From assembly GCA_021740905.1 (NCBI GenBank), contig JAIOYV010000020.1, positions 1-64,000 of the forward strand: DNA of 64,000 nucleotides, read 5' to 3'. This stretch comes from Bacteroidales bacterium (GTDB lineage: Bacteria > Bacteroidota > Bacteroidia > Bacteroidales > M50B96). The notes below the pieces were generated by a model that saw only the letters and a program-made list of their open reading frames with translations, was not told where the DNA came from and made no database searches. The position numbers and the translations under genes were made by a program. Below, in pieces: positions 1-64,000 of this stretch (its first letter is position 1; every line of letters begins with the position of its first letter).

Positions 1-255
1 TGTAAATACATCGCTATACGCGTTTAGCAATGCCTCAATGGATAATTTAAACTCCAGTTCATATTCCCCCCTAAATACTTCGGGGATTTTGTCACCATCC
101 TGCAGACTGCTTTCAACATGAAATTCAATTGCCTCCTTGATATTCATTTTTATATCAGAAAGAGTGGCAGCAGTACTCACACAACCCAATAGTATTGGGG
201 TGTGGGCACAATAATTATTTCCCGAATAATAAATATCAACTACTACTTTTTCCAT
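1..255 (-). CDS. hicB: HicB-family antitoxin, partial (runs off left edge)
   Basis: This reading frame starts at the ATG at 253-255 and stays open for 85 codons to the window edge. The product begins MEKVVVDIYYSGNNYCAHTP and continues through LLGCVSTAATLSD and MNIKEAIEFHVES. This is the partial RNase H-like fold of HicB antitoxins: a strand reading the 'Y-x-A-x-x-P' turn, then 'GC', then a helix ending in EAIEFH. The DNA-binding C-terminus would lie beyond position 1. It follows hicA by 22 bp in the same direction, the usual toxin-first order. HicB neutralises HicA and represses the pair. Family assignment is from visible motifs only. Confidence 0.82.
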   Translation of the reverse strand, partial: MEKVVVDIYYSGNNYCAHTPILLGCVSTAATLSDIKMNIKEAIEFHVESSLQDGDKIPEVFRGEYELEFKLSIEALLNAYSDVFT

Positions 256-277
256 TGCCTTGTTATTTGAAGTTTTA

Positions 278-472
278 CTATTTCAACCCTGCCTGTTTCA
301 AAATTGAATTTACTAAAAAATGTTCCAACTCATCGTTCTTGCCATGATCCGGTACTGTTACAGTCCCGGTTTTATATGCGTGTTTGTATTGCTTATGGCT
401 TCCTTTTTGTCGGCTTAAAAACCATCCATCTGCTTCTATGATTTGAATTATTTCCTTAATTTTCTTTCTCAT
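278..472 (-). CDS. hicA: HicA-family mRNA interferase toxin
   Basis: A 64-residue protein with the HicA double-stranded-RNA-binding-like fold: an N-terminal helix (KKIKEIIQIIEADGW), then the G-S-H-x-x-Y signature at about residues 24-29 with the catalytic histidine, then a strand ending in TVTVPDHG. Length and motif are typical of intact HicA toxins. HicA cleaves mRNA when not bound by HicB, whose gene follows 22 bp downstream. A Bacteroidota promoter lies just upstream at 493-523. Among the toxin-antitoxin modules of this island it is one of the few that looks undamaged. Confidence 0.88.
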   Translation of the reverse strand: MRKKIKEIIQIIEADGWFLSRQKGSHKQYKHAYKTGTVTVPDHGKNDELEHFLVNSILKQAGLK

Positions 473-492
473 GGCATATATTGCCTTATGTG

Positions 493-523
493 CAAAGATA
501 GTAAAAGTACGAACTATAACAAC
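493..523 (-). promoter_or_regulatory. Promoter of hicAB
   Basis: On the minus strand the -7 element TATCTTTG (493-500) matches the Bacteroidota consensus TAnnTTTG. GTTG at 520-523, 19 nt upstream, is one base away from the TTTG -33 element. Transcription would start about 10-15 nt before the hicA ATG. Confidence 0.55.
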
Positions 524-543
524 AATTATTAAGTCAATTAATT

Positions 544-623
544 TTGAACACAGATGAGACGGATTGAACTGATTTGCACAGATAAAATCAGTGATTATCC
601 GTAAGATCTGTGTTATCAGTGTT
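544..623. repeat. Interspersed repeat, 'cggattgaac...cagataaaatcagtg' family
   Basis: The segment has the wording 'gagacggattgaactg', 'ttgcacagataaaatcagtg', 'taagatctgtgttatcagtg'. It recurs in variant form at about 2150-2370, 3265-3330 and 5675-5760, and in shorter form at 40095-40170. It ends exactly at the stop codon of the epimerase remnant. It has no coding potential I would trust. Confidence 0.7.
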
Positions 624-840
624 CTATTCCTCGCTCCACACAGTGCGTTTGATGTAATCGGTATAAGAGATTATTATCCGCACAACCTTATCCGATACAT
701 TGGGCATAGAATAATCATAAACAGGACGAAGCGTACGATCCATTCCTCGCTTTTGCCTTTCGAGGACAAGCAAACCTTGCATAATTCTTTCGGGGTTCAA
801 GCCAACCATCATCACAGATGCCTCTTCCATGGCTTTATGG
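624..840 (-). pseudogene. wecB: 3' remnant of non-hydrolysing UDP-GlcNAc 2-epimerase
   Basis: The last 70 or so codons before the TAG at 624-626 give a clean match to the C-terminus of Bacteroidota UDP-N-acetylglucosamine 2-epimerases: EEASVMMVGLNPERIMQG, RGMDRTLRPVYDYSMPN, VSDKVVRIIISYTDY. An intact enzyme has about 370-380 residues and an N-terminal UDP-binding domain; all of that is missing. Just upstream (from about 841) the frame runs into the GTTGAA repeat array, where it encodes only repeat-derived residues. The frame stays open to an ATG at 947, but the fused N-terminus is not epimerase. The enzyme makes UDP-ManNAc for polysaccharides, which fits a former link with the tviB locus to the right. 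Confidence 0.8.
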
Positions 841-1155
841 TGCTTAGGTTGAAGGGTTGAAAAGTTGAGGGGTTGAAAGGTTGAAGGGTTATTTGCTGCG
901 CTGCCTGCCCCGTTTTTCGGGGTCAGACAATGGTCATTTATGGTCAATTGCTGCGCCGTCCTACTAAGTAAAAAAACGACTTCGTAGGATAAATCATTTA
1001 TAGTTATTAAGTTGTCATTTGCTGCGCGTCATTAAGTTGTCAAGGGTTGAAGAGTTGAAATTGTCATTTATCGTCATTCATTTGCCTGCTCGTATTCCGG
1101 GGTCATTTGGCTGCGCCGTCATTTATAGTCATTAAGTTGTCATTCATAGTCATTT
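841..1155. repeat. Mixed interspersed-repeat array (GTTGAA decamers and GTCATT units)
   Basis: The region starts with runs of degenerate 9-10-mers such as 'ggttgaaggg', 'gttgaaaagttgag'. It moves into units like 'gtcatttatagtcattaagt', 'ttgctgcgcgtcattaag' and 'gctgcgctgcctgcc'. It contains the hairpin-like word 'ccccgtttttcgggg' and a 'cctactaag...cttcgtaggataaatc' element. The same vocabulary recurs at 1988-2137, 4280-4720 and 6236-6440. No gene is seen here. Confidence 0.8.
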
Positions 1156-1161
1156 CCCTTA

Positions 1162-1353
1162 CTACGAATCTTTAAACTCAAAAGGATTTACTATGATCAA
1201 ATCATTATGTACATTTTGAAAGTCACTTGTATTCCTTGTAATGAGGGTGGCTTTATTACAGATTGCTGATGCAGCAATAATTGCATCTGGCAATTTGATT
1301 TTTTTTGAAAGGTAAATAAGGATATTCGTATCCAATAACTTACATCCATTCAT
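1162..1353 (-). pseudogene. PIN-domain (VapC-like) toxin with internal deletion
   Basis: The 63-residue product starts like a VapC toxin (CKLLDTNILIYL, with the first catalytic Asp). It then jumps directly into the C-terminal half of the PIN fold (KIKLPDAIIAASA...LITRNTSDF). PIN toxins of this type have about 120-135 residues; the middle, with the conserved Glu region, is missing in frame. The joint lies near 1313-1320. Its ATG overlaps the antitoxin gene by 14 bp, as in intact modules. The likely outcome is loss of RNase activity, so I call it a pseudogene. A short functional variant cannot be excluded. Confidence 0.7.
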
Positions 1354-1576
1354 CCCGTATCTCTTTTTGCCATTTTACAGGATTACTTATCTTTGAAAAC
1401 AAGGAAGGAGAAGCAAATTTGTCAAGCACCTTTGTAAGCTTATTGTATTGATTTTCAACGCGAAGAATTTCCTCCTGTTCTCCCTGAACATTTTCCACAA
1501 TATTCATTGTCCTTAGCAGCCTCATCAATAATTGAGCATCTGTATTATTCCTCAAAGAAACTCGTATTGTATTCAT
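1340..1576 (-). CDS. Antitoxin partner of the deleted PIN toxin
   Basis: A 78-residue protein beginning MNTIRVSLRNNTDAQLLMRLL, with a helical middle and a C-terminus ending in WQKEIRDEWM. This is the kind of toxin-binding tail seen on Bacteroidota antitoxins encoded upstream of VapC genes. It overlaps the toxin start by 14 bp, suggesting translational coupling. The toxin is internally deleted, so this may be an orphan antitoxin. A promoter matching the phylum consensus sits at 1608-1615. I recognise the module type but not a named family for the DNA-binding part. Confidence 0.65.
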   Translation of the reverse strand: MNTIRVSLRNNTDAQLLMRLLRTMNIVENVQGEQEEILRVENQYNKLTKVLDKFASPSLFSKISNPVKWQKEIRDEWM

Positions 1577-1607
1577 GATTTTAAGGGTTTAATTATCAAA
1601 ATATAAC

Positions 1608-1615
1608 CAAAGGTA
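1608..1615 (-). promoter_or_regulatory. -7 promoter element for the antitoxin/PIN pair
   Basis: The minus strand reads TACCTTTG, an exact TAnnTTTG match, 32 bp before the antitoxin ATG. I do not see a clear TTTG element at the right distance, so this is a partial promoter call. Confidence 0.4.
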
Positions 1616-1671
1616 CAAAAGTTTTAAATATTTCGTTTATCCCTTAGTTAAACCGACTACACACAGCTTCG

Positions 1672-1700
1672 CCTGGTCAGTCACAGGCTGTTTTGTCTAT
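1672..1700. repeat. Short 'cacagcttcgcctggtcagtcacag' element
   Basis: The word 'cacagcttcgcct' followed by 'gtcagtcacag' recurs at 12042-12067 as 'cacagcttcgcct...aagtcacag'. The surrounding 1577-1987 stretch shows no convincing gene. It has an open frame at 1715-1936 without recognisable protein features. Confidence 0.5.
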
Positions 1701-1987
1701 GTAACTGTTTTTCATTGTTTTGTCAAAATCCGGAAAACAGGCTTTTCGGCCAACCGGAAATTGATTTCTATGTCATGCCTCCCATAAGAGGAGGCAGTTT
1801 TGTTCGCCGAAAGCTGCTGTTTAAGAACAAGCGAATGAGCAATTTAATGCGTGTGCGTGATGTGATTAATGTATCAATCATTTACCTTTCCTTTTCGGGT
1901 AGCAAATGTACTCGAAGTTTTGATATTTGCAAATGAAATGTAGGTTAAATTTCGATGTCAATCGAAGCAAGTTTAAAGGGATGGCAC

Positions 1988-2137
1988 TTAGGGATTGAAG
2001 GGTTGATGAGTTGTTTAATAGTTGAAAAGTTGATGAGTTGTTTAATAGTTGAAAAGTTGAAGAGTTGTTTAATAGTTGAAAAGTTGAAAGGTTGAAGGGT
2101 TGAAAGGTTGAAGAGTTGAAGGGTTGAAGAGTTGAAA
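1988..2137. repeat. GTTGAA decamer array
   Basis: About fifteen consecutive degenerate units of the type 'gttgaaaggttgaagg', mixed with 'gttgtttaatagttgaaaa'. On the minus strand they can be read as an artificial repeat peptide (Phe-Asn-x-Ser-Thr-Phe-Gln), which is not evidence for a gene. The array lies 3' of the RhuM-like gene, separated from it by another repeat family. Confidence 0.85.
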
Positions 2138-2139
2138 TG

Positions 2140-2399
2140 TTTAATTTGGAACGCGGATTACCCTGGTACGCTTCGTTACAGGGTAAACACGGATTGAACG
2201 GGTTTACACAGCTTGTCCCGATACTTCGGGAGATAAAAATCAGTGAGTATCCCGATGGAATAGCAAATGAACTGCTTTTTAATTTATTGCTTTTATACAT
2301 TCCACCCCGCTACAATGTTACATTTTACGGGGCAGGCGGGGATAAATCCGTAAGATCAGTGTATTCCGTGTTCAACTTTGTGTTCTATTGTTCATTCCA
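2140..2399. repeat. 'cacggattgaacgggtttacac' interspersed repeat, copy 1
   Basis: The segment contains 'gaacgcggattaccctggta', 'cacggattgaacgggtttac', 'aatcagtgagtatcccgatg' and then about 70 bp beginning 'cccgatggaatagcaaatga' and ending 'ccaccccgctacaat'. That last stretch is essentially identical at 3332-3401. Another relative lies at 5640-5837. The long near-identical part suggests recent duplication. Confidence 0.75.
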
Positions 2400-2414
2400 T
2401 ATTAAAATAACAAA

Positions 2415-3257
2415 TCAATCCTCCAGTTTTTTAAGCAATTCTTCTGCATCAAGGTTGATTTTTGAAAATGCAAACCACTTTTTCCCCAAATCTTTTAGGG
2501 ACGCTCCGATATGATACACTATTGAAGTATCGATAATCAGAAAGCGGTCGTGGGATTTTGTAAAGTGCTTCAGCTCTATTACTGGATATTGCCGGTTGTG
2601 TTTTTTGAGATCTGTTTCGAGTTGATTAGATATCTTGCCTGTAAAGATTATTGCACTCACATCTGGATTTCTTTTTGCCAGCAACATCAGAACACTTTCG
2701 TCAATATAGTTGTCAATCAATATAATTGAATCATTTGCTTCTTTTATCAAACCGGCAACAAACTGCCAGGCGTCGAAGATTTGTCCATCATAGAAAATCC
2801 CTTCTGTGGGTTTAAGGCTTGATTTAATGATCATATCAAATTTTTGATCATGTTCCATAAGCTTATGTTCAATTCTATCGACACGATGATTAAGGACATA
2901 TCCCTTTAATAGGTATTCCTTTAAAATCTTGTTTGCCCAAATCCGGAATTGTGTACCGCGTTGCGATTTAACCCGGTATCCAACCGAGATAATTACATCA
3001 AGATTGTAGAATTTTGTTTTGTACCTTTTCCCATCCAGTGCAGTTAGTAAGGAATCCTTACAAACTGAATCCTGCTCTAATTCTCCCTCTTTAAACACAT
3101 TCCCAATATGCAGTGTGATATTATTTCGTGTTGACTGAAATAACTCCGCCATCTGAGCTTGAGTCAGCCATACCGTATCATCTTCAACTCTTACTTCGAT
3201 TTGGAAGTCGGAGTTGTTTATTTCTTCTTTATAAATGATTATTTCAGCTTTTTCCAT
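2415..3257 (-). CDS. RhuM-family protein with PLD-like C-terminal domain
   Basis: 280 residues in two parts. Residues about 12-125 match the RhuM 'virulence protein' N-terminus: the helix-turn-helix-like VWLTQAQMAELFQSTRNN, then GKRYKTKFYNLDVIISVGYR and RGTQFRIWANKILKEYL. Residues about 160-275 resemble a phospholipase D/endonuclease-like domain with SIILIDNYIDESVL and the SHDRFLIID segment in place of a classical HxK. Such proteins occur widely in accessory regions of Bacteroidota; their biochemical role is not established. The gene is isolated between two copies of one interspersed repeat. A shortened second copy of its 3' end is found at 5838-6060. Confidence 0.8.
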   Translation of the reverse strand: MEKAEIIIYKEEINNSDFQIEVRVEDDTVWLTQAQMAELFQSTRNNITLHIGNVFKEGELEQDSVCKDSLLTALDGKRYKTKFYNLDVIISVGYRVKSQRGTQFRIWANKILKEYLLKGYVLNHRVDRIEHKLMEHDQKFDMIIKSSLKPTEGIFYDGQIFDAWQFVAGLIKEANDSIILIDNYIDESVLMLLAKRNPDVSAIIFTGKISNQLETDLKKHNRQYPVIELKHFTKSHDRFLIIDTSIVYHIGASLKDLGKKWFAFSKINLDAEELLKKLED

Positions 3258-3264
3258 AATCTTG

Positions 3265-3505
3265 GAACGCGGATGAGACGGATTGAACGGGTTTACACGG
3301 ATAAAAAAAGATAAAAAAAATCAGTGGTTATCCCGATGGAATAGCAAATGAACTGCTTTTTAATTTATTGCTTTTATACATTCCACCCCGCTACAATCGT
3401 ACCTCTTTACCACTGTGAAATAAAAAAGAGATTTCACCCCGGTACACTTCGTTACGGGCCAGGCGTGGCGAGTGGGGCAGGCAGGGGGCATATCCTTGTT
3501 CCAAT
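3265..3505. repeat. 'cacggattgaacgggtttacac' interspersed repeat, copy 2
   Basis: It begins 'gaacgcggatgagacgg' and continues through 'cacggataaaaa' to the 70-bp block at 3332-3401 shared with 2254-2325. It ends in a GC-rich 'gttacgggccaggcgtggcg' tail also seen in part at 4203-4235 and 5640-5680. It fills the space between the RhuM-like gene and the next toxin module. Confidence 0.75.
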
Positions 3506-3513
3506 CCATAATT

Positions 3514-3879
3514 CTAAATTAATAACTTTTGTAATTGCTTGTCGAAAGTGTGTATTTTGTGCTTTTTAATATGATTATATGCAATTAGCAATGTATCGAC
3601 AAAATCAATCTTCTTCTCTTCGTAAATCTGCAGGGCATGAATAAAAACATCTTTGTCGTTTAAAGATATGTCAGGATTGGCAATAAGGTTTCTCAATGAC
3701 TGGCTGATTTCATTACGTGGTACCTCATATACTTTCTCAAGAACATACACTACTTCTGCGGCTACTTCAAAAGGAATAAAAATGCTGTTATTCTCAATGA
3801 TCTGAACCGAATTGGCAAACATCGCTTCATTGTCATTCAAGAAGTATCTTAGAATTACGTTGGCATCAACAATTTGCAT
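3514..3879 (-). CDS. PIN-domain toxin (VapC family)
   Basis: 121 residues, full length for a PIN toxin. Visible acidic residues are Asp5 in QIVDANVILRYFL, a Glu in FEVAAEVVYVLEK near residue 41, the Asp in KKIDFVDTLLIAY near 97, and IHTFDKQLQKL at the end, where the fourth acidic position is expected. PIN toxins are Mg-dependent RNases, often cutting initiator tRNA or rRNA. The start overlaps the upstream antitoxin by 14 bp. Unlike the toxin at 1162-1353, this one appears intact. Confidence 0.85.
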   Translation of the reverse strand: MQIVDANVILRYFLNDNEAMFANSVQIIENNSIFIPFEVAAEVVYVLEKVYEVPRNEISQSLRNLIANPDISLNDKDVFIHALQIYEEKKIDFVDTLLIAYNHIKKHKIHTFDKQLQKLLI

Positions 3880-4114
3880 ATTTCTCCTTGATTACCTCTT
3901 CCCAAATACCAGCCTCTTTTTCTATCAATTGCTCATTCCTATATTTTGAAAGACTGGCTGCTGCAGTTTTTTCAGGCTTGACACTCATTTTTCTCCTGGT
4001 AGATTTTCCTCGAGTAGTAACAAGAATGTCTACCTCTTCGCCAAGAAAGTCATGCAGTTCTTTAATTGTAATGGTTTCCGAATTAATTATGCGATGTATT
4101 CTAATTTCATTCAT
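3866..4114 (-). CDS. Antitoxin of the 3514-3879 PIN toxin
   Basis: 82 residues. The N-terminus (MNEIRIHRIINSETITIKEL, then FLGEEVDILV) looks like a short beta-rich dimerisation/DNA-binding unit. The C-terminus (AGIWEEVIKEKYANC) is a helix of the type that enters the toxin groove. It lies directly upstream of the PIN toxin with a 14-bp overlap. Function is inferred from position, size and this layout. A superfamily assignment (AbrB-like or other) is not certain. Confidence 0.72.
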   Translation of the reverse strand: MNEIRIHRIINSETITIKELHDFLGEEVDILVTTRGKSTRRKMSVKPEKTAAASLSKYRNEQLIEKEAGIWEEVIKEKYANC

Positions 4115-4194
4115 ATCATTTGATTTGAACTGTAAATTTACGACTTTTCAATTTGTTTTCAATATAAAGAAAAGATTTTTCTATGTATGTGGAA

Positions 4195-4720
4195 CCCATA
4201 TGTACGGGACAGGCCCTGATACAATTCATTACAGTGTAAACGAGGATACTTCGACAAGGTCAGTGCAAATTTTCTTTTTAGTTGAAGGGTTGAAGGGTTG
4301 AAAAGTTGTTTAATAGTTGAAAAGTTGAATGGTTGAAATTGTCATTTATAGTCATTAAGTTGTCATTTGGCTGCGCCGTCATTAAGTTGTCAAGGGTTGA
4401 GGGGTTGAAGAGTTGTTTAATAGTTGAAAGGTTGAAAGGTTGAAGGGTTGAAAGGTTGAAGGGTTATTTGCTGCGCTGCCTGCCCCGTTTTTCCGGGATC
4501 ATTTGGCTGCGCCGTCATTTATAGTCATTAAGTTGTCATTGATAGTCAATTGCTGCGCGTCATTAAGTTGTCCTCCTACACTAAAGCTTCGGAGGGTAAA
4601 CCGACTGATAATGGTCATTGATAGTCCTACTACGCAAAAACAAGCTTCGCAGGATAAATCATTCAGTTGTCATTCTTAGTCAAACATTAAATTGTCAGAG
4701 ATAGTCAGAAAATTTTCGAT
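4195..4720. repeat. Large mixed interspersed-repeat array
   Basis: In order: a 'gggacaggccctgatacaat' element, a 'cttcgacaaggtcagtgc' element (4249-4267), GTTGAA decamers (4280-4340), GTCATT units (4339-4395), more decamers (4396-4465), 'ttgctgcgctgcctgcc' words, more GTCATT units, and two 'cctac...cttcg.agg' elements (4572-4605, 4628-4655). Nearly every sentence has a close counterpart elsewhere in the first 6.4 kb. I see no gene in 4115-4806. Confidence 0.85.
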
Positions 4721-4806
4721 CTCATTACTTGATACTAAATACTTGATACTTACCATGACTGCTGTCTGTAATTTGGTTCGTAGCCTGGATAATTAACTAT
4801 CTGATC

Positions 4807-5280
4807 CTATTGTTGAGCCAATTTCATTGCATGTTCAAATAATTGATCACTAATCCTATAGCCTTCTGTTTTTAATCTGACAAGATAGCTTGTTGCCTCA
4901 AATATCATTTGCTTTCGTTTCGCCAATAATATCAAACCTATAGTGCCAATCACTTCTATGTTCATACTCAAAGCACAGTTCCTAGCTGCTTTATCGTCTA
5001 ATGCCGCCACAAAACCTTTCTTATTCTCAGCATACGCGATTACTTCAGTTTCACCGCTTCCTAAATCCCATGCCTTGATAAAGTCAGGTATTGTCTTTTC
5101 TTACATTTGGAATTGTTCAATGTTGTTTTCGAGCCACTGGGAAGCCTTATCCTTATGTTTTGCTATTTCTTTCGTAACAGCTTTTGGTATAACAAGACAA
5201 TCAACAATATCCGGAAGGACTTGTATTAAATCAATTTTTGCAAGGAAAATAAGAGGCGAGGCATTTACTACCAGTTTCAT
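4807..5280 (-). pseudogene. DUF3368 PIN-like toxin with an in-frame TAA
   Basis: The frame from ATG at 5278-5280 encodes MKLVVNASPLIFLAKIDLIQ, the typical DUF3368 N-terminus. Codon 60 is TAA (5101-5103). The same frame then continues without a shift: IPDFIKAWDLGSGETEVIAYA, AALDDKAARNCALS, VIGTIGLILLAKRK, YRISDQLFEHAMKLAQQ. That covers the whole remaining family core and the usual end, at about 157 codons in total. The damage is therefore one nonsense codon. A GTG at 5008-5010 could restart only a fragment lacking the first catalytic Asn/Asp region. The UPF0175 antitoxin gene lies 9 bp upstream. A base-calling error is the main alternative to true inactivation. Confidence 0.8.
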
Positions 5281-5289
5281 AGGCTGGCT

Positions 5290-5541
5290 TTATAAAATAA
5301 ATTCTTTGTCAAGTTCTTCAAGAGTATATTGAAATGGGGAAACATTGTGTTTCTTCATCACTTCAATGAACTCATATCTTGAAATATTTGCGATTTCAGC
5401 CGCTTTAGATTGTGAGATTCTTCCCAGTTCATACCATTTACACAATGCAGCTTCGAGTAATTCCTTTCCAAATTCGGTGGGATTTTGACTAAGCACCGAA
5501 AACGCATTAAAAGGGATGTCTAATGTCAATTTATAGCTCAT
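5290..5541 (-). CDS. UPF0175-family antitoxin
   Basis: 83 residues. The middle and C-terminal part has the UPF0175 pattern: EFGKELLEAALCKWYELGRIS, then SKAAEIANISRYEFIEVMKKHNVS and the tail YTLEELDKEF. These are small helix-turn-helix antitoxins almost always encoded just before DUF3368 toxins, as here (9 bp gap). The toxin partner carries a premature stop, so this antitoxin may be maintained alone. No exact promoter consensus was seen upstream. Confidence 0.82.
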   Translation of the reverse strand: MSYKLTLDIPFNAFSVLSQNPTEFGKELLEAALCKWYELGRISQSKAAEIANISRYEFIEVMKKHNVSPFQYTLEELDKEFIL

Positions 5542-5639
5542 CTTGTGGCATTTAAAATCATAAGGTAAAGGTAAACAAATTTTGATAAAGTCTTACCTCA
5601 ACTACACTAAGTTGAAAGAACACTACCAGCCCCGCTTTA

Positions 5640-5837
5640 TGCGTGGGGGTGGCCCTGATACACTTCGTTATAGGGTAACGGATTGAACGAGTCCGCCAAA
5701 AGTCGGACAAGTTCAGCACGGATTTTATCTGTTTTTATTCGTAACATCTGTGTAACCCCAGTTGAATATAAATTCCACCCCGCTACAATCGTCCCTCTCT
5801 ACGGGGCAGGCAGGGGTAAATCTGTGTTCTATTTTGT
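5640..5837. repeat. 'ggattgaacgagtcc...ccaccccgctacaat' interspersed repeat, copy 3
   Basis: It contains 'ggccctgatacacttcgtta', 'ggattgaacgagtcc', 'cggacaagttcagcac', 'tctgtgtaaccccagttg' and 'ccaccccgctacaatcgt'. These words match the repeats at 2140-2399 and 3265-3505 in the same order. It is placed directly before the duplicated RhuM tail, just as copy 1 lies next to the intact RhuM gene, so repeat and tail were probably duplicated together. Confidence 0.72.
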
Positions 5838-6060
5838 ATTCCATATTAAAAAATAACAAATCAATCCTCTAGTTTTTTAAGCAATTCTTCTGCATCAAGG
5901 TTGATCTTTGAAAATGCAAACCATAGTTCGACAGGCTCACTACAGGCTTTTTCCCCAGATCTTTCAGTGAGGCTCCGATATGATACACTATTGAAGTATC
6001 GATAATCAGAAAGCGGTCGTGGGATTTTGTAAAGTGCTTCAACTCAATACGTGGGTATTA
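5838..6060 (-). pseudogene. Duplicated 3' end of the RhuM-like gene
   Basis: On the nucleotide level 5838-6060 is a close copy of 2394-2598, the end of the RhuM-like gene plus its downstream flank. The shared stretch encodes ELKHFTKSHDRFLIIDTS and VYHIGASLKDLGKK on the minus strand. A 23-bp insert (about 5924-5946) made of the 'agttcgacaggctcactac' repeat interrupts the copy and shifts the frame. Upstream of about 6061 the homology stops and an unrelated gene fragment begins. This is a non-functional partial duplication. Confidence 0.85.
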
Positions 6061-6221
6061 CCTAAAAGGGAAACAAGCTTTAAACTGTCATCAAGAGTGC
6101 CATAATTCAAAATAGTCTCCACTAGAAACTCCTCACTGATGTCCTGTTTTTTATCTTCAGGTGTGAGCCAGAAAAGGGCACTGTGTTGCCGTATAAATGA
6201 TTTTACTTGAGGTGAATGCAT
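6039..6221 (-). pseudogene. N-terminal fragment of a small conserved Bacteroidota protein
   Basis: The frame begins MHSPQVKSFIRQHSALFWLT and continues EDKKQDISEEFLVETILNYG and DDSLKLVSLLG before entering the duplicated RhuM tail at about 6060. There it picks up six foreign codons and stops. The opening resembles a family of roughly 100-residue proteins often encoded beside nucleotidyltransferase-type toxins (I believe DUF6922; not certain). Only about 54 native codons remain, so the gene appears truncated by the rearrangement. No partner gene is present. Confidence 0.55.
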
Positions 6222-6235
6222 AGAATCAAAATGTC

Positions 6236-6440
6236 AAATTACAGTCAAAATGTGGTCATAAATAGTCAGAAAAATGTCAAATGTAGTGTCCTCCTCAAGA
6301 CTGTTTACTGCCCTCCTACGCTAAAGCTTCGGTGGGTAAACTGACTGTGAACTGCCGACTTTAATAATGGTCATTCATCTTTGCTGTCATTAAATAGCCT
6401 GCATCGTTCTTCGGAGTCATTAATGGATATTGATCCGCAA
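6236..6440. repeat. GTCATT/GTCAAA repeat array
   Basis: Units such as 'atgtggtcataaatagtcag', 'aaaatgtcaaatgtagtg', a 'cctcctacgctaaagcttcgg' element (6309-6335, cf. 4572-4595), 'aactgccgactttaata' and 'tggtcattcatctttgctgtc' precede the end of cysNC. This marks the right boundary of the repeat-rich island. Confidence 0.7.
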
Positions 6441-6445
6441 GTGGA

Positions 6446-8365
6446 TTACTCAACCGGCCAAATTTTCTTACCACTCAAATAATCCAACACTTTTTCACCA
6501 TCTGTTTCTGTGGGTTTGAGGGAAAGGGCAATGTTTGTTGGTATGTCGTAATTTAAATCTACACCCGGAATATCATGCAATTTTCCTTCTTCAGCTTTGG
6601 CATAGAGGTCGTCTTTCCCTTGCTGTTTGCAGTATTCGACATCGGCATCCATGTATATGAGATGAAAAAGGCCGGGGCCAACAATCTCGGCTATTTGCTG
6701 ACGAATATATTCGTTGGGTGAAATAAATGAACAAACAGTGATGATACCCTGATCGTTCAACAATTTACAAATATGGGCAACACGACGTAGGTGCTCGGCC
6801 CGGTCGGCTTGGGAAAAGTCCAATTCGCGACTTAAACCCGATCGGACTGATGTACCATCCAATAAAACGGCTACAGCACCCATGTCGAATAGTTTCCTTT
6901 CAAGGGTAAAGGCCAATTGGTTTTTGCCTGACCCGTGCAAACCAGTTATCCAAATAGTAGCTCCCTTCTGGTTGTTTCGTTTTTCACGTTCTTTCAACGA
7001 GACCAGACTTTGTCCCTTTTGGATTTTCTGGACTTCCATATCAGTGATACGAGAAGGCAAATCTTTGCTGGCCATGCGGTCGATTATCATACCTACCGCA
7101 CAGGTATTATTGGTAATGGGATCAATCAAGATAAAAGACCCGGTAGCCCGATTTTTTGTGTAAGGGTCAAAATAAAGTGGCTTGTTGGTTGTGATCACGA
7201 CCCGCCCGATCTCATTCAGTTGGAAATTTTCGATATTGGATTTATGCAAGGTATTAACATCAATCTTATAGCGGATGGTGTCGATTCTGCCCTTGGTTGT
7301 GTTGGTGGTATGTTTTACAAAGAATTGCGAGTTGGCATCCATGGGCTTTTCGTCCATCCACACCAACATGGCCTCGAAATGACGCTCAATGCGTGGCATG
7401 TTATTGGGGTGAACGAGCATATCGCCGCGCGAAATGTCAATTTCATCTTCCAGGGTAACCGTCACAGACTGGGGCGGGAATGCTTCGACAAGCTCAGCAT
7501 CCTGTGTAATGATTGATTTTACTTTGGTTATTTTCCTTGAAGGAAGCACCATTACGCTATCCCCTTTGCGAATAATACCCGAAGCCACCGAGGTTGAAAA
7601 TCCCCGGAATTCATTGTCGGGTTTCAACACATATTGAACAGGATAGCGCATATCAACAAAATTTCGGTCGCTGCTCACGTGGATGGTTTCCAATAAATCG
7701 AGGATACACTTCCCGGAATACCAAGGCATATTGGTTGACCGGTCTACCACATTGTCGCCTTTTAAAGCTGAAAGAGGAACAAAGTGAACGTCAGGAATAT
7801 CCAACCGAGTGATGAAGTTCTTATATTCTGAAACGATTTCGTCGAAACGTTCCTGGGAATAGTTCACTAAATCCATTTTGTTTACCGCGAGGACAACATG
7901 TTTGATTCCCAGTAATGAAACCAAAAAGGTATGCCGACGGGTTTGGGTGATGACACCGTTTACAGCATCTACCAAAATAATGGCCAGGTTTGCTGTGGAA
8001 CCGCCGGTCACCATATTTCGGGTATATTGCTCATGACCGGGTGTGTCGGCTATAATAAACTTTCGTTTGTTAGTCGAAAAATAGCGGTAGGCCACATCGA
8101 TGGTGATACCCTGTTCGCGTTCGGCTTTCAGACCATCAAGCAAAAGTGCGTAATCAATCTCTTCCCCGGCATGGCCCACGCGTTTGCTGTCGCGTTCTAA
8201 AGCCACCAATTGGTCCTCATACAATTTCTTGCTATCGAAAAGTAAGCGCCCGATCAGGGTTGATTTTCCATCGTCAACGGATCCAGCCGTAAGCAAACGG
8301 AGAAGATCCTTTTTTTCGTCCTGGTTTAGGAAAGAGTTTATGTCTAAATTTGATGTGTGTGTCAT
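6446..8365 (-). CDS. cysNC: Bifunctional sulfate adenylyltransferase subunit 1 / adenylylsulfate kinase
   Basis: 639 residues. Residues about 20-440 form the CysN GTPase: P-loop GSVDDGKS at 28-35, [20 protein letters not shown], then the two beta-barrel domains with [13 protein letters not shown]. Residues about 465-639 form an adenylylsulfate-kinase (CysC) domain: [50 protein letters not shown]. CysN with CysD makes APS from sulfate and ATP; CysC makes PAPS. The kinase P-loop has Asn instead of the usual Ser/Thr after Lys, and the usual DGDNVRHGL is altered, so this domain is divergent. cysD lies upstream in the same direction, separated by the four-helix-bundle cassette. The gene ends with TAA. 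Confidence 0.93.
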
Positions 8366-8385
8366 TATTGTATTCTTAATATTTG

Positions 8386-8567
8386 TTGCTGGTTGCTGGT
8401 TGCTGGTTACTGGTTACTGGTTGCTGGTTGCTGGTTACTGGTTACTGGTTACTGGTTGCTGGTTGCTGGTTACTGGTTACTGGTTGCTGGTTACTGGTTA
8501 CTGGTTGCTGGTTGCTGGTTGCTGGTTGCTGGTTACTGGTTGCTGGTTGCTGGTTGCTGGTTGCTGG
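8386..8567. repeat. 26-copy heptanucleotide tandem array (TTGCTGG/TTACTGG)
   Basis: Twenty-six perfect-length 7-bp units, each TTGCTGG or TTACTGG, fill 182 bp without a single indel. By my count 17 units are G-type and 9 A-type, in irregular order. The array starts 20 bp upstream of the cysNC start codon and ends 5 bp before the stop codon of the four-helix-bundle gene. Four more units in inverted orientation flank the other side of that gene (8986-9012). All six frames through it are open or nearly so because 7 is not a multiple of 3 and the units lack stops, which creates spurious reading frames. Confidence 0.97.
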
Positions 8568-8572
8568 TTTGG

Positions 8573-8953
8573 CTATCTCCAACTTGATTCAACATATTGG
8601 ATAAACTTATTAATTTTTCTTCCCAACTCATTATATTTTCCCAATAAATCCTTCCATCCATTTTGATCCTTATACAATTCAATAATCATTTCTATTTGAC
8701 CTGTACATTCATCACACGATGCTTGTGAATAAACCAAAAATTTAATAAAATCAGCTTTATACCTTTTTCTTCCGTATCCTTCAGAAATTGCATCTTTAAT
8801 ACCTTTCGATGATCGACGTACTTGACTACCTTGTTCATAGAGTTCGAAAGAGGGCAGCTTTAAAGATTCTTTATGAACCTGAATAGCAAGAACGAAAGCC
8901 ATTTTATATATTTCTAAATCATGATAACCAGCCATATAATCATTCCTTGACAA
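8573..8953 (-). CDS. Four-helix-bundle protein (23S rRNA intervening-sequence protein family)
   Basis: 126 residues, nearly all helical. Motifs typical of the family (TIGR02436-type) are HDLEIYKMAFVLAIQVHKES, the SQVRRSSKGIKDAISEGYGR turn, DFIKFLVYSQASCDECTGQI, and a final helix with YNELGRKINKFIQYVES. Relatives were first noted inside 23S rRNA intervening sequences of spirochaetes. In Bacteroidota they occur as scattered single genes; a ribosome or RNA role is suspected but not proven. Here the gene sits between cysD and cysNC, same direction, bounded by inverted arrays of one 7-bp repeat (8386-8567 and 8986-9012), suggesting it arrived as a cassette. Confidence 0.88.
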   Translation of the reverse strand: MSRNDYMAGYHDLEIYKMAFVLAIQVHKESLKLPSFELYEQGSQVRRSSKGIKDAISEGYGRKRYKADFIKFLVYSQASCDECTGQIEMIIELYKDQNGWKDLLGKYNELGRKINKFIQYVESSWR

Positions 8954-8985
8954 TCTTCATTTACTCCATATCGTTACATTTCAAT

Positions 8986-9012
8986 CAGTAACCAGTAACC
9001 AGCAACCAGCAA
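8986..9012. repeat. Inverted heptamer units flanking the four-helix-bundle gene
   Basis: Four units read CAGTAA, CCAGTAA, CCAGCAA, CCAGCAA on the plus strand: the reverse complement of the TTACTGG/TTGCTGG units at 8386-8567. The last unit abuts the cysD stop codon (9013-9015). A few more units of the same orientation occur near 12006-12037. Confidence 0.9.
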
Positions 9013-9927
9013 CTAAAAATACCCTTCCCGTTTTTTCTGTTCCATGCTGCCGTCCTGGTCGAAGTCGATAACCCGGGTGGTACGTTCGGATTTGGTGGTG
9101 GTCATCATTTCTTCAACGATCTTTTCGATTGTATCGGCATCGGATTCAACAGCCCCAGTGAGCGGATAGCATCCGAGTGTGCGGAAACGGACCATCCGCA
9201 TTTTTGCCTTTTCGGCCAATTCCTTTGGCATTCTTTCATCATCAACCAAAACCAAAGCACCATTGTATTCTATGATGGGCCGCTCTTTTGCATAATACAA
9301 GGGCACAATTGGGATATTTTCGAGGCGGATATATTGCCAGATATCTAGCTCTGTCCAGTTTGAGATAGGGAAAACACGGATCGATTCGCCTTTGTGTACT
9401 TTTGCATTGTAGATGCTCCACAGTTCGGGACGTTGATTTTTTGGATCCCATTGATGGAATTTATCCCTGAAAGAGAAAATGCGCTCTTTGGCCCTTGATT
9501 TTTCTTCATCACGACGGGCACCGCCAAAGGCTGCATCGAAACCGTATTTATCGAGTCCCTGGAGAAGTGCTTGTGTTTTCATCACATCGGTGTGTACTTT
9601 GCTTCCGTGGCTAAAGGGTCCTATGCCCGATTCAAAGCCTTCCTTGTTGTAATGGACAATCAGGTTCCAGCCTTTCTCTTTGGCATAGTTATCCCTAAAT
9701 TCAACCATTTCCTTAAATTTCCATTTCGAGTCGATGTGCATAAGGGGAAATGGCACCTTGCCCGGATAAAAAGCTTTCTCGGCCAGGCGCACCATCACAG
9801 ATGAATCTTTCCCTATGGAATACAACATAACCGGGTTTTCAAATTCGGCTGCTACCTCGCGGATAATGTGAATGGCTTCGGCTTCGAGCTCGCGTAGGTT
9901 GGTAAGGCTGTAATTGTTTTCTGACAT
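9013..9927 (-). CDS. cysD: Sulfate adenylyltransferase subunit 2
   Basis: 304 residues, full length for CysD. The PP-loop ATP-pyrophosphatase signature is [20 protein letters not shown] near residues 34-53. Other family blocks are [50 protein letters not shown] and the terminal [10 protein letters not shown]. It binds sulfate and ATP and forms the heterodimer with CysN that makes adenosine 5'-phosphosulfate. cysNC would normally follow immediately; here 647 bp of repeat and four-helix-bundle gene intervene. The stop codon directly touches the heptamer repeat. Confidence 0.96.
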
Positions 9928-9967
9928 ATTATTTATTGTAAAATGCTTTTTGTGATAGTATAGTAAT

Positions 9968-10510
9968 TTACTTTCTTTTTATCGTGTGCTTAAACTTCAT
10001 TACAGCAAAATTAATCTCAAATGAAGTTTCTGTATCTGTTGTTTGTAGGTTATCGCCCAGAAGGTCTGCCATTATTTCGCCGCTGTGTTGCATCAATGAT
10101 TTCTGTTTGTCTGCTTCAGGGTTTTCTGAAAGTTTTTGTATTGATTGAGTTAGCTCACGTACTTTGGCGAATGTTTCGATAATAGCGATGGTGGTTTATA
10201 CTGCTGTTTGACTTTTTAGGATATTTGCCAACATATACATTCCTCTTTCTGTAAAAGCCTTTGGATGTACACTTGAATGTTTAAGTATTTCGAACCGGTC
10301 GAAATTTTCGACCAGCTTATCCTTCTCATTATCATCAAGTTATATGATATACCCATCAGGAAAACGCTCTGGATTGTTCTTAACAGCTTCATTTATTCGT
10401 TTGGTTTCAACACCATAAATTTCAGCGACATCCCTATCCAAAAGGACTTTTTGTCCCCTTAAATCTACTATTTTAGATTCAATTTGCTCAAATTTAATAA
10501 GGTTTTCCAT
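9968..10510 (-). pseudogene. ORF6N-domain DNA-binding protein with two nonsense codons
   Basis: From ATG at 10508-10510 one frame runs 180 codons to a TAA at 9968-9970. It encodes the ORF6N pattern: IVDLRGQKVLLDRDVAEIYG, KRINEAVKNNPERFPDGYII, FDRFEILKHSSVHPKAFTER, GMYMLANILKSQTAV, TTIAIIETFAKVRELTQSI. Codon 57 (10340-10342) and codon 105 (10196-10198) are both TAA, with no frameshift. ORF6N proteins are putative DNA-binding proteins common in phage-like and accessory DNA of Bacteroidota. It separates tviB from cysD and is likely a recent, now inactive, insertion. Confidence 0.82.
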
Positions 10511-10565
10511 AAGCTTGAACAGGCCTAAACACTCGGAAGGGTTTTATGAAAAAGGTGTCAAAATT

Positions 10566-11855
10566 TTACAATCGAGCGTCAACAAGGTCCTTCGGCAAAA
10601 TCCCTTTTGCATCAAAAATGATAGTGCCCGATTCCTTGTAGGCTTTGATGTCTATTTCTTTGAATTCGTCGTGAGCAACAGCAAGGATTATCGCACCATA
10701 ACCATTTCCTTCGGGGAAGTCATTCAAAATACCTATCCCATATTCATGTTGAACTTCTTCGGCACTGGCCCATGGATCGTAAATATCTACTTCCATCCCG
10801 TAGCTTTTTAACTCATGATAAATGTCAATAGCTCGGGTGTTGCGGATGTCCGGGCAATTTTCCTTGAAAGTAATCCCCAGCATCAGAGCTTTGTTTGCTT
10901 TCACGTGTAATCCTGATTTCAGCATCAGTTTAACAACTGTATCAGCTACATAGCCACCCATCGAGTCATTCAGGCGGCGACCGGCCAGGATAATTTCGGG
11001 ATGATAACCCACTTCCTGGGCTTTTTGTGCAAGGTAAAAAGGATCGACCCCGATGCAATGTCCCCCGACCAAACCTGGACGGAAAGGTAGAAAATTCCAT
11101 TTTGTACCGGCAGCTTCTAAAACTTCAAGGGTATCGATGCCCATTAGGTTGAAGATTTTGGATAGCTCATTCACAAAAGCAATGTTGATATCGCGCTGTG
11201 AGTTTTCGATTACCTTGGCAGCTTCGGCAACTTTTATGCTTGTAGCCAGATGAGTTCCGGCAGTGATGATCTCCTTGTATAAAGCATCGACTTCTTTCCC
11301 AATTTCGGGTGTAGAACCGGATGTTACTTTTTTAATAGTGGTAAGTGTGTGGACTTTGTCGCCAGGGTTGATGCGTTCGGGTGAATAGCCAACGTAGAAA
11401 TGATTGTTCATGATTTTGCCTGATACATTCTCCAAAACAGGAACGCAATCTTCTTCAGTGGCGCCAGGGTAAACGGTTGATTCGTATATTACAATGTCCC
11501 CATCGCTTAGTACTTTCCCCACCGTTTCCGAAGCCTTTATCAGTGGGGTCAGGTCGGGCCGGTTGTTTTTGTCGGTCGGGGTTGGAACGGCCACAATATA
11601 GATTTCGGCATCCTTTATTTCCTGGATCTTTGTGGTCAGGTACAAGCCTTTTCCCGAATCCAAAGCCGACAACTTATTTACCAATACAGCTTTTAAGTCT
11701 TCGTCTTCCACTTCAAGTGTAGGGTCATGTCCAAGGTTCAGTTCATCCACTCGCGACTGACGGATTTCAAAACCTATAACTTTTCTTTTTTTTCCAAACT
11801 CCACAGCCAGTGGAAGCCCCACATAGCCAAGTCCTATTACAGCGATTGTTTTCAT
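10566..11855 (-). CDS. tviB: UDP-N-acetylglucosamine/galactosamine 6-dehydrogenase (TviB/WbpA-like)
   Basis: 429 residues. The Rossmann motif is [18 protein letters not shown] at residues 4-21. Further family blocks are [54 protein letters not shown], the active-site cysteine in [18 protein letters not shown] (Cys near 265), and [20 protein letters not shown]. Block by block this is closer to TviB/WbpA, which oxidise UDP-HexNAc to uronic acids for Vi-like or O-antigen polymers, than to plain UDP-glucose dehydrogenase. It lies downstream of upxY in the same direction, as in exopolysaccharide loci. The substrate cannot be fixed from sequence alone. Confidence 0.88.
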
Positions 11856-11876
11856 AAATGGTGTTATTCTTTTAAT

Positions 11877-12070
11877 TTTTAGTTGAACCCATTTAGGGTT
11901 CGCTTATCATTTTGATTTGATAACCTGCGCTTCGCACAGGGTTATTCACATTCAATCCTTTCAGGATTGTTTTTGAAATCACGGATCAAGCTTTGAAGCC
12001 GTAATCAGCAACCAATATCTAGTAACCAGCAACCAGTCAAACACAGCTTCGCCTCGTAAGTCACAGTGCA
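11877..12070. repeat. Intergenic repeat cluster between upxY and tviB
   Basis: It contains 'aacccatttagggttcgctt', 'aacctgcgcttcgcacaggg', 'cattcaatcctttcaggatt' (a small inverted repeat, AATCCTTTCAGGATT), then heptamer-like units (12006-12037: 'cagcaacc', 'agtaaccagcaaccagt') and the 'cacagcttcgcct' element (12042-12067). No gene. Confidence 0.7.
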
Positions 12071-12104
12071 CAAACCGTAACTAGCTGAAAATAAATATGT
12101 AGGT

Positions 12105-12614
12105 CTAAACTGCCGTTTGCAAGTGTTTGACCTTGTTTTTGTGCACTTCTGCTACCAGGGACATCCCTAATTGCCCGATGCGGATCCTTATTTTATTCTT
12201 CCCGATGTTCTCTACCGTTCCAGTTCTTCCTTCCAGTGGCCCTTCCGCTATCCGAACCATCTCATCCCGCACAAAAGTAATGGAATGATCGGTTACCTGT
12301 TCCAAAAAAATCTTTATATTTTCAATTTCATGATCCCTGACAATAGCAGGTTTTCCAAGATAATATACAAAGCGAACAAAGCCCTGTACACGATAAATAT
12401 TCTCATAATCCCGAAAGTTGCACTTTACAAACACATACGAAGTAAACAGTACCTTTTCGACTTTCTTCTTTCGGTCGCTCCACTGGCGAACAACGGTTTG
12501 GGTAGGGCAAAAGGTTTCCAACCCGAGTTCCTGAAACTCCTGGTCGACCTTCATCTCTGCCTTTGGGGCGGAGTACACTACATGCCATCGTTTATCGAAT
12601 GTGGGCTTCTCCAT
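12105..12614 (-). CDS. UpxY/NusG-family transcription antiterminator
   Basis: 169 residues. The NusG N-terminal domain is seen as RWHVVYSAPKAEMKVDQEF, ELGLETFCPTQTVVRQW and LFTSYVFVKCNFRDYENIY. A KOW domain follows (MVRIAEGPLEGRTGTVENIG, residues about 120-150). In Bacteroides, UpxY proteins are the first gene of capsule operons and promote read-through of their own locus. Here the gene precedes tviB in the same direction and follows the winged-helix gene by 26 bp. It probably controls the polysaccharide locus continuing leftward. Local recruitment sites were not identified. Confidence 0.88.
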   Translation of the reverse strand: MEKPTFDKRWHVVYSAPKAEMKVDQEFQELGLETFCPTQTVVRQWSDRKKKVEKVLFTSYVFVKCNFRDYENIYRVQGFVRFVYYLGKPAIVRDHEIENIKIFLEQVTDHSITFVRDEMVRIAEGPLEGRTGTVENIGKNKIRIRIGQLGMSLVAEVHKNKVKHLQTAV

Positions 12615-12640
12615 TGTGCCTTGTGAAATATGTTTCAGAC

Positions 12641-13198
12641 TTACAGCTCCTTTGTCCAGAGCAACAAAGGCTGTATCCCGCTTGCATCTTTTTTATAGTT
12701 ATCAAATTCCTGTAAACTCAACACCAGGTAGCGGATCTTCCGCTTAATCATCGTTTCTGCTTTTTCGATCAAATCAAACAAATAGGTGCGGTTTATGTTT
12801 TCGCCCAGGAATATCAAATCGATGATTTGTGTATCAATACCCTTGGCAAAATCGCCTACGATAAATACCGATTGAACCTTGCCGAGTTTCTGGATCACTT
12901 TTTCAATGATATGATCGAAACCTATTTGCTTAAGAAGGATGTTATGAATGTCCTGAAAAAGGGGATGCTGTGTGTTGGCCTGGAACATTTTCTTGTTCCC
13001 TTCGGAAAAGGAATTTAACAGGCCGGCTTTCTCGAATTTATTCAACTCCTGCCGGATAGCATTGGTCGATTCGCCAAACTCCGTTTCAAGGTTTCGTAAA
13101 TACGAACTCGAATTGCTGTTCAGGAAAAACTTCATGAGAAGCTTAACCCTGGTTTTACTTGTTATTAATGTATCAAGCATACTCTCTTCGTTTTGCAT
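12641..13198 (-). CDS. Winged-helix regulator of polysaccharide locus (ArsR-like)
   Basis: 185 residues. Residues about 8-75 form a winged helix: LITSKTRVKLLMKFFLNSNS, SYLRNLETEFGESTNAIRQE, LNKFEKAGLL. The C-terminal part (VQSVFIVGDFAKGIDTQIID, then RKIRYLVLSLQEF) resembles a nucleotidyltransferase-like fold without an obvious active-site triad. Genes of this type commonly stand upstream of upxY in Bacteroidota exopolysaccharide loci. It is the first gene of the run, with a strong promoter at 13309-13339. Target and ligand are unknown. Confidence 0.78.
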   Translation of the reverse strand: MQNEESMLDTLITSKTRVKLLMKFFLNSNSSSYLRNLETEFGESTNAIRQELNKFEKAGLLNSFSEGNKKMFQANTQHPLFQDIHNILLKQIGFDHIIEKVIQKLGKVQSVFIVGDFAKGIDTQIIDLIFLGENINRTYLFDLIEKAETMIKRKIRYLVLSLQEFDNYKKDASGIQPLLLWTKEL

Positions 13199-13308
13199 TG
13201 AGTAAATAACAATTCCATTGATTCTTCTCTGAAAAATTTTCCTTTGCTTCCTTATATTGCTCCTTTCCTGCTTTCAATAAACTACTCCCTTTGATCGAAA
13301 ACGAGTAG

Positions 13309-13339
13309 CAAAAGTACTCATTCTTTTTAAACGTCCAAA
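13309..13339 (-). promoter_or_regulatory. Promoter of the regulator-upxY-tviB run
   Basis: Minus strand: TTTG (13336-13339), exactly 19 nt, then TACTTTTG (13309-13316). Both elements match the Bacteroidota sigma factor consensus perfectly. It leaves a leader of about 105 nt before the regulator ATG, room for a control element. Confidence 0.75.
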
Positions 13340-13394
13340 TCCTTTTCAAGGATATTTTAGGCCTATATACCATTTTTTCGATTGACAAGGAAAA

Positions 13395-13402
13395 TATCTT
13401 TG
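13395..13402 (+). promoter_or_regulatory. -7 element upstream of the MazG-like gene
   Basis: TATCTTTG matches TAnnTTTG; a T-run at 13373-13378 lies at the -33 distance. It is divergent from the promoter at 13309-13339, with about 56 bp between the two -7 elements' outer ends. Confidence 0.5.
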
Positions 13403-13467
13403 CTCCACAATGTCCTTGTTGTAAAGTACCCAAATCTAATTTTCCTATTTTTGGCAAAACTTTACAA

Positions 13468-13794
13468 ATGACTTTACAAGAAGCACAGGAAAAAGTTGAT
13501 GGTTGGATAAAGACCGTAGGGGTGCGCTACTTTAGCGAACTTACGAACATGGCTATACTTACCGAGGAAGTAGGCGAAGTGGCCCGGATTATGTCCAGGC
13601 AATATGGCGAGCAGTCATTCAGGGATAAGGATGAATCGAAGGAACTGGCCGATGAACTGGCCGATGTGCTTTGGGTACTCATCTGTATAGCAAACCAAAC
13701 AGGCGTTGACCTGACATCCGCATTTATTAAAAATATAGAAAAGAAAAACACACGGGACAAAGACCGGCATATAAACAATAGCAAACTGAAATAA
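13468..13794 (+). CDS. MazG-like nucleotide pyrophosphohydrolase
   Basis: 108 residues of all-alpha NTP-pyrophosphohydrolase type. The metal-binding motif EExxE is visible in MAILTEEVGEVARIMSRQYG, and the second acidic helix in ELADELADVLWVLICIANQ supplies the paired E..D positions. The size equals a single MazG-like domain. These enzymes hydrolyse (d)NTPs to NMP and pyrophosphate as house-cleaning enzymes. The gene is first in a plus-strand pair with the Ig-like lipoprotein (82 bp gap to its probable start). Confidence 0.85.
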   Translation: MTLQEAQEKVDGWIKTVGVRYFSELTNMAILTEEVGEVARIMSRQYGEQSFRDKDESKELADELADVLWVLICIANQTGVDLTSAFIKNIEKKNTRDKDRHINNSKLK

Positions 13795-13876
13795 ATGATT
13801 ATGGATTATTTACTATTGATTAATTTGTAGTTTGATAATTGAATTCAGAAAAAACCGTTTTGAGAAAAAATATTGC

Positions 13877-15775
13877 ATGAAACGTAAAAAACAAATATCC
13901 AACACATTATTTAGAATAGGAGGCATCGTTTTTCTTTTTTCCCTCCTGTCATCCTGCGCCAACATGGGAATGCCCGAAGGGGGTCCGAAAGATGAGACAC
14001 CTCCCAAAGTGGTTGAAAGCGAGCCGGCAAATTTCTCCACACACTTCAAATCGCAAAAAATAATCATCACTTTCGATGAATATATCGTGCTGAAAAACCT
14101 GACCCAGAAACTGATAATCTCTCCTCCCCTTCCCGAAAAACCCGAAATAAAACTAAAAGGGAAAAAACTGTACATCGAATTGAACAACGAATTGGCCGAC
14201 AGCACCACGTACACTTTAAACTTTGGTGATGCCATTGTCGACAACAACGAGGGCAATGTGATGCAGAATTTCCAGTTTGTTTTTGCTACCGGCGACAAGC
14301 TTGACTCCCTTTCCATTAGCGGAAAAATAAACAATGCCTTCACCAAGCTTGCCGAATCGGAAGTGCTGGTTATGGTTTATTCTGAATTAGCCGACACTAT
14401 GCCCATGAAGGTGATCCCTGAATATGTTGCACGCAGTTTACCGAATGGAAGTTTTTCGATCAATAATATGCGATCGGCCACTTACAAACTGTTTGCCCTA
14501 CGCGATGCCAACAACAATTACCTGTTCGACCAGCCCAACGAAGCCATTGCTTATTTGGATACGTTCCTGACCCCTTTTGCCATACTAAAGGAGCATATCG
14601 ACACCATTCCCCGCAACACCCTTCCGTCCGACACTATTTCAGCAGATACCCTGATTAATACCATCCTTCCTCCTGATACTTTGCTAAAAGACAGTATCGT
14701 AATAAGTACGATTGTAGAAAAATACCCAAGCGATATTCAGCTATGGTTATTCGAGGAAAAATTCAACAAGCAATACCTGAAAAGCTCCGACCGTAAAAAT
14801 AAGGCTCTGATAAAACTGGCTTTCAATCAGGCTGTGGAGGACTCCATCAAGATCAATTTTCTTTCGCCCGATACCGCTGCATTTATCCCGGAATACCACG
14901 AAAACCTCGATAGTCTTTTCCTCTGGCTTACCGATTCGACAGATTTTAACACAGATACCATACGCATGGAGATATCCTATATCCGCAAAGATTCACTCGA
15001 CGAGGACTACCTCCACTGCGATACGTTAAAACTTGGCTTCAGGGAAAAAGAAAAGAAAAAGAAAGAAAAAGACACGGAGGATGAAAAGCCCAAAGGATTG
15101 CAGTTTTCAACTTTGCCACGAATAAATTCAAACCTTCAAAAAGAAAAAAACTTTGAAATGATTTTTGCAGAACCCATTTCAGTTTTCGATACCTCGCTGA
15201 TCCAAATTTATACAACCCAGGATACCAACCAGGTCAGGATGCCTTATTCAATCTCTAAGGATTCAGCTATAGTGAGGGGTTTTCATGTTTCGGCCCAATG
15301 GGAGGATGACAAACGCTATGAGTTTGTTGCTGACGATTCGGCCTTTGTAAGTATTTGGGGCAACTACACCGACAGCACAGCCATTATTTTTAAAACCCGA
15401 CCTATCGAAGACTATGGAAATATCATCCTGAAACTGGAAAGTTTTGACGGGCCAGGCATTGTTCAGTTAATTGGTGAAAAAGAAAGTATTCTTGATGAGC
15501 GAAAAGTAAAATCGGAGGAAACTGTAAATTTCAACTACCTCATGCCGGGAAATTTTAAATTGAAATTTATCTTCGACCGGAATGGAAATGGCAAATGGGA
15601 TACCGGTAAATATTTAGACAAACTTCAACCTGAAAAAACCAATTATTTTTCCGGCGAAGTTAAGGTGCGTGCCAATTGGGATTTAGAATTGGATTGGGAT
15701 CCTAACCAAGAAGGACTTCCGTTTAAAGAACCAGAAAAAGAAAGGCAGCCATCGGTGGGTACAAAACGTAAATAA
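13877..15775 (+). CDS. Lipoprotein with Ig-like (Big_5) domain
   Basis: 632 residues from the chosen ATG at 13877. The open frame extends 15 codons further up, but only this start gives a normal lipoprotein signal: a basic MKRKK start, a hydrophobic segment, and lipobox LLSSC with Cys27. After it, GGPKDETPPKVVESEPAN leads into a bacterial Ig-like domain (about 40-135, with KIIITFDEYIVLKNL). The rest is long, beta-rich and acidic, with a Lys/Glu-rich spacer near residue 395-415 and, near the end, a DRNGNGKWDTG calcium-loop-like motif. Probably anchored in the outer membrane facing the periplasm or surface. Its biochemical role is unknown, though this protein type is conserved in the phylum. 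Confidence 0.82.
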   Translation: MKRKKQISNTLFRIGGIVFLFSLLSSCANMGMPEGGPKDETPPKVVESEPANFSTHFKSQKIIITFDEYIVLKNLTQKLIISPPLPEKPEIKLKGKKLYIELNNELADSTTYTLNFGDAIVDNNEGNVMQNFQFVFATGDKLDSLSISGKINNAFTKLAESEVLVMVYSELADTMPMKVIPEYVARSLPNGSFSINNMRSATYKLFALRDANNNYLFDQPNEAIAYLDTFLTPFAILKEHIDTIPRNTLPSDTISADTLINTILPPDTLLKDSIVISTIVEKYPSDIQLWLFEEKFNKQYLKSSDRKNKALIKLAFNQAVEDSIKINFLSPDTAAFIPEYHENLDSLFLWLTDSTDFNTDTIRMEISYIRKDSLDEDYLHCDTLKLGFREKEKKKKEKDTEDEKPKGLQFSTLPRINSNLQKEKNFEMIFAEPISVFDTSLIQIYTTQDTNQVRMPYSISKDSAIVRGFHVSAQWEDDKRYEFVADDSAFVSIWGNYTDSTAIIFKTRPIEDYGNIILKLESFDGPGIVQLIGEKESILDERKVKSEETVNFNYLMPGNFKLKFIFDRNGNGKWDTGKYLDKLQPEKTNYFSGEVKVRANWDLELDWDPNQEGLPFKEPEKERQPSVGTKRK

Positions 15776-15876
15776 CATCAGGGATTATTCTTATTTGGAA
15801 GGTTGTTTAAGTAGCTTGATCCGATCTTCCATAGGGTATATGGTGATCAAATTAATCAATAGTCAATAAACAATAA

Positions 15877-16257
15877 TCATTGTTTCAGCCTTGCTATCTC
15901 TTCCTCCAATTCGGCAATATCAATTCTTTTACGCCGCCTCACCGAGCGATAGGCAAAGAAAAATATCAGGCAAAGTATTGAAAGTACAGTAATTACAGCC
16001 GCAAGTGTTACGATCTTTTGATCCTTAAGCCGGATAATTTCGATCTTCTCGTTTTTGTCCTTTTTCAGGCGGGTGACTTCTTTTATAAGATCCTCGTTCT
16101 GGGTAGTTATCTCGTCAAGTGTAAGCTGTTGCGAACCGATTTGTTCTTCCAAAACTTCAATCTCCGACAGTGCCGATAATTGTAGTCCTGTGCTTTGAAG
16201 TGCAAAAATTAGTAGTACGATGAAGTATATCTTTTTCATATTATTGGGTTTCTTCAT
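15877..16257 (-). CDS. Small membrane protein with coiled coil, unknown function
   Basis: 126 residues from the ATG at 16257 (alternatives: 16239, or 16287, which lies upstream of the promoter element). Layout: signal-like hydrophobic start (IYFIVLLIFALQSTG), a coiled coil (EIEVLEEQIGSQQLTLDEI through LKKDKNEKIEIIRLKDQ), a transmembrane segment (LAAVITVLSILCLIFFFAYR) and a short charged tail with a second helix. No family recognised. It could be a periplasm-facing tether or a division-type accessory protein, but nothing in the context decides that. Confidence 0.6.
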   Translation of the reverse strand: MKKPNNMKKIYFIVLLIFALQSTGLQLSALSEIEVLEEQIGSQQLTLDEITTQNEDLIKEVTRLKKDKNEKIEIIRLKDQKIVTLAAVITVLSILCLIFFFAYRSVRRRKRIDIAELEEEIARLKQ

Positions 16258-16273
16258 ATCAATAATCATCAGA

Positions 16274-16281
16274 CAAAAATA
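16274..16281 (-). promoter_or_regulatory. -7 element for the small membrane protein
   Basis: TATTTTTG on the minus strand, 17 bp upstream of the ATG at 16257. Because it overlaps the region just after the ATG at 16287, it argues against that upstream start. Confidence 0.45.
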
Positions 16282-16448
16282 AATCAAATTAGTTCTTTAT
16301 TCTGATATAAATTGATGAAGTGTATTGTTTTCATGGAAATGTAGGGTTTGGAATCTAATTATATTTGTCAAATATCCTGTGCAGGATTCTTGACTTTTGA
16401 ATTTATTGTTTTCATCATGACAAATGGATTAAAGTTTAAACTATCAGG

Positions 16449-17711
16449 TTATTGCAACATTTCAATAGTTGTATCAACCACCTTGTAAAGCTTGTCGGAA
16501 GGGCGGATTTTTACAGGGATGGGAATGGAAACTTTCACCCCTTTTTTAGCGTGCTCGGTTGCTTTCAAATCAACCCTCATCTCCTCTACCTTTTGCTCGA
16601 TTACCCCGGTGGTTGGGCCGGTAATCAGGATATTGTCGCCCACATTCAGTTCGCCTGCTTCGAGCTGGAATTCGGCCACCTTCAGTTTGGCAAAATAGTT
16701 CATGCCTTTACCAATATACATTTTTCGCTTGGTGGCCTGCGAGCCGTACTGCTTGCTCCATTTACCAATCTTACGGCCCAGGTAATAGCCATCCCAAAAC
16801 CCACGGTTGAAAACAGTTGACAGTTCGTCTTCCCAAGCCTTTATTTTCTCTGTTGAATATTGACCATCAATGTACGCATCAACAGCCTCTCGATACACTT
16901 TGGTGACCGTTTTTACATATTCGGGTGCGCGGGCACGTCCTTCAATTTTCAGGACGGTGATCCCTGCATTTAAAAGTTTATCGACAAAACCCACCGTGCA
17001 CAGGTCTTGGGGCGACATTATGTATTCGTTTTCGATGTCGAGTTGGTAGCCCGATTCCTTTTCGGTTACGGTATAAGCTTTCCGGCAGGTCTGTCGACAT
17101 GCACCCCGGTTGGCCGAAGAGTTTTGCTCGTGAAGGCTCAGGTAGCATTTCCCCGAAACAGCCATGCACAAGGCACCGTGGGCAAATACCTCAATCTTCA
17201 CAAGATTCCCCGATGGTCCGCAGATATTTTCTTCTTTTATCGCTTCTGAAATGGCTTTCACCTGTCTCAGGCTCAGTTCGCGTGCAGTCACTATCACATC
17301 ACAAAAACGGGAGTAAAATTTCAATGCCTCAATGTTGCTGATATTAAGTTGGGTCGAAGCGTGTATTTCAACCCCCTTTTCAAAAGCATAATTAATTACT
17401 GCAATGTCGGAGGCGATGATGGCCGAAATGCCACTCGCTTTCGCCACATCCACAATTTGCTTCATCACCTTGATGTCGCGGTCGTAAATAATGGTGTTTA
17501 CGGTAAGGTAGCTCTTTACATTGTTTTCGTTGCAGATGCTCACAATCTTTTTTAAATCTTCGGTGGTAAAATTATTCGACGATTTGCTCCGCATGTTCAA
17601 CTGCCCAATTCCAAAATACACCGAGTTGGCCCCTCCCTGTATGGCCGCCATCAGCGATTCGAACGAACCCACTGGTGCCATTATTTCAATATCTTCTTTT
17701 TTGATGTTCAT
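16449..17711 (-). CDS. U32-family peptidase-like protein (tRNA/rRNA hydroxylation family)
   Basis: 420 residues from the ATG at 17711, chosen because a promoter -7 element lies at 17732-17739, between it and the in-frame ATG at 17753. U32 motifs: DIEIMAPVGSFESLMAAIQG at the start, VEIHASTQLNISN, VFAHGALCMAVSGKCYLS with family cysteines, and NRGACRQTCRKAY, then LKIEGRARAPEYVKTVT. U32 members such as TrhP and RlhA take part in prephenate-dependent hydroxylation of tRNA or rRNA bases; others were described as collagenases. The cysteine cluster favours the RNA-hydroxylation type. It is a single gene. Confidence 0.85.
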   Translation of the reverse strand: MNIKKEDIEIMAPVGSFESLMAAIQGGANSVYFGIGQLNMRSKSSNNFTTEDLKKIVSICNENNVKSYLTVNTIIYDRDIKVMKQIVDVAKASGISAIIASDIAVINYAFEKGVEIHASTQLNISNIEALKFYSRFCDVIVTARELSLRQVKAISEAIKEENICGPSGNLVKIEVFAHGALCMAVSGKCYLSLHEQNSSANRGACRQTCRKAYTVTEKESGYQLDIENEYIMSPQDLCTVGFVDKLLNAGITVLKIEGRARAPEYVKTVTKVYREAVDAYIDGQYSTEKIKAWEDELSTVFNRGFWDGYYLGRKIGKWSKQYGSQATKRKMYIGKGMNYFAKLKVAEFQLEAGELNVGDNILITGPTTGVIEQKVEEMRVDLKATEHAKKGVKVSIPIPVKIRPSDKLYKVVDTTIEMLQ

Positions 17712-17731
17712 TCTAAAGATTTTTTCAAGTG

Positions 17732-17739
17732 CAAAAATA
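17732..17739 (-). promoter_or_regulatory. -7 promoter element deciding the U32 start
   Basis: TATTTTTG on the minus strand, with a T-run 17 nt upstream (17757-17760). Transcripts from here would start near 17725 and exclude the upstream in-frame ATG at 17753. Confidence 0.5.
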
Positions 17740-17816
17740 GTGATTGGATCCATTTAAAAACTAATTAGAGGCTATTAGAAAACTTACTTATTTTTGAAAT
17801 GTCAAATTGCAAAACT

Positions 17817-18329
17817 ATGAAATTCAATTAAGAGAAAAGGCTCTTCTCCCAATCAGGCATCTTAGTTGGAGGTTTTTTGCTTGTCCTGTCTTTGATTGGG
17901 CTTATTTCTGTGACATTTGACAAACCACAATCGACCCTGGAATTTTTGTCGACAGGTTGGGTATTCCTTTTATTGTTGTTGATTGGGGTGGCAATTGTCC
18001 GTGCAAAAGATAAGTTTGAATTTGATTTCGACGGAAAAGTATTTTCGAATTATGTGCAGGTTTTTGGGATTCGCTTGTTCACCGATACCAAAAAACTACC
18101 CGATAAAATCTTGTTTGTTAACACTGTAAAAAGAAAGTTGACCTGGAAAAGATATATTGCGTTGGCTATACCCTTTACCAGTGAGATTATTACTTACGAA
18201 GTCTACCTGGTTTCGTTGAAAGGAAAAGCAGGCCGTCTTGTAAGTCTCGAAGAAAACGAAGCCAAAGAATTATCAGCTAAAATTGCTGAATTGTATGGGG
18301 TTGAATGGCGGTTTAAAGAGCAGATATAA
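17817..18329 (+). pseudogene. Membrane protein of unknown function with TAA at codon 5 (or TTG start at 17877)
   Basis: A frame beginning ATG-AAA-TTC-AAT at 17817 meets TAA at 17829-17831. It then continues in frame through EKRLFSQSGILVGGFLLVLS to the natural end at 18329. The first transmembrane segment (ILVGGFLLVLSLIGLISV) needs codons upstream of the first possible restart, a TTG at 17877. Either the gene lost its start to a nonsense change or translation begins at TTG (GGAGG lies 4 bases before it). The rest has a second hydrophobic segment (WVFLLLLLIGVAIV) and a soluble tail ending ELYGVEWRFKEQI. No family recognised. Confidence 0.55.
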
Positions 18330-18336
18330 ACAATGG

Positions 18337-19335
18337 TTAATTCGAATCGTAAGCCCACTTCAGGTAAATACTTCCCCAGGTAAAGCCACCACCAAAGGCA
18401 GCCAGCACAATATTGTCGCCTTTTTTCAACTTCTTTTCCCATTCCCATAAGCAGAGTGGGATGGTTCCATTGGTGGTGTTGCCATAGCGGTATATATTTA
18501 TCATTACCTGATCTTTGTCGATACCCATGCGCCGTGCAGTGGCTTCGATAATACGCAGGTTGGCCTGGTGGGGCACCAACCAGGCAATATCGTTGGAAGT
18601 AAGGCCATTCTTTTCCATTATTTCAACGGATATATCGGCCATATTTTTGACGGCAAATTTAAAAACAGCTTGCCCTTCTTGATAGATGTAGTGTTCGCGA
18701 GCGTCCACTGTTTCGTGCGAAGCAGGCTTTACCGAGCCTCCGGCTTTCTGGTGCAAATGAATCCGTCCTGATCCATCCGAGCGAAGTATTGAGTCTTGTA
18801 TCCCATAACCATTTGAGTTAGGCTCAATCAATACAGCACCTGCTGCATCGCCAAAAATAATACAGGTTGTGCGATCGGTATAATCGGCTATCGAAGACAT
18901 CTTATCGGCTCCAACAACGATTACTTTTTTGTACATCCCACTTAAAATATATTTTTCTGCAGTAGCTAATCCATATAGAAATCCCGAGCAAGCAGCATTC
19001 ATGTCGAAACTGAAAGCATTCTTGATCCCCACTTTATCGCAAATAATGTTGGCCGTGGCGGGAAATTGCATATCGGGGGTAACAGTGGCACAAATAAGCA
19101 GGTCAACTTCTTCGGGAGCTGTACCTGTTTTTTTCAGCAATTTCTGAACAGCATCAGCAGCCATATCAGAGGTTCCAAGCCCCTCCCCTTTCTGTATCCT
19201 ACGTTCTTTGATGCCTGTGCGTGTAGTAATCCACTCGTCGGTTGTGTCAACCATTTTTTCTAATTCCTGGTTGGTAAGGATATAATCAGGGACGGAACAT
19301 TCGATGCCACTTATTACTGCTGAAATATTTGCCAT
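18337..19335 (-). CDS. fabH: Beta-ketoacyl-ACP synthase III
   Basis: 332 residues. The catalytic triad is visible: Cys near 113 in [17 protein letters not shown], His near 256 in [18 protein letters not shown], and Asn near 286 in [17 protein letters not shown]. The last block has Gly where Ala-Ala-Thr is common. N-terminal [17 protein letters not shown] is family-typical. FabH condenses acetyl- or branched acyl-CoA with malonyl-ACP to start fatty acid synthesis. Its ATG overlaps the plsX stop by one base, so the two are translationally coupled. It is the last gene of the DUF177-rpmF-plsX-fabH operon. Confidence 0.97.
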
Positions 19336-20273
19336 TACTGAAATGCTTCTTTAATTTTCATGTTTATTTGAGCCTCAGCAACTTCTGAGGTATGAATAAT
19401 CATATTTTTGATAGCCGTATCGTTTGATACGCCGTGACCTATAACTACAGTGGAATTGATGCCCAGAATTGGGGTGCCTCCATATATTTCAAAATTAAAG
19501 CGATTGAAATATTCGTCTTCAATTTTTCTTTTCTTGATGAGAGAATAAAAAGCTTCGGCCTCTTTTAATACTACATTGCCGGTAAAGCCATCAGTCACAA
19601 TCACATCGGCTCTATCGCCAAAGAGTTCGTTCCCTTCAATATTACCGATAAAATTGAAATCGTTGGAATTCTTCATCAGCTCGTACGTCGACCTGGATAG
19701 CAGATTCCCTTTTTCTTCTTCTGATCCAATGTTGAGCAATCCTATTTTGGGGTTTTTGACACCATGCACAAATTCAGCATAAATAGAACCCAAAACAGCA
19801 TATTGATAAAGTACATCGGGGCGGCAATCGGCATTGATACCAACATCGAGAAGGATAGAGTCACCTCCCAAAAGCCGAGGCATAACGCTACTGATGCATG
19901 GCCTTATTATTCCAGGGATAACTTTGACGGTGTACATCGAACCAACCAACATTGCCCCGGTGTTGCCCGCACTGGCAAAACCATCGAGCTTACCAGTACT
20001 CAACATTTGAAAGCCAATGGCAATACTCGAATTTTGTTTTTTCGCAAATGCCTTGGCTGGATGCTCGCCCATTTCGATAATTTCGTCGGAATGGACGATC
20101 TCGAACAATGCTGGGTCGATATTTCCCTGCTCCAGGAGAGGAAGTATTTTTGTTTGGTCGCCAATAAGTACGATAGTGCATGTTTCGGGCAGCTCTTTGC
20201 GTGCAAGTATAGCACCCAAAACAGTAGCACTGGGGGCATAATCGCCACCCATTATATCAATACCAATCCTCAT
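19335..20273 (-). CDS. plsX: Phosphate acyltransferase PlsX
   Basis: 312 residues, beginning [20 protein letters not shown], the classic PlsX start. Other motifs: [65 protein letters not shown] and [20 protein letters not shown]. PlsX converts acyl-ACP to acyl-phosphate, feeding PlsY in phospholipid synthesis. It lies between rpmF (15 bp gap) and fabH (one-base overlap), an order conserved across many bacteria. Confidence 0.97.
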
Positions 20274-20288
20274 GTAATATTAAGTGGA

Positions 20289-20480
20289 TTAAGCCTCTAC
20301 GCCTTTCTCCATAACAACCTGCCCTTTGTAATAGAGCTTGTCTTCATGCCAATGTGCCCGATGGTAAAGATGAGCTTCACCAGTAGTCGGATCAATAGCA
20401 ACAGTAGGTGCTACAGCTTTATAATGAGTCCTACGCTTATTTCGGCGTTGTTTCGAAATTCGATGTTTGGGATGTGCCAT
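20289..20480 (-). CDS. rpmF: 50S ribosomal protein L32
   Basis: 63 residues: [20 protein letters not shown] at the start, the L32 signature, followed by [20 protein letters not shown]. The zinc-type cysteines of some L32 proteins are absent, as in many members. It is placed between DUF177 (16 bp) and plsX (15 bp), the standard neighbourhood. Confidence 0.96.
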
Positions 20481-20496
20481 TTTATCTAATTTTTGT

Positions 20497-21030
20497 TTAT
20501 TTTTTTAATAAGCCTTTAAGCTTGTCCCATCGTGGGTCAGGCTCGTGTTCTTTTTGTATAATATATTTTCCAAGCGATTTAAGAATCTCCTTACTGCATG
20601 TTGGGTTGCCGTGTTCGTCATCGGGGTGCACCCTTTTGTATGGCAAATGCAGATGGATAAATTCATAAATATTTTGTGCTACATTTAGTTCGGATTGTTG
20701 ATGGGTGACTTCCTGTATTTCTTCTCCAATATATCTTGAGTCGAAGATTTCTTCACCAAATTTGATGATTATGCGGTCTTCGCTTTCAACGTTCAAGTCA
20801 AATTTTTCGAGGCACCGGTCACATTCCAATTCAATAGTGCCTTTCGTAATAAAGTCGAGCGCCATGAAAGTAGCGTTTTTCTCAAGCTTTACGACGACCG
20901 AAAATTTTCCATTTTCAATTTCCGAATGTTCAAATTGCTCAAAGAACTTTTTGTCGACTTCAAAGTCGAAAACATGGGTTCCGTCCCGTAATCCCTTAAA
21001 TGGGATACTATAATTTTTCAGATAGTTCAC
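20497..21030 (-). CDS. DUF177 (YceD-like) protein
   Basis: 177 residues. Family features: the strand-rich N-terminus [20 protein letters not shown], the central [16 protein letters not shown] with its CxxC, the acidic [20 protein letters not shown] region and a C-terminal [16 protein letters not shown]177/YceD proteins are encoded before rpmF in most bacteria and have been linked to 23S rRNA accumulation; the exact function here is not shown. It is first gene of the lipid-ribosome operon, with its own promoter at 21050-21080. Confidence 0.88.
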
Positions 21031-21049
21031 AGCCCTAAAAAATGTCGTG

Positions 21050-21080
21050 CAAAAGTATAATTTTTATTTTAATCAGAAAA
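21050..21080 (-). promoter_or_regulatory. Promoter of the DUF177-rpmF-plsX-fabH operon
   Basis: Minus strand: TTTT (21077-21080), 19 nt, TACTTTTG (21050-21057). The -7 element is a perfect TAnnTTTG; the -33 element differs by one base from TTTG. Confidence 0.65.
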
Positions 21081-21143
21081 AATATTTTAATCATGCTAAA
21101 AAATTAGAAATCAGCAATATTCCTGACTCCAAATTTTCCCTTC

Positions 21144-22331
21144 CTATTTGCGCAAGGCAATCCTGAAAGTAGTTCCCGTTTCATGATCGGAACTTTTGAC
21201 AAATATTTTTCCTGCATGATAAGTCTCGATTATCCGTTCTGAAAGGGATAGCCCAAGTCCCCAACCTCTTTGTTTAGTGGTATATCCAGGCTGAAAAACA
21301 GTTTTAAACTTGGTCTTAGGGATTCCTTTTCCCGTATCTTTAATATCCACATACACAATTTGAGTATTGTCCTGGATTGAAATTTCAATCTCACCGGCAC
21401 CTTCCATGGCATCAATGGCATTCTTACAAAGGTTTTCAATCACCCACTCGAACAAAGCCTGGTTGATAGGAACAAGGATTTCATCTATATGATCATAGTT
21501 TACCTGATAGTTTACCTTTTTCGAAGTACGGGTTTTCAAATAGGCAATGGATGAATTTATTACTTCAACAATATTGGTGCGAACAAGAACCGGTGCTGAC
21601 CCAATTTTAGAAAAACGTTCTGTTATGGTCTCCAATCGCTGGACATCTTTCTCAACTTCCAGCAACATTTCCTGGTTTGTGTTTTCTTCCTTCATGTACT
21701 CGACCCAGGCCAGCAGCGAGGAAATGGGTGTGCCCAGCTGGTGGGCAGTTTCTTTCGACATACCTACCCAAACCTGATTCTGCTCGGCCCTGCGCGACGA
21801 ACTAAAAGCCAGATAGGCCACGAGGATAAACAGAAAGATGACCCCCAACTGGAAAAAAGGATAATAAAACAGCTGGGTCAACAATATGGAATCTTTGTAA
21901 TAAATAATGTTTTTGTGTCCATTCATCAGCACTATTTCAATAGGCTCATGCTCCGACTTCATTATTTCCAGTTGCTTATAAAGGTACGCCAGATTCCGCT
22001 CAAGAACTTCGGGACCGAGAGCTTTTTTATCGATAATTGATTTCAACGAATCCAAGTTTCGGGCAGCAAGGATGGTCATTTCCTCATCAACCATAATAAC
22101 CGGAATGGTTTTGTTTTTCCGTATTACTTCGAAAATGAAGCTTATGTCCTGGTCATTCCCAGGTTTCGACAATTGGCGATTAGCTTCCGCCCAAAGCTCT
22201 ACACTTTTTCTTTCTTCTTTTGATAACTTAGTTACCAGGCGGTTGGTAAACACAAGGGAGGACATACCAATTAACACAGCCATCATCAGCAATGCAAATT
22301 TCCACTTCTGTTTTTTAGAATAAATATTCAC
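21144..22331 (-). CDS. Membrane sensor histidine kinase
   Basis: 395 residues. A first membrane segment (FALLMMAVLIGMSSLVF, about 12-29) and a second (FQLGVIFLFILVAYLAF, about 157-175) enclose a roughly 120-residue periplasmic sensor. The phosphoacceptor His near 190 is in MSKETAHQLGTPISSLLAW. The ATP-binding lobe shows the N box ENLCKNAIDAMEGAGEI, the G1 box DTGKGIPKTKFKTVFQPGYT and the G2 box RGWGLGLSLSERI. No response regulator is adjacent, so it is an orphan kinase by position. The signal is unknown. Confidence 0.92.
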   Translation of the reverse strand: MNIYSKKQKWKFALLMMAVLIGMSSLVFTNRLVTKLSKEERKSVELWAEANRQLSKPGNDQDISFIFEVIRKNKTIPVIMVDEEMTILAARNLDSLKSIIDKKALGPEVLERNLAYLYKQLEIMKSEHEPIEIVLMNGHKNIIYYKDSILLTQLFYYPFFQLGVIFLFILVAYLAFSSSRRAEQNQVWVGMSKETAHQLGTPISSLLAWVEYMKEENTNQEMLLEVEKDVQRLETITERFSKIGSAPVLVRTNIVEVINSSIAYLKTRTSKKVNYQVNYDHIDEILVPINQALFEWVIENLCKNAIDAMEGAGEIEISIQDNTQIVYVDIKDTGKGIPKTKFKTVFQPGYTTKQRGWGLGLSLSERIIETYHAGKIFVKSSDHETGTTFRIALRK

Positions 22332-22379
22332 CTTTCACATCATTTTAAAATTGCGCAAAGAAAGTAAAACTTACATTTA

Positions 22380-22690
22380 GTTGGTTTATTGCTTCCTGCC
22401 TTTCAGTCGGCAGTCGGCAAAGGGCGATTCTTAGTCCTTAGTGGGGGAAGGTGTCGGTGTGACTCAAAGACGCGCCGACACTTTTAAGTAGGCAGGGGGC
22501 TGTTCGCTACACTGGGTGTTGGGGGTACTGGGGATTAAAAGTAGAGATCCAATTTATTGCGTCTCAATAACAAATTAGAATCACTAAAAGACGCAATAAA
22601 TTGCGTCTCTACATTGCCATCTGCTGCCTTCCGACAAAATGTGAACTGTAGACTGAAAACTGTAGACTGCATACTGTAGACTGCCGACTG
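22380..22690. repeat. Intergenic repeats and palindromes upstream of the histidine kinase
   Basis: There is a hairpin GTGTCGG (22451-22457) / CCGACAC (22475-22481); an inverted repeat, 22541-22565 versus 22589-22612, built on 'caatttattgcgtctc' / 'gacgcaataaattgcgtc'; and a short tandem series of 'actgtagactg' words (22646-22690). No open frame worth reporting. Confidence 0.65.
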
Positions 22691-25216
22691 TTACTCCTCA
22701 TCCCAGACCACCTTCACCTTCTTCTTTTTTTCTTTCGGTTTTTTCGACAGGGTGCTGTCCTTTTTAAACAAACCAAGTTCTTCACGAAGAATGGTTTTCA
22801 TCTCTTGCTTTTCATTTTGGATGTCGTCCTTTAAAGCTGACTTTGCCCGTTTGAAATCATATTTTATTTGAATGTCATCCACATTCCCTTCAAGGATCAA
22901 AAAGAGGGTAATCATGCCATCAGGATCGTCCTCTATTTGCCATTCCTCCTGTTTTTTTTGGCTTATTTTTTTGGTCAATAAATCGGAAAGCAACACTTTC
23001 ACATCGTACGAAACCTGTTGGTCGAAACCGTGAATACCCGATATTTCGACGTTGATGGCGGACGAATGGATGTCCATGCGTGGGATATATACTTTTTCGC
23101 CCTGGATGACAATGTCGTTTTTCAGAGTCGAAAATTTAATGTGTCTTAAATCATCCACCATAATATAATCGGAAAGTGCAAGCATTGGCTCAAAATCGAA
23201 AAGTTCACCGTTTTTAACTTCCACAGAACTTTCAATGAGCAGGCTTTTGTCGATCAGGTCGAATTTTTGTGACCATTCGGTATCGTACATTACTTTTCCC
23301 GAAATGTCTCCAATTACATGATCCATTGTGAAGAAATCCTGTCCAAAATTTCGGAAGGTAAAAAGCAGCTCGTGCAAATCGATTTCCGACAAATCGGCAT
23401 CGCCGAAAATGTGTAGGTTCTTTTGTGGACTTTCTTCGAGATTCATGTTACCTGAAAGGCTTCCATTCAGGGTTTTCATACTCATATCTTTAAACTGAAC
23501 TTTTCCATCTTTCATTTTAAAAGTAGAAGAAAGGTTGCGGGCCGTAAATCGGTCATACAAAAAACTATCGCATGTCAGTTTGAAATTGAGGTCATAGTTC
23601 GCTGGAAAGTTAAACGTATCATCTGATGAACTTTTAGCAGAGAGTAAATTATCAAGATTAATTTTTGGCGAATGAATGATTCCTCCAACATTTATTTTTT
23701 TCTCCTTTGCAAAAAGCTGTTCGAGAGGAAAAGGAAAACTTGCTGAAATGTTAAGCTGGGTTTTTCCGTAAATTAGGCTCGCTTCCTTGATTTCAGCTTT
23801 GCTGTTGCTAAGGATTAATTGCCCTGTAAAATCTTCAACCCCATTGGGATTGTCTTTCATTTTCAGCATTAGCTTACTAATTTTTGCAGCACCAGAAATG
23901 TTCATCCCCTTAAGTTTTGCAGGGGAATCCCGAAATCCTTCCGGTAAATCCCCATTAAGAGAGATGTCCCCGACTAGCTGTCCACTAATATTTTCGATGC
24001 TTTCAAAAGTGAAAAAATCGGCCAAGCCAGATAGATCCGCGTTAATATCAGCAGTTAATTTTATCTTTGGATGAATAAAGTTGGTGATACTTCCCTTTCC
24101 CGAAAAACTTCCTTTGTCGCCCAATTTAAAACTGAGCTGATCAATATTTAGCAAAGAACTTTTGGAACTTTTTTGCTTGCCATTGCTAAAATTTCCCTTC
24201 GCCAGGATATGTGTGATCTTTAAACCCGATTTCCGGTTTTTGAGCTGGCCCTTTTCAATGCCAAAGGATGTTTCGATCAATGGAGCCATCCGGTTGGTAA
24301 ACTCGCCCGAAATGTGGGTGTCGAAAGAGAATATTCCCTCGCTTTCAATATCTTTAGTAAATTTCGAAAAATCTTCTGGCATTAGCGATACAAATGATTG
24401 CACATCCAGCTTTTTACCTTTTATTTTCAGGTCGATGGAATTTGGCTCCGACAGGATTACCTGTCCCGATAAAATGAAAGCAAGCTGGTTTAAACTGATA
24501 TTACCTGCGCGGATGCTGTACACATCGTCTTTCACGTCCATTTTGACATCCAGGTTTGTACTGCGACGTGACAGGTATGAATTGCTGCCTACCATAAATT
24601 TCCCTATCCACATAGCAGAGCTTATCTCCAGCCCATAATCGGAATTTGAAAATTCGCCTGACATATCTAGTTCATGCAGATGACTATGAAGCACCATGTC
24701 TTGCCCCCCATGCACCAACAAGAATTCCATATTGTTGAGCAACACTTCTTTTAAGTTGATGCTGAAATTCGATCCTTCAGCAACATTGTCCTCTTTCCAA
24801 AATCGATAATTCACCTTTCCTTGCGAATCGACAAGTAAGTTCAGCTTCCCCTTTTCAATATCGATCTTTCGCAGGTTAAGCTTGTTTCGTAGAAGTTCTT
24901 TTAGGTTGAAGCTAAGCGATACCCTTTCAGCTTTTAATAAGGTGTCGCTGTCGTATTGTGCAAATTCCTTTTTATTGAAAGAAGTACCTGTTAATATGGT
25001 GACATTTTGAAAATCGAGCTGGGCAAAAGGAAAACTTTCGAGAAGGGAAAATTGAAGATCTCCAACCTCTATTTTGGTTTCGATTTGTTTATTGATTTCA
25101 TTAATCGCCAGTTTTTTAATTTCTTCGCCATAGATAAATGCCAGAAAGATTGAAGCCAATAAGAACAAGCCAATTAACCCACCCAGCACAAACAATGATA
25201 TTTTTAATCCTTTCAT
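22691..25216 (-). CDS. AsmA-family protein
   Basis: 841 residues. One N-terminal membrane anchor (LFVLGGLIGLFLLASIFLAF), then a very long beta-strand-rich periplasmic region. It contains the AsmA start pattern (EINKQIETKIEVGDLQFSLL, FPFAQLDFQNVTI) and the AsmA C-terminal pattern near residues 600-770 (MKTLNGSLSGNMNLEESP, GDADLSEIDLHELL, KNGELFDFEPMLALSDY). The tail is Lys/Glu-rich. AsmA-like proteins are thought to bridge inner and outer membrane for lipid transport or outer-membrane biogenesis. It has its own promoter at 25248-25278 and is monocistronic. Confidence 0.86.
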   Translation of the reverse strand: MKGLKISLFVLGGLIGLFLLASIFLAFIYGEEIKKLAINEINKQIETKIEVGDLQFSLLESFPFAQLDFQNVTILTGTSFNKKEFAQYDSDTLLKAERVSLSFNLKELLRNKLNLRKIDIEKGKLNLLVDSQGKVNYRFWKEDNVAEGSNFSINLKEVLLNNMEFLLVHGGQDMVLHSHLHELDMSGEFSNSDYGLEISSAMWIGKFMVGSNSYLSRRSTNLDVKMDVKDDVYSIRAGNISLNQLAFILSGQVILSEPNSIDLKIKGKKLDVQSFVSLMPEDFSKFTKDIESEGIFSFDTHISGEFTNRMAPLIETSFGIEKGQLKNRKSGLKITHILAKGNFSNGKQKSSKSSLLNIDQLSFKLGDKGSFSGKGSITNFIHPKIKLTADINADLSGLADFFTFESIENISGQLVGDISLNGDLPEGFRDSPAKLKGMNISGAAKISKLMLKMKDNPNGVEDFTGQLILSNSKAEIKEASLIYGKTQLNISASFPFPLEQLFAKEKKINVGGIIHSPKINLDNLLSAKSSSDDTFNFPANYDLNFKLTCDSFLYDRFTARNLSSTFKMKDGKVQFKDMSMKTLNGSLSGNMNLEESPQKNLHIFGDADLSEIDLHELLFTFRNFGQDFFTMDHVIGDISGKVMYDTEWSQKFDLIDKSLLIESSVEVKNGELFDFEPMLALSDYIMVDDLRHIKFSTLKNDIVIQGEKVYIPRMDIHSSAINVEISGIHGFDQQVSYDVKVLLSDLLTKKISQKKQEEWQIEDDPDGMITLFLILEGNVDDIQIKYDFKRAKSALKDDIQNEKQEMKTILREELGLFKKDSTLSKKPKEKKKKVKVVWDEE

Positions 25217-25247
25217 GTTTCTTGATTACGCTAAATAAAACGTGGGG

Positions 25248-25278
25248 CAAAGTTAGCTATTGTAAGGAAGTCGTAAAA
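25248..25278 (-). promoter_or_regulatory. Promoter of the AsmA-family gene
   Basis: Minus strand: TTTT (25275-25278), 19 nt, TAACTTTG (25248-25255), about 32 bp before the ATG. The -7 box is exact. Confidence 0.65.
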
Positions 25279-25340
25279 GTTTTGATAATATTCTGATTGA
25301 CTGTGTTCAAGGTAATAATGGAAGCAAATTCGGAGGATTT

Positions 25341-25434
25341 CCCCCAGTCTATCCCGATGCAGTCGGGACTGGCTGGGATTAGGGGTGGATTTAATGTATG
25401 AACTCCCCCCTCTTATTCTCCCCGAGGGGAGACA
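25341..25434. repeat. Hairpin-forming intergenic elements
   Basis: CCAGTC (25344-25349), CCCGA (25353-25357) and TCGGGACTGG (25363-25372) can pair around a five-base loop. At about 25419-25434 lies the perfect palindrome TCTCCCCGAGGGGAGA. The rest of 25279-25601 holds no recognisable gene. The position 3' of pdxA makes a termination role possible, but no T-run follows. Confidence 0.5.
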
Positions 25435-25601
25435 GTGCTCTGTAGCAGTCTATTGCCTAAATTGAATAGTTCTGGCAATGAAGTCGTAGCAATCCGCACG
25501 GATATACGACAAAATCCACTTTATTTTTAGACCGATGTCTCACACATTCCTGCCAGCAAATACAGGGCACGAAGCACCAGCGTTAGTGGACAATCTAAAT
25601 T

Positions 25602-26696
25602 TTAATTTCCGCTCAGTTCTGCAAGTTCTGCATTTGGTGCCATCTTGTCAAGCAAATCGCGTTGTGGCCTCAATGGGTTCGCGTTTAATTCCTCATACTC
25701 CTCCCTGTTCTTATAAATGTCGATGGCAAGGTAAAGGGATTGTCTAAACGAATTGATCGAGGCCATATCCCTTCCGGCCAACTCGTAAGCTGTACCATGA
25801 GCAGGCGATGTTCGTATAACTGGCAGACCGGCTGTAAAATTCACCCCATTATCGAACGAAAGTGCTTTGAAGGGCACCAAGCCCTGGTCGTGATACATAG
25901 CGAGGATAGCATCGAACTTCCTTACATTGTCCGAACCAAAAAAGCCATCGGCAGGAAAAGGTCCCATCACCACAATGCCCGATTTTTTAGTTTCGGCAAT
26001 GGCTGGACTAATAATTTCCATTTCTTCGGTTCCGATTATGCCGTTGTCGCCGGCATGTGGATTCAACCCAAACACAGCAATACGAGGCTTCCGGATTCCA
26101 AAATCGACGATCAAGCTATTGTTGAGCAACTGGATCTTATTAATAATATCTTCTTTGGTGATAAGGCTTGCGATTTTTGAAACAGGCTGATGCCCCACCA
26201 CAACTCCAACCTTCATTACATCGCTCACCATAAGCATAAGCGATGAATTGCCCGAAAATTTATTTTCCAGATATTCGGTATGTCCCGGGAAATTAAACTT
26301 CTCAGAATGAATATTGTGTTTGTTGATAGGGGCAGTTACCAGGGCCTGGATATCGCCCCGACGTAAATCTTCGGTAGCCCTTTCCAAAGCGGAATAGGCA
26401 GCTTCGCCGGCCATAGTGGTCGATTTCCCCAACTCCACCCGTATGTTTTCGTCGGTGCAATTAATGATGTTGGCCCGCTTGTGATTAGCCTCCGATGGAT
26501 GTTTGATAATATTCAAGCTGAAATTATCAATATTTAAGGCTTTGCGGTGATACGCAGCAATTTTTGGCGACCCGTACACAATGGGTGTGCACATTTCGTA
26601 AATCCGGTTATCCAACAGTGTCTTAATGATTATCTCGTAGCCTATGCCGTTTACATCGCCTTGCGTGATGCCTATAATTATTTTTTCTTTCTTCAT
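25602..26696 (-). CDS. pdxA: 4-hydroxythreonine-4-phosphate dehydrogenase
   Basis: 364 residues. Start IIIGITQGDVNGIGYEIIIK and the metal-binding histidines in FNFPGHTEYLE, FGLNPHAGDNGIIG and MYHDQGLVPFKALSFDNGVN, then LPVIRTSPAHGTAYELAG, are all classic PdxA. The enzyme oxidises 4-phosphohydroxy-L-threonine in DXP-independent-ring pyridoxal 5'-phosphate synthesis. It is monocistronic on the minus strand; a -7 element TACTTTTG lies at 26754-26761. Confidence 0.97.
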   Translation of the reverse strand: MKKEKIIIGITQGDVNGIGYEIIIKTLLDNRIYEMCTPIVYGSPKIAAYHRKALNIDNFSLNIIKHPSEANHKRANIINCTDENIRVELGKSTTMAGEAAYSALERATEDLRRGDIQALVTAPINKHNIHSEKFNFPGHTEYLENKFSGNSSLMLMVSDVMKVGVVVGHQPVSKIASLITKEDIINKIQLLNNSLIVDFGIRKPRIAVFGLNPHAGDNGIIGTEEMEIISPAIAETKKSGIVVMGPFPADGFFGSDNVRKFDAILAMYHDQGLVPFKALSFDNGVNFTAGLPVIRTSPAHGTAYELAGRDMASINSFRQSLYLAIDIYKNREEYEELNANPLRPQRDLLDKMAPNAELAELSGN

Positions 26697-26753
26697 TCTT
26701 AGTACAATATTTTATGCTGTATGAAAGCTCATTCCATGAGTTTCAAAATCACA

Positions 26754-26761
26754 CAAAAGTA
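26754..26761 (-). promoter_or_regulatory. -7 element upstream of pdxA
   Basis: Exact TAnnTTTG match (TACTTTTG), 57 bp before the pdxA ATG; no good -33 box at 19-21 nt. The remainder of the 26762-27088 divergent spacer toward frr is AT-rich with no other feature I can support. Confidence 0.45.
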
Positions 26762-27088
26762 AGAAGAATTTTAAGAGCCTAATAAATGATTATTGACTAT
26801 CGTTTATTTTATAATTTATTCTACCCAGGAAATTTCTTTTTAGCAATCATAGAACTCAAATTATTGATAATTGTCATTTGATTAATTCAATCCCCTATAC
26901 AAAAGCAGAAGATTTGTATGGAACGAGATCAATTTCGCTCTGGAATGAAGTAAAGATTTGATTTAATGCAACAGGGATTTTACATTCACGCAAAATAAAT
27001 GATTGGTTAATTCTTAGATTTATATACTTTTATTGCCAAATTTATTGGTTCTAAAATTTAGCGAAAATCATTAAATATCAAGATAGTC

Positions 27089-27652
27089 ATGGAAGAAGAA
27101 GTCAAGATGCAATTAGAGTTTACCAACGAAAGCATGAACAATGCCATCAGCCACCTTGTCGCAGAACTGGCGCGGATACGGGCAGGCAAAGCAAATGTGA
27201 GCATGTTGGATGGTATCTTTATTGATTATTACGGGGCCAACACACCACTCAGCCAAGTGGCCAATATCAACACCCCCGATCCTAAAATGATCGTAATCCA
27301 GCCCTGGGAAAAATCAATAATCGGAACTATCGAAAAGGCCATCCAAAAAGCCAACATTGGGATCAACCCGCAAAACGACGGCGAAATCATCAGGCTGGCC
27401 GTCCCTCCTCTGACCGAAGAACGTAGGCGCGACTTGGTAAAACAAGTAAAAAACGAAGGCGAACACACCAAAGTGAGTATTCGCAATAGCCGTCGCGAAG
27501 CCAACGATGAATTTAAAACCATGAAAAAAGAGGGGCTTTCGGAAGACATGGAAAAAGATGCCGAAGCTCAGGTGCAGGCCCTCACCGACAAATATATTAC
27601 GAAAGTTGATGAGCTGGTGGCCATAAAGGAAAAGGATATCATGACCATATAG
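27089..27652 (+). CDS. frr: Ribosome recycling factor
   Basis: 187 residues, normal length. Domain I helices: ELARIRAGKANVSMLDGIFI (arginine-rich tip region), then PLSQVANINTPDPKMIVIQPW and IQKANIGINPQNDGEIIRLA in domain II, and LTEERRRDLVKQVKNEGEHTK, the family signature. RRF splits post-termination ribosomes with EF-G. The start could also be Met7, but the longer form fits other Bacteroidota proteins. pyrH is not adjacent. Confidence 0.97.
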   Translation: MEEEVKMQLEFTNESMNNAISHLVAELARIRAGKANVSMLDGIFIDYYGANTPLSQVANINTPDPKMIVIQPWEKSIIGTIEKAIQKANIGINPQNDGEIIRLAVPPLTEERRRDLVKQVKNEGEHTKVSIRNSRREANDEFKTMKKEGLSEDMEKDAEAQVQALTDKYITKVDELVAIKEKDIMTI

Positions 27653-27786
27653 CGCTTGCAAGAAAGCTTCATTTGCTGCACCTGCGGATGCGGAGCTGCT
27701 TTCATACTATGCTAAAGCTTCGTTTGTCATGGACTTTATCAATTGACAACATTAATAAATAATCAATATTAAATAATAATTTAAAA

Positions 27787-28494
27787 ATGAGACTACTATT
27801 AATTAGCAATTCGACCATGGCGGGCGAGCCATACTTAGATTATCCCAAGTTCAACATACAAGAATTTCTTGGCCCAAACATTAAAAAAGTTCTGTTTGTG
27901 CCTTACGCAGGCATCACCTTTTCGTATGACACATACACTGCCAAAGTCCAGCAACGTTTCGATGAAATTGGCTACACAGTCGATCCCATCCACAAACATG
28001 CCGACCCGGTGGAGGCAGTAAGAAATGCAGAGGCAATAGTTGTTGGAGGGGGCAATACCTTTCACCTGGTGCATCAGCTTCATGCCAATAAGTTGATCGA
28101 TGCCATCCGCGAAAAAGTTTTAAGCGGGACACCCTTTGTGGGATGGAGTGCCGGATCGAATGTGGCTTGCCCCACACTGCGCACGACCAACGACATGCCC
28201 ATTATCGAGCCTGCCAGTTTCGACACATTCAACCTGGTTCCGTTCCAGATCAACCCACATTATCTCGATGCAAACCCCGATGGCCATGCCGGCGAAACCC
28301 GCGAAGCCCGTATCGAAGAATTTATTGAAATCAATCCCGGAATGTATGTGGCCGGTTTGCGTGAGGGCTGTATGTTTAAGGTGGAAAATGGCAAGATGGA
28401 GCACATTGGGACACGCACATGCCGCATCTTTAAAAAAGGCCAGGCTCCTTATGAATTGAAATCAGGCGACAATTTTGATTTTTTGTTGAAGTAA
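27787..28494 (+). CDS. pepE: Dipeptidase E (alpha-aspartyl dipeptidase)
   Basis: 235 residues, family S51. The nucleophile serine is in FVGWSAGSNVACPT near residue 121. The glycine-rich AIVVGGGNTFHLVHQL precedes it. The catalytic histidine region is NPHYLDANPDGHAGETREAR. PepE cleaves Asp-X dipeptides in the cytoplasm; no signal peptide is seen. The gene follows frr by 134 bp and precedes a predicted outer-membrane protein by 23 bp. Whether these form one unit is unclear. Confidence 0.95.
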   Translation: MRLLLISNSTMAGEPYLDYPKFNIQEFLGPNIKKVLFVPYAGITFSYDTYTAKVQQRFDEIGYTVDPIHKHADPVEAVRNAEAIVVGGGNTFHLVHQLHANKLIDAIREKVLSGTPFVGWSAGSNVACPTLRTTNDMPIIEPASFDTFNLVPFQINPHYLDANPDGHAGETREARIEEFIEINPGMYVAGLREGCMFKVENGKMEHIGTRTCRIFKKGQAPYELKSGDNFDFLLK

Positions 28495-28517
28495 ATTGTT
28501 TTCAAATACATTTAACG

Positions 28518-29114
28518 ATGAAAACAACAGGCCTTCTTGCATTCCTTATTATTTTGGCTTCCTCGCTTTTTGCCCAGGAAACCCAAACCTACCAAACATT
28601 CAAAAACCACAAACAGACCATCGAAATAAAAGGAATGGGTGCCCCGATGATCGATTTTTCGGGCACAGTGGATGCCTTCACTTTTTTATGGGGGGGCGGG
28701 GCTGCTGCTATCATTAACAAAAACCTGTACATAGGGGGATTTGGCTATTCGGCCTACAATGGCCTAAACCCCGATGGCTTGACTGCCGAGGAAGACTACG
28801 AAAATTATTTCGATTATGGCGGTATCTGGGCCGGATACATTTTCAAACCCAACGAGCTTATCCATCCTATTTTTGATATAAAAGCCGGCTGGGGAAACCT
28901 GGCCATCGATAACTTGGAAACTGGGATACTGGTGAATTTTTCAACCTACGTGATCAAGCCCTCGTTCGAGCTGGAAATGAACATAAACCGCTACCTGAAA
29001 ATTGGCCTCGATGTCCATTATCGGCATGTCGGCAAAGTGGAAATCCTAACCAGTACCTACGACCTATCGGGAACCGGTGTGGGACTTTCGTTTAAATTTG
29101 GGTGGTTTGAGTAA
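28518..29114 (+). CDS. Predicted outer-membrane beta-barrel protein
   Basis: 198 residues with a signal peptide (MKTTGLLAFLIILASSLFAQ). The mature part alternates hydrophobic and polar residues in about ten strands with aromatic ends (LYIGGFGYSAYNGL, YGGIWAGYIFKPNEL, YLKIGLDVHYRHVG) and finishes GLSFKFGWFE with the terminal aromatic pattern of outer-membrane barrels. It is rich in Gly. I do not recognise a named family, so function is open. It lies 23 bp after pepE. Confidence 0.65.
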   Translation: MKTTGLLAFLIILASSLFAQETQTYQTFKNHKQTIEIKGMGAPMIDFSGTVDAFTFLWGGGAAAIINKNLYIGGFGYSAYNGLNPDGLTAEEDYENYFDYGGIWAGYIFKPNELIHPIFDIKAGWGNLAIDNLETGILVNFSTYVIKPSFELEMNINRYLKIGLDVHYRHVGKVEILTSTYDLSGTGVGLSFKFGWFE

Positions 29115-29261
29115 TTTCAATTCCCGGCTATATCGTAATCGAAAGCTAAATCTTGGGCAATAGCTGGAAGGGTAATTGCCAAAATGGGTATTGTTTGATC
29201 TGAGGAAAAATAGTATTTTTAATGAAAATTAAAATAGCCTACTAATTGGGAGGAAACCATT

Positions 29262-30179
29262 ATGAAGAAAATTATTTTTATTTTAGTGTTATTACCGTTT
29301 TTTGCTTCTGCACAGCAAGCCTATCCATTGGTTAAGGACGGCGGTATATGGCGTATTGTCGAGGCTACGCAAAATGGGCCAAATGATCCTGTTCAGTACG
29401 AGAAGTTTCAATATTATGTTAGCGGGGACACATCCATTGAGAATAACAGCTATAAAAAAGTATATTTAACCAATTATGATAGCATTATCAATATTCAATC
29501 GTATGTGGCGGCTATTCGTGAGGACAGTACAAAAAAGGTATATGTCCGTGTAAATGGGTATATTGGCAATAGTATGCCTTTAAGTGACTCTACAGACTAT
29601 TTGTTATATGATTTTAATTTAACTGAAGGGGACACATTTACTTCGCAAGGAAATGCAATTTTAAACGAGTGGATTGTTGATGCTGTTGATAGTATCGATA
29701 TAAATGGAGAATGGAGAAAACGTATTAATTTATATAGTTATGTGTACACTTCATGGATTGAAGGTATAGGAGATCTAAACAGTTTGTTTTTTCCTTTATT
29801 ATATACTTTTGAACATAGTTTTATTCTTTCTTGCTATGAGGATGATAATATATTTTGGACAAATCCTTATTTAATTCAGATTAATACAGATTGCTATACT
29901 TATGTAATTGAGGAAAGTATAAATAGTGAAAAATCAGAAATGCAAGTTTTCCCAAACCCATCGGGAGATTATATTACATTTAAGAGTGAAAAAGCGTTTG
30001 AACACGAAGCAGTAATTTACATCTTCAATTCTTTAGGACAAATAAAGGATATGGTTAAGCTTGAAAATGGGCTTTATAATATCAACGTACATTTGGATAA
30101 TTACCCTTCTGGTATTTACTTTTATAAAATTGAAAACAAACTGGAAATTTTAGAAAATGGGAAATTCGTTAAAGAATGA
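29262..30179 (+). CDS. Secreted protein with T9SS sorting domain
   Basis: 305 residues. Signal peptide MKKIIFILVLLPFFASAQ; a central region of about 200 residues with repeated 'GDT' turns and no recognised enzyme motif; and a type A T9SS C-terminal domain (MQVFPNPSGDYITFKSE, IFNSLGQIKDM, LDNYPSGIYFYKIEN). The protein would cross the outer membrane by the T9SS and be attached to the surface or released. Its codon use is more AT-rich than that of pepE just upstream. The gap of 147 bp suggests a separate transcript. Confidence 0.82.
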   Translation: MKKIIFILVLLPFFASAQQAYPLVKDGGIWRIVEATQNGPNDPVQYEKFQYYVSGDTSIENNSYKKVYLTNYDSIINIQSYVAAIREDSTKKVYVRVNGYIGNSMPLSDSTDYLLYDFNLTEGDTFTSQGNAILNEWIVDAVDSIDINGEWRKRINLYSYVYTSWIEGIGDLNSLFFPLLYTFEHSFILSCYEDDNIFWTNPYLIQINTDCYTYVIEESINSEKSEMQVFPNPSGDYITFKSEKAFEHEAVIYIFNSLGQIKDMVKLENGLYNINVHLDNYPSGIYFYKIENKLEILENGKFVKE

Positions 30180-30422
30180 AAATACCTCTAAGCCTTGCTG
30201 GTTTCTAAACCATAATATACAATCGTAAGGTAGCGGAGGGCGAGCAGCTAAGACAATTTTATATGCCATCTCCGAAGGCATTCAATATTACTGCAACCTT
30301 CGTCCTATCGCAATGTCACTTCTACCGGGGTGTTTTTGGGCTGTTGGCTTTGATCACCACCTCCACTTACTTATACTTCAAACGGAATAAATTTCCGCAT
30401 TTTGTTAAATCCATCTAACAAT

Positions 30423-30600
30423 ACTGTCGCCTCTACGAGGCTTGGTAAACTTTCTCCTGTTTATTGCTACCATACTGCCGTTCCTGACGGAACTCTACTC
30501 AAATACTAAATATTAGATAAGCCTCGTTGAGGCGATAGTATGGTAGAAACAATCAAGAGAAAGCTGCGTAGCCTCGTAGAGGCGACAGTATGGTAGAAAG
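30423..30600. repeat. REP-like element cluster ('gcctcgtagaggcgacagtatggtag')
   Basis: Two direct copies (30520-30549 and 30570-30599) each read 'agcctcgt.gaggcga.agt' plus 'atggtagaaa'. An inverted copy of the first 20 bases lies at 30423-30442 (perfect match to 30570-30589). A fourth copy, inverted and with a different head ('ctaccatactgccgttcctg'), lies at about 30467-30494. Each head is itself a hairpin (GCCTCGTAGAGGC). This looks like a BIME-type arrangement of REP elements. The surrounding 30180-30757 has no gene. Confidence 0.8.
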
Positions 30601-30757
30601 TTAGCAAGAATTTTCATACACCTAAAATTCCCTGCCGTTTGCTATTTTTTCACCTTTTTATCAACCGATTGAATTTTGCCCTAATGCAGAAATTTATCCC
30701 GTTTTCAGTATAGCATCTCCAAGATGCTTAGTAAGTTGCAGGCATGACAACTATAAC

Positions 30758-32425
30758 CTACATTGCCTCCTTCAAAATCGAATCATACTGCTCTTTATCC
30801 TTCAGAACCTCGATGGCTTTGATTACCATTTCGTCTTTTTTGAGGTCGTATTCCAGGCTGCCTTGTTTGAAATAGTAGCGTTGTAGGATGTCGCCGGCAA
30901 TCAGGTCGGAGATTTCATCCTTGAAAATCTGAAGATCTTTTTTCAGGTCGTGGGCCAGGATTTTTTCGAGGGCCTCGAATTCAGCCTGGGCTTTCTTGTA
31001 ATATTTTTCATCTTCGGCCACTTTCTTCAACTCGTTGAAAAACTCCTCGCTGTTGGTTTCATAATCGAAATCGCGTTGTAGGGTGAAGTCAACAAAGCTC
31101 TTATAATCTTCATCCGAAAAAACAAAGCTGTTGGCAGGTGGCACCGAGTCGTGCACCAGGCAATATTGGGTCACGAAATCGAAGATCACATCTTTCACAT
31201 ACAGGATGGAGGCCAGCTTGCTTAATTCCCCGTTGTCGACCACCACATCGGGCACAACACCCCCACCGTCGTATACTTTCCTGCCATTTTTGGTCGAAAA
31301 TTCAGAGATCAGCGAATCAGGGATATGGCCCACGCTCCCGTCGGGGTTACGGTGGGTGTAGTCGAGTGCCTGGATGCATCGGCCACTGGGGATATAATAT
31401 TTAGCCGTGGTCACCTTTAGTTTGGTGTTGTAGCTAAGGTCGCGGGTTGCCTGCACGAGGCCTTTCCCGAATGTCCGTTTGCCCACAATCACCCCCCTAT
31501 CGAGATCCTGCATGGCCCCCGAAACAATTTCGGATGCCGATGCCGACATGCTGTTTACCAGCACTGCAATGGGCATTAGGGTATCATAAGCTGCCTTGGG
31601 AGTAAGATAGGTATGGTCGAAGCTTTTCACTTTTCCGCGTGTACTGCAAATTTCCTGTCCCTGTTTCACAAATAGGTTCATGATTTTTACAGCTTCCATC
31701 AACAACCCACCCGGGTTGCCACGCAGATCGAATACCAGCGATTTAAGGTTCTTGTTTTTCTTTAAATCGACGAGGGCATCGTTTACCTCCGCATAAGCCT
31801 TGTCGGTAAAAGATGTAAGGCGGATGTACCCAATTTCATCATCGAGCATTTGGTAATGGGGCACCGATTTTATATCGATCTTTTCGCGGGTGAGATTAAG
31901 CTTTTGGGTACCCTCAGTACCGGGTCGCTCAATCAATAATTCAACCTCGGTGTTAGGCTGGCCTTTCAGCACTTCACTTAAATCTTCGATGCTTTTGTCG
32001 GCTATGCTTTGTCCGTCAATTTCGATAATCAGGTCACCGGCTTTCAGTCCAGCTTTGGATGCGGGTGAATTCTCGTAAGGCTCGGTGACAAGTGCTTTGG
32101 GACCGCTTTTCTTCATCAAGGCACCAATCCCGCCATATTGACCGGTGGTGATAAAACGGTAGGTTTCGATCTTCGATTCAGGGATGTAATTAGTATAGGG
32201 GTCAAGCTTGATTAACATTCCTTCAATCCCGTTTTTGATCATAGTACCCGGGTCGGTTTCATCGACATAATAGAGGTTTACCTCACGAAAAAGGGTATAG
32301 AAAATATCGAGGTTTTTAGCAATCTCGAAATCCTTTTCGTAAAAGCTTAAAAAGCCTACCGACGAAATTACTATCGCCGAAATGATTATCCAGGTTTTTC
32401 CTGCTCGTATATGTTTAAATTCCAT
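30758..32425 (-). CDS. ctpA: Carboxy-terminal processing protease (S41 family)
   Basis: 555 residues. An N-terminal membrane anchor (IIISAIVISSVGFLSF), a PDZ domain about 85-175 (GGIGALMKKSGPKALVTEPY, SPASKAGLKAGDLIIEIDG) and the S41 core. The Ser nucleophile is in NSMSASASEIVSGAMQD near 296, the Lys in VGKRTFGKGLVQATRDL near 320. RGNPGGLLMEAVKIMNLF is the usual substrate-channel strand. The long C-terminal helical part (about 440-555) is typical of Bacteroidota members. It degrades or trims periplasmic proteins. It is last in the DUF4271-hemD-rnpA-yidD order but 162 bp away, with its own possible promoter. Confidence 0.93.
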   Translation of the reverse strand: MEFKHIRAGKTWIIISAIVISSVGFLSFYEKDFEIAKNLDIFYTLFREVNLYYVDETDPGTMIKNGIEGMLIKLDPYTNYIPESKIETYRFITTGQYGGIGALMKKSGPKALVTEPYENSPASKAGLKAGDLIIEIDGQSIADKSIEDLSEVLKGQPNTEVELLIERPGTEGTQKLNLTREKIDIKSVPHYQMLDDEIGYIRLTSFTDKAYAEVNDALVDLKKNKNLKSLVFDLRGNPGGLLMEAVKIMNLFVKQGQEICSTRGKVKSFDHTYLTPKAAYDTLMPIAVLVNSMSASASEIVSGAMQDLDRGVIVGKRTFGKGLVQATRDLSYNTKLKVTTAKYYIPSGRCIQALDYTHRNPDGSVGHIPDSLISEFSTKNGRKVYDGGGVVPDVVVDNGELSKLASILYVKDVIFDFVTQYCLVHDSVPPANSFVFSDEDYKSFVDFTLQRDFDYETNSEEFFNELKKVAEDEKYYKKAQAEFEALEKILAHDLKKDLQIFKDEISDLIAGDILQRYYFKQGSLEYDLKKDEMVIKAIEVLKDKEQYDSILKEAM

Positions 32426-32473
32426 TTTTATAGTTTAAAAGTTCTGAGTTAAAGAGTTCTGAGTTTGTCAGTT

Positions 32474-32481
32474 CAAAGTTA
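32474..32481 (-). promoter_or_regulatory. -7 element upstream of ctpA
   Basis: TAACTTTG on the minus strand, with TTTG 15 nt upstream, shorter than the ideal 19-21. It lies in a stretch of 'agttctgagttaaagagttc' tandem words that may also be repeat-derived. Confidence 0.35.
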
Positions 32482-32587
32482 CAAAAGTCCTGATCTCAAA
32501 GTTTATTAGTTAAAAAGTTCAATTTCAATTTACAATGCCATACTGCCAATTTACCCAACGAAGTTTTTGCCTACTGAGGACTGTCGA

Positions 32588-32812
32588 CTACGGAACAGGG
32601 TCGTAACCCTCCCCACCCCAGGGGTTGCACGACAAAAACCGCTTTAACGACAAATACCCTCCCTTGTATGGCCCGTGTTTTTTCAATGCCTCGATGCTGT
32701 AAGCCGAACAAGTGGGCGTGTACCTGCACGATGCCGGGGTAATGGGCGAAATAGTGTACTGGTAAAATCTCACAAACCCAATAAATATCTTATTTAACAG
32801 CTTTTTCATCAA
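32588..32812 (-). CDS. yidD: Membrane protein insertion efficiency factor YidD
   Basis: 74 residues. The family signature is complete: [20 protein letters not shown] with the conserved cysteines, [15 protein letters not shown], and [17 protein letters not shown] at the end. An amphipathic N-terminal helix allows peripheral membrane binding next to YidC. It overlaps the rnpA end by 23 bp in the same direction, the usual arrangement. Confidence 0.96.
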
Positions 32813-33185
32813 TCCTACTTAAACGCCGCAAAATTAAGATTATTTTATCTTCTATTTGTCGAAAGGTAAGGATGTCGCGGGCAATATAAATAAACATGAA
32901 AGCCCTGATCTTTCCTGGCTCGGTGAGGCTCGAATACAAGATGTGTTTGTTTAGCCGGTATGCCTCGCGGCTAAGTCGCTTGATTTGGTTACGTTGCACG
33001 GCCCGTTTAAAATTTTTCTTCGACACGGTAATCCCAAACTGGGCAGGGTATTTCGACTCCATATCAAAATCCATCCAAATTACCTTATAGGGGTAAATCA
33101 AAAACGAAGTTCCATCCTCAAAAAGCGTGTCGATGAGTTTGCGCCTGCAAAGCCTTTCATTTTTACATAGTGTGAACCCTTCCAT
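32790..33185 (-). CDS. rnpA: Ribonuclease P protein component
   Basis: 131 residues. The RNR signature is seen in [20 protein letters not shown] (about residues 56-75), preceded by [10 protein letters not shown] and followed by a C-terminal strand and helix. The N-terminus ([20 protein letters not shown]) is the typical LxxxxxF start of RnpA. With the RNase P RNA it processes tRNA 5' ends. rpmH is not adjacent; the upstream gene is hemD, as in related bacteria. Confidence 0.94.
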
Positions 33186-33231
33186 TCAAAATCCTTTTTT
33201 GGCAAGCCTGTAAAAAGCCAGGCGGGCAAGC

Positions 33232-33990
33232 TTATTTGCTGCCATTTTGTTTGTTGAATTTTCGGATGTAATTATCTAAGGCCATCGTCATAGAAGGGGC
33301 TTGTGGGGTAGGTGCCTGGATATCGAGGCGAAGGCCCATGTCTTTCACAGCCTGTGAGGTGGACGGGCCAAAAGCCGCTATCCGGGTTGTGTTTTGCTTG
33401 AAATCTGGAAAGTTCTTAAACAGTGACTGGATGCCTGATGGGCTGAAAAAAACAAGTATGTCGTAATATACATTTTCCAGATCGGACAAGTTGCTCATTA
33501 CGGTTTTGTACAAAATGGCCTTGGAAAACTGAAATTCCCTGGCTTCGAGCAATTCGGGTATTTCTTGTTTATGCTTATCCGAAAGGGGCACCAAAAAATT
33601 CTCGCTTTGGTGTTTCTTCAATAAGTCCAATAAATCTTCGAATTTACGCTCTCCATAAATCACTTTCCGTTTTCGGTAGGTAATGTATTTTTGAAGATAG
33701 TAAGCCGTCGATTCCGAAATACAGAAGTATTTCATACTTTCCTCGATAGGGATCCTCATCTCATCGCAAATCCTAAAATAATGATCGATGGCAGTGCGGC
33801 TCGTAAAAATTACCGACGAATGCTTACGGATGTCTATCTTACTTTTCCGAAATTCTTTGGCCGAAATCTCCTCGACATGGATGAACGGGCGGAAATCAAT
33901 TTTGAGATTCAGCTTTCGGGCCAAATCAAAGTAAGGCGATTTTTCCGATTCTGGCCGTGGTTGAGAAACTAATACCGTCCTTATCTTCAA
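33232..33990 (-). CDS. hemD: Uroporphyrinogen-III synthase
   Basis: 252 residues from a TTG start at 33988-33990 (LKIRTVLVSQPRPESEKS...). The frame is open 33 codons further, to an ATG at 34089, but that stretch lies within the upstream gene's C-terminus and is not family-like. The short form starts exactly at the conserved first strand. Other HemD features: VIFTSRTAIDHYFRIC, YGERKFEDLLDLLKK, DILVFFSPSGIQSLF, RIAAFGPSTSQAVKDMGL. It closes hydroxymethylbilane to uroporphyrinogen III in haem/sirohaem synthesis. It follows DUF4271 and precedes rnpA by 46 bp. Confidence 0.85.
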   Translation of the reverse strand: MKIRTVLVSQPRPESEKSPYFDLARKLNLKIDFRPFIHVEEISAKEFRKSKIDIRKHSSVIFTSRTAIDHYFRICDEMRIPIEESMKYFCISESTAYYLQKYITYRKRKVIYGERKFEDLLDLLKKHQSENFLVPLSDKHKQEIPELLEAREFQFSKAILYKTVMSNLSDLENVYYDILVFFSPSGIQSLFKNFPDFKQNTTRIAAFGPSTSQAVKDMGLRLDIQAPTPQAPSMTMALDNYIRKFNKQNGSK

Positions 33991-34028
33991 AGCTTCTGAG
34001 ATTTGGTTTTTACTACTTCCTGAATTGA

Positions 34029-35192
34029 TTAAAAAAATGAATTGAAAAACTTTATCAATACAATTACAGGTACAATTTCCAGCGCGCAAAGGTACAAAAA
34101 CGAATACAAAAGTGAAGGACTATTCATCAAAAATAAATACATGTTTCGAATAAGCTGCAAGAAATACAGGATTCCGAAAAGTCCGATGCCTATGTATATT
34201 AGCCATACTGCATAATTATCGGCAACAAAAGGGATGGCTGCAATAAAGGGAAACAAAACAAACGCTGTAATCCGGTTTATTACATATCCATTGTGGATTA
34301 TCTCTTTGCTTTGATCGGTAAACTGAAACAGATAGCCAAGAAATCGGTAAACCAGCACCCGTGAAGAATAAATCAGGATGAGTACAAGAAGCAAGATGAA
34401 AAATGAAACGATCCCACCATACCCAGCCGGGATGCCATTATAAGCCGACAACACCTGGTAGGCGAAAAGGGCAAGGTTCACAAAAAAGATCATGTTAAGG
34501 ACAAAGGAAACACGCTGCACCAATGAGTTTTGATCGTGAAACAGCCTGGACGAATCGCGTAAGCTAAAAACTGCTTTCCGGTTGTCGATCAGCAATTTTC
34601 TGAAACTCATCCTAATCCAGGCCAGGGTAATGAGAGACACCAGCAAAACCCCGATCATCCAGTCGTTCGATGGCCAAGGCCTGTAGTTGGCTCCGGTGTC
34701 ACGGCTTTCGGCAAGCTCTGAAACAGGACTTACTTCGATGGTTGATAGCAACGTATCGCTTTCGTTTTTCATTGATTGATGCGTGTCGCTCTCTTTTACT
34801 ATTGACTGAAGGGTATTGCTTTCAATTGCTAAGGATTGAAATGTGTCGCCTTCGTACTTCACAAAAAGTATCGCAGAATCGGTATTAATTTCTTTTTGCT
34901 GAACAATGGTTTCGGCTACTGTCGGAAGGCTCTTGGAGATCAAATTCTGCTTGCTGAGTTCTTTTTTATAGTTGAGGACTTTTAGGTACGAAGCATCAAA
35001 CGTTTTGATTTTCTTTTTGGTTGGAGAAGCAGAAGCTGGCTTTTTCTTTTCTTTCGGAAGCGTATCAATCTCTGGCAATCCGCTTGAATCCTTTGGAAGT
35101 GGAGTAAACTGATACAGGGGATTTGTATCAGTCCTTAACAAGGTACTTACAATGGTGTCCTGATACTGTGGATGTAAGATTTCAAGCTTCAT
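34029..35192 (-). CDS. DUF4271 membrane protein
   Basis: 387 residues from the ATG at 35192; the upstream ATG at 35237 lies within the promoter (-7 at 35216-35223). The N-terminal half is soluble, low in complexity and Ser/Thr/Glu-rich, with four tandem 10-residue units (DTFQSLAIES, NTLQSIVKES, DTHQSMKNES, DTLLSTIEVS) near residues 115-155. The C-terminal half has about six membrane helices (e.g. WMIGVLLVSLITLAWI, GGIVSFFILLLVLILI, AFVLFPFIAAIPFVA) in the DUF4271 layout. In Bacteroidota this gene is regularly next to hemD; its function is not known. Confidence 0.78.
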   Translation of the reverse strand: MKLEILHPQYQDTIVSTLLRTDTNPLYQFTPLPKDSSGLPEIDTLPKEKKKPASASPTKKKIKTFDASYLKVLNYKKELSKQNLISKSLPTVAETIVQQKEINTDSAILFVKYEGDTFQSLAIESNTLQSIVKESDTHQSMKNESDTLLSTIEVSPVSELAESRDTGANYRPWPSNDWMIGVLLVSLITLAWIRMSFRKLLIDNRKAVFSLRDSSRLFHDQNSLVQRVSFVLNMIFFVNLALFAYQVLSAYNGIPAGYGGIVSFFILLLVLILIYSSRVLVYRFLGYLFQFTDQSKEIIHNGYVINRITAFVLFPFIAAIPFVADNYAVWLIYIGIGLFGILYFLQLIRNMYLFLMNSPSLLYSFLYLCALEIVPVIVLIKFFNSFF

Positions 35193-35215
35193 TAACAAAT
35201 TTCCAATTAGGATTG

Positions 35216-35246
35216 CAAAATTAGTTGAAAGAACCAAACCTCCAAG
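35216..35246 (-). promoter_or_regulatory. Promoter of the DUF4271-hemD-rnpA-yidD run
   Basis: Minus strand: CTTG (35243-35246), 19 nt, TAATTTTG (35216-35223). The -7 is exact, the -33 one base off. It lies 24 bp upstream of the ATG at 35192. Confidence 0.6.
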
Positions 35247-35308
35247 TTTTCAAAAACCTTGGAAGTTTTTCGGGGAAAATTACCAGGAAAATTTGTGCTT
35301 AAAATTTC

Positions 35309-35316
35309 TATTTTTG
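35309..35316 (+). promoter_or_regulatory. -7 element upstream of the MBOAT gene
   Basis: TATTTTTG on the plus strand, 18 bp before the ATG at 35334. No TTTG at the ideal distance (one at 35292 is too close). Divergent from the promoter at 35216-35246. Confidence 0.4.
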
Positions 35317-35333
35317 CGCTTTAATCAGTAATA

Positions 35334-36761
35334 ATGGTCTTTAGTAGCAACCTTTTCCTATTGTATTTTTTGCCGGTCTTCCTATTGGTTTACCACGTTC
35401 TGCCACGCAGCTGGAAAAACTACTGGGTATTGTTGGCAAGCATCGCGTTTTATAGCTGGGGGGCACCAAAATTCATATTCGCCGCCTTGGGAGCCATGAT
35501 CCTGAACTTTTACATCGTACGGTTTATGAGCAATGCAAGCCTGCCAGGGAAAAGAAAATGCCTGATGCAATTGTCGCTTTTGCTGAATGTGGGACTGCTA
35601 TTGTTTTTTAAGTACGCCAATTTTTTTGTTGATAATGTAAACTCACTCCTTGCCAGTTTTGGTGTCGAAACCCTTGCCTGGACAAGCATTGCGCTTCCTA
35701 TCGGGATCAGTTTTTTCATCTTTCAGTCGATCACCTACACCATGGATGTGTACCGAAAGGTTTCGCCACCGCTGGCCAAACCCACCGATTACATCCTGTA
35801 TATCCTCCTGTTCCCGCAACTGATTGCAGGCCCAATTGTACGTTTTAATACCATTGCAGCGCAAATAACCAACCGGGTTCAATACGAAACCCTCGACAAT
35901 GTGCTTTCGGGGTTCATCCGCTTTTCGATAGGCTTGGGCAAGAAAGTGCTGCTTGCCAATGTGATGGGCAAATATGCCGATCAGATTTTTGCACTGGATC
36001 ACTCAACCCTTGATGCAGGGCTTGCATGGGTTGGGGTTATATGCTATGGCTTCCAGATATACTGGGATTTCTCGGGCTATTCCGACATGGCCATTGGGAT
36101 AGGCCGGATGATCGGATTTACTTTTCCCGAAAACTTCAACGTACCTTATATCTCAAAAAACATCACCGAATTTTGGCGGCGTTGGCACATCACTCTGGGC
36201 TCCTGGATGCGCGATTATCTGTATATCCCTTTGGGTGGAAATAAAGTAAACACAAAGTTCCGCCTGTTTTTCAATCTTTGGGTGGTATTTCTGATCTCGG
36301 GTTTATGGCACGGGGCGGCCTGGTCGTTTGTTATTTGGGGCGCATTTCACGGGCTGTTCCTTATCTTCGACAGGTTGTTCCTAATCCGGTTTACGATGTA
36401 CATTGGGTCGTTCCCAAGTATGGTGCTCACTTACCTAATTGTCCTGTTTAGTTGGGTTATTTTCAGAAGCGAAAACTTTTCAATGGCCCTTAGTTATATG
36501 GACAAAATGTGGACAGGTGGCTGGGCTTATCATCAGATTTTTCAGAACCGTGAAATGTGGGCAATTCTTGCAGTCTCTTTCCTATTTTCCTTTTCGCCGG
36601 CATTTAAGCCTGGTCGAAAAATAATGGAGCATCTCTTTCGCGAAGAATACGCTCTACCTTCATCCATTTTGTATTCTGGTTTTGCCATAGTCGTCCTTTT
36701 GCTTTCGGTGGGAGCCATCACATCATCGGGTTTTAATCCTTTTATTTACTTTAGGTTTTAG
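35334..36761 (+). CDS. MBOAT-family O-acyltransferase (AlgI-like)
   Basis: 475 residues with about ten to twelve membrane helices. The family core is clear: FWRRWHITLGSWMRDYLYIP and LGGN, then the catalytic histidine in ISGLWHGAAWSFVIWGAFHG near residue 325. The N-terminal MVFSSNLFLLYFLPVFLLVY is typical of AlgI-like members. These move acyl (usually acetyl) groups across the inner membrane onto exported polysaccharides or other surface molecules. The AlgX/DHHW-like gene follows after 8 bp, a standard AlgI-AlgJ/X partnership. Confidence 0.95.
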   Translation: MVFSSNLFLLYFLPVFLLVYHVLPRSWKNYWVLLASIAFYSWGAPKFIFAALGAMILNFYIVRFMSNASLPGKRKCLMQLSLLLNVGLLLFFKYANFFVDNVNSLLASFGVETLAWTSIALPIGISFFIFQSITYTMDVYRKVSPPLAKPTDYILYILLFPQLIAGPIVRFNTIAAQITNRVQYETLDNVLSGFIRFSIGLGKKVLLANVMGKYADQIFALDHSTLDAGLAWVGVICYGFQIYWDFSGYSDMAIGIGRMIGFTFPENFNVPYISKNITEFWRRWHITLGSWMRDYLYIPLGGNKVNTKFRLFFNLWVVFLISGLWHGAAWSFVIWGAFHGLFLIFDRLFLIRFTMYIGSFPSMVLTYLIVLFSWVIFRSENFSMALSYMDKMWTGGWAYHQIFQNREMWAILAVSFLFSFSPAFKPGRKIMEHLFREEYALPSSILYSGFAIVVLLLSVGAITSSGFNPFIYFRF

Positions 36762-36769
36762 GTTGAATT

Positions 36770-38092
36770 ATGAATTTCCACAAGGCCATAAAGATTTTTC
36801 TGATTTCAATTCTGACTGCAATATTGCTGTTTCCGCTTATCGACAAAGAATTTGGAATAATTCCTGAATTAAAACTGAATGGTGTTTTCGACCTTGAAAA
36901 GAAGCCGGTGTTAAGTGAAGAGGGTTGGTTTGAGGGAAATTATCAGTCCGAATTTGAAAAATGGCTTGAGCAAAATATTGGGTTGAGGCCATTGTTTATC
37001 AATATTTACAATCAGTTCAGGTTTTCTCTTTTTAAACAAGCCAGTACAGCAACAGCCTTAATTGGGAAAGACAATGTGCTGTTTCAACAAACGTACGTGA
37101 ATGCCTATATGGGAAGGAATTTTGTCGGGTCACCCGCCATTAAGGAAAACGTACGAAGGATGAAGCACATCCAGGAGACGCTGAAAGAAAACGGAAAGTT
37201 TTTTGTTTATGTGATTGCTCCCGGCAAGGTATCCTATTTCCCTGAATACTTGCCCGATTCTGTCGATCTTGATTCAAAAGATACCACCAATTACGAGGTG
37301 TATGCACGGGAATTCATAGAACAAGGGGTGAACCATATCGATTTTCGTAAATATTTCCTACAGGCTAAAGACACATCCCGATATCCATTATATCCAAAAA
37401 CCGGAACCCATTGGAGTGGTTATGGAGCCGCTATTGTGGCCGATTCGCTTTTGCGATATATCGAAGAAAAATATTCGATTGATATGGTGGACTACACATT
37501 TAAAAAGGGAGAGGTTACACACATCAATCTAAGGCAAACCGATGATGATATTGAGGAGGGTTTGAATCTGGCATTCAACATTCCCGATTGGGACATGTAC
37601 TATCCCGAAATTGAGTTTGGCGATACTTTAGGAAAAGACAGGCCTGCAATCCTGAATATCGGCGATAGTTACAACCATAGTTTTTGGGGCTTCTATCCTT
37701 TTTATCAAACCGTGTTCAAGCCCACATCGAGGTTTTGGTATTACTACAAGATAGAAAACTGGCCCGAGTCAAACGATCTCTCTTCCATACACATGACCGA
37801 AAGAGACCTTCGGCAGGAGTTGGAGAAGTTCAATATTGTGATGATTTTATCGACCGAGGCAAATTTATATCAGAAGGGATATGGTTTTGTAGATGATGCT
37901 TACCGTCGGTATACAAAAGATGGGGAGGAACTGAACAGACAGCGCGAAGAAAGGATTGCATCCATTATTCGGAATATAAAAGGCCATGAAGGCTGGTTAA
38001 ATTCGGTGAAAGAAAAAGCAGTTTTAAGTAATGTAGACCTCGAAACAGCACTTCGCCGCGATGCCGTTTGGATGATCGAACACACGAAATAA
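36770..38092 (+). CDS. AlgX/AlgJ-like (DHHW) acetyltransferase partner protein
   Basis: 440 residues. An N-terminal membrane anchor (IFLISILTAILLFPLI) and a periplasmic SGNH-like domain: the GTHWSGYGAAIVADSL motif near 213-228 (Asp-His pair replaced by the family's T-H-W) and the serine motif NIGDSYNHSFWGFYPFY near 298. It starts 8 bp after the MBOAT gene and surely works with it, taking acyl groups delivered through the membrane and placing them on the acceptor polymer. No alginate genes are near, so the acceptor is unknown. Confidence 0.88.
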   Translation: MNFHKAIKIFLISILTAILLFPLIDKEFGIIPELKLNGVFDLEKKPVLSEEGWFEGNYQSEFEKWLEQNIGLRPLFINIYNQFRFSLFKQASTATALIGKDNVLFQQTYVNAYMGRNFVGSPAIKENVRRMKHIQETLKENGKFFVYVIAPGKVSYFPEYLPDSVDLDSKDTTNYEVYAREFIEQGVNHIDFRKYFLQAKDTSRYPLYPKTGTHWSGYGAAIVADSLLRYIEEKYSIDMVDYTFKKGEVTHINLRQTDDDIEEGLNLAFNIPDWDMYYPEIEFGDTLGKDRPAILNIGDSYNHSFWGFYPFYQTVFKPTSRFWYYYKIENWPESNDLSSIHMTERDLRQELEKFNIVMILSTEANLYQKGYGFVDDAYRRYTKDGEELNRQREERIASIIRNIKGHEGWLNSVKEKAVLSNVDLETALRRDAVWMIEHTK

Positions 38093-38152
38093 AAAAATTG
38101 ACTATCTTAGTTCGCTGATTGTTCAAAAACTAAATTGCTTTAAAAGACAAGG

Positions 38153-39334
38153 ATGCCATCATATAAAAAGAAAATTTTATTTATTACGAACAGGAATCTA
38201 TTCCCCCAAAATTCGGGCGATAAAATTGTATCCTACTCCATCATCAAAAAACTTTGTGTAAACCACGACCTGATTTTGTACAACATTATAAACGAAAGGC
38301 CATATACACAGGATGAAACGGATGATCTTACATCGTGCACAAAACTTTTTTATGCGGAACAGAGAAAATTCAGGAGCGAGTTTTCTGGTGCGGTGAAAGG
38401 CATCCTGCAATCGAAGCACCTGACCATGGCCAAGCGTGAATCGAAACCTGATCAGGAAAAAATACGGCAGATTATTGCTGAACACAAACCCGATGTGGTG
38501 ATTTGGGACCACCTCAGGGCAACCAGTATTTTTGTTGAAAACCCTTCGGTAAACGTATTGTTCGAGCATAACAACGAATACCAGATAGCCGTGAACCACG
38601 CCCGCCGTATGCGTAAAAACCCCATTCTGTTTACTTATCTCGATTATCAACGGCGTATGTTGAAGAAGCACATTATTGCGATGTACAAAAAGCTGGAACA
38701 TGTGATCTATATGAGCGAATACGACCTGAAGGATATGCTTGTACAACCCAAATCGTATTCGCTGCTCAACTACCTGCCCTTAATTTTCAACTACTCGCAA
38801 CATCAACCAAAGGAAAAAGAAGACCTACGCCTGCTGTTTGTCGGGAGCCTCGATTATTTCCCCAATACCTTTGGGGTTACCTGGTTTGTCGAGAATGTTT
38901 TCAGCAAACTGGACAACGATCGGATTAAACTGAGCATAGTTGGCCGCGACGCCCCACCGGCTTTCGTTAAAAAAGTGGAGAGTTGGAAAAATGTAGAGTT
39001 GTTTATGGATGTGCCGGAGGTTGAAAAGTATTACCTCGAATCGGACATTTTCGTGAACTCCATTTTTGATGGAGCCGGAAAAAACATAAAAATCCTGGAG
39101 GCACTTGCTTATGGCATCCCGATAATTTCGAGCAAATTTGGCAGCCGTGGTTATAGCGGTTTTCCAGTCCCCGTTTTTAACTCTGCCGACGAATGTGCCG
39201 AGCTGGTCAACAAGCTGGCCAATTCGATGGAAGCAAGAGAGGAATTTATCCAGAAAGAAAAAGAATACTACCAAAACTACTCGAATGAATCGATCCTTGA
39301 GCTGGATACGTTGATAGCCAATATTCCAAAATAG
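38153..39334 (+). CDS. Glycosyltransferase (GT4/GT1-like)
   Basis: 393 residues. GT-B fold features: KKILFITNRNLFPQNSGDK at the start, LRLLFVGSLDYFPNTFGVTW for the second Rossmann half, KLSIVGRDAPPAFVKKV, and the donor-binding block DIFVNSIFDGAGKNIKILEA followed by YGIPIISSKFGSRGY. It has no membrane segment. It lies 60 bp downstream of the AlgX-like gene on the same strand and may extend the acceptor glycan of the acyltransferase pair. Donor and acceptor sugars cannot be predicted. Confidence 0.9.
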   Translation: MPSYKKKILFITNRNLFPQNSGDKIVSYSIIKKLCVNHDLILYNIINERPYTQDETDDLTSCTKLFYAEQRKFRSEFSGAVKGILQSKHLTMAKRESKPDQEKIRQIIAEHKPDVVIWDHLRATSIFVENPSVNVLFEHNNEYQIAVNHARRMRKNPILFTYLDYQRRMLKKHIIAMYKKLEHVIYMSEYDLKDMLVQPKSYSLLNYLPLIFNYSQHQPKEKEDLRLLFVGSLDYFPNTFGVTWFVENVFSKLDNDRIKLSIVGRDAPPAFVKKVESWKNVELFMDVPEVEKYYLESDIFVNSIFDGAGKNIKILEALAYGIPIISSKFGSRGYSGFPVPVFNSADECAELVNKLANSMEAREEFIQKEKEYYQNYSNESILELDTLIANIPK

Positions 39335-39396
39335 GTGTTGAGTTGAAAACTGCCTACTGAGAACTGCCTACTGAGGTCTGAAAACTGCCCTGCGGG

Positions 39397-39747
39397 TTAA
39401 ACAAGCTTGTTTGTGGCAGTATCGGGGAAAACTAGATTTGGCTTGAATTTTTTGGCTTCTTCAAAATCCATCGAGGCATACGAAATAATAATGATTACGT
39501 CGCCCAATTCGGCTTTTCGGGCTGCAGGGCCATTCAGGCAAATCATCCCGCTGCCGCGTTCGCCTTTAATCACATACGTTTCGAGTCTTTCGCCATTGTT
39601 GATGTTTACCACCTGGACTTTCTCGTTTTCAATAAGGTTGGCCGCATCCATCAAGTCCTCGTCGATAGTTATACTACCTACATACTGGAGGTTGGCGTCG
39701 GTTACGCTTACCTTATGAATTTTCGATTTTACTACTTCTATTATCAT
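39397..39747 (-). CDS. panD: Aspartate 1-decarboxylase
   Basis: 116 residues. The self-cleavage site Gly-Ser is in [20 protein letters not shown] (Ser25 becomes the pyruvoyl cofactor). Other conserved parts: [49 protein letters not shown] and [13 protein letters not shown]. It makes beta-alanine for pantothenate and CoA. It is monocistronic with a near-perfect promoter immediately upstream. No panB or panC is in the window. Confidence 0.97.
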
Positions 39748-39754
39748 GACGCTG

Positions 39755-39787
39755 CAAAGTTAAGTATTTTGAGATTCTAAAAACAAA
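39755..39787 (-). promoter_or_regulatory. Promoter of panD
   Basis: Minus strand: TTTG (39784-39787), 21 nt, TAACTTTG (39755-39762). Both boxes are exact. The -7 box ends only 8 bp before the ATG, implying a very short or nearly absent leader. Confidence 0.72.
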
Positions 39788-39854
39788 CTATTATGTGAGG
39801 TGTTCGACAAAATCTTTTTTGGTGATTTACACTCCATTTCTATTTCAAGGAAAT

Positions 39855-40180
39855 GGAGGGTTGGATAGGGGCACGCATAACCTGTCGTACCTACGGCACT
39901 TTGCACCCTATCGGATACGAACTTCTACCATACTCTCATCCCTAACGGGATTTCAAATAGCACCGGTTGGAGCGGAATTATGGTAGGAAATAACCACCTC
40001 AAAGTTTTAGCTCCGAGGCGGCCACACAAATTTCAAAAAACTGATATGCTCTTATCAATTCCATGCTATCAGGAAAAACTCACGTCAATGATTTCAATAA
40101 AAATCCGTGCTGTCCGCGAAAATCCATGTCAACAAATCAACCCAAATCCGCGCTATCCGCGAAAATCTGTGTCAAAAAAA
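39855..40180. repeat. REP-like and 'aaatccg..gtccgcgaaaa' intergenic repeats
   Basis: At 39927-39990 'cttctaccatactctcatcc' and 'ctaacgggatttcaaatag' face 'ccggttggagcggaattatg' and 'gtaggaaat'. The 'ctaccatac' and 'atggtag' ends are the same as in the 30423-30600 cluster. At 40095-40170 'aaaatccgtgctgtccgcg' and 'aaatccgcgctatccgcg' form a tandem pair related to the first-island repeats. No gene in 39788-40250. Confidence 0.7.
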
Positions 40181-40183
40181 ACC

Positions 40184-40222
40184 AAAAAAAAGCCTGCACC
40201 ACAAGGGCACAGGCTTTTATTT
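40184..40222. terminator. Rho-independent terminator of the giant T9SS gene
   Basis: AAAAGCCTG (40188-40196) pairs perfectly with CAGGCTTTT (40210-40218) around a 13-base loop. On the minus strand the stem is followed by a run of eight T (opposite 40184-40191). It lies 33 bp past the stop of the 4652-residue gene. A weaker T-rich tail also follows on the plus strand. Confidence 0.8.
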
Positions 40223-40250
40223 TTATCATACAGGATAATCCTGTGGATTT

Positions 40251-43200
40251 TTATCTGTCAATGTTCATCGACTTCGTTGCTGTGTAGTTGTCCGAAATCA
40301 ACTTATAGAAATAAGTGCCTGATGGAAGATTGGCCGTTTCGAATGTTACAGTGTACTTGCCAGCATCGAAATGGGCCGATACAAGTTCTTCGACCAACTC
40401 GCCCAGTGTATTGTACACAAGCAGTTTCACGTGGTTTGCTTCGGGGATGTAGAACGAAATTTCGGTTGCATCCCTGAAAGGGTTAGGTGTGTTCTGGAAC
40501 AGCGTAAACCCATCGAAATCTACGTTGACTACCCGCAACTTTTCGATCACGGAAATGGCATCCTTACCATATTGGTCGTTGCCTTGCAACCAGCTTTCAA
40601 CCACAAGTTCTTGCTCGGTGTCGCTTGCATAGCTCCATAGTTTCAACGTGAACACATCGCCATCGGCAATGCCTTCGGTCACATCTTTGGTATGGCTGTC
40701 GTCGCCCCAGATCGTAATCGCATTGAATCCTTTCCGATATACAGCACTTCCAATCAAATCGCCCTGGGCATTGAATACGCCTATCTCATCGCCTTCTTTA
40801 GGGGCAATGTTCCAGGCATCCTCTAAAATTCCAAGGCTCATGTTGTGCCCGGTGTTGTTCACCTTATAATACTTCTCAGGATGGACATCGATCACATTTA
40901 TTTTCGTTGGAGCCGAAGTATTGCCCGGGAAAGTAAGTACTTGTTGGGTGGTCATCTTGACTTGATAACCTTGTCCTGGTACCATATTGCCAATGGTATT
41001 CAAATTATAGAGTGGCCAATAAATTTGGCCCCCTCCACTCTTCACAATAACCACTTGCGAAACAATAGGTGACATAATGATAGAGGCGTTCATTGGTGTT
41101 GTACGCAGATAACCCATAATGCTCCATCCGCCGGGGATAGTGATCGGGCTGATAAGTGGATCGATGAGAAGACCCTGTACGTGCAACATTTTCGTAACAG
41201 CCATTTTAATTTGATATCCCTGACCCATCACTAGGTTGCCAATGGTGTTCAAATTATACAGTGGCCAATAGATTGCACCGGACCCACTCTTAACGATAGT
41301 AACATCACTGGCTATTGAATCAAAAATAGCTGTCATGTTCGGAGCAATGGGATCGACATACGTTGACCAAATACTCCAACCTGCCGGCAACTGGATGGGC
41401 TGGAAGATGATCGATTGTGCATTTAAGCAGTTGATACCACTAAAGCCACCCGTAATGTAAGTACCCTGGTTCGGGTATGTCGGAATGTAACAGGCTGGCC
41501 CGCCATATTCCACATTGAGTGCAGCTTCGTACAATCTCCAAGTGAAGTTCTCACCAGGCATATATCCATTGTCCATGGGTGGTGTAGCTCCATAAGCCGT
41601 GACCGAGGTTGCCATGCCCGACCAATAAGCCCAGCCACCGCAAACCATAGTACCATTCTGGTTGTAGAATACACCTATCAAACTACCATAAGCAGCATTG
41701 ACATTGTCGAGAGTGATGCTCGAGTATTTATCGACAATGATTAGGTGCGAATTGGCTGTTGGCGTAACAGGTCCCCATGGAACTGGCGAATTTATGGTAA
41801 CCGATTCTTCAATCGTGCATCCATTAGCATCCCACACTGTAAGGGTGTAAATACCTGCATAAGCAGTTGCAAGGCTTTGTGTGACAGAATCATTTGACCA
41901 CATAAACGTATAAGGCGTTGTACCACCGCTTATGGTTGTAACAATAGAGCCATCGTTCCCACCAAAAGTAGTGGCATCGGTTCCTGTAAGTGAAAGAGCC
42001 AGTGCAGGAGGTTCGGTAATAGTAACCGATTCAATCTGTGGGATACCCGCTGCATCGGTAAGGGTAAGCGTGTATGTTCCCGGAGCCAAATTGTACAAGT
42101 TCAAACCGGTATCACCATTCGACCACAAATAGGTAATTGGCAATGTGGCAGGAGGTATAACCGGAGTCACAGTGGTTACAATTGAACCGTTTGCGGCTCC
42201 GTTACAAAGGATTTGCCCTACCGTGAAGTTCACTATTGCAATATCGCCCAGGTCTCCGGTAATTTCCAGTACATAATCGCCATAATTGGCCTGGTATCCA
42301 TATACTTTTGCCCAGTAAACCCCTGCCGACAACATGTTGAAATGGACATTAGATTGCTGTCCGCATGAATTGTCGTTGTAGCCTAAGTACGATGCGGTAG
42401 CAAATTGGGTTTGAGGACATTCACTATGCACTTCGAGTTTGGTATCGAAAGTCGATCCACATAAACTTACATCCACATTGGTGGCATCGACCGGCACTTC
42501 AAACCTCCACCACTGACGATCGTATGGGTGAACCGTAGTTTGGTAAACCGGCGGATCGTTGATCATCAGGTAGGGGAAGGCTGTTGCACAACTTTCTCCG
42601 TTTCCATCCCAGTTGGCAAAGCTTGTACAGAATTCGTCGTTGGCCGTGTAGCCATCGTTAGTAAGCAGGGTTGTGGCACAGATGTCGTAGTTTCCAAATA
42701 CCGAGGCATTGAGACTGTCCTCAAATTCAAAGCTGATCATCTGCCCAGGCAGGATTGTATCTGTCACGTAATCAAAAACAGGCAAAAATCCAAGTACTGT
42801 ATATTTTACTAAGAAACTATCGACTAGTGGCAGCAGGCCATTGTTATAAATATCAACAGAAACAGCCACATTGTTTAGGTTACTGGCCGATACAGGCGAA
42901 GTAATATTCACAAGGGCAGCATCGTAGTTTGCATATTGAACAAATGCATTAACCGGGGTAAGCGTACTCGGGCAACCCGGGGCGCCTGCAGTGTAGTGAA
43001 TTGTTCCATTCCATACACGGGGAGTAAACGTTAAGCTGAAATAGGATCCACCATAACCCGTCTCAATCTTCATGTCGTTGTTTTCATATATCTGATTGGT
43101 TCCGTTCCCGTTCGTATAGGCAACCGATCCAGAAACAAATGTTACGTAGAGACCGTATGTTTGACCGGCTGGAATTACAAGTCCTCCAACCGCGAGTAAA

Positions 43201-46200
43201 TCAGGTACGTTTGTCCCTGAATTAACAACGTTGGCACTTCCTAACAGGTTCCATCCTGCCTGTGATCCGGTAAAGCCAACATAGCTTCCTACCCGCCACC
43301 AAACTTCCATAATGCCGGTTGAAGATACATTCACATAGAAACTATCTATAGTTATGTCAGTGTAAGCAGTAACATCGAACATATTACCTGTTTGACCATT
43401 ACCACCAGCAAATAGGGTGCTTAGGTCACCCGGAGCAAGACTACCTGTTGCAGCCTGCAAATAAACCGTAGTCGTATCGAACAATACAGGTGTGTCATAG
43501 AAAGTATCAGTAGATAAGGAATTATTGCCTGCATCGAACCATTCGTATAGGAGGTTTGGATCCGGGTTGGTTACGTATAAGGTTCCCGAGGTACCGGCCC
43601 AAACTGTAATGTCATAAGCAGTTGGTGCAGGCGGGCTGACATCCGAAGTAACTTCTATCGTCATGCTATTGTTTGTAAGGATAGGATCACCAGTATAGCT
43701 AACCGTGGCTGTGATATTAAATGTATCAGCGCTTGTCACAGTAAGGTCGATCGGGGTAGCAAAGGTATAAGTCACCGTCTCACCTGGCAATACAGTACCG
43801 GTATAGGTTTCGGTTACCAATGTTGGAATACTGAGTTCTTCGTAGGATAGCGAGATATTTCCAAATACTGTATCCCCAAGGTTTTTGAATGTTATGACCA
43901 CATCTTCCAGACCCTGACCACATCCTCCAAGCGGCTCATCAATGGACAGGATTGCCAGGTCGTACTGAGGATCAGCAAACAATGACATACAAGTAGTATC
44001 GTTCATGTGGCTACTATCATCTAAGAGGATTGTATAGGCACAGAGATCAAAATAACCACCCGGAATCACCATAGTGCCCAGGGAAACAGTATCCTGTGTA
44101 AATGCAGGCAATGCACCAACATAAGGCGTAAGTATAGGGTTCATACCATCAACAGTGTACACTACGTCCATATTGAAGATGGTGTCGGTACCAAAGTTAT
44201 ATACGATCACCCTTACCGGTTGAACAGTGTTTTCCAACAATGCCCCTGAGGGCGAAAGGATAGCAGTTGCCCCTGCATCGGTGGCATAAGGTGGCTGTAT
44301 GATAACCTGGTAATCTTCGGTTTCACCATACGAATAAGTTCCACATGGAAGTACTCCTGCAGCAGAAGTGGTTTGTTCCAGTACCACCCGCATACTGTGT
44401 AAACCGAGAGTTGCAGTTGGTGGTACAGTCAACATCCCGTTAATAGTTTGTGAGGACGTGATTGCAGAACTGAATGCAATTTCTTGTGGCTCAGTAAAAG
44501 CACCATCGTTATCCCAGTCGATATATACTTCGACCCAGCAACTATAGTTGGTTGAATAACCTGGGGCATAATCTGAAGTGATTGCAACGGGATGAGAATT
44601 TCCAAGTGTTAATACTGCCGGAGAAACCGTATTGTTATAATTGGTATACATAGAACCTGATGGGAATGAGTAGTTGCTCATATTGCTCAGGTCGACCTGA
44701 ACGATTTCTTCATAAGCACTTGATGTGGCCCCTGAAGAACAGAATACAGGAGCCGAGTTCACGACAGTAAAACAGAGGGTGTCGTTGCTTGGGAAGCCAT
44801 CGCCCATTAATTGTGTATACACACATACATTGTACAAGCCATAAGCGGAGAAATCGACCGTGGTATAAAAGTCAAATGTGGCCGTTGCACCACTCGGGAT
44901 GGATACTGTCATAGGCTCTGTGACCGAACTCGAAATAGTGCCGGTAATGTCGTAAGTTACATTGAATATCGAAGTAGCTGTACTTCCCCAGTTATGGATT
45001 TCAACAGAAACAACTTCTGTGCTGGAAAGGTTTGTACCTGAATTGGGGGAGTTCGCTGAAACGACCCCAATATCATACGGAGGAATATTTACAACATAGG
45101 CATACACAGGTACAAAAGCGCTCATGCAGGAGGATGTAGATGTGATTATTGAAATATTTGGATTTGGTAATCCCATAGTATTCGAAGTAGAGTTGATCCA
45201 GTCTCCTAGATTGTCATTGTCATAAATAATCCTCTGAATATAATCTGAAGAAAACTGCTGTATCCCGTCACCCAGCCAGGCATCCCCAATGGTAACTGTG
45301 AAGCCATTGATTACAGTATTGAAATTCTGTAATTGAGCGGCTGTCCACGACCAGGTTACCATGTCAACAATCTCTCCCTGGTCATCAAGAATTATAATCC
45401 ATCCGGGGCTTGAGTTGTTCCAGAAAAGATTATTGCCCCAATAATATGGACTTCCGGAAACGTCATCCTTATACAAAACTTCGCCGGCTTGTATTACTCC
45501 AAGGTTCCAGACAATAGTATTGACTAAATTCACATCAGTATAGCTGTCACTAACAGCTACAACCCATCCAGTTGCATCCAGGCTTGAACTGCCGAGATTC
45601 TGGATCTCAAGGAAATCAGAATTGAGGCTTGCTTCTGTAATAGCAAGGGATGTCCCAGCGCCACCAGAAACCGCATAATAAACAGCGGTATCGTATAATG
45701 GACCTATGGTGAGCGTGTTTCCGGTAGCAACTGGAGCAGCCGCCATTGGATCGTCGTACCACAAAATTGAATCATTCGAAGTAGCCCCTATTGTAGCCAT
45801 GCTTCCGTACAATACAGTAGTGTTAACCGCAATTGGAGCAGGTGGTTGATAGAGCGACTGAACCGTACCGAGAGTAGTATCATTATTTTGGTTCAGGTCG
45901 CCGGTAAGGCTTACCCAGGCCGTTAAGTCAAAAGTCGAGTCGGCAACCACAGAAAAATCGGCAGTAGTTGCAAAATCGAATTGCAGGATATTGCCTGAAT
46001 TTATTGAGGCAGTAACCGATTCGGAAACCGGGGTATTGTTGTTTATCTGATAGTAGGCAGTAAGACCACCGGAGATATTGTTTGCCCCGATGTTTAAAAT
46101 TTTAATGCTTACTGTTTCGGCATTGGTCAGACCACAACCTCCAACAGGCTCCGTAATTTCGATACAAGCTGCATCGTAAGGAGCAGGCTCACCTACCACT

Positions 46201-49200
46201 GCACCAATTGTAAATCGACCAAAACTGGTTTCTTCGGTAAGAGCACCACCACCTATACCGGCTGTATAAAATGCATTTGCACGTGTAGGTATTTCTTCCT
46301 GTATACCACAAGGATAATATCCAGCCGAGCCATAGGTTTGTGCAAAACCTACCAATACTTCGCCATTGGCGGTAGTAGTTGCAGAAGGATCTAATATCGG
46401 GAATAAAACAATCGTATTGATCGTGTCGATAATTACAGGGTTCGATTGTGATAAGATATTGCCCAAAGTGTCGAGAACAACACCATACAAACTATTTCCC
46501 AGTGTTGTATTTCCAACTATGTAAGCACCTACAGCATTGATCACTTTTGTGCCATTGATGTGATACTTACACAGGAACAGGCCCTGACCTGTATTATAAC
46601 CTAAATTGGTAACAATATCGGAAGTGTCGGCATAGGTAATCTGGTTGGTGGTCACTTCCTGCAGGTAGCTGGCCGAGTTGTTCGTCATTATCGAGTCAGC
46701 AGGTACTGAAACTGTAACATCATCAAGGCCCAAAGTAGTCGCTGTAAACGGAGCAAAAGTAATGGTATCTGTTTCAGCCGACATGATGGAGTCGATGGTA
46801 AGTACATTGGTAAACGTATTCGCTCCCGAAATTGTAAGTGTAACCGGCACATTGTATTGTGTATCGGCACCCACATTTTTAACAATGGCCGATACTTCGT
46901 GGTTGTCGCCTGCCCCTAATGGAAGCTGACCCAAAGTATAAACTATCTGAACTTCGAGATCGTTGGGAGGTAATAACAGATCAAATTCATCGGCACCTAT
47001 ATCAGGGAAGTTCGGATTCCGTGGGTCACCATCGAAGTCGGTTGTTACTTCCGGCACCGGCATCGCGGCAGCATTCAAATCAATCGAGAAAGTATGCAGG
47101 TCGGTTGCAGAAAGATATCCTGGATCGACACTGATGTCATTTCCTCCGGTAGCTGAGTTCCATGCTGCAATATCAGAGTAGGCAGTGCTGTAAGAACATA
47201 AAGTTGCTGAGTTAGTAAAAAGATTGTTATTCTTAAAGTCAATTAATGGTAGGGCAGTTGAGGTTCCATATAATGCATACCCGGATGTTCCTAAGTTTAC
47301 AATACTGTTATTATAGAAATTATAGGGACCATAACTTGTAGAGGAAATATAAATATATCCTGTGTATGAAGTCCCGCTACCTTCACTGCGGATCGAATTG
47401 TTGTATATGTTTTGATACATACTGTTATAGACATACAAACAATAGCGCGTACCTGATCCATCATAACTAATCATATTATTAGCAACAAGGCCGGGCGCCG
47501 CAGATGTGGCATCACAATAATAGATCCGAATACCATAGAAGGTACTGGAATTATCGTAGACATAATTATTGGTTACTTGTATAGCTCCATCGCTGTAATA
47601 AACATAAATTGCATAATTGGTGGAATATCCATTGGAATTCTGTAAAACAGTATTCCCATCAACTACAGATTCATACTGGTAATAACAATATAGCCCCATA
47701 TAGTAGTAGCCATCAATATAATTGTTGATATACTTGTTTCCATAAGCTCCGCCTGAACCATAGTTGTACATCGCATAACTTCCATTTAAAATCTGGTTAC
47801 CAATGTACGTATTGTAATTGTTCAGGCCACTGCTGTAATAATCATAAACAACATAATAATTACTACTGGTCGAAGTCACTACCGCTCCCTCTAAAATACA
47901 ATTGCTTATGGTGTTATAATCTGAAGCACCTATAACTTGCAGGACTCTTGTATAGGATGATCCGGTAGTTTTAATGTGGATGTTGTTAATAGTACAATAA
48001 TCAACCCCACTCAGGCTCAAAACCCAGTTGTCTGCAGTCCCGGTGGCAGCATACTGTACCACCACATCGGTATTGACCCCTGTTGCCGCCTGGAAAGTAA
48101 TGGTATTGGTAGCTGATGTACCCATAATATCAGGAATGGTAACCTGTTCGGTATAGACTCCTGTTTCAACATTAAATATTATAGGCCCACAAATACCGGC
48201 TGTTGAAATAAAACTGACGGCATCGGCAAAAGTGGTAAAATCGCCAGTGGCACCGATCGTATAAGTACCAAAAACAGAAGTAGTAACCCCTGTTACAGTA
48301 AGGCTGTCGTTGGAAGTATTCGGATCGTTGTTGCCGTTCGGTAAGGTTGTCCATACAGTAAAATCATAGATAACCGAACTTGACATATTATAGGTTCCTA
48401 TCACCACATCGGTTGAAGTTCCTACCGGGATAGTAGTGGTGTATGCTAAAGGAGTCTGAAGTACGCCATTTACTTCCCAATTAATCACTACCGAGTTTAA
48501 ATCGACCAATCCATAATTTGCCACAGTGGCCACAATATCACTTACCCCTGGACACAAAGCATTGATTCCCGGCAAAGCCGTAATACCGGCATCGTCGTTG
48601 GCTAAAACAAATTCATCGCAACCTACATCAGGAGTAACAAGGTCACGGACTTCACCATCAAAATCTGTTGTTACTTCAGGAACAGGTGTGGCTCCCCCAT
48701 CAAGGGCTAAGGAGTTTGAATGTAAGTTATTAGGTGCAAGATAGCCACCATCCGTATTCAATACATCTCCAGGATATAGTGCTTGCCAATCGGCTATGGT
48801 ATTATAATATCCAGAAAAATAGCAAAGATATGTTCCTGTTGTATACAAATTGTTATGGTCGCTTGTTAAACCGCCAAGTACACTTGAAGTTCCATACAAA
48901 GCATATCCGCCATCCATATTTACTATACTATTGTTTTTAAAATCGTAAACACCTGAGGATGTTGAACCATAAATATACGCTCCATATACAGTCCCTCCGG
49001 TTGTCATATAAACCGAATTATGGTAAACTTTTATATTGTTGCTGTAATAAAGGTATAAGCCATATTGAGTACTCGTATTATTTTCGGTGCTAACCATATT
49101 ATTGGCAACTAAGCCTGGAGCTGCCGTGGTAGCATCGCAGTAATAAATTCTTAAACCATAGAAAGTAGAACCTGCATCGTCGTATAATTGATTGTTGGTA

Positions 49201-52200
49201 ACTACTATAGGACCGTCGCAATAGGCTACATAAAAAGGATAATTGGTAACACTACCACTTGGATTTTGATATACATAATTACCACTTACCGTATTTGATA
49301 ATTGATAATAATTATAAAAACCATAATAGTAATATGTTTCGATATTATTGTTGAGGAATTTATTTCCTTCCTCCAGGTTTGAGGAGCTACCATACCAGTA
49401 AATTCCATAATACCCTCCAATAACAGTATTCCCACTGATGGTATTAAATTCATCTTTGGAATCGGAATAACTACGGATGACCGCCGAATTCGAACTTGTG
49501 GTAATGATGCTTTCGATAATGTTTCCATTAACCGTATTATAATTTGAAGAGTTTTGGAAAATCACCACTCGTCCATAAGTCGAAGTAGTAGTCGATTTAA
49601 TGGTAATGTTCTGTACCGTATTATAGTCGGCTCCATCAAATGCCCATACCCAGTTGTCCCCGGTTCCTGTAGCTGCATATTGCACAGTCACGTCAGTGTT
49701 TATTCCTGTTGACGATTGCCAGGTTACTGTATTGGTAGCATCAACACCCGATACTTCATCAAGGGTTACTTGTTCGTTGTACGTGCCCGGTTGTATATTG
49801 AACACTACCGGCCCGCATACACCATAGTTTGTGATAAATGTCTGGGCATCTGAAATAGTTGCAAAATCACCCGTTGCGCCAATTGTAAATGTACCGGCAG
49901 CGGCAGTCTGTAATCCGAGGTTCATGGTAGAGTCGTTGGAATTGCTCGGATCGATTACGCCATTGGGCATCGAAGTCCAGCCATATACATCGTATATTGT
50001 ACCAGAAAGGAAAGTATAACTGCCAAGGAAAATTGTCAGATTCCCTCCTACCGGGATGGTGTCGTACACCATTACCGGGGTTTGTGCCACTCCATTCACA
50101 GTCCAGTTCACAGCAACTTCTGTAAGTTGTAACAATCCATAATTATTGATCAAGGCTGAAACATTGGTTGGTCCGGGGCAAACTGCATCGATACCCACAA
50201 AGGCAGACATACCGGCATCATTAGGATACAAAGTATATTCGTCAGCACCAATATTTGGAGTTAAAGGATCGCGTGCATCCATATCAATATCAAAAGGCAC
50301 TGAAGGTAGTGGTTTTCCGGCATCGACCAGCAAAGCCGAATAACTATGAAGATCACTTATACTGGCATATCCCGGATCCACCATTTTCGAATGTGGTTCG
50401 ATCAGGTTCAGATCGGCGAGGGTTGTTACGTTCCAAACACCAAATAGAACTGGAGTTGATCCCGTTGCATAGTAGTTATTGTAATCCTGGTAAGTTACCA
50501 TACCCGGGCTCATAGCATAATCGTGGATATACATGGCATATCCTCCACCTGTGTTCACAAATGAGTTATTGGCAAAACGAATATTGCCATATCCCGCTGC
50601 CGAAGCTTCGTAAACATAACAGGCTGCTGAGGTAGCAGTTCCGTTTGTCACATTTATTGAATTATGGTAAATATTGATATTGCTTGAATAGTAAACGTAC
50701 ATACCGTATTGCGTACTTGTACCAACCGAAGTGCTTACAAAGTTATTGGCAACAAGTGCCGTACCTGGATATCCATCGCAATAATATAACCTCAAGCCAT
50801 AATTTGTACCGCTTGCCCAGGTATGTATCTTGTTTCCTACAAATTGGAAAGGGCCTCGTACATAATAAGTGTACAAGGGATAATGGGTTGAATACTGTCC
50901 ACTTTCAATGGTATTATATTCCAAAATAGGTGCATATTGATAGTAGAGGTACACACCATAATAATAGAAGTTCAAAATATTATTATGAGATATCACATTG
51001 TTTTCCTCGAAGCTGGAAGTAGAACCGCCATACATATATAAACCATACGAACCGTTCAATATATCGTTGTAGCTAAATACGTTGGAACTGTCGCCCACAC
51101 CCGATTCGTTCACCACAACAGCCATGTAGTTCGATGTGCTCGCAGCCGAAGGTGCCTGAAGAATATTTCCAATGAAACTATTATGGTGGGCACCATTTAC
51201 CAGCCTTACAACCCGGCCATAAGTACCGTCCAGGGACTTGATGGTCATGTCTTCGAAGGAGAAATAATCGCCGCCATCCATGTTAACTACCCAGTTGTCG
51301 CTTGTACTGGCAGCATCATATTGAAGTACAACATCGGTATTAACACCTGTTGCCGATTTAAAGGTAACTGTATTGGTGGCATCCACCCCTGCAATTTCCC
51401 CAATGGACAACTGTTCGTTATACGTGCCCGATTCTACTTCAAATACGATCGGACCACAAATACCATAGGTAGTAATCGCGGCAAGTGCTTCGGCGAAATT
51501 TAAGAAGGTCCCTGTTGCACCAACTGTATAAGTGCCAGACAGTGATGTTAAGATGCCTGTCTCTGTATATGAATCATTTCCAGGATTCAGATCAGCTGTG
51601 CCATTTGGCATGGAAGTCCAAACTGTAAAATCGTACGACACACCATTGAGCAAATTATAGGTACCAATCACAACATCGGCTGATGTACCTGCCGGTATTA
51701 TGGTCGAAAGGGTAAATGGAGTTTGAAGCACACCGTTTACTTCCCAGTTAATGATAGCTGAGGTTAGAGGAAGCAGGCCAAAATTAGTTACCTTGGCAGT
51801 AACATCCGTAATTCCCGCGCACGAACCCGAAACTCCCGGAATACCTGTTATACCCGCATCGTTATTGATTGGTGTAAATTCGTCGGCGCCAATGTCGGGT
51901 GTAGTGGTGTTCCTTAATTCACCATCAATATCGGTTGTCACATCTGTTATCGCCAAAGCAGTACCGTTTAAGGCGGGCATAGTAGTGTGCAAGTTTGTAG
52001 TTGAAGCATAAAAAGGATCTACCGAAATCGAATTTGAGTCAAACCCTGTTGTGGAGGCCTGTGCAGCTACTAAATCTGCAAGGCTTGTGAAATTGACATA
52101 GCCACCGGGATAGTAACCATAGAGGCTGGTAGTTGAAAAGAAGTTGTTATAATCGGAGGCAACCACAGTACTTCCTTCATAAAAACTTGGGTACATATTG

Positions 52201-54209
52201 GAAACCACATTGTTGTTGTACACTTCAATAAAAGTACTTGTGCCGGCAGGATTAATACCCCTGGTGCCGGTTGTGCTGGTACCATTTACATAGATCGAAT
52301 TGTGAATGATCCTCTGGTATGAAGTAAGTGGATAAAGCCTCATTCCATAAACGGCTCCTATGCCATTCAATATACTGATAAAATTGTTGGCAGCTATCCC
52401 TTTATTGGTTGGGGTAGATGTACAGTTTTCCCACAGCATTCCGTAGGTTGTAGTCGAAGAATTTGAAAGGACTATCTTGTTTCCCATCAACTGAATGGCA
52501 TCGGTGGCATAACTTAAAAAGATTCCTGTCTTAAGCCCTGTTCCGGCTGATGTGGATGAAATTTCGTTCGATTCAATAATAGGAGAATCGGCATACTCCA
52601 GCTTGATGCCGTCCAATGCGTTGGATCCGGTCATCTCAATCGTATTGCCCGATACAAAAGCACCTGCATGCCATCTTGTTCTGATACCATATCGTTCGCA
52701 ATTTACGATTTCATTATTGGTAATAATAGTCCCGGTTTCAGGATTGACAGTGCTTACCCCTTTCAGATAAATACCTGTCCGGGTATTGTAGATGATATTG
52801 TTATGGTAGGTGTTATTATTATCGTTATCGGTTCCCGAACCGCAGTAAAAACCTGCAAATTCCTCGTCAGTGGCACCTGTAACCCCATATAATATGTTAT
52901 TCTTAAAAACATTATTAGAGGCTCCGTTCCCAATCTGAATGATTCGGTTCCAGGATGAACTGGTTGCCTTAAAGGTAAGACCGTCGAAAATATAATGCGA
53001 TCCGCCATCCACAAACATGGTTGCATTATTACCTGTGTTGTCAGATTCAATAACTACAGAAGTACTGTCGCCATTGGCCGCTTGAAAGGTAATGGTATTG
53101 CTTGCAGAGGCACCACCTATGTGAACTGCCGTGATATTCTCTATAAATGTATCGGCTAATACATTGAAAATAACCGGACCACAAAGCCCTGCAGAATCAA
53201 TATAGTCGATTGCATCAGCAAAAGATGTAAAATCGCCGGTTGCACCAATAGTAAAGCTTCCACTCGTACCGATAGGAACTTGTAACATAGCCAAGGTGTC
53301 GTTCGCAGGATTATCGTCGGGTCCACTGGGCATGCTAGTCCAGGCTATCACATCGTATAAGTTTCCCGAAACAAATGAATATCCGCCCAATGAAACCGTA
53401 TCCCCTTCGAAAGATGGAATTGTTGTGGTGTAATTAACGGGGGTTTGCAACACACTATCGACCGACCAGTTTAAAATTACTGTATCAATGTCGTTGTTTC
53501 CGTTGTTCGCAACAAATACCGAAATATCGGTCAGGCCTTCGCACACAGCATCCGATACAAAGTAATCAATAAGGGCATCATTGGCATACTGAGGGGCAAA
53601 TGTAAATTTTATCTGTGGCTTTGTCGATGCGTTAGTACTTGTTGCAACACCACACTGTGAAGAACCATCAGATCTTACATACCGAAACCCATTGGTTTCT
53701 GTAAAGACATACACCTGTCCGGTAGAAGTCCAGGCAGGCACCTGGTCGAAACAAACATCAACCAGGATGTTGCTTACACCATCCCACAAAAAGGGTGTAG
53801 GAAAAGTCAGCATGTCCCAGCTATTTACTACCGGGGCATACGATGTACTGAAATAGACCTGGGTCAAACCCACAGCATCATAAGTTGTTGGGAGGGTTGC
53901 TGTGGTATGCTTCATCTTTACCGAGAAGTTGGGTAAAGCATACGATGGTGCGCTATAAACGTAATATCCCATTGCCAGGATATTGCCCGGGTTGGCACCT
54001 GCTGCGGTCAATTCCGCAGCTGTATAAACAGTCTGGCAATGCAAGCTCCGGTAATAAATATTTAATGGGGCCGCACCAGTAGTTGTATTAACCGCAGTAC
54101 CCGATCCAATTTGGATGGTGTATTGCGCCTCAACCGTCCCGAAGGAAATCAGCAGCAAGCCAATAAGCACAAAGATGCCCATCAGCCATCGAAGGTTTAA
54201 ATTTCTCAT
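40251..54209 (-). CDS. Giant modular surface protein with T9SS sorting domain (4652 aa)
   Basis: Signal peptide MGIFVLIGLLLISFGTVEAQ; then four tandem modules (residues about 208-780, 780-1329, 1329-1870, 1870-2415). Each has a CARDB-like part (NDAGI..., W-V-NGV-QTP), a start of the type GTYTIGATGDF...A, a right-handed beta-helix rich in N-N and Y-G turns, and an end like DIGADEF. After 2415: more CARDB-like units, a lamin-tail-like domain (about 2855-3000, ITEASLNSDFLEIQNLG), a GEVED domain (near 3236, WDNDGAFTEPQEIAF), a pre-peptidase-like domain, two SprB-type repeats (from about 3994), two copies of a YWPLYNLNTIGN segment, and a type A sorting domain (about 4575-4652). Probably exported and surface-bound; adhesion or polysaccharide binding is plausible but not shown. 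No enzyme motif was found. A terminator follows. Confidence 0.9.
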   Translation of the reverse strand: MRNLNLRWLMGIFVLIGLLLISFGTVEAQYTIQIGSGTAVNTTTGAAPLNIYYRSLHCQTVYTAAELTAAGANPGNILAMGYYVYSAPSYALPNFSVKMKHTTATLPTTYDAVGLTQVYFSTSYAPVVNSWDMLTFPTPFLWDGVSNILVDVCFDQVPAWTSTGQVYVFTETNGFRYVRSDGSSQCGVATSTNASTKPQIKFTFAPQYANDALIDYFVSDAVCEGLTDISVFVANNGNNDIDTVILNWSVDSVLQTPVNYTTTIPSFEGDTVSLGGYSFVSGNLYDVIAWTSMPSGPDDNPANDTLAMLQVPIGTSGSFTIGATGDFTSFADAIDYIDSAGLCGPVIFNVLADTFIENITAVHIGGASASNTITFQAANGDSTSVVIESDNTGNNATMFVDGGSHYIFDGLTFKATSSSWNRIIQIGNGASNNVFKNNILYGVTGATDEEFAGFYCGSGTDNDNNNTYHNNIIYNTRTGIYLKGVSTVNPETGTIITNNEIVNCERYGIRTRWHAGAFVSGNTIEMTGSNALDGIKLEYADSPIIESNEISSTSAGTGLKTGIFLSYATDAIQLMGNKIVLSNSSTTTYGMLWENCTSTPTNKGIAANNFISILNGIGAVYGMRLYPLTSYQRIIHNSIYVNGTSTTGTRGINPAGTSTFIEVYNNNVVSNMYPSFYEGSTVVASDYNNFFSTTSLYGYYPGGYVNFTSLADLVAAQASTTGFDSNSISVDPFYASTTNLHTTMPALNGTALAITDVTTDIDGELRNTTTPDIGADEFTPINNDAGITGIPGVSGSCAGITDVTAKVTNFGLLPLTSAIINWEVNGVLQTPFTLSTIIPAGTSADVVIGTYNLLNGVSYDFTVWTSMPNGTADLNPGNDSYTETGILTSLSGTYTVGATGTFLNFAEALAAITTYGICGPIVFEVESGTYNEQLSIGEIAGVDATNTVTFKSATGVNTDVVLQYDAASTSDNWVVNMDGGDYFSFEDMTIKSLDGTYGRVVRLVNGAHHNSFIGNILQAPSAASTSNYMAVVVNESGVGDSSNVFSYNDILNGSYGLYMYGGSTSSFEENNVISHNNILNFYYYGVYLYYQYAPILEYNTIESGQYSTHYPLYTYYVRGPFQFVGNKIHTWASGTNYGLRLYYCDGYPGTALVANNFVSTSVGTSTQYGMYVYYSSNINIYHNSINVTNGTATSAACYVYEASAAGYGNIRFANNSFVNTGGGYAMYIHDYAMSPGMVTYQDYNNYYATGSTPVLFGVWNVTTLADLNLIEPHSKMVDPGYASISDLHSYSALLVDAGKPLPSVPFDIDMDARDPLTPNIGADEYTLYPNDAGMSAFVGIDAVCPGPTNVSALINNYGLLQLTEVAVNWTVNGVAQTPVMVYDTIPVGGNLTIFLGSYTFLSGTIYDVYGWTSMPNGVIDPSNSNDSTMNLGLQTAAAGTFTIGATGDFATISDAQTFITNYGVCGPVVFNIQPGTYNEQVTLDEVSGVDATNTVTWQSSTGINTDVTVQYAATGTGDNWVWAFDGADYNTVQNITIKSTTTSTYGRVVIFQNSSNYNTVNGNIIESIITTSSNSAVIRSYSDSKDEFNTISGNTVIGGYYGIYWYGSSSNLEEGNKFLNNNIETYYYYGFYNYYQLSNTVSGNYVYQNPSGSVTNYPFYVAYCDGPIVVTNNQLYDDAGSTFYGLRIYYCDATTAAPGLVANNMVSTENNTSTQYGLYLYYSNNIKVYHNSVYMTTGGTVYGAYIYGSTSSGVYDFKNNSIVNMDGGYALYGTSSVLGGLTSDHNNLYTTGTYLCYFSGYYNTIADWQALYPGDVLNTDGGYLAPNNLHSNSLALDGGATPVPEVTTDFDGEVRDLVTPDVGCDEFVLANDDAGITALPGINALCPGVSDIVATVANYGLVDLNSVVINWEVNGVLQTPLAYTTTIPVGTSTDVVIGTYNMSSSVIYDFTVWTTLPNGNNDPNTSNDSLTVTGVTTSVFGTYTIGATGDFTTFADAVSFISTAGICGPIIFNVETGVYTEQVTIPDIMGTSATNTITFQAATGVNTDVVVQYAATGTADNWVLSLSGVDYCTINNIHIKTTGSSYTRVLQVIGASDYNTISNCILEGAVVTSTSSNYYVVYDYYSSGLNNYNTYIGNQILNGSYAMYNYGSGGAYGNKYINNYIDGYYYMGLYCYYQYESVVDGNTVLQNSNGYSTNYAIYVYYSDGAIQVTNNYVYDNSSTFYGIRIYYCDATSAAPGLVANNMISYDGSGTRYCLYVYNSMYQNIYNNSIRSEGSGTSYTGYIYISSTSYGPYNFYNNSIVNLGTSGYALYGTSTALPLIDFKNNNLFTNSATLCSYSTAYSDIAAWNSATGGNDISVDPGYLSATDLHTFSIDLNAAAMPVPEVTTDFDGDPRNPNFPDIGADEFDLLLPPNDLEVQIVYTLGQLPLGAGDNHEVSAIVKNVGADTQYNVPVTLTISGANTFTNVLTIDSIMSAETDTITFAPFTATTLGLDDVTVSVPADSIMTNNSASYLQEVTTNQITYADTSDIVTNLGYNTGQGLFLCKYHINGTKVINAVGAYIVGNTTLGNSLYGVVLDTLGNILSQSNPVIIDTINTIVLFPILDPSATTTANGEVLVGFAQTYGSAGYYPCGIQEEIPTRANAFYTAGIGGGALTEETSFGRFTIGAVVGEPAPYDAACIEITEPVGGCGLTNAETVSIKILNIGANNISGGLTAYYQINNNTPVSESVTASINSGNILQFDFATTADFSVVADSTFDLTAWVSLTGDLNQNNDTTLGTVQSLYQPPAPIAVNTTVLYGSMATIGATSNDSILWYDDPMAAAPVATGNTLTIGPLYDTAVYYAVSGGAGTSLAITEASLNSDFLEIQNLGSSSLDATGWVVAVSDSYTDVNLVNTIVWNLGVIQAGEVLYKDDVSGSPYYWGNNLFWNNSSPGWIIILDDQGEIVDMVTWSWTAAQLQNFNTVINGFTVTIGDAWLGDGIQQFSSDYIQRIIYDNDNLGDWINSTSNTMGLPNPNISIITSTSSCMSAFVPVYAYVVNIPPYDIGVVSANSPNSGTNLSSTEVVSVEIHNWGSTATSIFNVTYDITGTISSSVTEPMTVSIPSGATATFDFYTTVDFSAYGLYNVCVYTQLMGDGFPSNDTLCFTVVNSAPVFCSSGATSSAYEEIVQVDLSNMSNYSFPSGSMYTNYNNTVSPAVLTLGNSHPVAITSDYAPGYSTNYSCWVEVYIDWDNDGAFTEPQEIAFSSAITSSQTINGMLTVPPTATLGLHSMRVVLEQTTSAAGVLPCGTYSYGETEDYQVIIQPPYATDAGATAILSPSGALLENTVQPVRVIVYNFGTDTIFNMDVVYTVDGMNPILTPYVGALPAFTQDTVSLGTMVIPGGYFDLCAYTILLDDSSHMNDTTCMSLFADPQYDLAILSIDEPLGGCGQGLEDVVITFKNLGDTVFGNISLSYEELSIPTLVTETYTGTVLPGETVTYTFATPIDLTVTSADTFNITATVSYTGDPILTNNSMTIEVTSDVSPPAPTAYDITVWAGTSGTLYVTNPDPNLLYEWFDAGNNSLSTDTFYDTPVLFDTTTVYLQAATGSLAPGDLSTLFAGGNGQTGNMFDVTAYTDITIDSFYVNVSSTGIMEVWWRVGSYVGFTGSQAGWNLLGSANVVNSGTNVPDLLAVGGLVIPAGQTYGLYVTFVSGSVAYTNGNGTNQIYENNDMKIETGYGGSYFSLTFTPRVWNGTIHYTAGAPGCPSTLTPVNAFVQYANYDAALVNITSPVSASNLNNVAVSVDIYNNGLLPLVDSFLVKYTVLGFLPVFDYVTDTILPGQMISFEFEDSLNASVFGNYDICATTLLTNDGYTANDEFCTSFANWDGNGESCATAFPYLMINDPPVYQTTVHPYDRQWWRFEVPVDATNVDVSLCGSTFDTKLEVHSECPQTQFATASYLGYNDNSCGQQSNVHFNMLSAGVYWAKVYGYQANYGDYVLEITGDLGDIAIVNFTVGQILCNGAANGSIVTTVTPVIPPATLPITYLWSNGDTGLNLYNLAPGTYTLTLTDAAGIPQIESVTITEPPALALSLTGTDATTFGGNDGSIVTTISGGTTPYTFMWSNDSVTQSLATAYAGIYTLTVWDANGCTIEESVTINSPVPWGPVTPTANSHLIIVDKYSSITLDNVNAAYGSLIGVFYNQNGTMVCGGWAYWSGMATSVTAYGATPPMDNGYMPGENFTWRLYEAALNVEYGGPACYIPTYPNQGTYITGGFSGINCLNAQSIIFQPIQLPAGWSIWSTYVDPIAPNMTAIFDSIASDVTIVKSGSGAIYWPLYNLNTIGNLVMGQGYQIKMAVTKMLHVQGLLIDPLISPITIPGGWSIMGYLRTTPMNASIIMSPIVSQVVIVKSGGGQIYWPLYNLNTIGNMVPGQGYQVKMTTQQVLTFPGNTSAPTKINVIDVHPEKYYKVNNTGHNMSLGILEDAWNIAPKEGDEIGVFNAQGDLIGSAVYRKGFNAITIWGDDSHTKDVTEGIADGDVFTLKLWSYASDTEQELVVESWLQGNDQYGKDAISVIEKLRVVNVDFDGFTLFQNTPNPFRDATEISFYIPEANHVKLLVYNTLGELVEELVSAHFDAGKYTVTFETANLPSGTYFYKLISDNYTATKSMNIDR

Positions 54210-55013
54210 TTCTACAAAGTTTAGTTAGTAAAGTATACATTAAAAATATATATTGCTTAAAACCAATATTCGGAATGATTGGGAACAACCACGGATGCTT
54301 AACCCTGGCTTGCAGGCTATATTCGGACAGTATATTTTTAAATTCCCCCATTATTGCTCCCACTTAGCGTTCAAAAATGAACCGCAAATTACAAATTATT
54401 GCCTAAACCACAAAATTTTGAAATGTTAAGATTTTAAATATATAGGATAAATGTCATTTTTTTCAATTTATATTTGACAACTGACCATTAAATTTCCAAC
54501 AATATTTTACTCAGATCTTATTCGAAAATTTTAGGATAGTGTAATTTCAAGCTTGCTCCCCCTGAATTAATCAGCACCATTATAATGTTGAATATATGGG
54601 TGTTATAACTATTTTTATGATAGGGAGGTGGGCTAATTTTGATTTTCTAAAGAGTAGAAACAGAAGGATATTTTTAGTCTGTTGATTTTGTCTATTATAA
54701 ATAGTGTATAAATAATATAATTTTAATCCAATGGTCAAAAAAAGGTGTATTTTGGATTTGTTGGCTGTCAACTCAACTTCAAAATTTTTAACCTGATCAA
54801 GAATGATAACTGAACAGCATTAATTCTTACTGGGCTTTTTCGTTCTTCAAAGCTTGGTTGGGTAAACTTCCAATCAAAAAAAAAGAAATATACGAATGAA
54901 GTACGACGACCTTATGGTATGAGTAAACAATGGGTTGCTATTTTTGCAGAATAAACTATTTTTCCGACAAGAAGATTCACCAAGTTCTTGCCGAAACATT
55001 AATATTGAATAGG
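54210..55013. other. AT-rich intergenic region without recognised gene
   Basis: About 800 bp, strongly AT-rich. It must hold the promoter of the giant gene, but I find no exact TAnnTTTG on the minus strand near 54210-54450. No coding frame, RNA gene or clear repeat was recognised. Confidence 0.5.
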
Positions 55014-55740
55014 ATGAAGCGAATTATCTACCTGAGCCTAATTTCCCTTTTCGCTGTGAATACAAACTGGGCACAGAACGATTATATCCTCGATTTTTCG
55101 TCCCGTTTCCGAGATCAATGGCCTATCGCAACTTACAATAGAAGCAGAAGTAAGGGTTTGGAATATCGCCCTAAGCATGTATAGGATCAACAACTGGATG
55201 GACACCACCATCAATTCATCTCACCCGGAATATGGGAACCTGAAACTGTACTGGAATTTTGATGATTTTGCCTGCCCCGACACGGCCCATGCTTCGGAGG
55301 GCACTGCACATAAAGGTCTTATTACTGGTGCAGTTTACTTGCCCGACACTCCGGGATACCAGGCTCCGATTGATACCCTGATGCCACCCGACACCATCGT
55401 TGGAGGCTATTAGCCCTATTACAAAATTGCTGATGTGGCACCCGGTATATTCGACTACCTGACCCATTTCATTATTTCTGGTTGGGGCCAAGCTCCACAG
55501 GAGAACTGGGCCGGGTCGACAATGTTGGGGTATTTACACATGTCACCAGCATTGCATCCCTTCATGACGATATGGATACACTGTTGACCTGGAGAGGATC
55601 GAAGGCGGTCATAAGAATATTGCGGTCTGGGAAAACAATTCATCTTAATCGATTCAAATCCCTATCGATATGGCTTTTATACCCTACATGCCGAGAATAA
55701 GCCAAAAACATATCGATGCAAAGTCGATAAGCTATAAGTC
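55014..55740 (+). pseudogene. Decayed LamG-type secreted protein gene
   Basis: An intact start (MKRIIYLSLISLFAVNTNWA then QNDYILDFSS) has a clear signal peptide. Within 50 codons the coherent coding signal moves to another frame, where EVRVWNIALS...WM and GNLKLYWNFDD match the end of LamG/concanavalin-like domains (about 55140-55300). That frame stops at 55411-55413 (TAG), but protein-like sequence continues (YYKIADVAPGIFDYLTHF, later ERIEGGHKNIAVWENNSS in another frame) to about 55740. At least one large deletion, frameshifts and stops are needed to explain this. The ancestor was probably a T9SS-exported LamG protein. Confidence 0.7.
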
Positions 55741-56145
55741 CGATCTGAAAATCGATATTGTCCAATTTCAGTGGTCAGTCGTAAAATAGTTTGCTGTAGG
55801 GCTTTCCAAACTTGATGGTCAAATGCGTGATCCAAGCCTAATTCACTCAAGTGTAGCCTTTCCAACCTTTCTAAAAAATACCATAGTGTTGTGAATATTA
55901 GGCGTTTTTGAGCATCAAAAGGACATCGTACGATTATATATTCAATTTTATTGATCTTGAGCACAGGGTCTGAATCCCTTGCTGTCAGGGCATTTCATTA
56001 AGTTTCTACATCAATTATAACCATTAAAATTATTATTTGCATACAACATCAATTTTTCTTAATTTTAGTGAGGCATTTTTATAACTTTTAAAAGTTAGTG
56101 CCGTATGAGGGAGTTAATAACAAGGTAATTAAAAATTTAGGAACT

Positions 56146-56349
56146 ATGAAAAGCAGCAATTCAAAGTCGATTGATCAGCAAATTATAAACTTATTGGCAA
56201 AGGACAATAGTTTGTATGTTGGGGATATTGTAAAGGAATTATCGAGAAATGCCTTACAAGTCACAAACCAGATTATTAAATTGAAGAAATCAGGTGTTAT
56301 TACAAACATGCAGGGTTCGGCAAGATTGACATTGGCAGGTAATATCTAA
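56146..56349 (+). CDS. Small winged-helix DNA-binding protein
   Basis: 67 residues from the ATG at 56146; an in-frame ATG at 56098 adds 16 residues of low quality. The sequence DQQIINLLAKDNSLYVGDIV, KELSRNALQVTNQIIKLKKS, GVITNMQGSARLTLAG follows the helix-helix-helix-wing order of MarR/ArsR-like domains, with the wing ending in a Leu-Thr strand. It has no sensor domain. The gene stands alone in an AT-rich area, 270 bp before the TPR regulator. A repressor role is inferred from fold only. Confidence 0.6.
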   Translation: MKSSNSKSIDQQIINLLAKDNSLYVGDIVKELSRNALQVTNQIIKLKKSGVITNMQGSARLTLAGNI

Positions 56350-56620
56350 AAGAACTACTTTTTTTCCGACCATCGGATCACTTCATTTTGTCCAGATATC
56401 AAATTTGGAATACTTCCTATTGCAATTTTTTTTACAATACAGACAGGGCATTAATTGCCTGGAGATTACTTCTTTTGTTGATCTTGGACGATATCCCTTT
56501 CCATAAAAAGATTGAATAGAAGATTGATTTCGGAATCTAATCATACCTTTTCAATCTCTACTTTATGGAATTAGCCAATAATTCCATTAATTTTACCTGT
56601 CAATCTTTGCTTTTAAAGCA
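56350..56620. other. Spacer between winged-helix and TPR genes
   Basis: About 270 bp, AT-rich. AATCTTTGC near 56604-56612 is one base from a TAnnTTTG box for the TPR gene. Nothing else recognised. Confidence 0.4.
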
Positions 56621-58426
56621 ATGGTAAAGCAAATAATGAAAATGTGTATAACAAAACGGTTTAAATTCATGCACCACAGTCTTCTATTGGTGGTCATTTC
56701 CGTAATGATATGTCTTTCGCCAACCAGGCTTTTTGCAAATGAACCCGACAGTTTGAAAGCTCTTTTGACAGTTCCAGGTCATTCGTCCCAACAAAAATTC
56801 GATATCCATTCTAAAATATCAAAATTTTATATTGATGAAGATCTCGATTCAGCAAGGTCTTACATTCAAAAAGCAATTGAGCTGGCGAAAGAATTAGACG
56901 ATGATAAAAAACTCGCCGATGCATGGCAATCAAAGGGCGATGTTGAGCTTTTTGGAAATAATTTAGATTCGGCCCAAAAATGTTTTTTTAATTGTATCGC
57001 CATTTTTCAGGGGAAAAGCTTTGAAAATGATTTTGCAAAGACATACAACCGGATGGGCAATATTTCCTTTAGCCAGGGCAAATACAGCGATGCCCTGAAA
57101 TATTTTCAAAGTGGGTTGAAAATTGCTGAGCGAACCGGAGATAGCCTAAAAATAGCTATTTTCTACTCAAACCTGGGTGTAATTCATTCCAATTTGCTAG
57201 ATGAGGAGAAGGCCCTTGAATATTTGCTGAATTCGTTGAAGATTCATGAATCCTTAAATAATTATTGTTCTGAAATTACCCTTTTATCGACCATAAGCTT
57301 GATCTATTTGGATAATGGTGACAATGAAAATGCCCAAAGATATTTGATGAAAGGGATCGATCAGATTGAAAAGTGCGACAGGCTTACCATTAAAATCCAA
57401 TTTTATGTTGATTTGGGCAGGTTTGAGATAACATTGAAAAACTATCGCAAGGCTATTGAATACTTACTTCATTCGCTCGATTTAGCAACCGCAACAAAAA
57501 ATAAAGAAATAGTTCCGGAATCGACTTATTTATCATATATATATCAGGAACTTGGGGACTCTTATTTGCAGTTAAATGAATTCGAAAAAGCGAAGAACTT
57601 TTTTAAGAAAGGGTTAAGCTTTACAAATAAAGACCTCAATCCAGAAGCATTTTCGGGTATCATGGATGGGTTGGCAATGATCTACGAAAAGTTTGGGCAA
57701 ACCGATAGTGCCTTGCTTTATTATAAAATTTACAAGGCCACTTCGGATAGTTTGTTGAATGAACAAAATGTGAGGGAGATTGCACAGCTCGAACTAAAAT
57801 ACGAATACGAAAAGGACATTGAAGAAAGGAATTACCTCGAAGAAATTCAAAAGAAAAAAACGATCGTATTTCAGGTAACCACCTTTGCAATAAGTTCGCT
57901 GCTAATCATCCTATTCCTGATATTCCTATTATTTTACCGATCGAAAAAAAACCAGTTGAAACAATCCGCACTTGTCCAGCGCAATCTCCAGATCGACCTT
58001 AATTATAAAAACAAAGAGCTTATTACCAAAGCCATTTATTTTCACCATAAGGAGGATTTTATGCTTCGGCTGATCCAAAAACTAGAAACAATTAAATCGA
58101 ATGCTAAAATTGAGAATGTAAAAGAACTTGAAAAGATACTTAAGGAATTGGAACACGATGTCTCGAATAAAGAATGGAAAGAATTTGAATTGCGGTTTAA
58201 TGAAGTACATGATGATTTTTATACTAAGCTAAAAGACAAATACCCCGAGCTAACCCAAAACGATTTAAAGTTATGCGCCCTCCTGAAATTAGGGATGTCG
58301 ACCAAGGATATTGCCGCCATTACATTTCAATCTTTAAATAGCATTAATGTAGCCAGGTATCGACTGCGGAAAAAACTAAAACTGGATACAGAAATAAATT
58401 TGAATTCTTTCTTTTCCAATTTTTAG
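56621..58426 (+). CDS. TPR-containing membrane regulator with LuxR-like HTH
   Basis: 601 residues from the first ATG; Met7 or Met17 are possible starts. A signal/anchor segment (LLLVVISVMICLSPTRLF) is followed by about seven tetratricopeptide repeats (residues 70-390; e.g. NRMGNISFSQGKYSDALKYF, NLGVIHSNLLDEEKALEYL). Then come a coiled coil, a membrane helix (IVFQVTTFAISSLLIILFLI, about 416-440), a second coiled coil, and a C-terminal helix-turn-helix (LTQNDLKLCALLKLGMSTKD, IAAITFQSLNSINVARYRLR). This layout is common in Bacteroidota, where the TPR part senses a periplasmic or protein signal. Target genes are unknown; T9SS genes lie next door. Confidence 0.88.
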   Translation: MVKQIMKMCITKRFKFMHHSLLLVVISVMICLSPTRLFANEPDSLKALLTVPGHSSQQKFDIHSKISKFYIDEDLDSARSYIQKAIELAKELDDDKKLADAWQSKGDVELFGNNLDSAQKCFFNCIAIFQGKSFENDFAKTYNRMGNISFSQGKYSDALKYFQSGLKIAERTGDSLKIAIFYSNLGVIHSNLLDEEKALEYLLNSLKIHESLNNYCSEITLLSTISLIYLDNGDNENAQRYLMKGIDQIEKCDRLTIKIQFYVDLGRFEITLKNYRKAIEYLLHSLDLATATKNKEIVPESTYLSYIYQELGDSYLQLNEFEKAKNFFKKGLSFTNKDLNPEAFSGIMDGLAMIYEKFGQTDSALLYYKIYKATSDSLLNEQNVREIAQLELKYEYEKDIEERNYLEEIQKKKTIVFQVTTFAISSLLIILFLIFLLFYRSKKNQLKQSALVQRNLQIDLNYKNKELITKAIYFHHKEDFMLRLIQKLETIKSNAKIENVKELEKILKELEHDVSNKEWKEFELRFNEVHDDFYTKLKDKYPELTQNDLKLCALLKLGMSTKDIAAITFQSLNSINVARYRLRKKLKLDTEINLNSFFSNF

Positions 58427-58640
58427 AAACCAAATAAATGAATATCAATTATTGACAATTGACTAATTTAAACAATCCCAATACTTCGGGAGTATATGGT
58501 TTTCTAAGGTAAGCGCTGGGGTTATTATATTGGACAAAAAAGTCTATACTGCCAGTTCAATAGAAAAATGCTGCCAGTTTTGATGGCCTTTTTTACTTGA
58601 CTTTTGATTTCGCCCCTTGGGCAGATTAACAAGAGATATA

Positions 58641-59909
58641 TTAGTCTCGAATACTTAATTTTCTCGAAATCAGCTCACCACCTGTATTTATCCGTAATAC
58701 AAAAATCCCGGGGTAAAGCTCAGGTAGTTCCAACTGAACTTTTCTATTCCCATTTCCGGTAGTTGTAAAAATTTCCTTTCCTGTAATGTCGAACAATTGA
58801 ATTGTTTCGATTGGATGGTCAGAACGAATAGTAGTGAACTCTTTAGCCGGATTTGGGAATATGGTAATGGATGGGTTTACACCATTCTCTTCAATAGAAT
58901 TCGTGCCATATTTTAATTGTGCATAAGCTGAATTATCAACTTCAATTTCTGCAAGAGTTCCTGAAATTGCAACATCCGAAATGATCAAACTATCACTCAC
59001 ATCGTACACCAACATCCGACTTTGATTCGCATAGTCCAGATAGAAAAATGCAAAACGTTGGGAAGCCTGATGAAAAACCGACCCACCCTGAATAAAGGCG
59101 AATGCATTGGCCAAGGGTTGAAGAACCTCAACTTGTCCAGAGCCTATATCGACCCGTGCAATGGCCATCAGGTTTTGGGAATTGTCGCGATAAATGCCAT
59201 AAAGCTTGTCATCTTCATTATTAAATTCAAGCTCATTCAAATATTCTCCATTTCCCAGGTTCAGGAAGGTTTGGCTTTGAATTGTACCAGTTGCCGCATC
59301 AATTACAAATATTTTCTCATTGAATGAAGAATCGTAACCACCAACGATATACCTTCCCGAATTTGCATCAAACGATGAATTTCCAGCTGCGAAAGCCCTG
59401 ATATTCGGTAATAAACTCAATTCCGTAGCCACACTATTGGAAACATCAATCTGAAGAAACCTGGAAGCATATTCGTACTGATAGGTGTTGTTAAATGGAT
59501 CGACCAGCACACTGTCCACTATGTAATTCCCCAGGGCATAAAGATTCTGAGTGTTCATATCGTACTGAAAGTCGTTGATTGTATAATCGTTGACAGATGA
59601 ATACACGGTTGAATCGTTTACTACATCACGCGCCAACAATTTCATCACATTACTATTATCCATACCTTTAAAAATATACTGTTGATTGGTTTGGTCGAAT
59701 GTGGAAGAGCTTAATGCGTATGCATATACCTCTGAAATAGTATCCAACTCGGTAATTGATCCAGTTATAGCATCCATCTCAGCCAAAAGCAAATAATTAT
59801 TCGGAGTCCCCGAAGCATCATTATACATACCATATATGGTCATTGGTTGAGAAAACACAGCTCCAATAGAGCATAAAATTATCGTAAGTAAAAGTACATT
59901 CTTTTTCAT
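58641..59909 (-). CDS. Secreted beta-propeller-like protein with T9SS sorting domain
   Basis: 422 residues from the ATG at 59909, chosen because it directly begins a signal peptide (MKKNVLLLTIILCSIGAVFS); the frame is open 12 more codons. The body has repeated strands of the type 'YIFKGMD', 'YIVGGYDSSFNEKIFVID', 'KLYGIYRDNSQNLMAIARVD' at about 45-residue spacing, resembling a beta-propeller. The C-terminus is a type A T9SS domain (ITIFPNPAKEFTTIRSD, IQLFDITGKEIFTTTGNG, LYPGIFVLRINTGGE). No enzymatic motif. It lies 120 bp downstream of the GH16 gene, same strand, possibly co-expressed. Confidence 0.8.
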   Translation of the reverse strand: MKKNVLLLTIILCSIGAVFSQPMTIYGMYNDASGTPNNYLLLAEMDAITGSITELDTISEVYAYALSSSTFDQTNQQYIFKGMDNSNVMKLLARDVVNDSTVYSSVNDYTINDFQYDMNTQNLYALGNYIVDSVLVDPFNNTYQYEYASRFLQIDVSNSVATELSLLPNIRAFAAGNSSFDANSGRYIVGGYDSSFNEKIFVIDAATGTIQSQTFLNLGNGEYLNELEFNNEDDKLYGIYRDNSQNLMAIARVDIGSGQVEVLQPLANAFAFIQGGSVFHQASQRFAFFYLDYANQSRMLVYDVSDSLIISDVAISGTLAEIEVDNSAYAQLKYGTNSIEENGVNPSITIFPNPAKEFTTIRSDHPIETIQLFDITGKEIFTTTGNGNRKVQLELPELYPGIFVLRINTGGELISRKLSIRD

Positions 59910-60065
59910 ATCAAATATTTTTACTGTAAACAAGCAAAGAAGCATTTTGTTTATTCATTTGCATTATAACATAAACAACTCAATGATTCAATAGGAAGAA
60001 TTTAAACTACACCTATTAATAATGACTTTGTGAAGGTTGCTCCTTTGGTAAAACGAACCTAAATC

Positions 60066-61700
60066 CTAGTTCTTCATGACTTTATGCACATAAGCTCTTT
60101 CATCAACCTCATAAGAAATAAAGTACATTCCTTGTGATAAAAAGCCAAGGTCATCCAACGAGATTATGTTATTCTGTACGTAGCTATAGTGGGTTCTGAC
60201 GAGTATTCCATCAACATTATAAACTCTTACAATAACATCTTGATCAGCTACTTTACCAAGGATGATATTTAATTCATTGTCCACAGGGTTGGGACAATAA
60301 GACGGCTTCGGGTTTTCATCAGCATGCGCTACTGACACCGGAAAACTTTGATAAACCCGTACATAATCTATTTCCATATTGCTAGCGGAGAAATTGGGAT
60401 CAATACCGGGAAGGATCGCGACATTGAGCAAAATATATTGCTCGGCATCAAAAGGCCAGGTGTTGGCATCTTTAATGGGAGGATTGTAGGTATAGTGCAC
60501 CATGTTGTCAACACTGAACACCAATTTTTCTGCCGACCATTCCAAGGTGTAGACATGAAAATCGGTGGATGCAGTTGCTATCATTTGACCCCCTAAATTT
60601 ACAGTCCCACCATAGCTCGATGGTGTGTGTGTTGCACTTTGAACATAATTCTGATTCGTACCCCAGTGTTCCATTATATCAATTTCGCCACATGCGGGCC
60701 ACGAAGCTGTTCCAAATCCTTCATTATCCCAGTATCCCCCATTTTCATTCACATTTTTACCCAGTGTCCATAAGGCAGGCCAGGTGCCAACCCCTGTAGG
60801 CAGTTTGGCCCGAAACTCTACTTTCCCGTATTGAAACGCAAATTTCGAATTTAATCTGGCCGAAGTGTATTGCTTGGTTTGTCCTTGATCGGTATATGTT
60901 TCTTTTTTCGCAACAATCTTTAGAATACCGTTCTCAACATAAGAATTATCCAGCCGATCGGTATAATGTTGTATTTCTCCATTATACCAACTCCCTCCAT
61001 TGGGCAGCTGGGTTTGATGAAACCAATTAGTGGAGTTTATAGCTCCATCTACATCAAACTCATCGGACCAAACCAAATTGTCAAAAACCGGATCGGAAGG
61101 AACGGTCCCATCGTAATCAACATCGTCGATATAGGCCAGAACATGGTCGTTGTTGTCTTCGCCATTCAACTGGATGACAACTCTGTTGAAATCTGTCCGT
61201 TGAGTTGGGGGAGGTGAAGCACCATCTAAATTAATATAGGTATCGTTTAAAAAATCAAATGTAATGGTCTGCCATTGGTCCAATGAAAGAGCTTTGATAA
61301 TTTCACTTTGTGTAGACCAGGGAGCTCCTATGGTTCCATCCTGTAGTTTTAAGGAAACCTGATTAGGCTGACTTCCTGTTAATCCACTCGCTGGTATAAA
61401 AACTTTTAAGGAAAAGGTGTAATGAGAAGATAAGTCAAGATTACTACTCACATCAAATCGTACATTGGCATACTGTCCGCCTATATCATGATATTCCAAT
61501 ACGGTTGCTGAAGTATTATTTCCTTGCTGAACTGGATTGGAAAGATTTGTATTTATTCCACAATCATCGCCAAACCAGGTTGTAATGGTTCCATTCCCTT
61601 CGAAATCATCGTAAATTATTGAAGTTTGTGCTATGGATGTATTTGCACCGCAAAGGGTTGCTGCCAGAAGTAAAATATAAAAATGTAAGGTATTCTTCAT
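60066..61700 (-). CDS. Glycoside hydrolase family 16 protein with T9SS sorting domain
   Basis: 544 residues: signal peptide (FYILLLAATLCGANTSIAQ); a carbohydrate-binding-like beta-sandwich (about 28-203, with YDDFEGNGTITTWFGDDCG and HVLAYIDDVDYDG); the GH16 domain (about 208-460) with the catalytic motif EIDIMEHWG near 338 (nucleophile Glu, Asp, acid/base Glu) and ARLNSKFAFQYGKVEFRAKL, WPALWTLG, FHVYTLEWSAEKLVFSVD; and a T9SS domain (about 470-544, PNPVDNELNIILGKVA). The pattern is closest to laminarinase/lichenase-type members, so beta-1,3- or 1,3(4)-glucan is the likely substrate; agarase or porphyranase cannot be ruled out. No SusCD pair is nearby. Confidence 0.93.
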   Translation of the reverse strand: MKNTLHFYILLLAATLCGANTSIAQTSIIYDDFEGNGTITTWFGDDCGINTNLSNPVQQGNNTSATVLEYHDIGGQYANVRFDVSSNLDLSSHYTFSLKVFIPASGLTGSQPNQVSLKLQDGTIGAPWSTQSEIIKALSLDQWQTITFDFLNDTYINLDGASPPPTQRTDFNRVVIQLNGEDNNDHVLAYIDDVDYDGTVPSDPVFDNLVWSDEFDVDGAINSTNWFHQTQLPNGGSWYNGEIQHYTDRLDNSYVENGILKIVAKKETYTDQGQTKQYTSARLNSKFAFQYGKVEFRAKLPTGVGTWPALWTLGKNVNENGGYWDNEGFGTASWPACGEIDIMEHWGTNQNYVQSATHTPSSYGGTVNLGGQMIATASTDFHVYTLEWSAEKLVFSVDNMVHYTYNPPIKDANTWPFDAEQYILLNVAILPGIDPNFSASNMEIDYVRVYQSFPVSVAHADENPKPSYCPNPVDNELNIILGKVADQDVIVRVYNVDGILVRTHYSYVQNNIISLDDLGFLSQGMYFISYEVDERAYVHKVMKN

Positions 61701-61729
61701 AAGAAATTTAATTAGGACTAAATCGATTG

Positions 61730-61737
61730 CAAAGATA
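61730..61737 (-). promoter_or_regulatory. -7 element upstream of the GH16 gene
   Basis: TATCTTTG (minus strand), 29 bp before the ATG; TTTC lies 17 nt upstream. Partial match to the consensus promoter. Confidence 0.45.
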
Positions 61738-61828
61738 TTGGTTTTGTATGAACCGAAACTTATTTAAACCTTCACATTCTTACTTCCCATCTCATATTTG
61801 ATACATCACGAATACATCATGTTTGGAA

Positions 61829-62716
61829 TTAGTTGTTTTCCTGCACCAAGTAGCGATTAAATTCTTCGAGTTTATCTATAATGTGAATATTTTCGGGAAC
61901 AACACTCAAACAAAACTCTTCGTGCAGCCCACCAACAAATATTGTTTTGTCATTGAAAATGGATGCAAGTCGTCTAATTTCTTCTTCGAGCTCCTGGTTC
62001 GATTTCCCAAAACTTGTGGTTGTTACTAGGGTGCTAAACGAAACTATTTTTTCAAGCTTCATTACACTTGCAATGGGCAAGGAGCTTCCCAGATAAATTG
62101 AGTGATGACCATTTTTTCGGATAAGATAATTGCACATTAGAAGGCCTAGCTCGTGCCATTGGCTTTCGGGAAGGAATAAGAGGAAGTTTTCTGCATTTCC
62201 ATTGCGATAATCGGGTAAGCCATCGATTGCAGCAATTATTTTTTGCCGAACTATATTGGAAATAAAATGCTCGTGGGCCGGATCGATATTCTCGGTGAGC
62301 CACAGAATGCCAGTGCGTTTGAAAAAGGGATAAATTAATTTTAAGAGGGTTTCCTGGAATCCCCTGTTCATAACTGATTTGGCAAATATCTTTTCGAACA
62401 GGAATTGATCAAAATCAATCATGGCCCGGATTAAATTTCCAATTTGACTCTCCAGATCCTGCGATTCGTTGGTGAGCCGTAATATCTCATCATTCAGCCT
62501 AGCGTTGGTTAGCCTAGCGATTTTCGAAATTTTGTACCCGCTTCTATTTAATATGGAGATATTCAAGATCCGCTTCAGATCGCTGTCATCGTAATAGCGA
62601 CGATTGGTTGTGGTTCTTTTGGGTTCAATAATACTATATCGTTTTTCCCAAATCCGAATGGTGTGTGCTTTAATTCCAGATAAATGCTCAATGTCCCTTA
62701 TTTGATACTGACTCAT
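61829..62716 (-). CDS. MerR-type regulator with cobalamin-binding domain (CarH/LitR-like)
   Basis: 295 residues from the ATG at 62716 (MSQYQIRDIEHLSGIKAHTI); the frame is open 10 codons more. Residues 1-75: MerR winged helix (HTIRIWEKRYSIIEPKRTT, RYYDDSDLKRILNI). Residues about 80-170: four-helix cap of B12-binding domains, with Trp near 140 and Glu-His ten and eleven residues later (WLTENIDPAHEH), the W-x9-EH motif of adenosylcobalamin photoreceptors. Then a flavodoxin-like fold with SQWHELGLL (H-x-x-G kept, but the usual Asp two before His is Gln), and HHSIYLGSSLPI. CarH-type repressors bind DNA in the dark and release it in light. It is divergent from queD-folE. Confidence 0.82.
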   Translation of the reverse strand: MSQYQIRDIEHLSGIKAHTIRIWEKRYSIIEPKRTTTNRRYYDDSDLKRILNISILNRSGYKISKIARLTNARLNDEILRLTNESQDLESQIGNLIRAMIDFDQFLFEKIFAKSVMNRGFQETLLKLIYPFFKRTGILWLTENIDPAHEHFISNIVRQKIIAAIDGLPDYRNGNAENFLLFLPESQWHELGLLMCNYLIRKNGHHSIYLGSSLPIASVMKLEKIVSFSTLVTTTSFGKSNQELEEEIRRLASIFNDKTIFVGGLHEEFCLSVVPENIHIIDKLEEFNRYLVQENN

Positions 62717-62771
62717 GTCTAATCTATTTTTATTTATTTTGAACAACCAGAAAACGCATGAAATATATTTA

Positions 62772-62821
62772 TGTTCACATATAGCACTGAAAAAGTAATG
62801 GCGTCAATCAAATTGTTCACA
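62772..62821. promoter_or_regulatory. Candidate operator: two TGTTCACA direct repeats
   Basis: TGTTCACA occurs at 62772-62779 and 62814-62821, spaced 42 bp (four helical turns), in the divergent region between the MerR gene and queD. Direct repeats fit the side-by-side binding of CarH-like tetramers. No exact TAnnTTTG box was found nearby, so the call rests on the repeat alone. Confidence 0.3.
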
Positions 62822-62956
62822 GACATAATCAGCAATATTATGCTTTTTTGCAAATATTGTTAATGATAAGTGCTAGCAAAATGAAACAAATTTTAGAATA
62901 GAATAAACTTTTTGAATCCGTGTTTGTTTAGAATATGCAATTGAAATATAAACAAA

Positions 62957-63379
62957 ATGAAAGACACTAAATATAAAACATCAATTTTTCGGTTGGAGCA
63001 CTTTAATGCAGCCCACCAACTGAATGTTCCAGACTGGGATGAGAAAAAGAACCGGGCGGTTTTTGGAAAATGCAACAATGCCAATTTCCATGGGCACAAT
63101 TATGAGTTGGAAGTAAAATTGACAGGTTTTGTCGATCCTCAAACAGGTTTTGTAATGGACACAAAAGAATTATCCGATATTATCAATAAGGAAATCATTG
63201 AACGCTTCGACCATAAAAACTTAAACCTGGATGTAGAGGAGTTCAAAAACCTAAACCCCACGGCTGAAAATATTGCGATTGTAATTTACAATCTACTTAG
63301 AAAGAATATTGACACGAAAAATGAATTAAAAATAAAATTATATGAAACTCCAAGAAACTATGTTGAATACCCCGCCTAA
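62957..63379 (+). CDS. queD: 6-pyruvoyl-tetrahydropterin synthase / 6-carboxytetrahydropterin synthase (QueD-like)
   Basis: 140 residues. The zinc histidines are in FRLEHFNAAHQLN (one) and FHGHNYELEVKLTG (two). The catalytic Cys is in VFGKCNNANFHGH, and VMDTKELSDIINKEI plus RFDHKNLNLDVEEF are the usual following blocks, ending with the Glu in KIKLYETPRNYVEY. It converts dihydroneopterin triphosphate to a tetrahydropterin product, for queuosine (QueD) or for other pterins. The folE start overlaps its 3' end, so the two enzymes of consecutive steps are co-translated. queC, queE and queF are not in the window, leaving the final product open. Confidence 0.9.
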   Translation: MKDTKYKTSIFRLEHFNAAHQLNVPDWDEKKNRAVFGKCNNANFHGHNYELEVKLTGFVDPQTGFVMDTKELSDIINKEIIERFDHKNLNLDVEEFKNLNPTAENIAIVIYNLLRKNIDTKNELKIKLYETPRNYVEYPA

Positions 63380-64000
63380 AAATGGCAATGGATTGAACGG
63401 ATATACACATGACGAAATAGGCGACAATCATTTGTTTGCCAATCTGGATACTCCGATGAAGGCAGATGCTTTCGAAATGTCGGATGAAGAAAAGAAATTT
63501 AGGATTGCAGAGCACTTTACCGAAATCATGGATATTTTGGGCTTAGACCTGACGGATGATTCCCTAAGAGGAACCCCCGACAGGGTTGCAAAAATGTATG
63601 TGGAAGAAATTTTCTCAGGGCTCAATCCCGAAAACAAACCCAAAATAGCCCTATTCGATAACAAATACCAGTACAACCAAATGTTGGTTGAAAAGAACAT
63701 TTCGCTGTATTCGAATTGCGAACACCACTTCTTGCCCATTATGGGAGTTGCCCATGTGGCCTATATTTCGTCCGGCAAAGTCATTGGCTTATCCAAGTTA
63801 AATCGGATTGTTCAGTATTACAGCAAACGACCTCAGGTGCAGGAGCGATTGACCAATCAAATTGCAAACGAATTGATGGAGGTACTCGAGACCAAAGATG
63901 TTGCAGTTATTATTGATGCCAAGCATCTTTGTGTTTCATCGCGTGGCGTTGAAGATAATTCGTCAAGTACTGTAACTACATATTATGGTGGCAAATTTCA
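63342..64000 (+). CDS. folE: GTP cyclohydrolase I, partial (runs off right edge)
   Basis: 219 codons are visible from ATG 63342 (an in-frame ATG at 63360 is an alternative; both overlap the queD end at 63379). Motifs: LGLDLTDDSLRGTPDRVAKM, the zinc-ligand block SLYSNCEHHFLPIMGVAHVA, IGLSKLNRIVQYYSKRPQVQ, ERLTNQIANEL, and HLCVSSRGVEDNSSSTVTTY, where the second zinc Cys stands in CVSSRG rather than the commoner CMSMRG. Only a few C-terminal residues are missing. The enzyme makes 7,8-dihydroneopterin triphosphate, the substrate of QueD. The N-terminal 40 residues are a Bacteroidota-type extension. Confidence 0.95.
   Translation, partial: MKLQETMLNTPPKNGNGLNGYTHDEIGDNHLFANLDTPMKADAFEMSDEEKKFRIAEHFTEIMDILGLDLTDDSLRGTPDRVAKMYVEEIFSGLNPENKPKIALFDNKYQYNQMLVEKNISLYSNCEHHFLPIMGVAHVAYISSGKVIGLSKLNRIVQYYSKRPQVQERLTNQIANELMEVLETKDVAVIIDAKHLCVSSRGVEDNSSSTVTTYYGGKF

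Follow-up and report, generated by a model that had tools for sequence, protein, structure and literature searches.

A probable minimal mobile element of the IVS/S23p type between inverted heptamer arms in a Bacteroidales cysD-cysNC spacer

Introduction

Genes of the TIGR02436 family are common in Bacteroidota and Cyanobacteria, and to our knowledge a function has been assigned to them only in rRNA intervening sequences (IVSs) and diversity-generating retroelements (DGRs). The Coxiella IVS consists of an S23p open reading frame (ORF) within a 28-bp terminal stem, which is cut by RNase III (PMC4990558). The element described here was found in a 64-kb stretch of Bacteroidales DNA, hereafter the window. 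It resembles the 23S rRNA IVSs with an S23p ORF, as found in Coxiella burnetii, Leptospira and Azospirillum, in its PF05635-type ORF, its complementary termini, its length (all about 0.4-0.65 kb), its sporadic occurrence and its codirectional orientation with the host transcript. However, the window element lies in the spacer of an mRNA operon, and on one side its arm is a perfect heptamer array of much greater length.

TAACTGA repeats of Beggiatoaceae, Cyanobacteria and Bacteroidota form arrays that are mostly operon-internal and just upstream of start codons, and a TAACTGA-binding protein was suggested as a possible mobile element (MacGregor, 2015; PMC4679880). They share intergenic tandem 7-bp units of the YAAC-NNN type with the arms of the window clade, when those arms are read on the downstream strand, but they were described as direct repeats without a partner gene, and no link to IVP genes was proposed (PMC4679880). 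REPIN/RAYT systems are also small hairpin-ended intergenic DNA, possibly moved in trans by Y1 transposases. In contrast, the window element has arms made of tandem heptamers instead of REP palindromes, together with a conserved protein gene of its own.

In this study, an IVP gene is a four-helix-bundle gene of the PF05635/TIGR02436 (IVP/S23p) type, and G000 is the genome from which the window was taken. No earlier description of inverted heptamer arms at four-helix-bundle genes was found in the literature searched, which left subscription journals mostly out of reach.

Results

The insert between cysD and cysNC, two genes of a sulfate-assimilation operon, measures about 0.63 kb, gene and both arms together (Table 1). 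The long array holds 25 overlapping exact copies of the 14-mer TTRCTGGTTRCTGG, equal to 26 perfect TTRCTGG units; in the whole window this 14-mer has 27 matches, against 0.01 expected by chance. On the inverted side, three units (8992-9012) are perfect, and the fourth (8985-8991, TTACTGA on the minus strand), the most distant from the cysD stop, carries one mismatch. The initial annotation had counted 26 and four units; the 26 perfect units stood, while one of the four inverted units proved to be imperfect. TRF gave 26.4 copies at 8385-8569 and 4.6 copies at 8982-9013. The position of the arrays was borne out as well: 20 bp separate the long one from the cysNC start (8365), and the shorter one ends at 9012, against the cysD stop codon (9013-9015). 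Profile searches found both CysD and CysNC full length, in agreement with the proposal that neither neighbor was broken by the insertion.

Table 1. Positions of the insert, its parts and its host genes in the window
Feature	Position	Strand	Description
cysD	9013..9927	-	Upstream host gene in operon; intact; NF009214/TIGR02039 CysD, 512/505 bits, full length
Upstream arm, four 7-bp units	8985..9012	-	Gene strand: TTGCTGG TTGCTGG TTACTGG TTACTGa; begins at cysD stop codon
IVP/S23-type four-helix-bundle gene	8573..8953	-	126 codons, TTG start; PF05635 2.5e-21, TIGR02436 3.2e-22
Downstream arm, 26 perfect units	8386..8567	-	CCAGYAA on gene strand; inverted relative to upstream arm
Remainder of cysD-cysNC spacer (20 bp), ahead of cysNC start	8366..8385	-	Insert-free spacer of a sister genus is 27 bp
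cysNC	6446..8365	-	Downstream host gene in operon; intact, full length; NF004035 881 bits

The assignment of the 126-codon gene to the four-helix-bundle family was confirmed by the scores of its product, 76.3 bits for PF05635 (cut-off 33.8) and 78.8 bits for TIGR02436 (cut-off 24). It is the sole gene between the arms, and no transposase or integrase, as would mark a DDE insertion sequence, is encoded there. No Rfam match was found in the window, and the insert sits between cysD and cysNC, not in a 23S rRNA gene; it does possess the S23p ORF between complementary termini that characterizes the 23S rRNA IVSs. Elsewhere in the window, arrays of an 8-bp unit, AGTTGAAA/GGTTGAAG, were observed at 847-890, 1995-2141 and 4280-4465. 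Their neighbors are a UDP-GlcNAc epimerase-like C-terminus, a RhuM-like gene and a PIN-type toxin-antitoxin pair, and the first array (847-890) seems to lie within the reading frame of the epimerase C-terminus.

We examined the flanks of other IVP genes. G000 (6.5 Mb, 160 contigs) carries ten full-length TIGR02436 genes and one partial match. All ten full-length genes lie between inverted arrays of short units, both flanks being read by eye, and the units differ at each locus (TTGCTGG in the window, GTTTCGG, GTTCAAA, AAATTTG, GAATAGTGA and others). The best inverted match of the two 350-bp flanks had a median score of 39 in G000 and order-level loci, in comparison with 20 for mispaired loci and 21 in direct orientation. 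Among 123 IVP genes from relatives and other phyla, some of whose loci share ancestry, the median was 35 and 76% reached an arbitrary threshold of 28, about a quarter falling under it. Among 265 other genes of 80-300 codons, which were ORFs from the same set of loci called by a simple ORF caller, the median was 20 and 8% reached 28 (p = 3e-41). These two percentages bear on the question, raised in the initial annotation, of how often inverted short repeats flank such genes. Relatives were searched with the window protein as the single query; the genomes are often fragmentary, and a simple ORF rule served to call genes outside annotated records. The top-scoring controls were Y1/RAYT-like transposase genes at L088 (16783-17580) and L140 (5753-6211), with REP-like inverted repeats and no heptamer arrays in their flanks.

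Of 146 scored arrays, 103 had a period of 7 or 14, and roughly half of the others had one of 8 or 16. On the gene strand, the upstream arm was richer in G than in C in 90 of 96 cases. Eight of nine cyanobacterial plasmid copies had inverted arms by score (30 to 64; units such as GGAGCAG and GGGAAAA), and those of the ninth (L172) were recognized by eye only. On a Pseudanabaena plasmid (L173), an IVP gene with AAAAGCT-type arrays was observed between cas6 and cas4. An element of the same anatomy, a classical IVS, was also present inside a 23S rRNA gene of Azospirillum lipoferum plasmid AZO_p2 (L256), in a hairpin loop at about model positions 1213-1219; its arms are inverted 7-bp units (GACAGAG GACGGAG ..., score 47).

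The relation between the arms and the protein was also analyzed. The relatives of the window protein with 49-72% identity are encoded at 79 loci, which belong to Bacteroidota, Chlorobiota, Desulfobacterales, anammox Planctomycetes, Nitrospirae, Cloacimonadota and Calditrichota, and nearly all of these loci have arms of the form GTT-R-Y-N-R, repeating each 7 bp. Across phyla, more similar proteins had more similar arms (Mantel rho 0.50, p = 0.001): among pairs with protein identity above 60%, 35% had arms with a similarity of 0.6 or more, and no pair below 40% did. Within G000, by contrast, no arm was common to any two elements. In 70 of 77 cases, the arms of an element were closer to each other than to those of same-clade elements (p = 3e-12), and in 39 of 81 they had the local unit in common, where 10.8 would be expected. 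The correlation with the protein and the agreement within elements indicate that the arms pass down together with the gene and that the two arms of an element evolve in concert. The simplest cause of a clade-specific unit would be that the protein binds it, but co-inheritance would also arise without binding and is no proof of binding by itself.

The AF2 model of the window protein has four helices (pLDDT 94). Its nearest folds were the S23p structures 2gsc (Z 18.7) and 2rld (Z 16.0), unrelated bundles scoring about 13; matches to pectin-methylesterase inhibitor and talin bundles (Z about 11-13) were set aside as common four-helix arrangements. The fold is also like that of Avd of DGRs (4dwl, Z 12.8; 8ub7, the DGR ribonucleoprotein, Z 13.6, barely above unrelated bundles). 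However, the window gene adjoins no reverse transcriptase (RT) and no template/variable repeat, its neighbors being cysD and cysNC, and the single RVT_1 match of G000 is on a separate contig (C141). Values of dN/dS were mostly 0.02-0.2, and 0.08 for copies at different sites of one genome, which shows that the protein is under purifying selection. The Xanthomonas S23p protein is reported to be a homopentamer (PMC4990558), and the window protein is probably a pentamer as well.

Next to the IVP gene, the neighbors on both sides were codirectional at 106 of 120 loci. In 25 genomes with a close cysD, an IVP gene lay between cysD and cysN in seven, always codirectional. Twelve of the remaining 18, including the nearest relative, G001, have cysD-cysN spacers of 1-27 bp, and these short empty spacers are without arrays. 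Uninterrupted sites in relatives, which the initial annotation had proposed to look for, were thus found; being in other genera or diverged congeners, they are too distant for a target-site duplication to be measured. In G001 the element may have been lost or may never have been present. The seven spacer proteins are 14-34% identical to each other, one pair (64%) excepted, and this low identity means that at least six separate lineages have used the cysD-cysN spacer. With further cases, 14 proteins require 12 location changes on the tree. Of the closest relatives of the window protein, some occupy this spacer (L092, L094, L096, L098) and others lie elsewhere, so that the window copy itself may have descended vertically, with losses in some lineages. 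Members of the window IVP clade also recur in another spacer, the one after a NuoF/HoxF-like gene (L102, L117, L118, L121-L123, L125). A further spacer, with an IVP element in one congener (L205), is occupied in three others (L213, L214 and L215) by a gene of GxxExxY type (possibly a PD-(D/E)XK nuclease), before locus position 1501, and hence seems open to different small genes.

Copies at more than one site were compared. In genome G025, two elements (L197 and L201) at unrelated sites encode proteins that are 92% identical and have the same AAGGCTC/AAGGCGC arms. L179 and L188, which are 81% identical and share TTTCAGAG arms, occupy different sites in two congeners, and same-clade elements were found between unrelated genes in several phyla. 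At one operon site in four congeners, L206 and L208 have the full element, L209 has an internally deleted gene, and all that remains in L207 is a downstream-type array, its end an exact match to that of L208. These comparisons of sequences indicate that the gene and its arms form one mobile unit, and the occurrence of gene plus arms at many unrelated sites in many phyla, including rRNA, makes it look like a very small mobile element. The mobile cassette of the initial annotation is thereby upheld by the empty spacers, the second-site copy with its arms and the series of full, decayed and solo-arm states, but not in the retro-type or homing route suggested for it. Two adjacent IVP genes with equal scores, as if tandem duplicates, were seen in G030 (C67, 66548-66862 and 67087-67401).

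G000 contains 14 further TTRCTGG arrays that do not adjoin an IVP gene. Heptamers spread through the genome apart from such genes had been named as evidence against a cassette, and these arrays go part of the way. However, 11 of the 13 with judgeable orientation (L085 by eye) are of the downstream-arm type before a codirectional gene, and this orientation, together with the solo-arm state at one site, suggests that they are left-over arms; one known scar is not proof that every solo array is a scar.

Perfect TAACTGA units were absent from the window arms, whose unit is CCAGYAA, i.e. YAACCAG, and three tandem TAACTGA units had 0 matches in G000. We read 20 TAACTGA arrays from the phylum; two of them adjoin an IVP gene and one adjoins a cysD stop. 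In L228, from another Bacteroidota genome, a TAACTGA array was observed near position 1500, a few bases past a cysD stop, with no IVP gene nearby. Since for most of the arrays there is no IVP gene closer than 1.5 kb, the link to TAACTGA is only partial, and the association in these sequences is a lead rather than proof.

The question of the mobilizing enzyme was approached through gene counts. In 60 relatives, the number of IVP genes correlated with that of Y1 (HUH) transposases (rho 0.64), more strongly than with DDE transposases or RT; the partial correlation was 0.51 after genome size, DDE and RT counts were allowed for (permutation p = 0.0005). The DDE control was also positive but weaker (0.32 allowing for genome size), and the correlation with Y1 may reflect a general load of mobile DNA. 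Y1_Tnp has five matches in G000. Y1 enzymes work on hairpins in single-stranded DNA. On the strength of the count correlation and of inverted arms able to form hairpins, mobilization in trans by HUH (Y1) transposases would be the best candidate, although a doubtful one. As for a retro-type or homing process, 15 of the 35 genomes with at least two IVP genes have no RVT_1 match, the RT count was uncorrelated with the IVP count once genome size was allowed for, and no homing endonuclease was seen in the window element. The retro-type route was therefore rejected as a general account.

Discussion

We consider it likely that the window element is a minimal mobile element of the IVS/S23p type in an operon spacer; its arms probably serve as binding sites for the protein it encodes. 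This reading draws on the observed anatomy and generality of the elements, the clade-specific and concerted arms, the duplication, the decay series, the recurrent insertion and the purifying selection. The arms would travel with the IVP gene, stay matched and carry a unit specific to the protein clade, and the IVP protein would bind the repeated heptamer of its own arms. The element would enter spacers between codirectional genes, where it would do little harm, and would be transcribed by the host operon, so that it would need no promoter of its own. Cutting and joining would probably be done in trans, and loss of the element could leave a solo downstream arm before the next gene.

Another explanation, which we regard as unlikely, is that the element is an IVS-type RNA insulator: the arms would pair, RNase III would cut the stem and release the IVP message, and the arms would be kept for processing, not for mobility. 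The architecture is identical to that of rRNA IVSs with RNase III-cut stems (PMC4990558), the rRNA copy L256 has the same kind of arms, and the elements are placed codirectionally. The arms of the window are also predicted to pair in the transcript (fold z -2.6). However, G-U tolerant mismatches in the arms were not in excess (145 against 192), the wobble-pair test having the opposite sign, and selection for RNA pairing is thus not supported; the surplus copies of the long arm (26 units against 4) would be useless for pairing. The mRNA hairpin around the gene that had been proposed earlier is accordingly possible as a fold, but its pairing bears no such mark in the arm mismatches.

It is also unlikely, in our judgment, that the gene is a resident autoregulator whose arrays are DNA or mRNA operators tuning the operon, spread by vertical or horizontal transfer of the operon with no transposition. 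Such a gene would agree with the strong purifying selection, with arms that touch the adjoining stop and start regions, with the same-clade relatives in the cysD-cysN spacer, and with solo arrays just upstream of codirectional genes, as argued for TAACTGA (MacGregor, 2015; PMC4679880). It is at odds with same-clade elements between unrelated genes in several phyla, with a second-site copy complete with arms in one genome, and with unrelated IVP lineages in the same spacer. Chance bracketing by two slippage-made heptamer arrays, abundant in the genome as the 14 further TTRCTGG places and the other short arrays of the window might suggest, has next to no probability and is already refuted as a general account by the excess of inverted arms at IVP genes over other genes, by arm units that follow the protein clade across phyla and by the array-free empty spacers of relatives.

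The mobile-element reading can be extended, more tentatively, to the family. IVP genes with clade-specific heptamer arms might make up a large class of minimal mobile elements that extends across phyla and has no known transposase, in which the protein reads its own arms and helps mobility. The IVSs would be the rRNA-resident members of the class, and TAACTGA and perhaps cyanobacterial short tandem repeats would be left-over arms, so that the class may explain mysterious dispersed heptamer repeats. If this is true, one idea would link three questions: what the family does, how rRNA intervening sequences arose and where scattered heptanucleotide repeats such as TAACTGA come from. It would also predict a code, in which each protein clade binds its own 7-bp unit, and elements of different clades coexisting in one genome would be a natural assay for that code.
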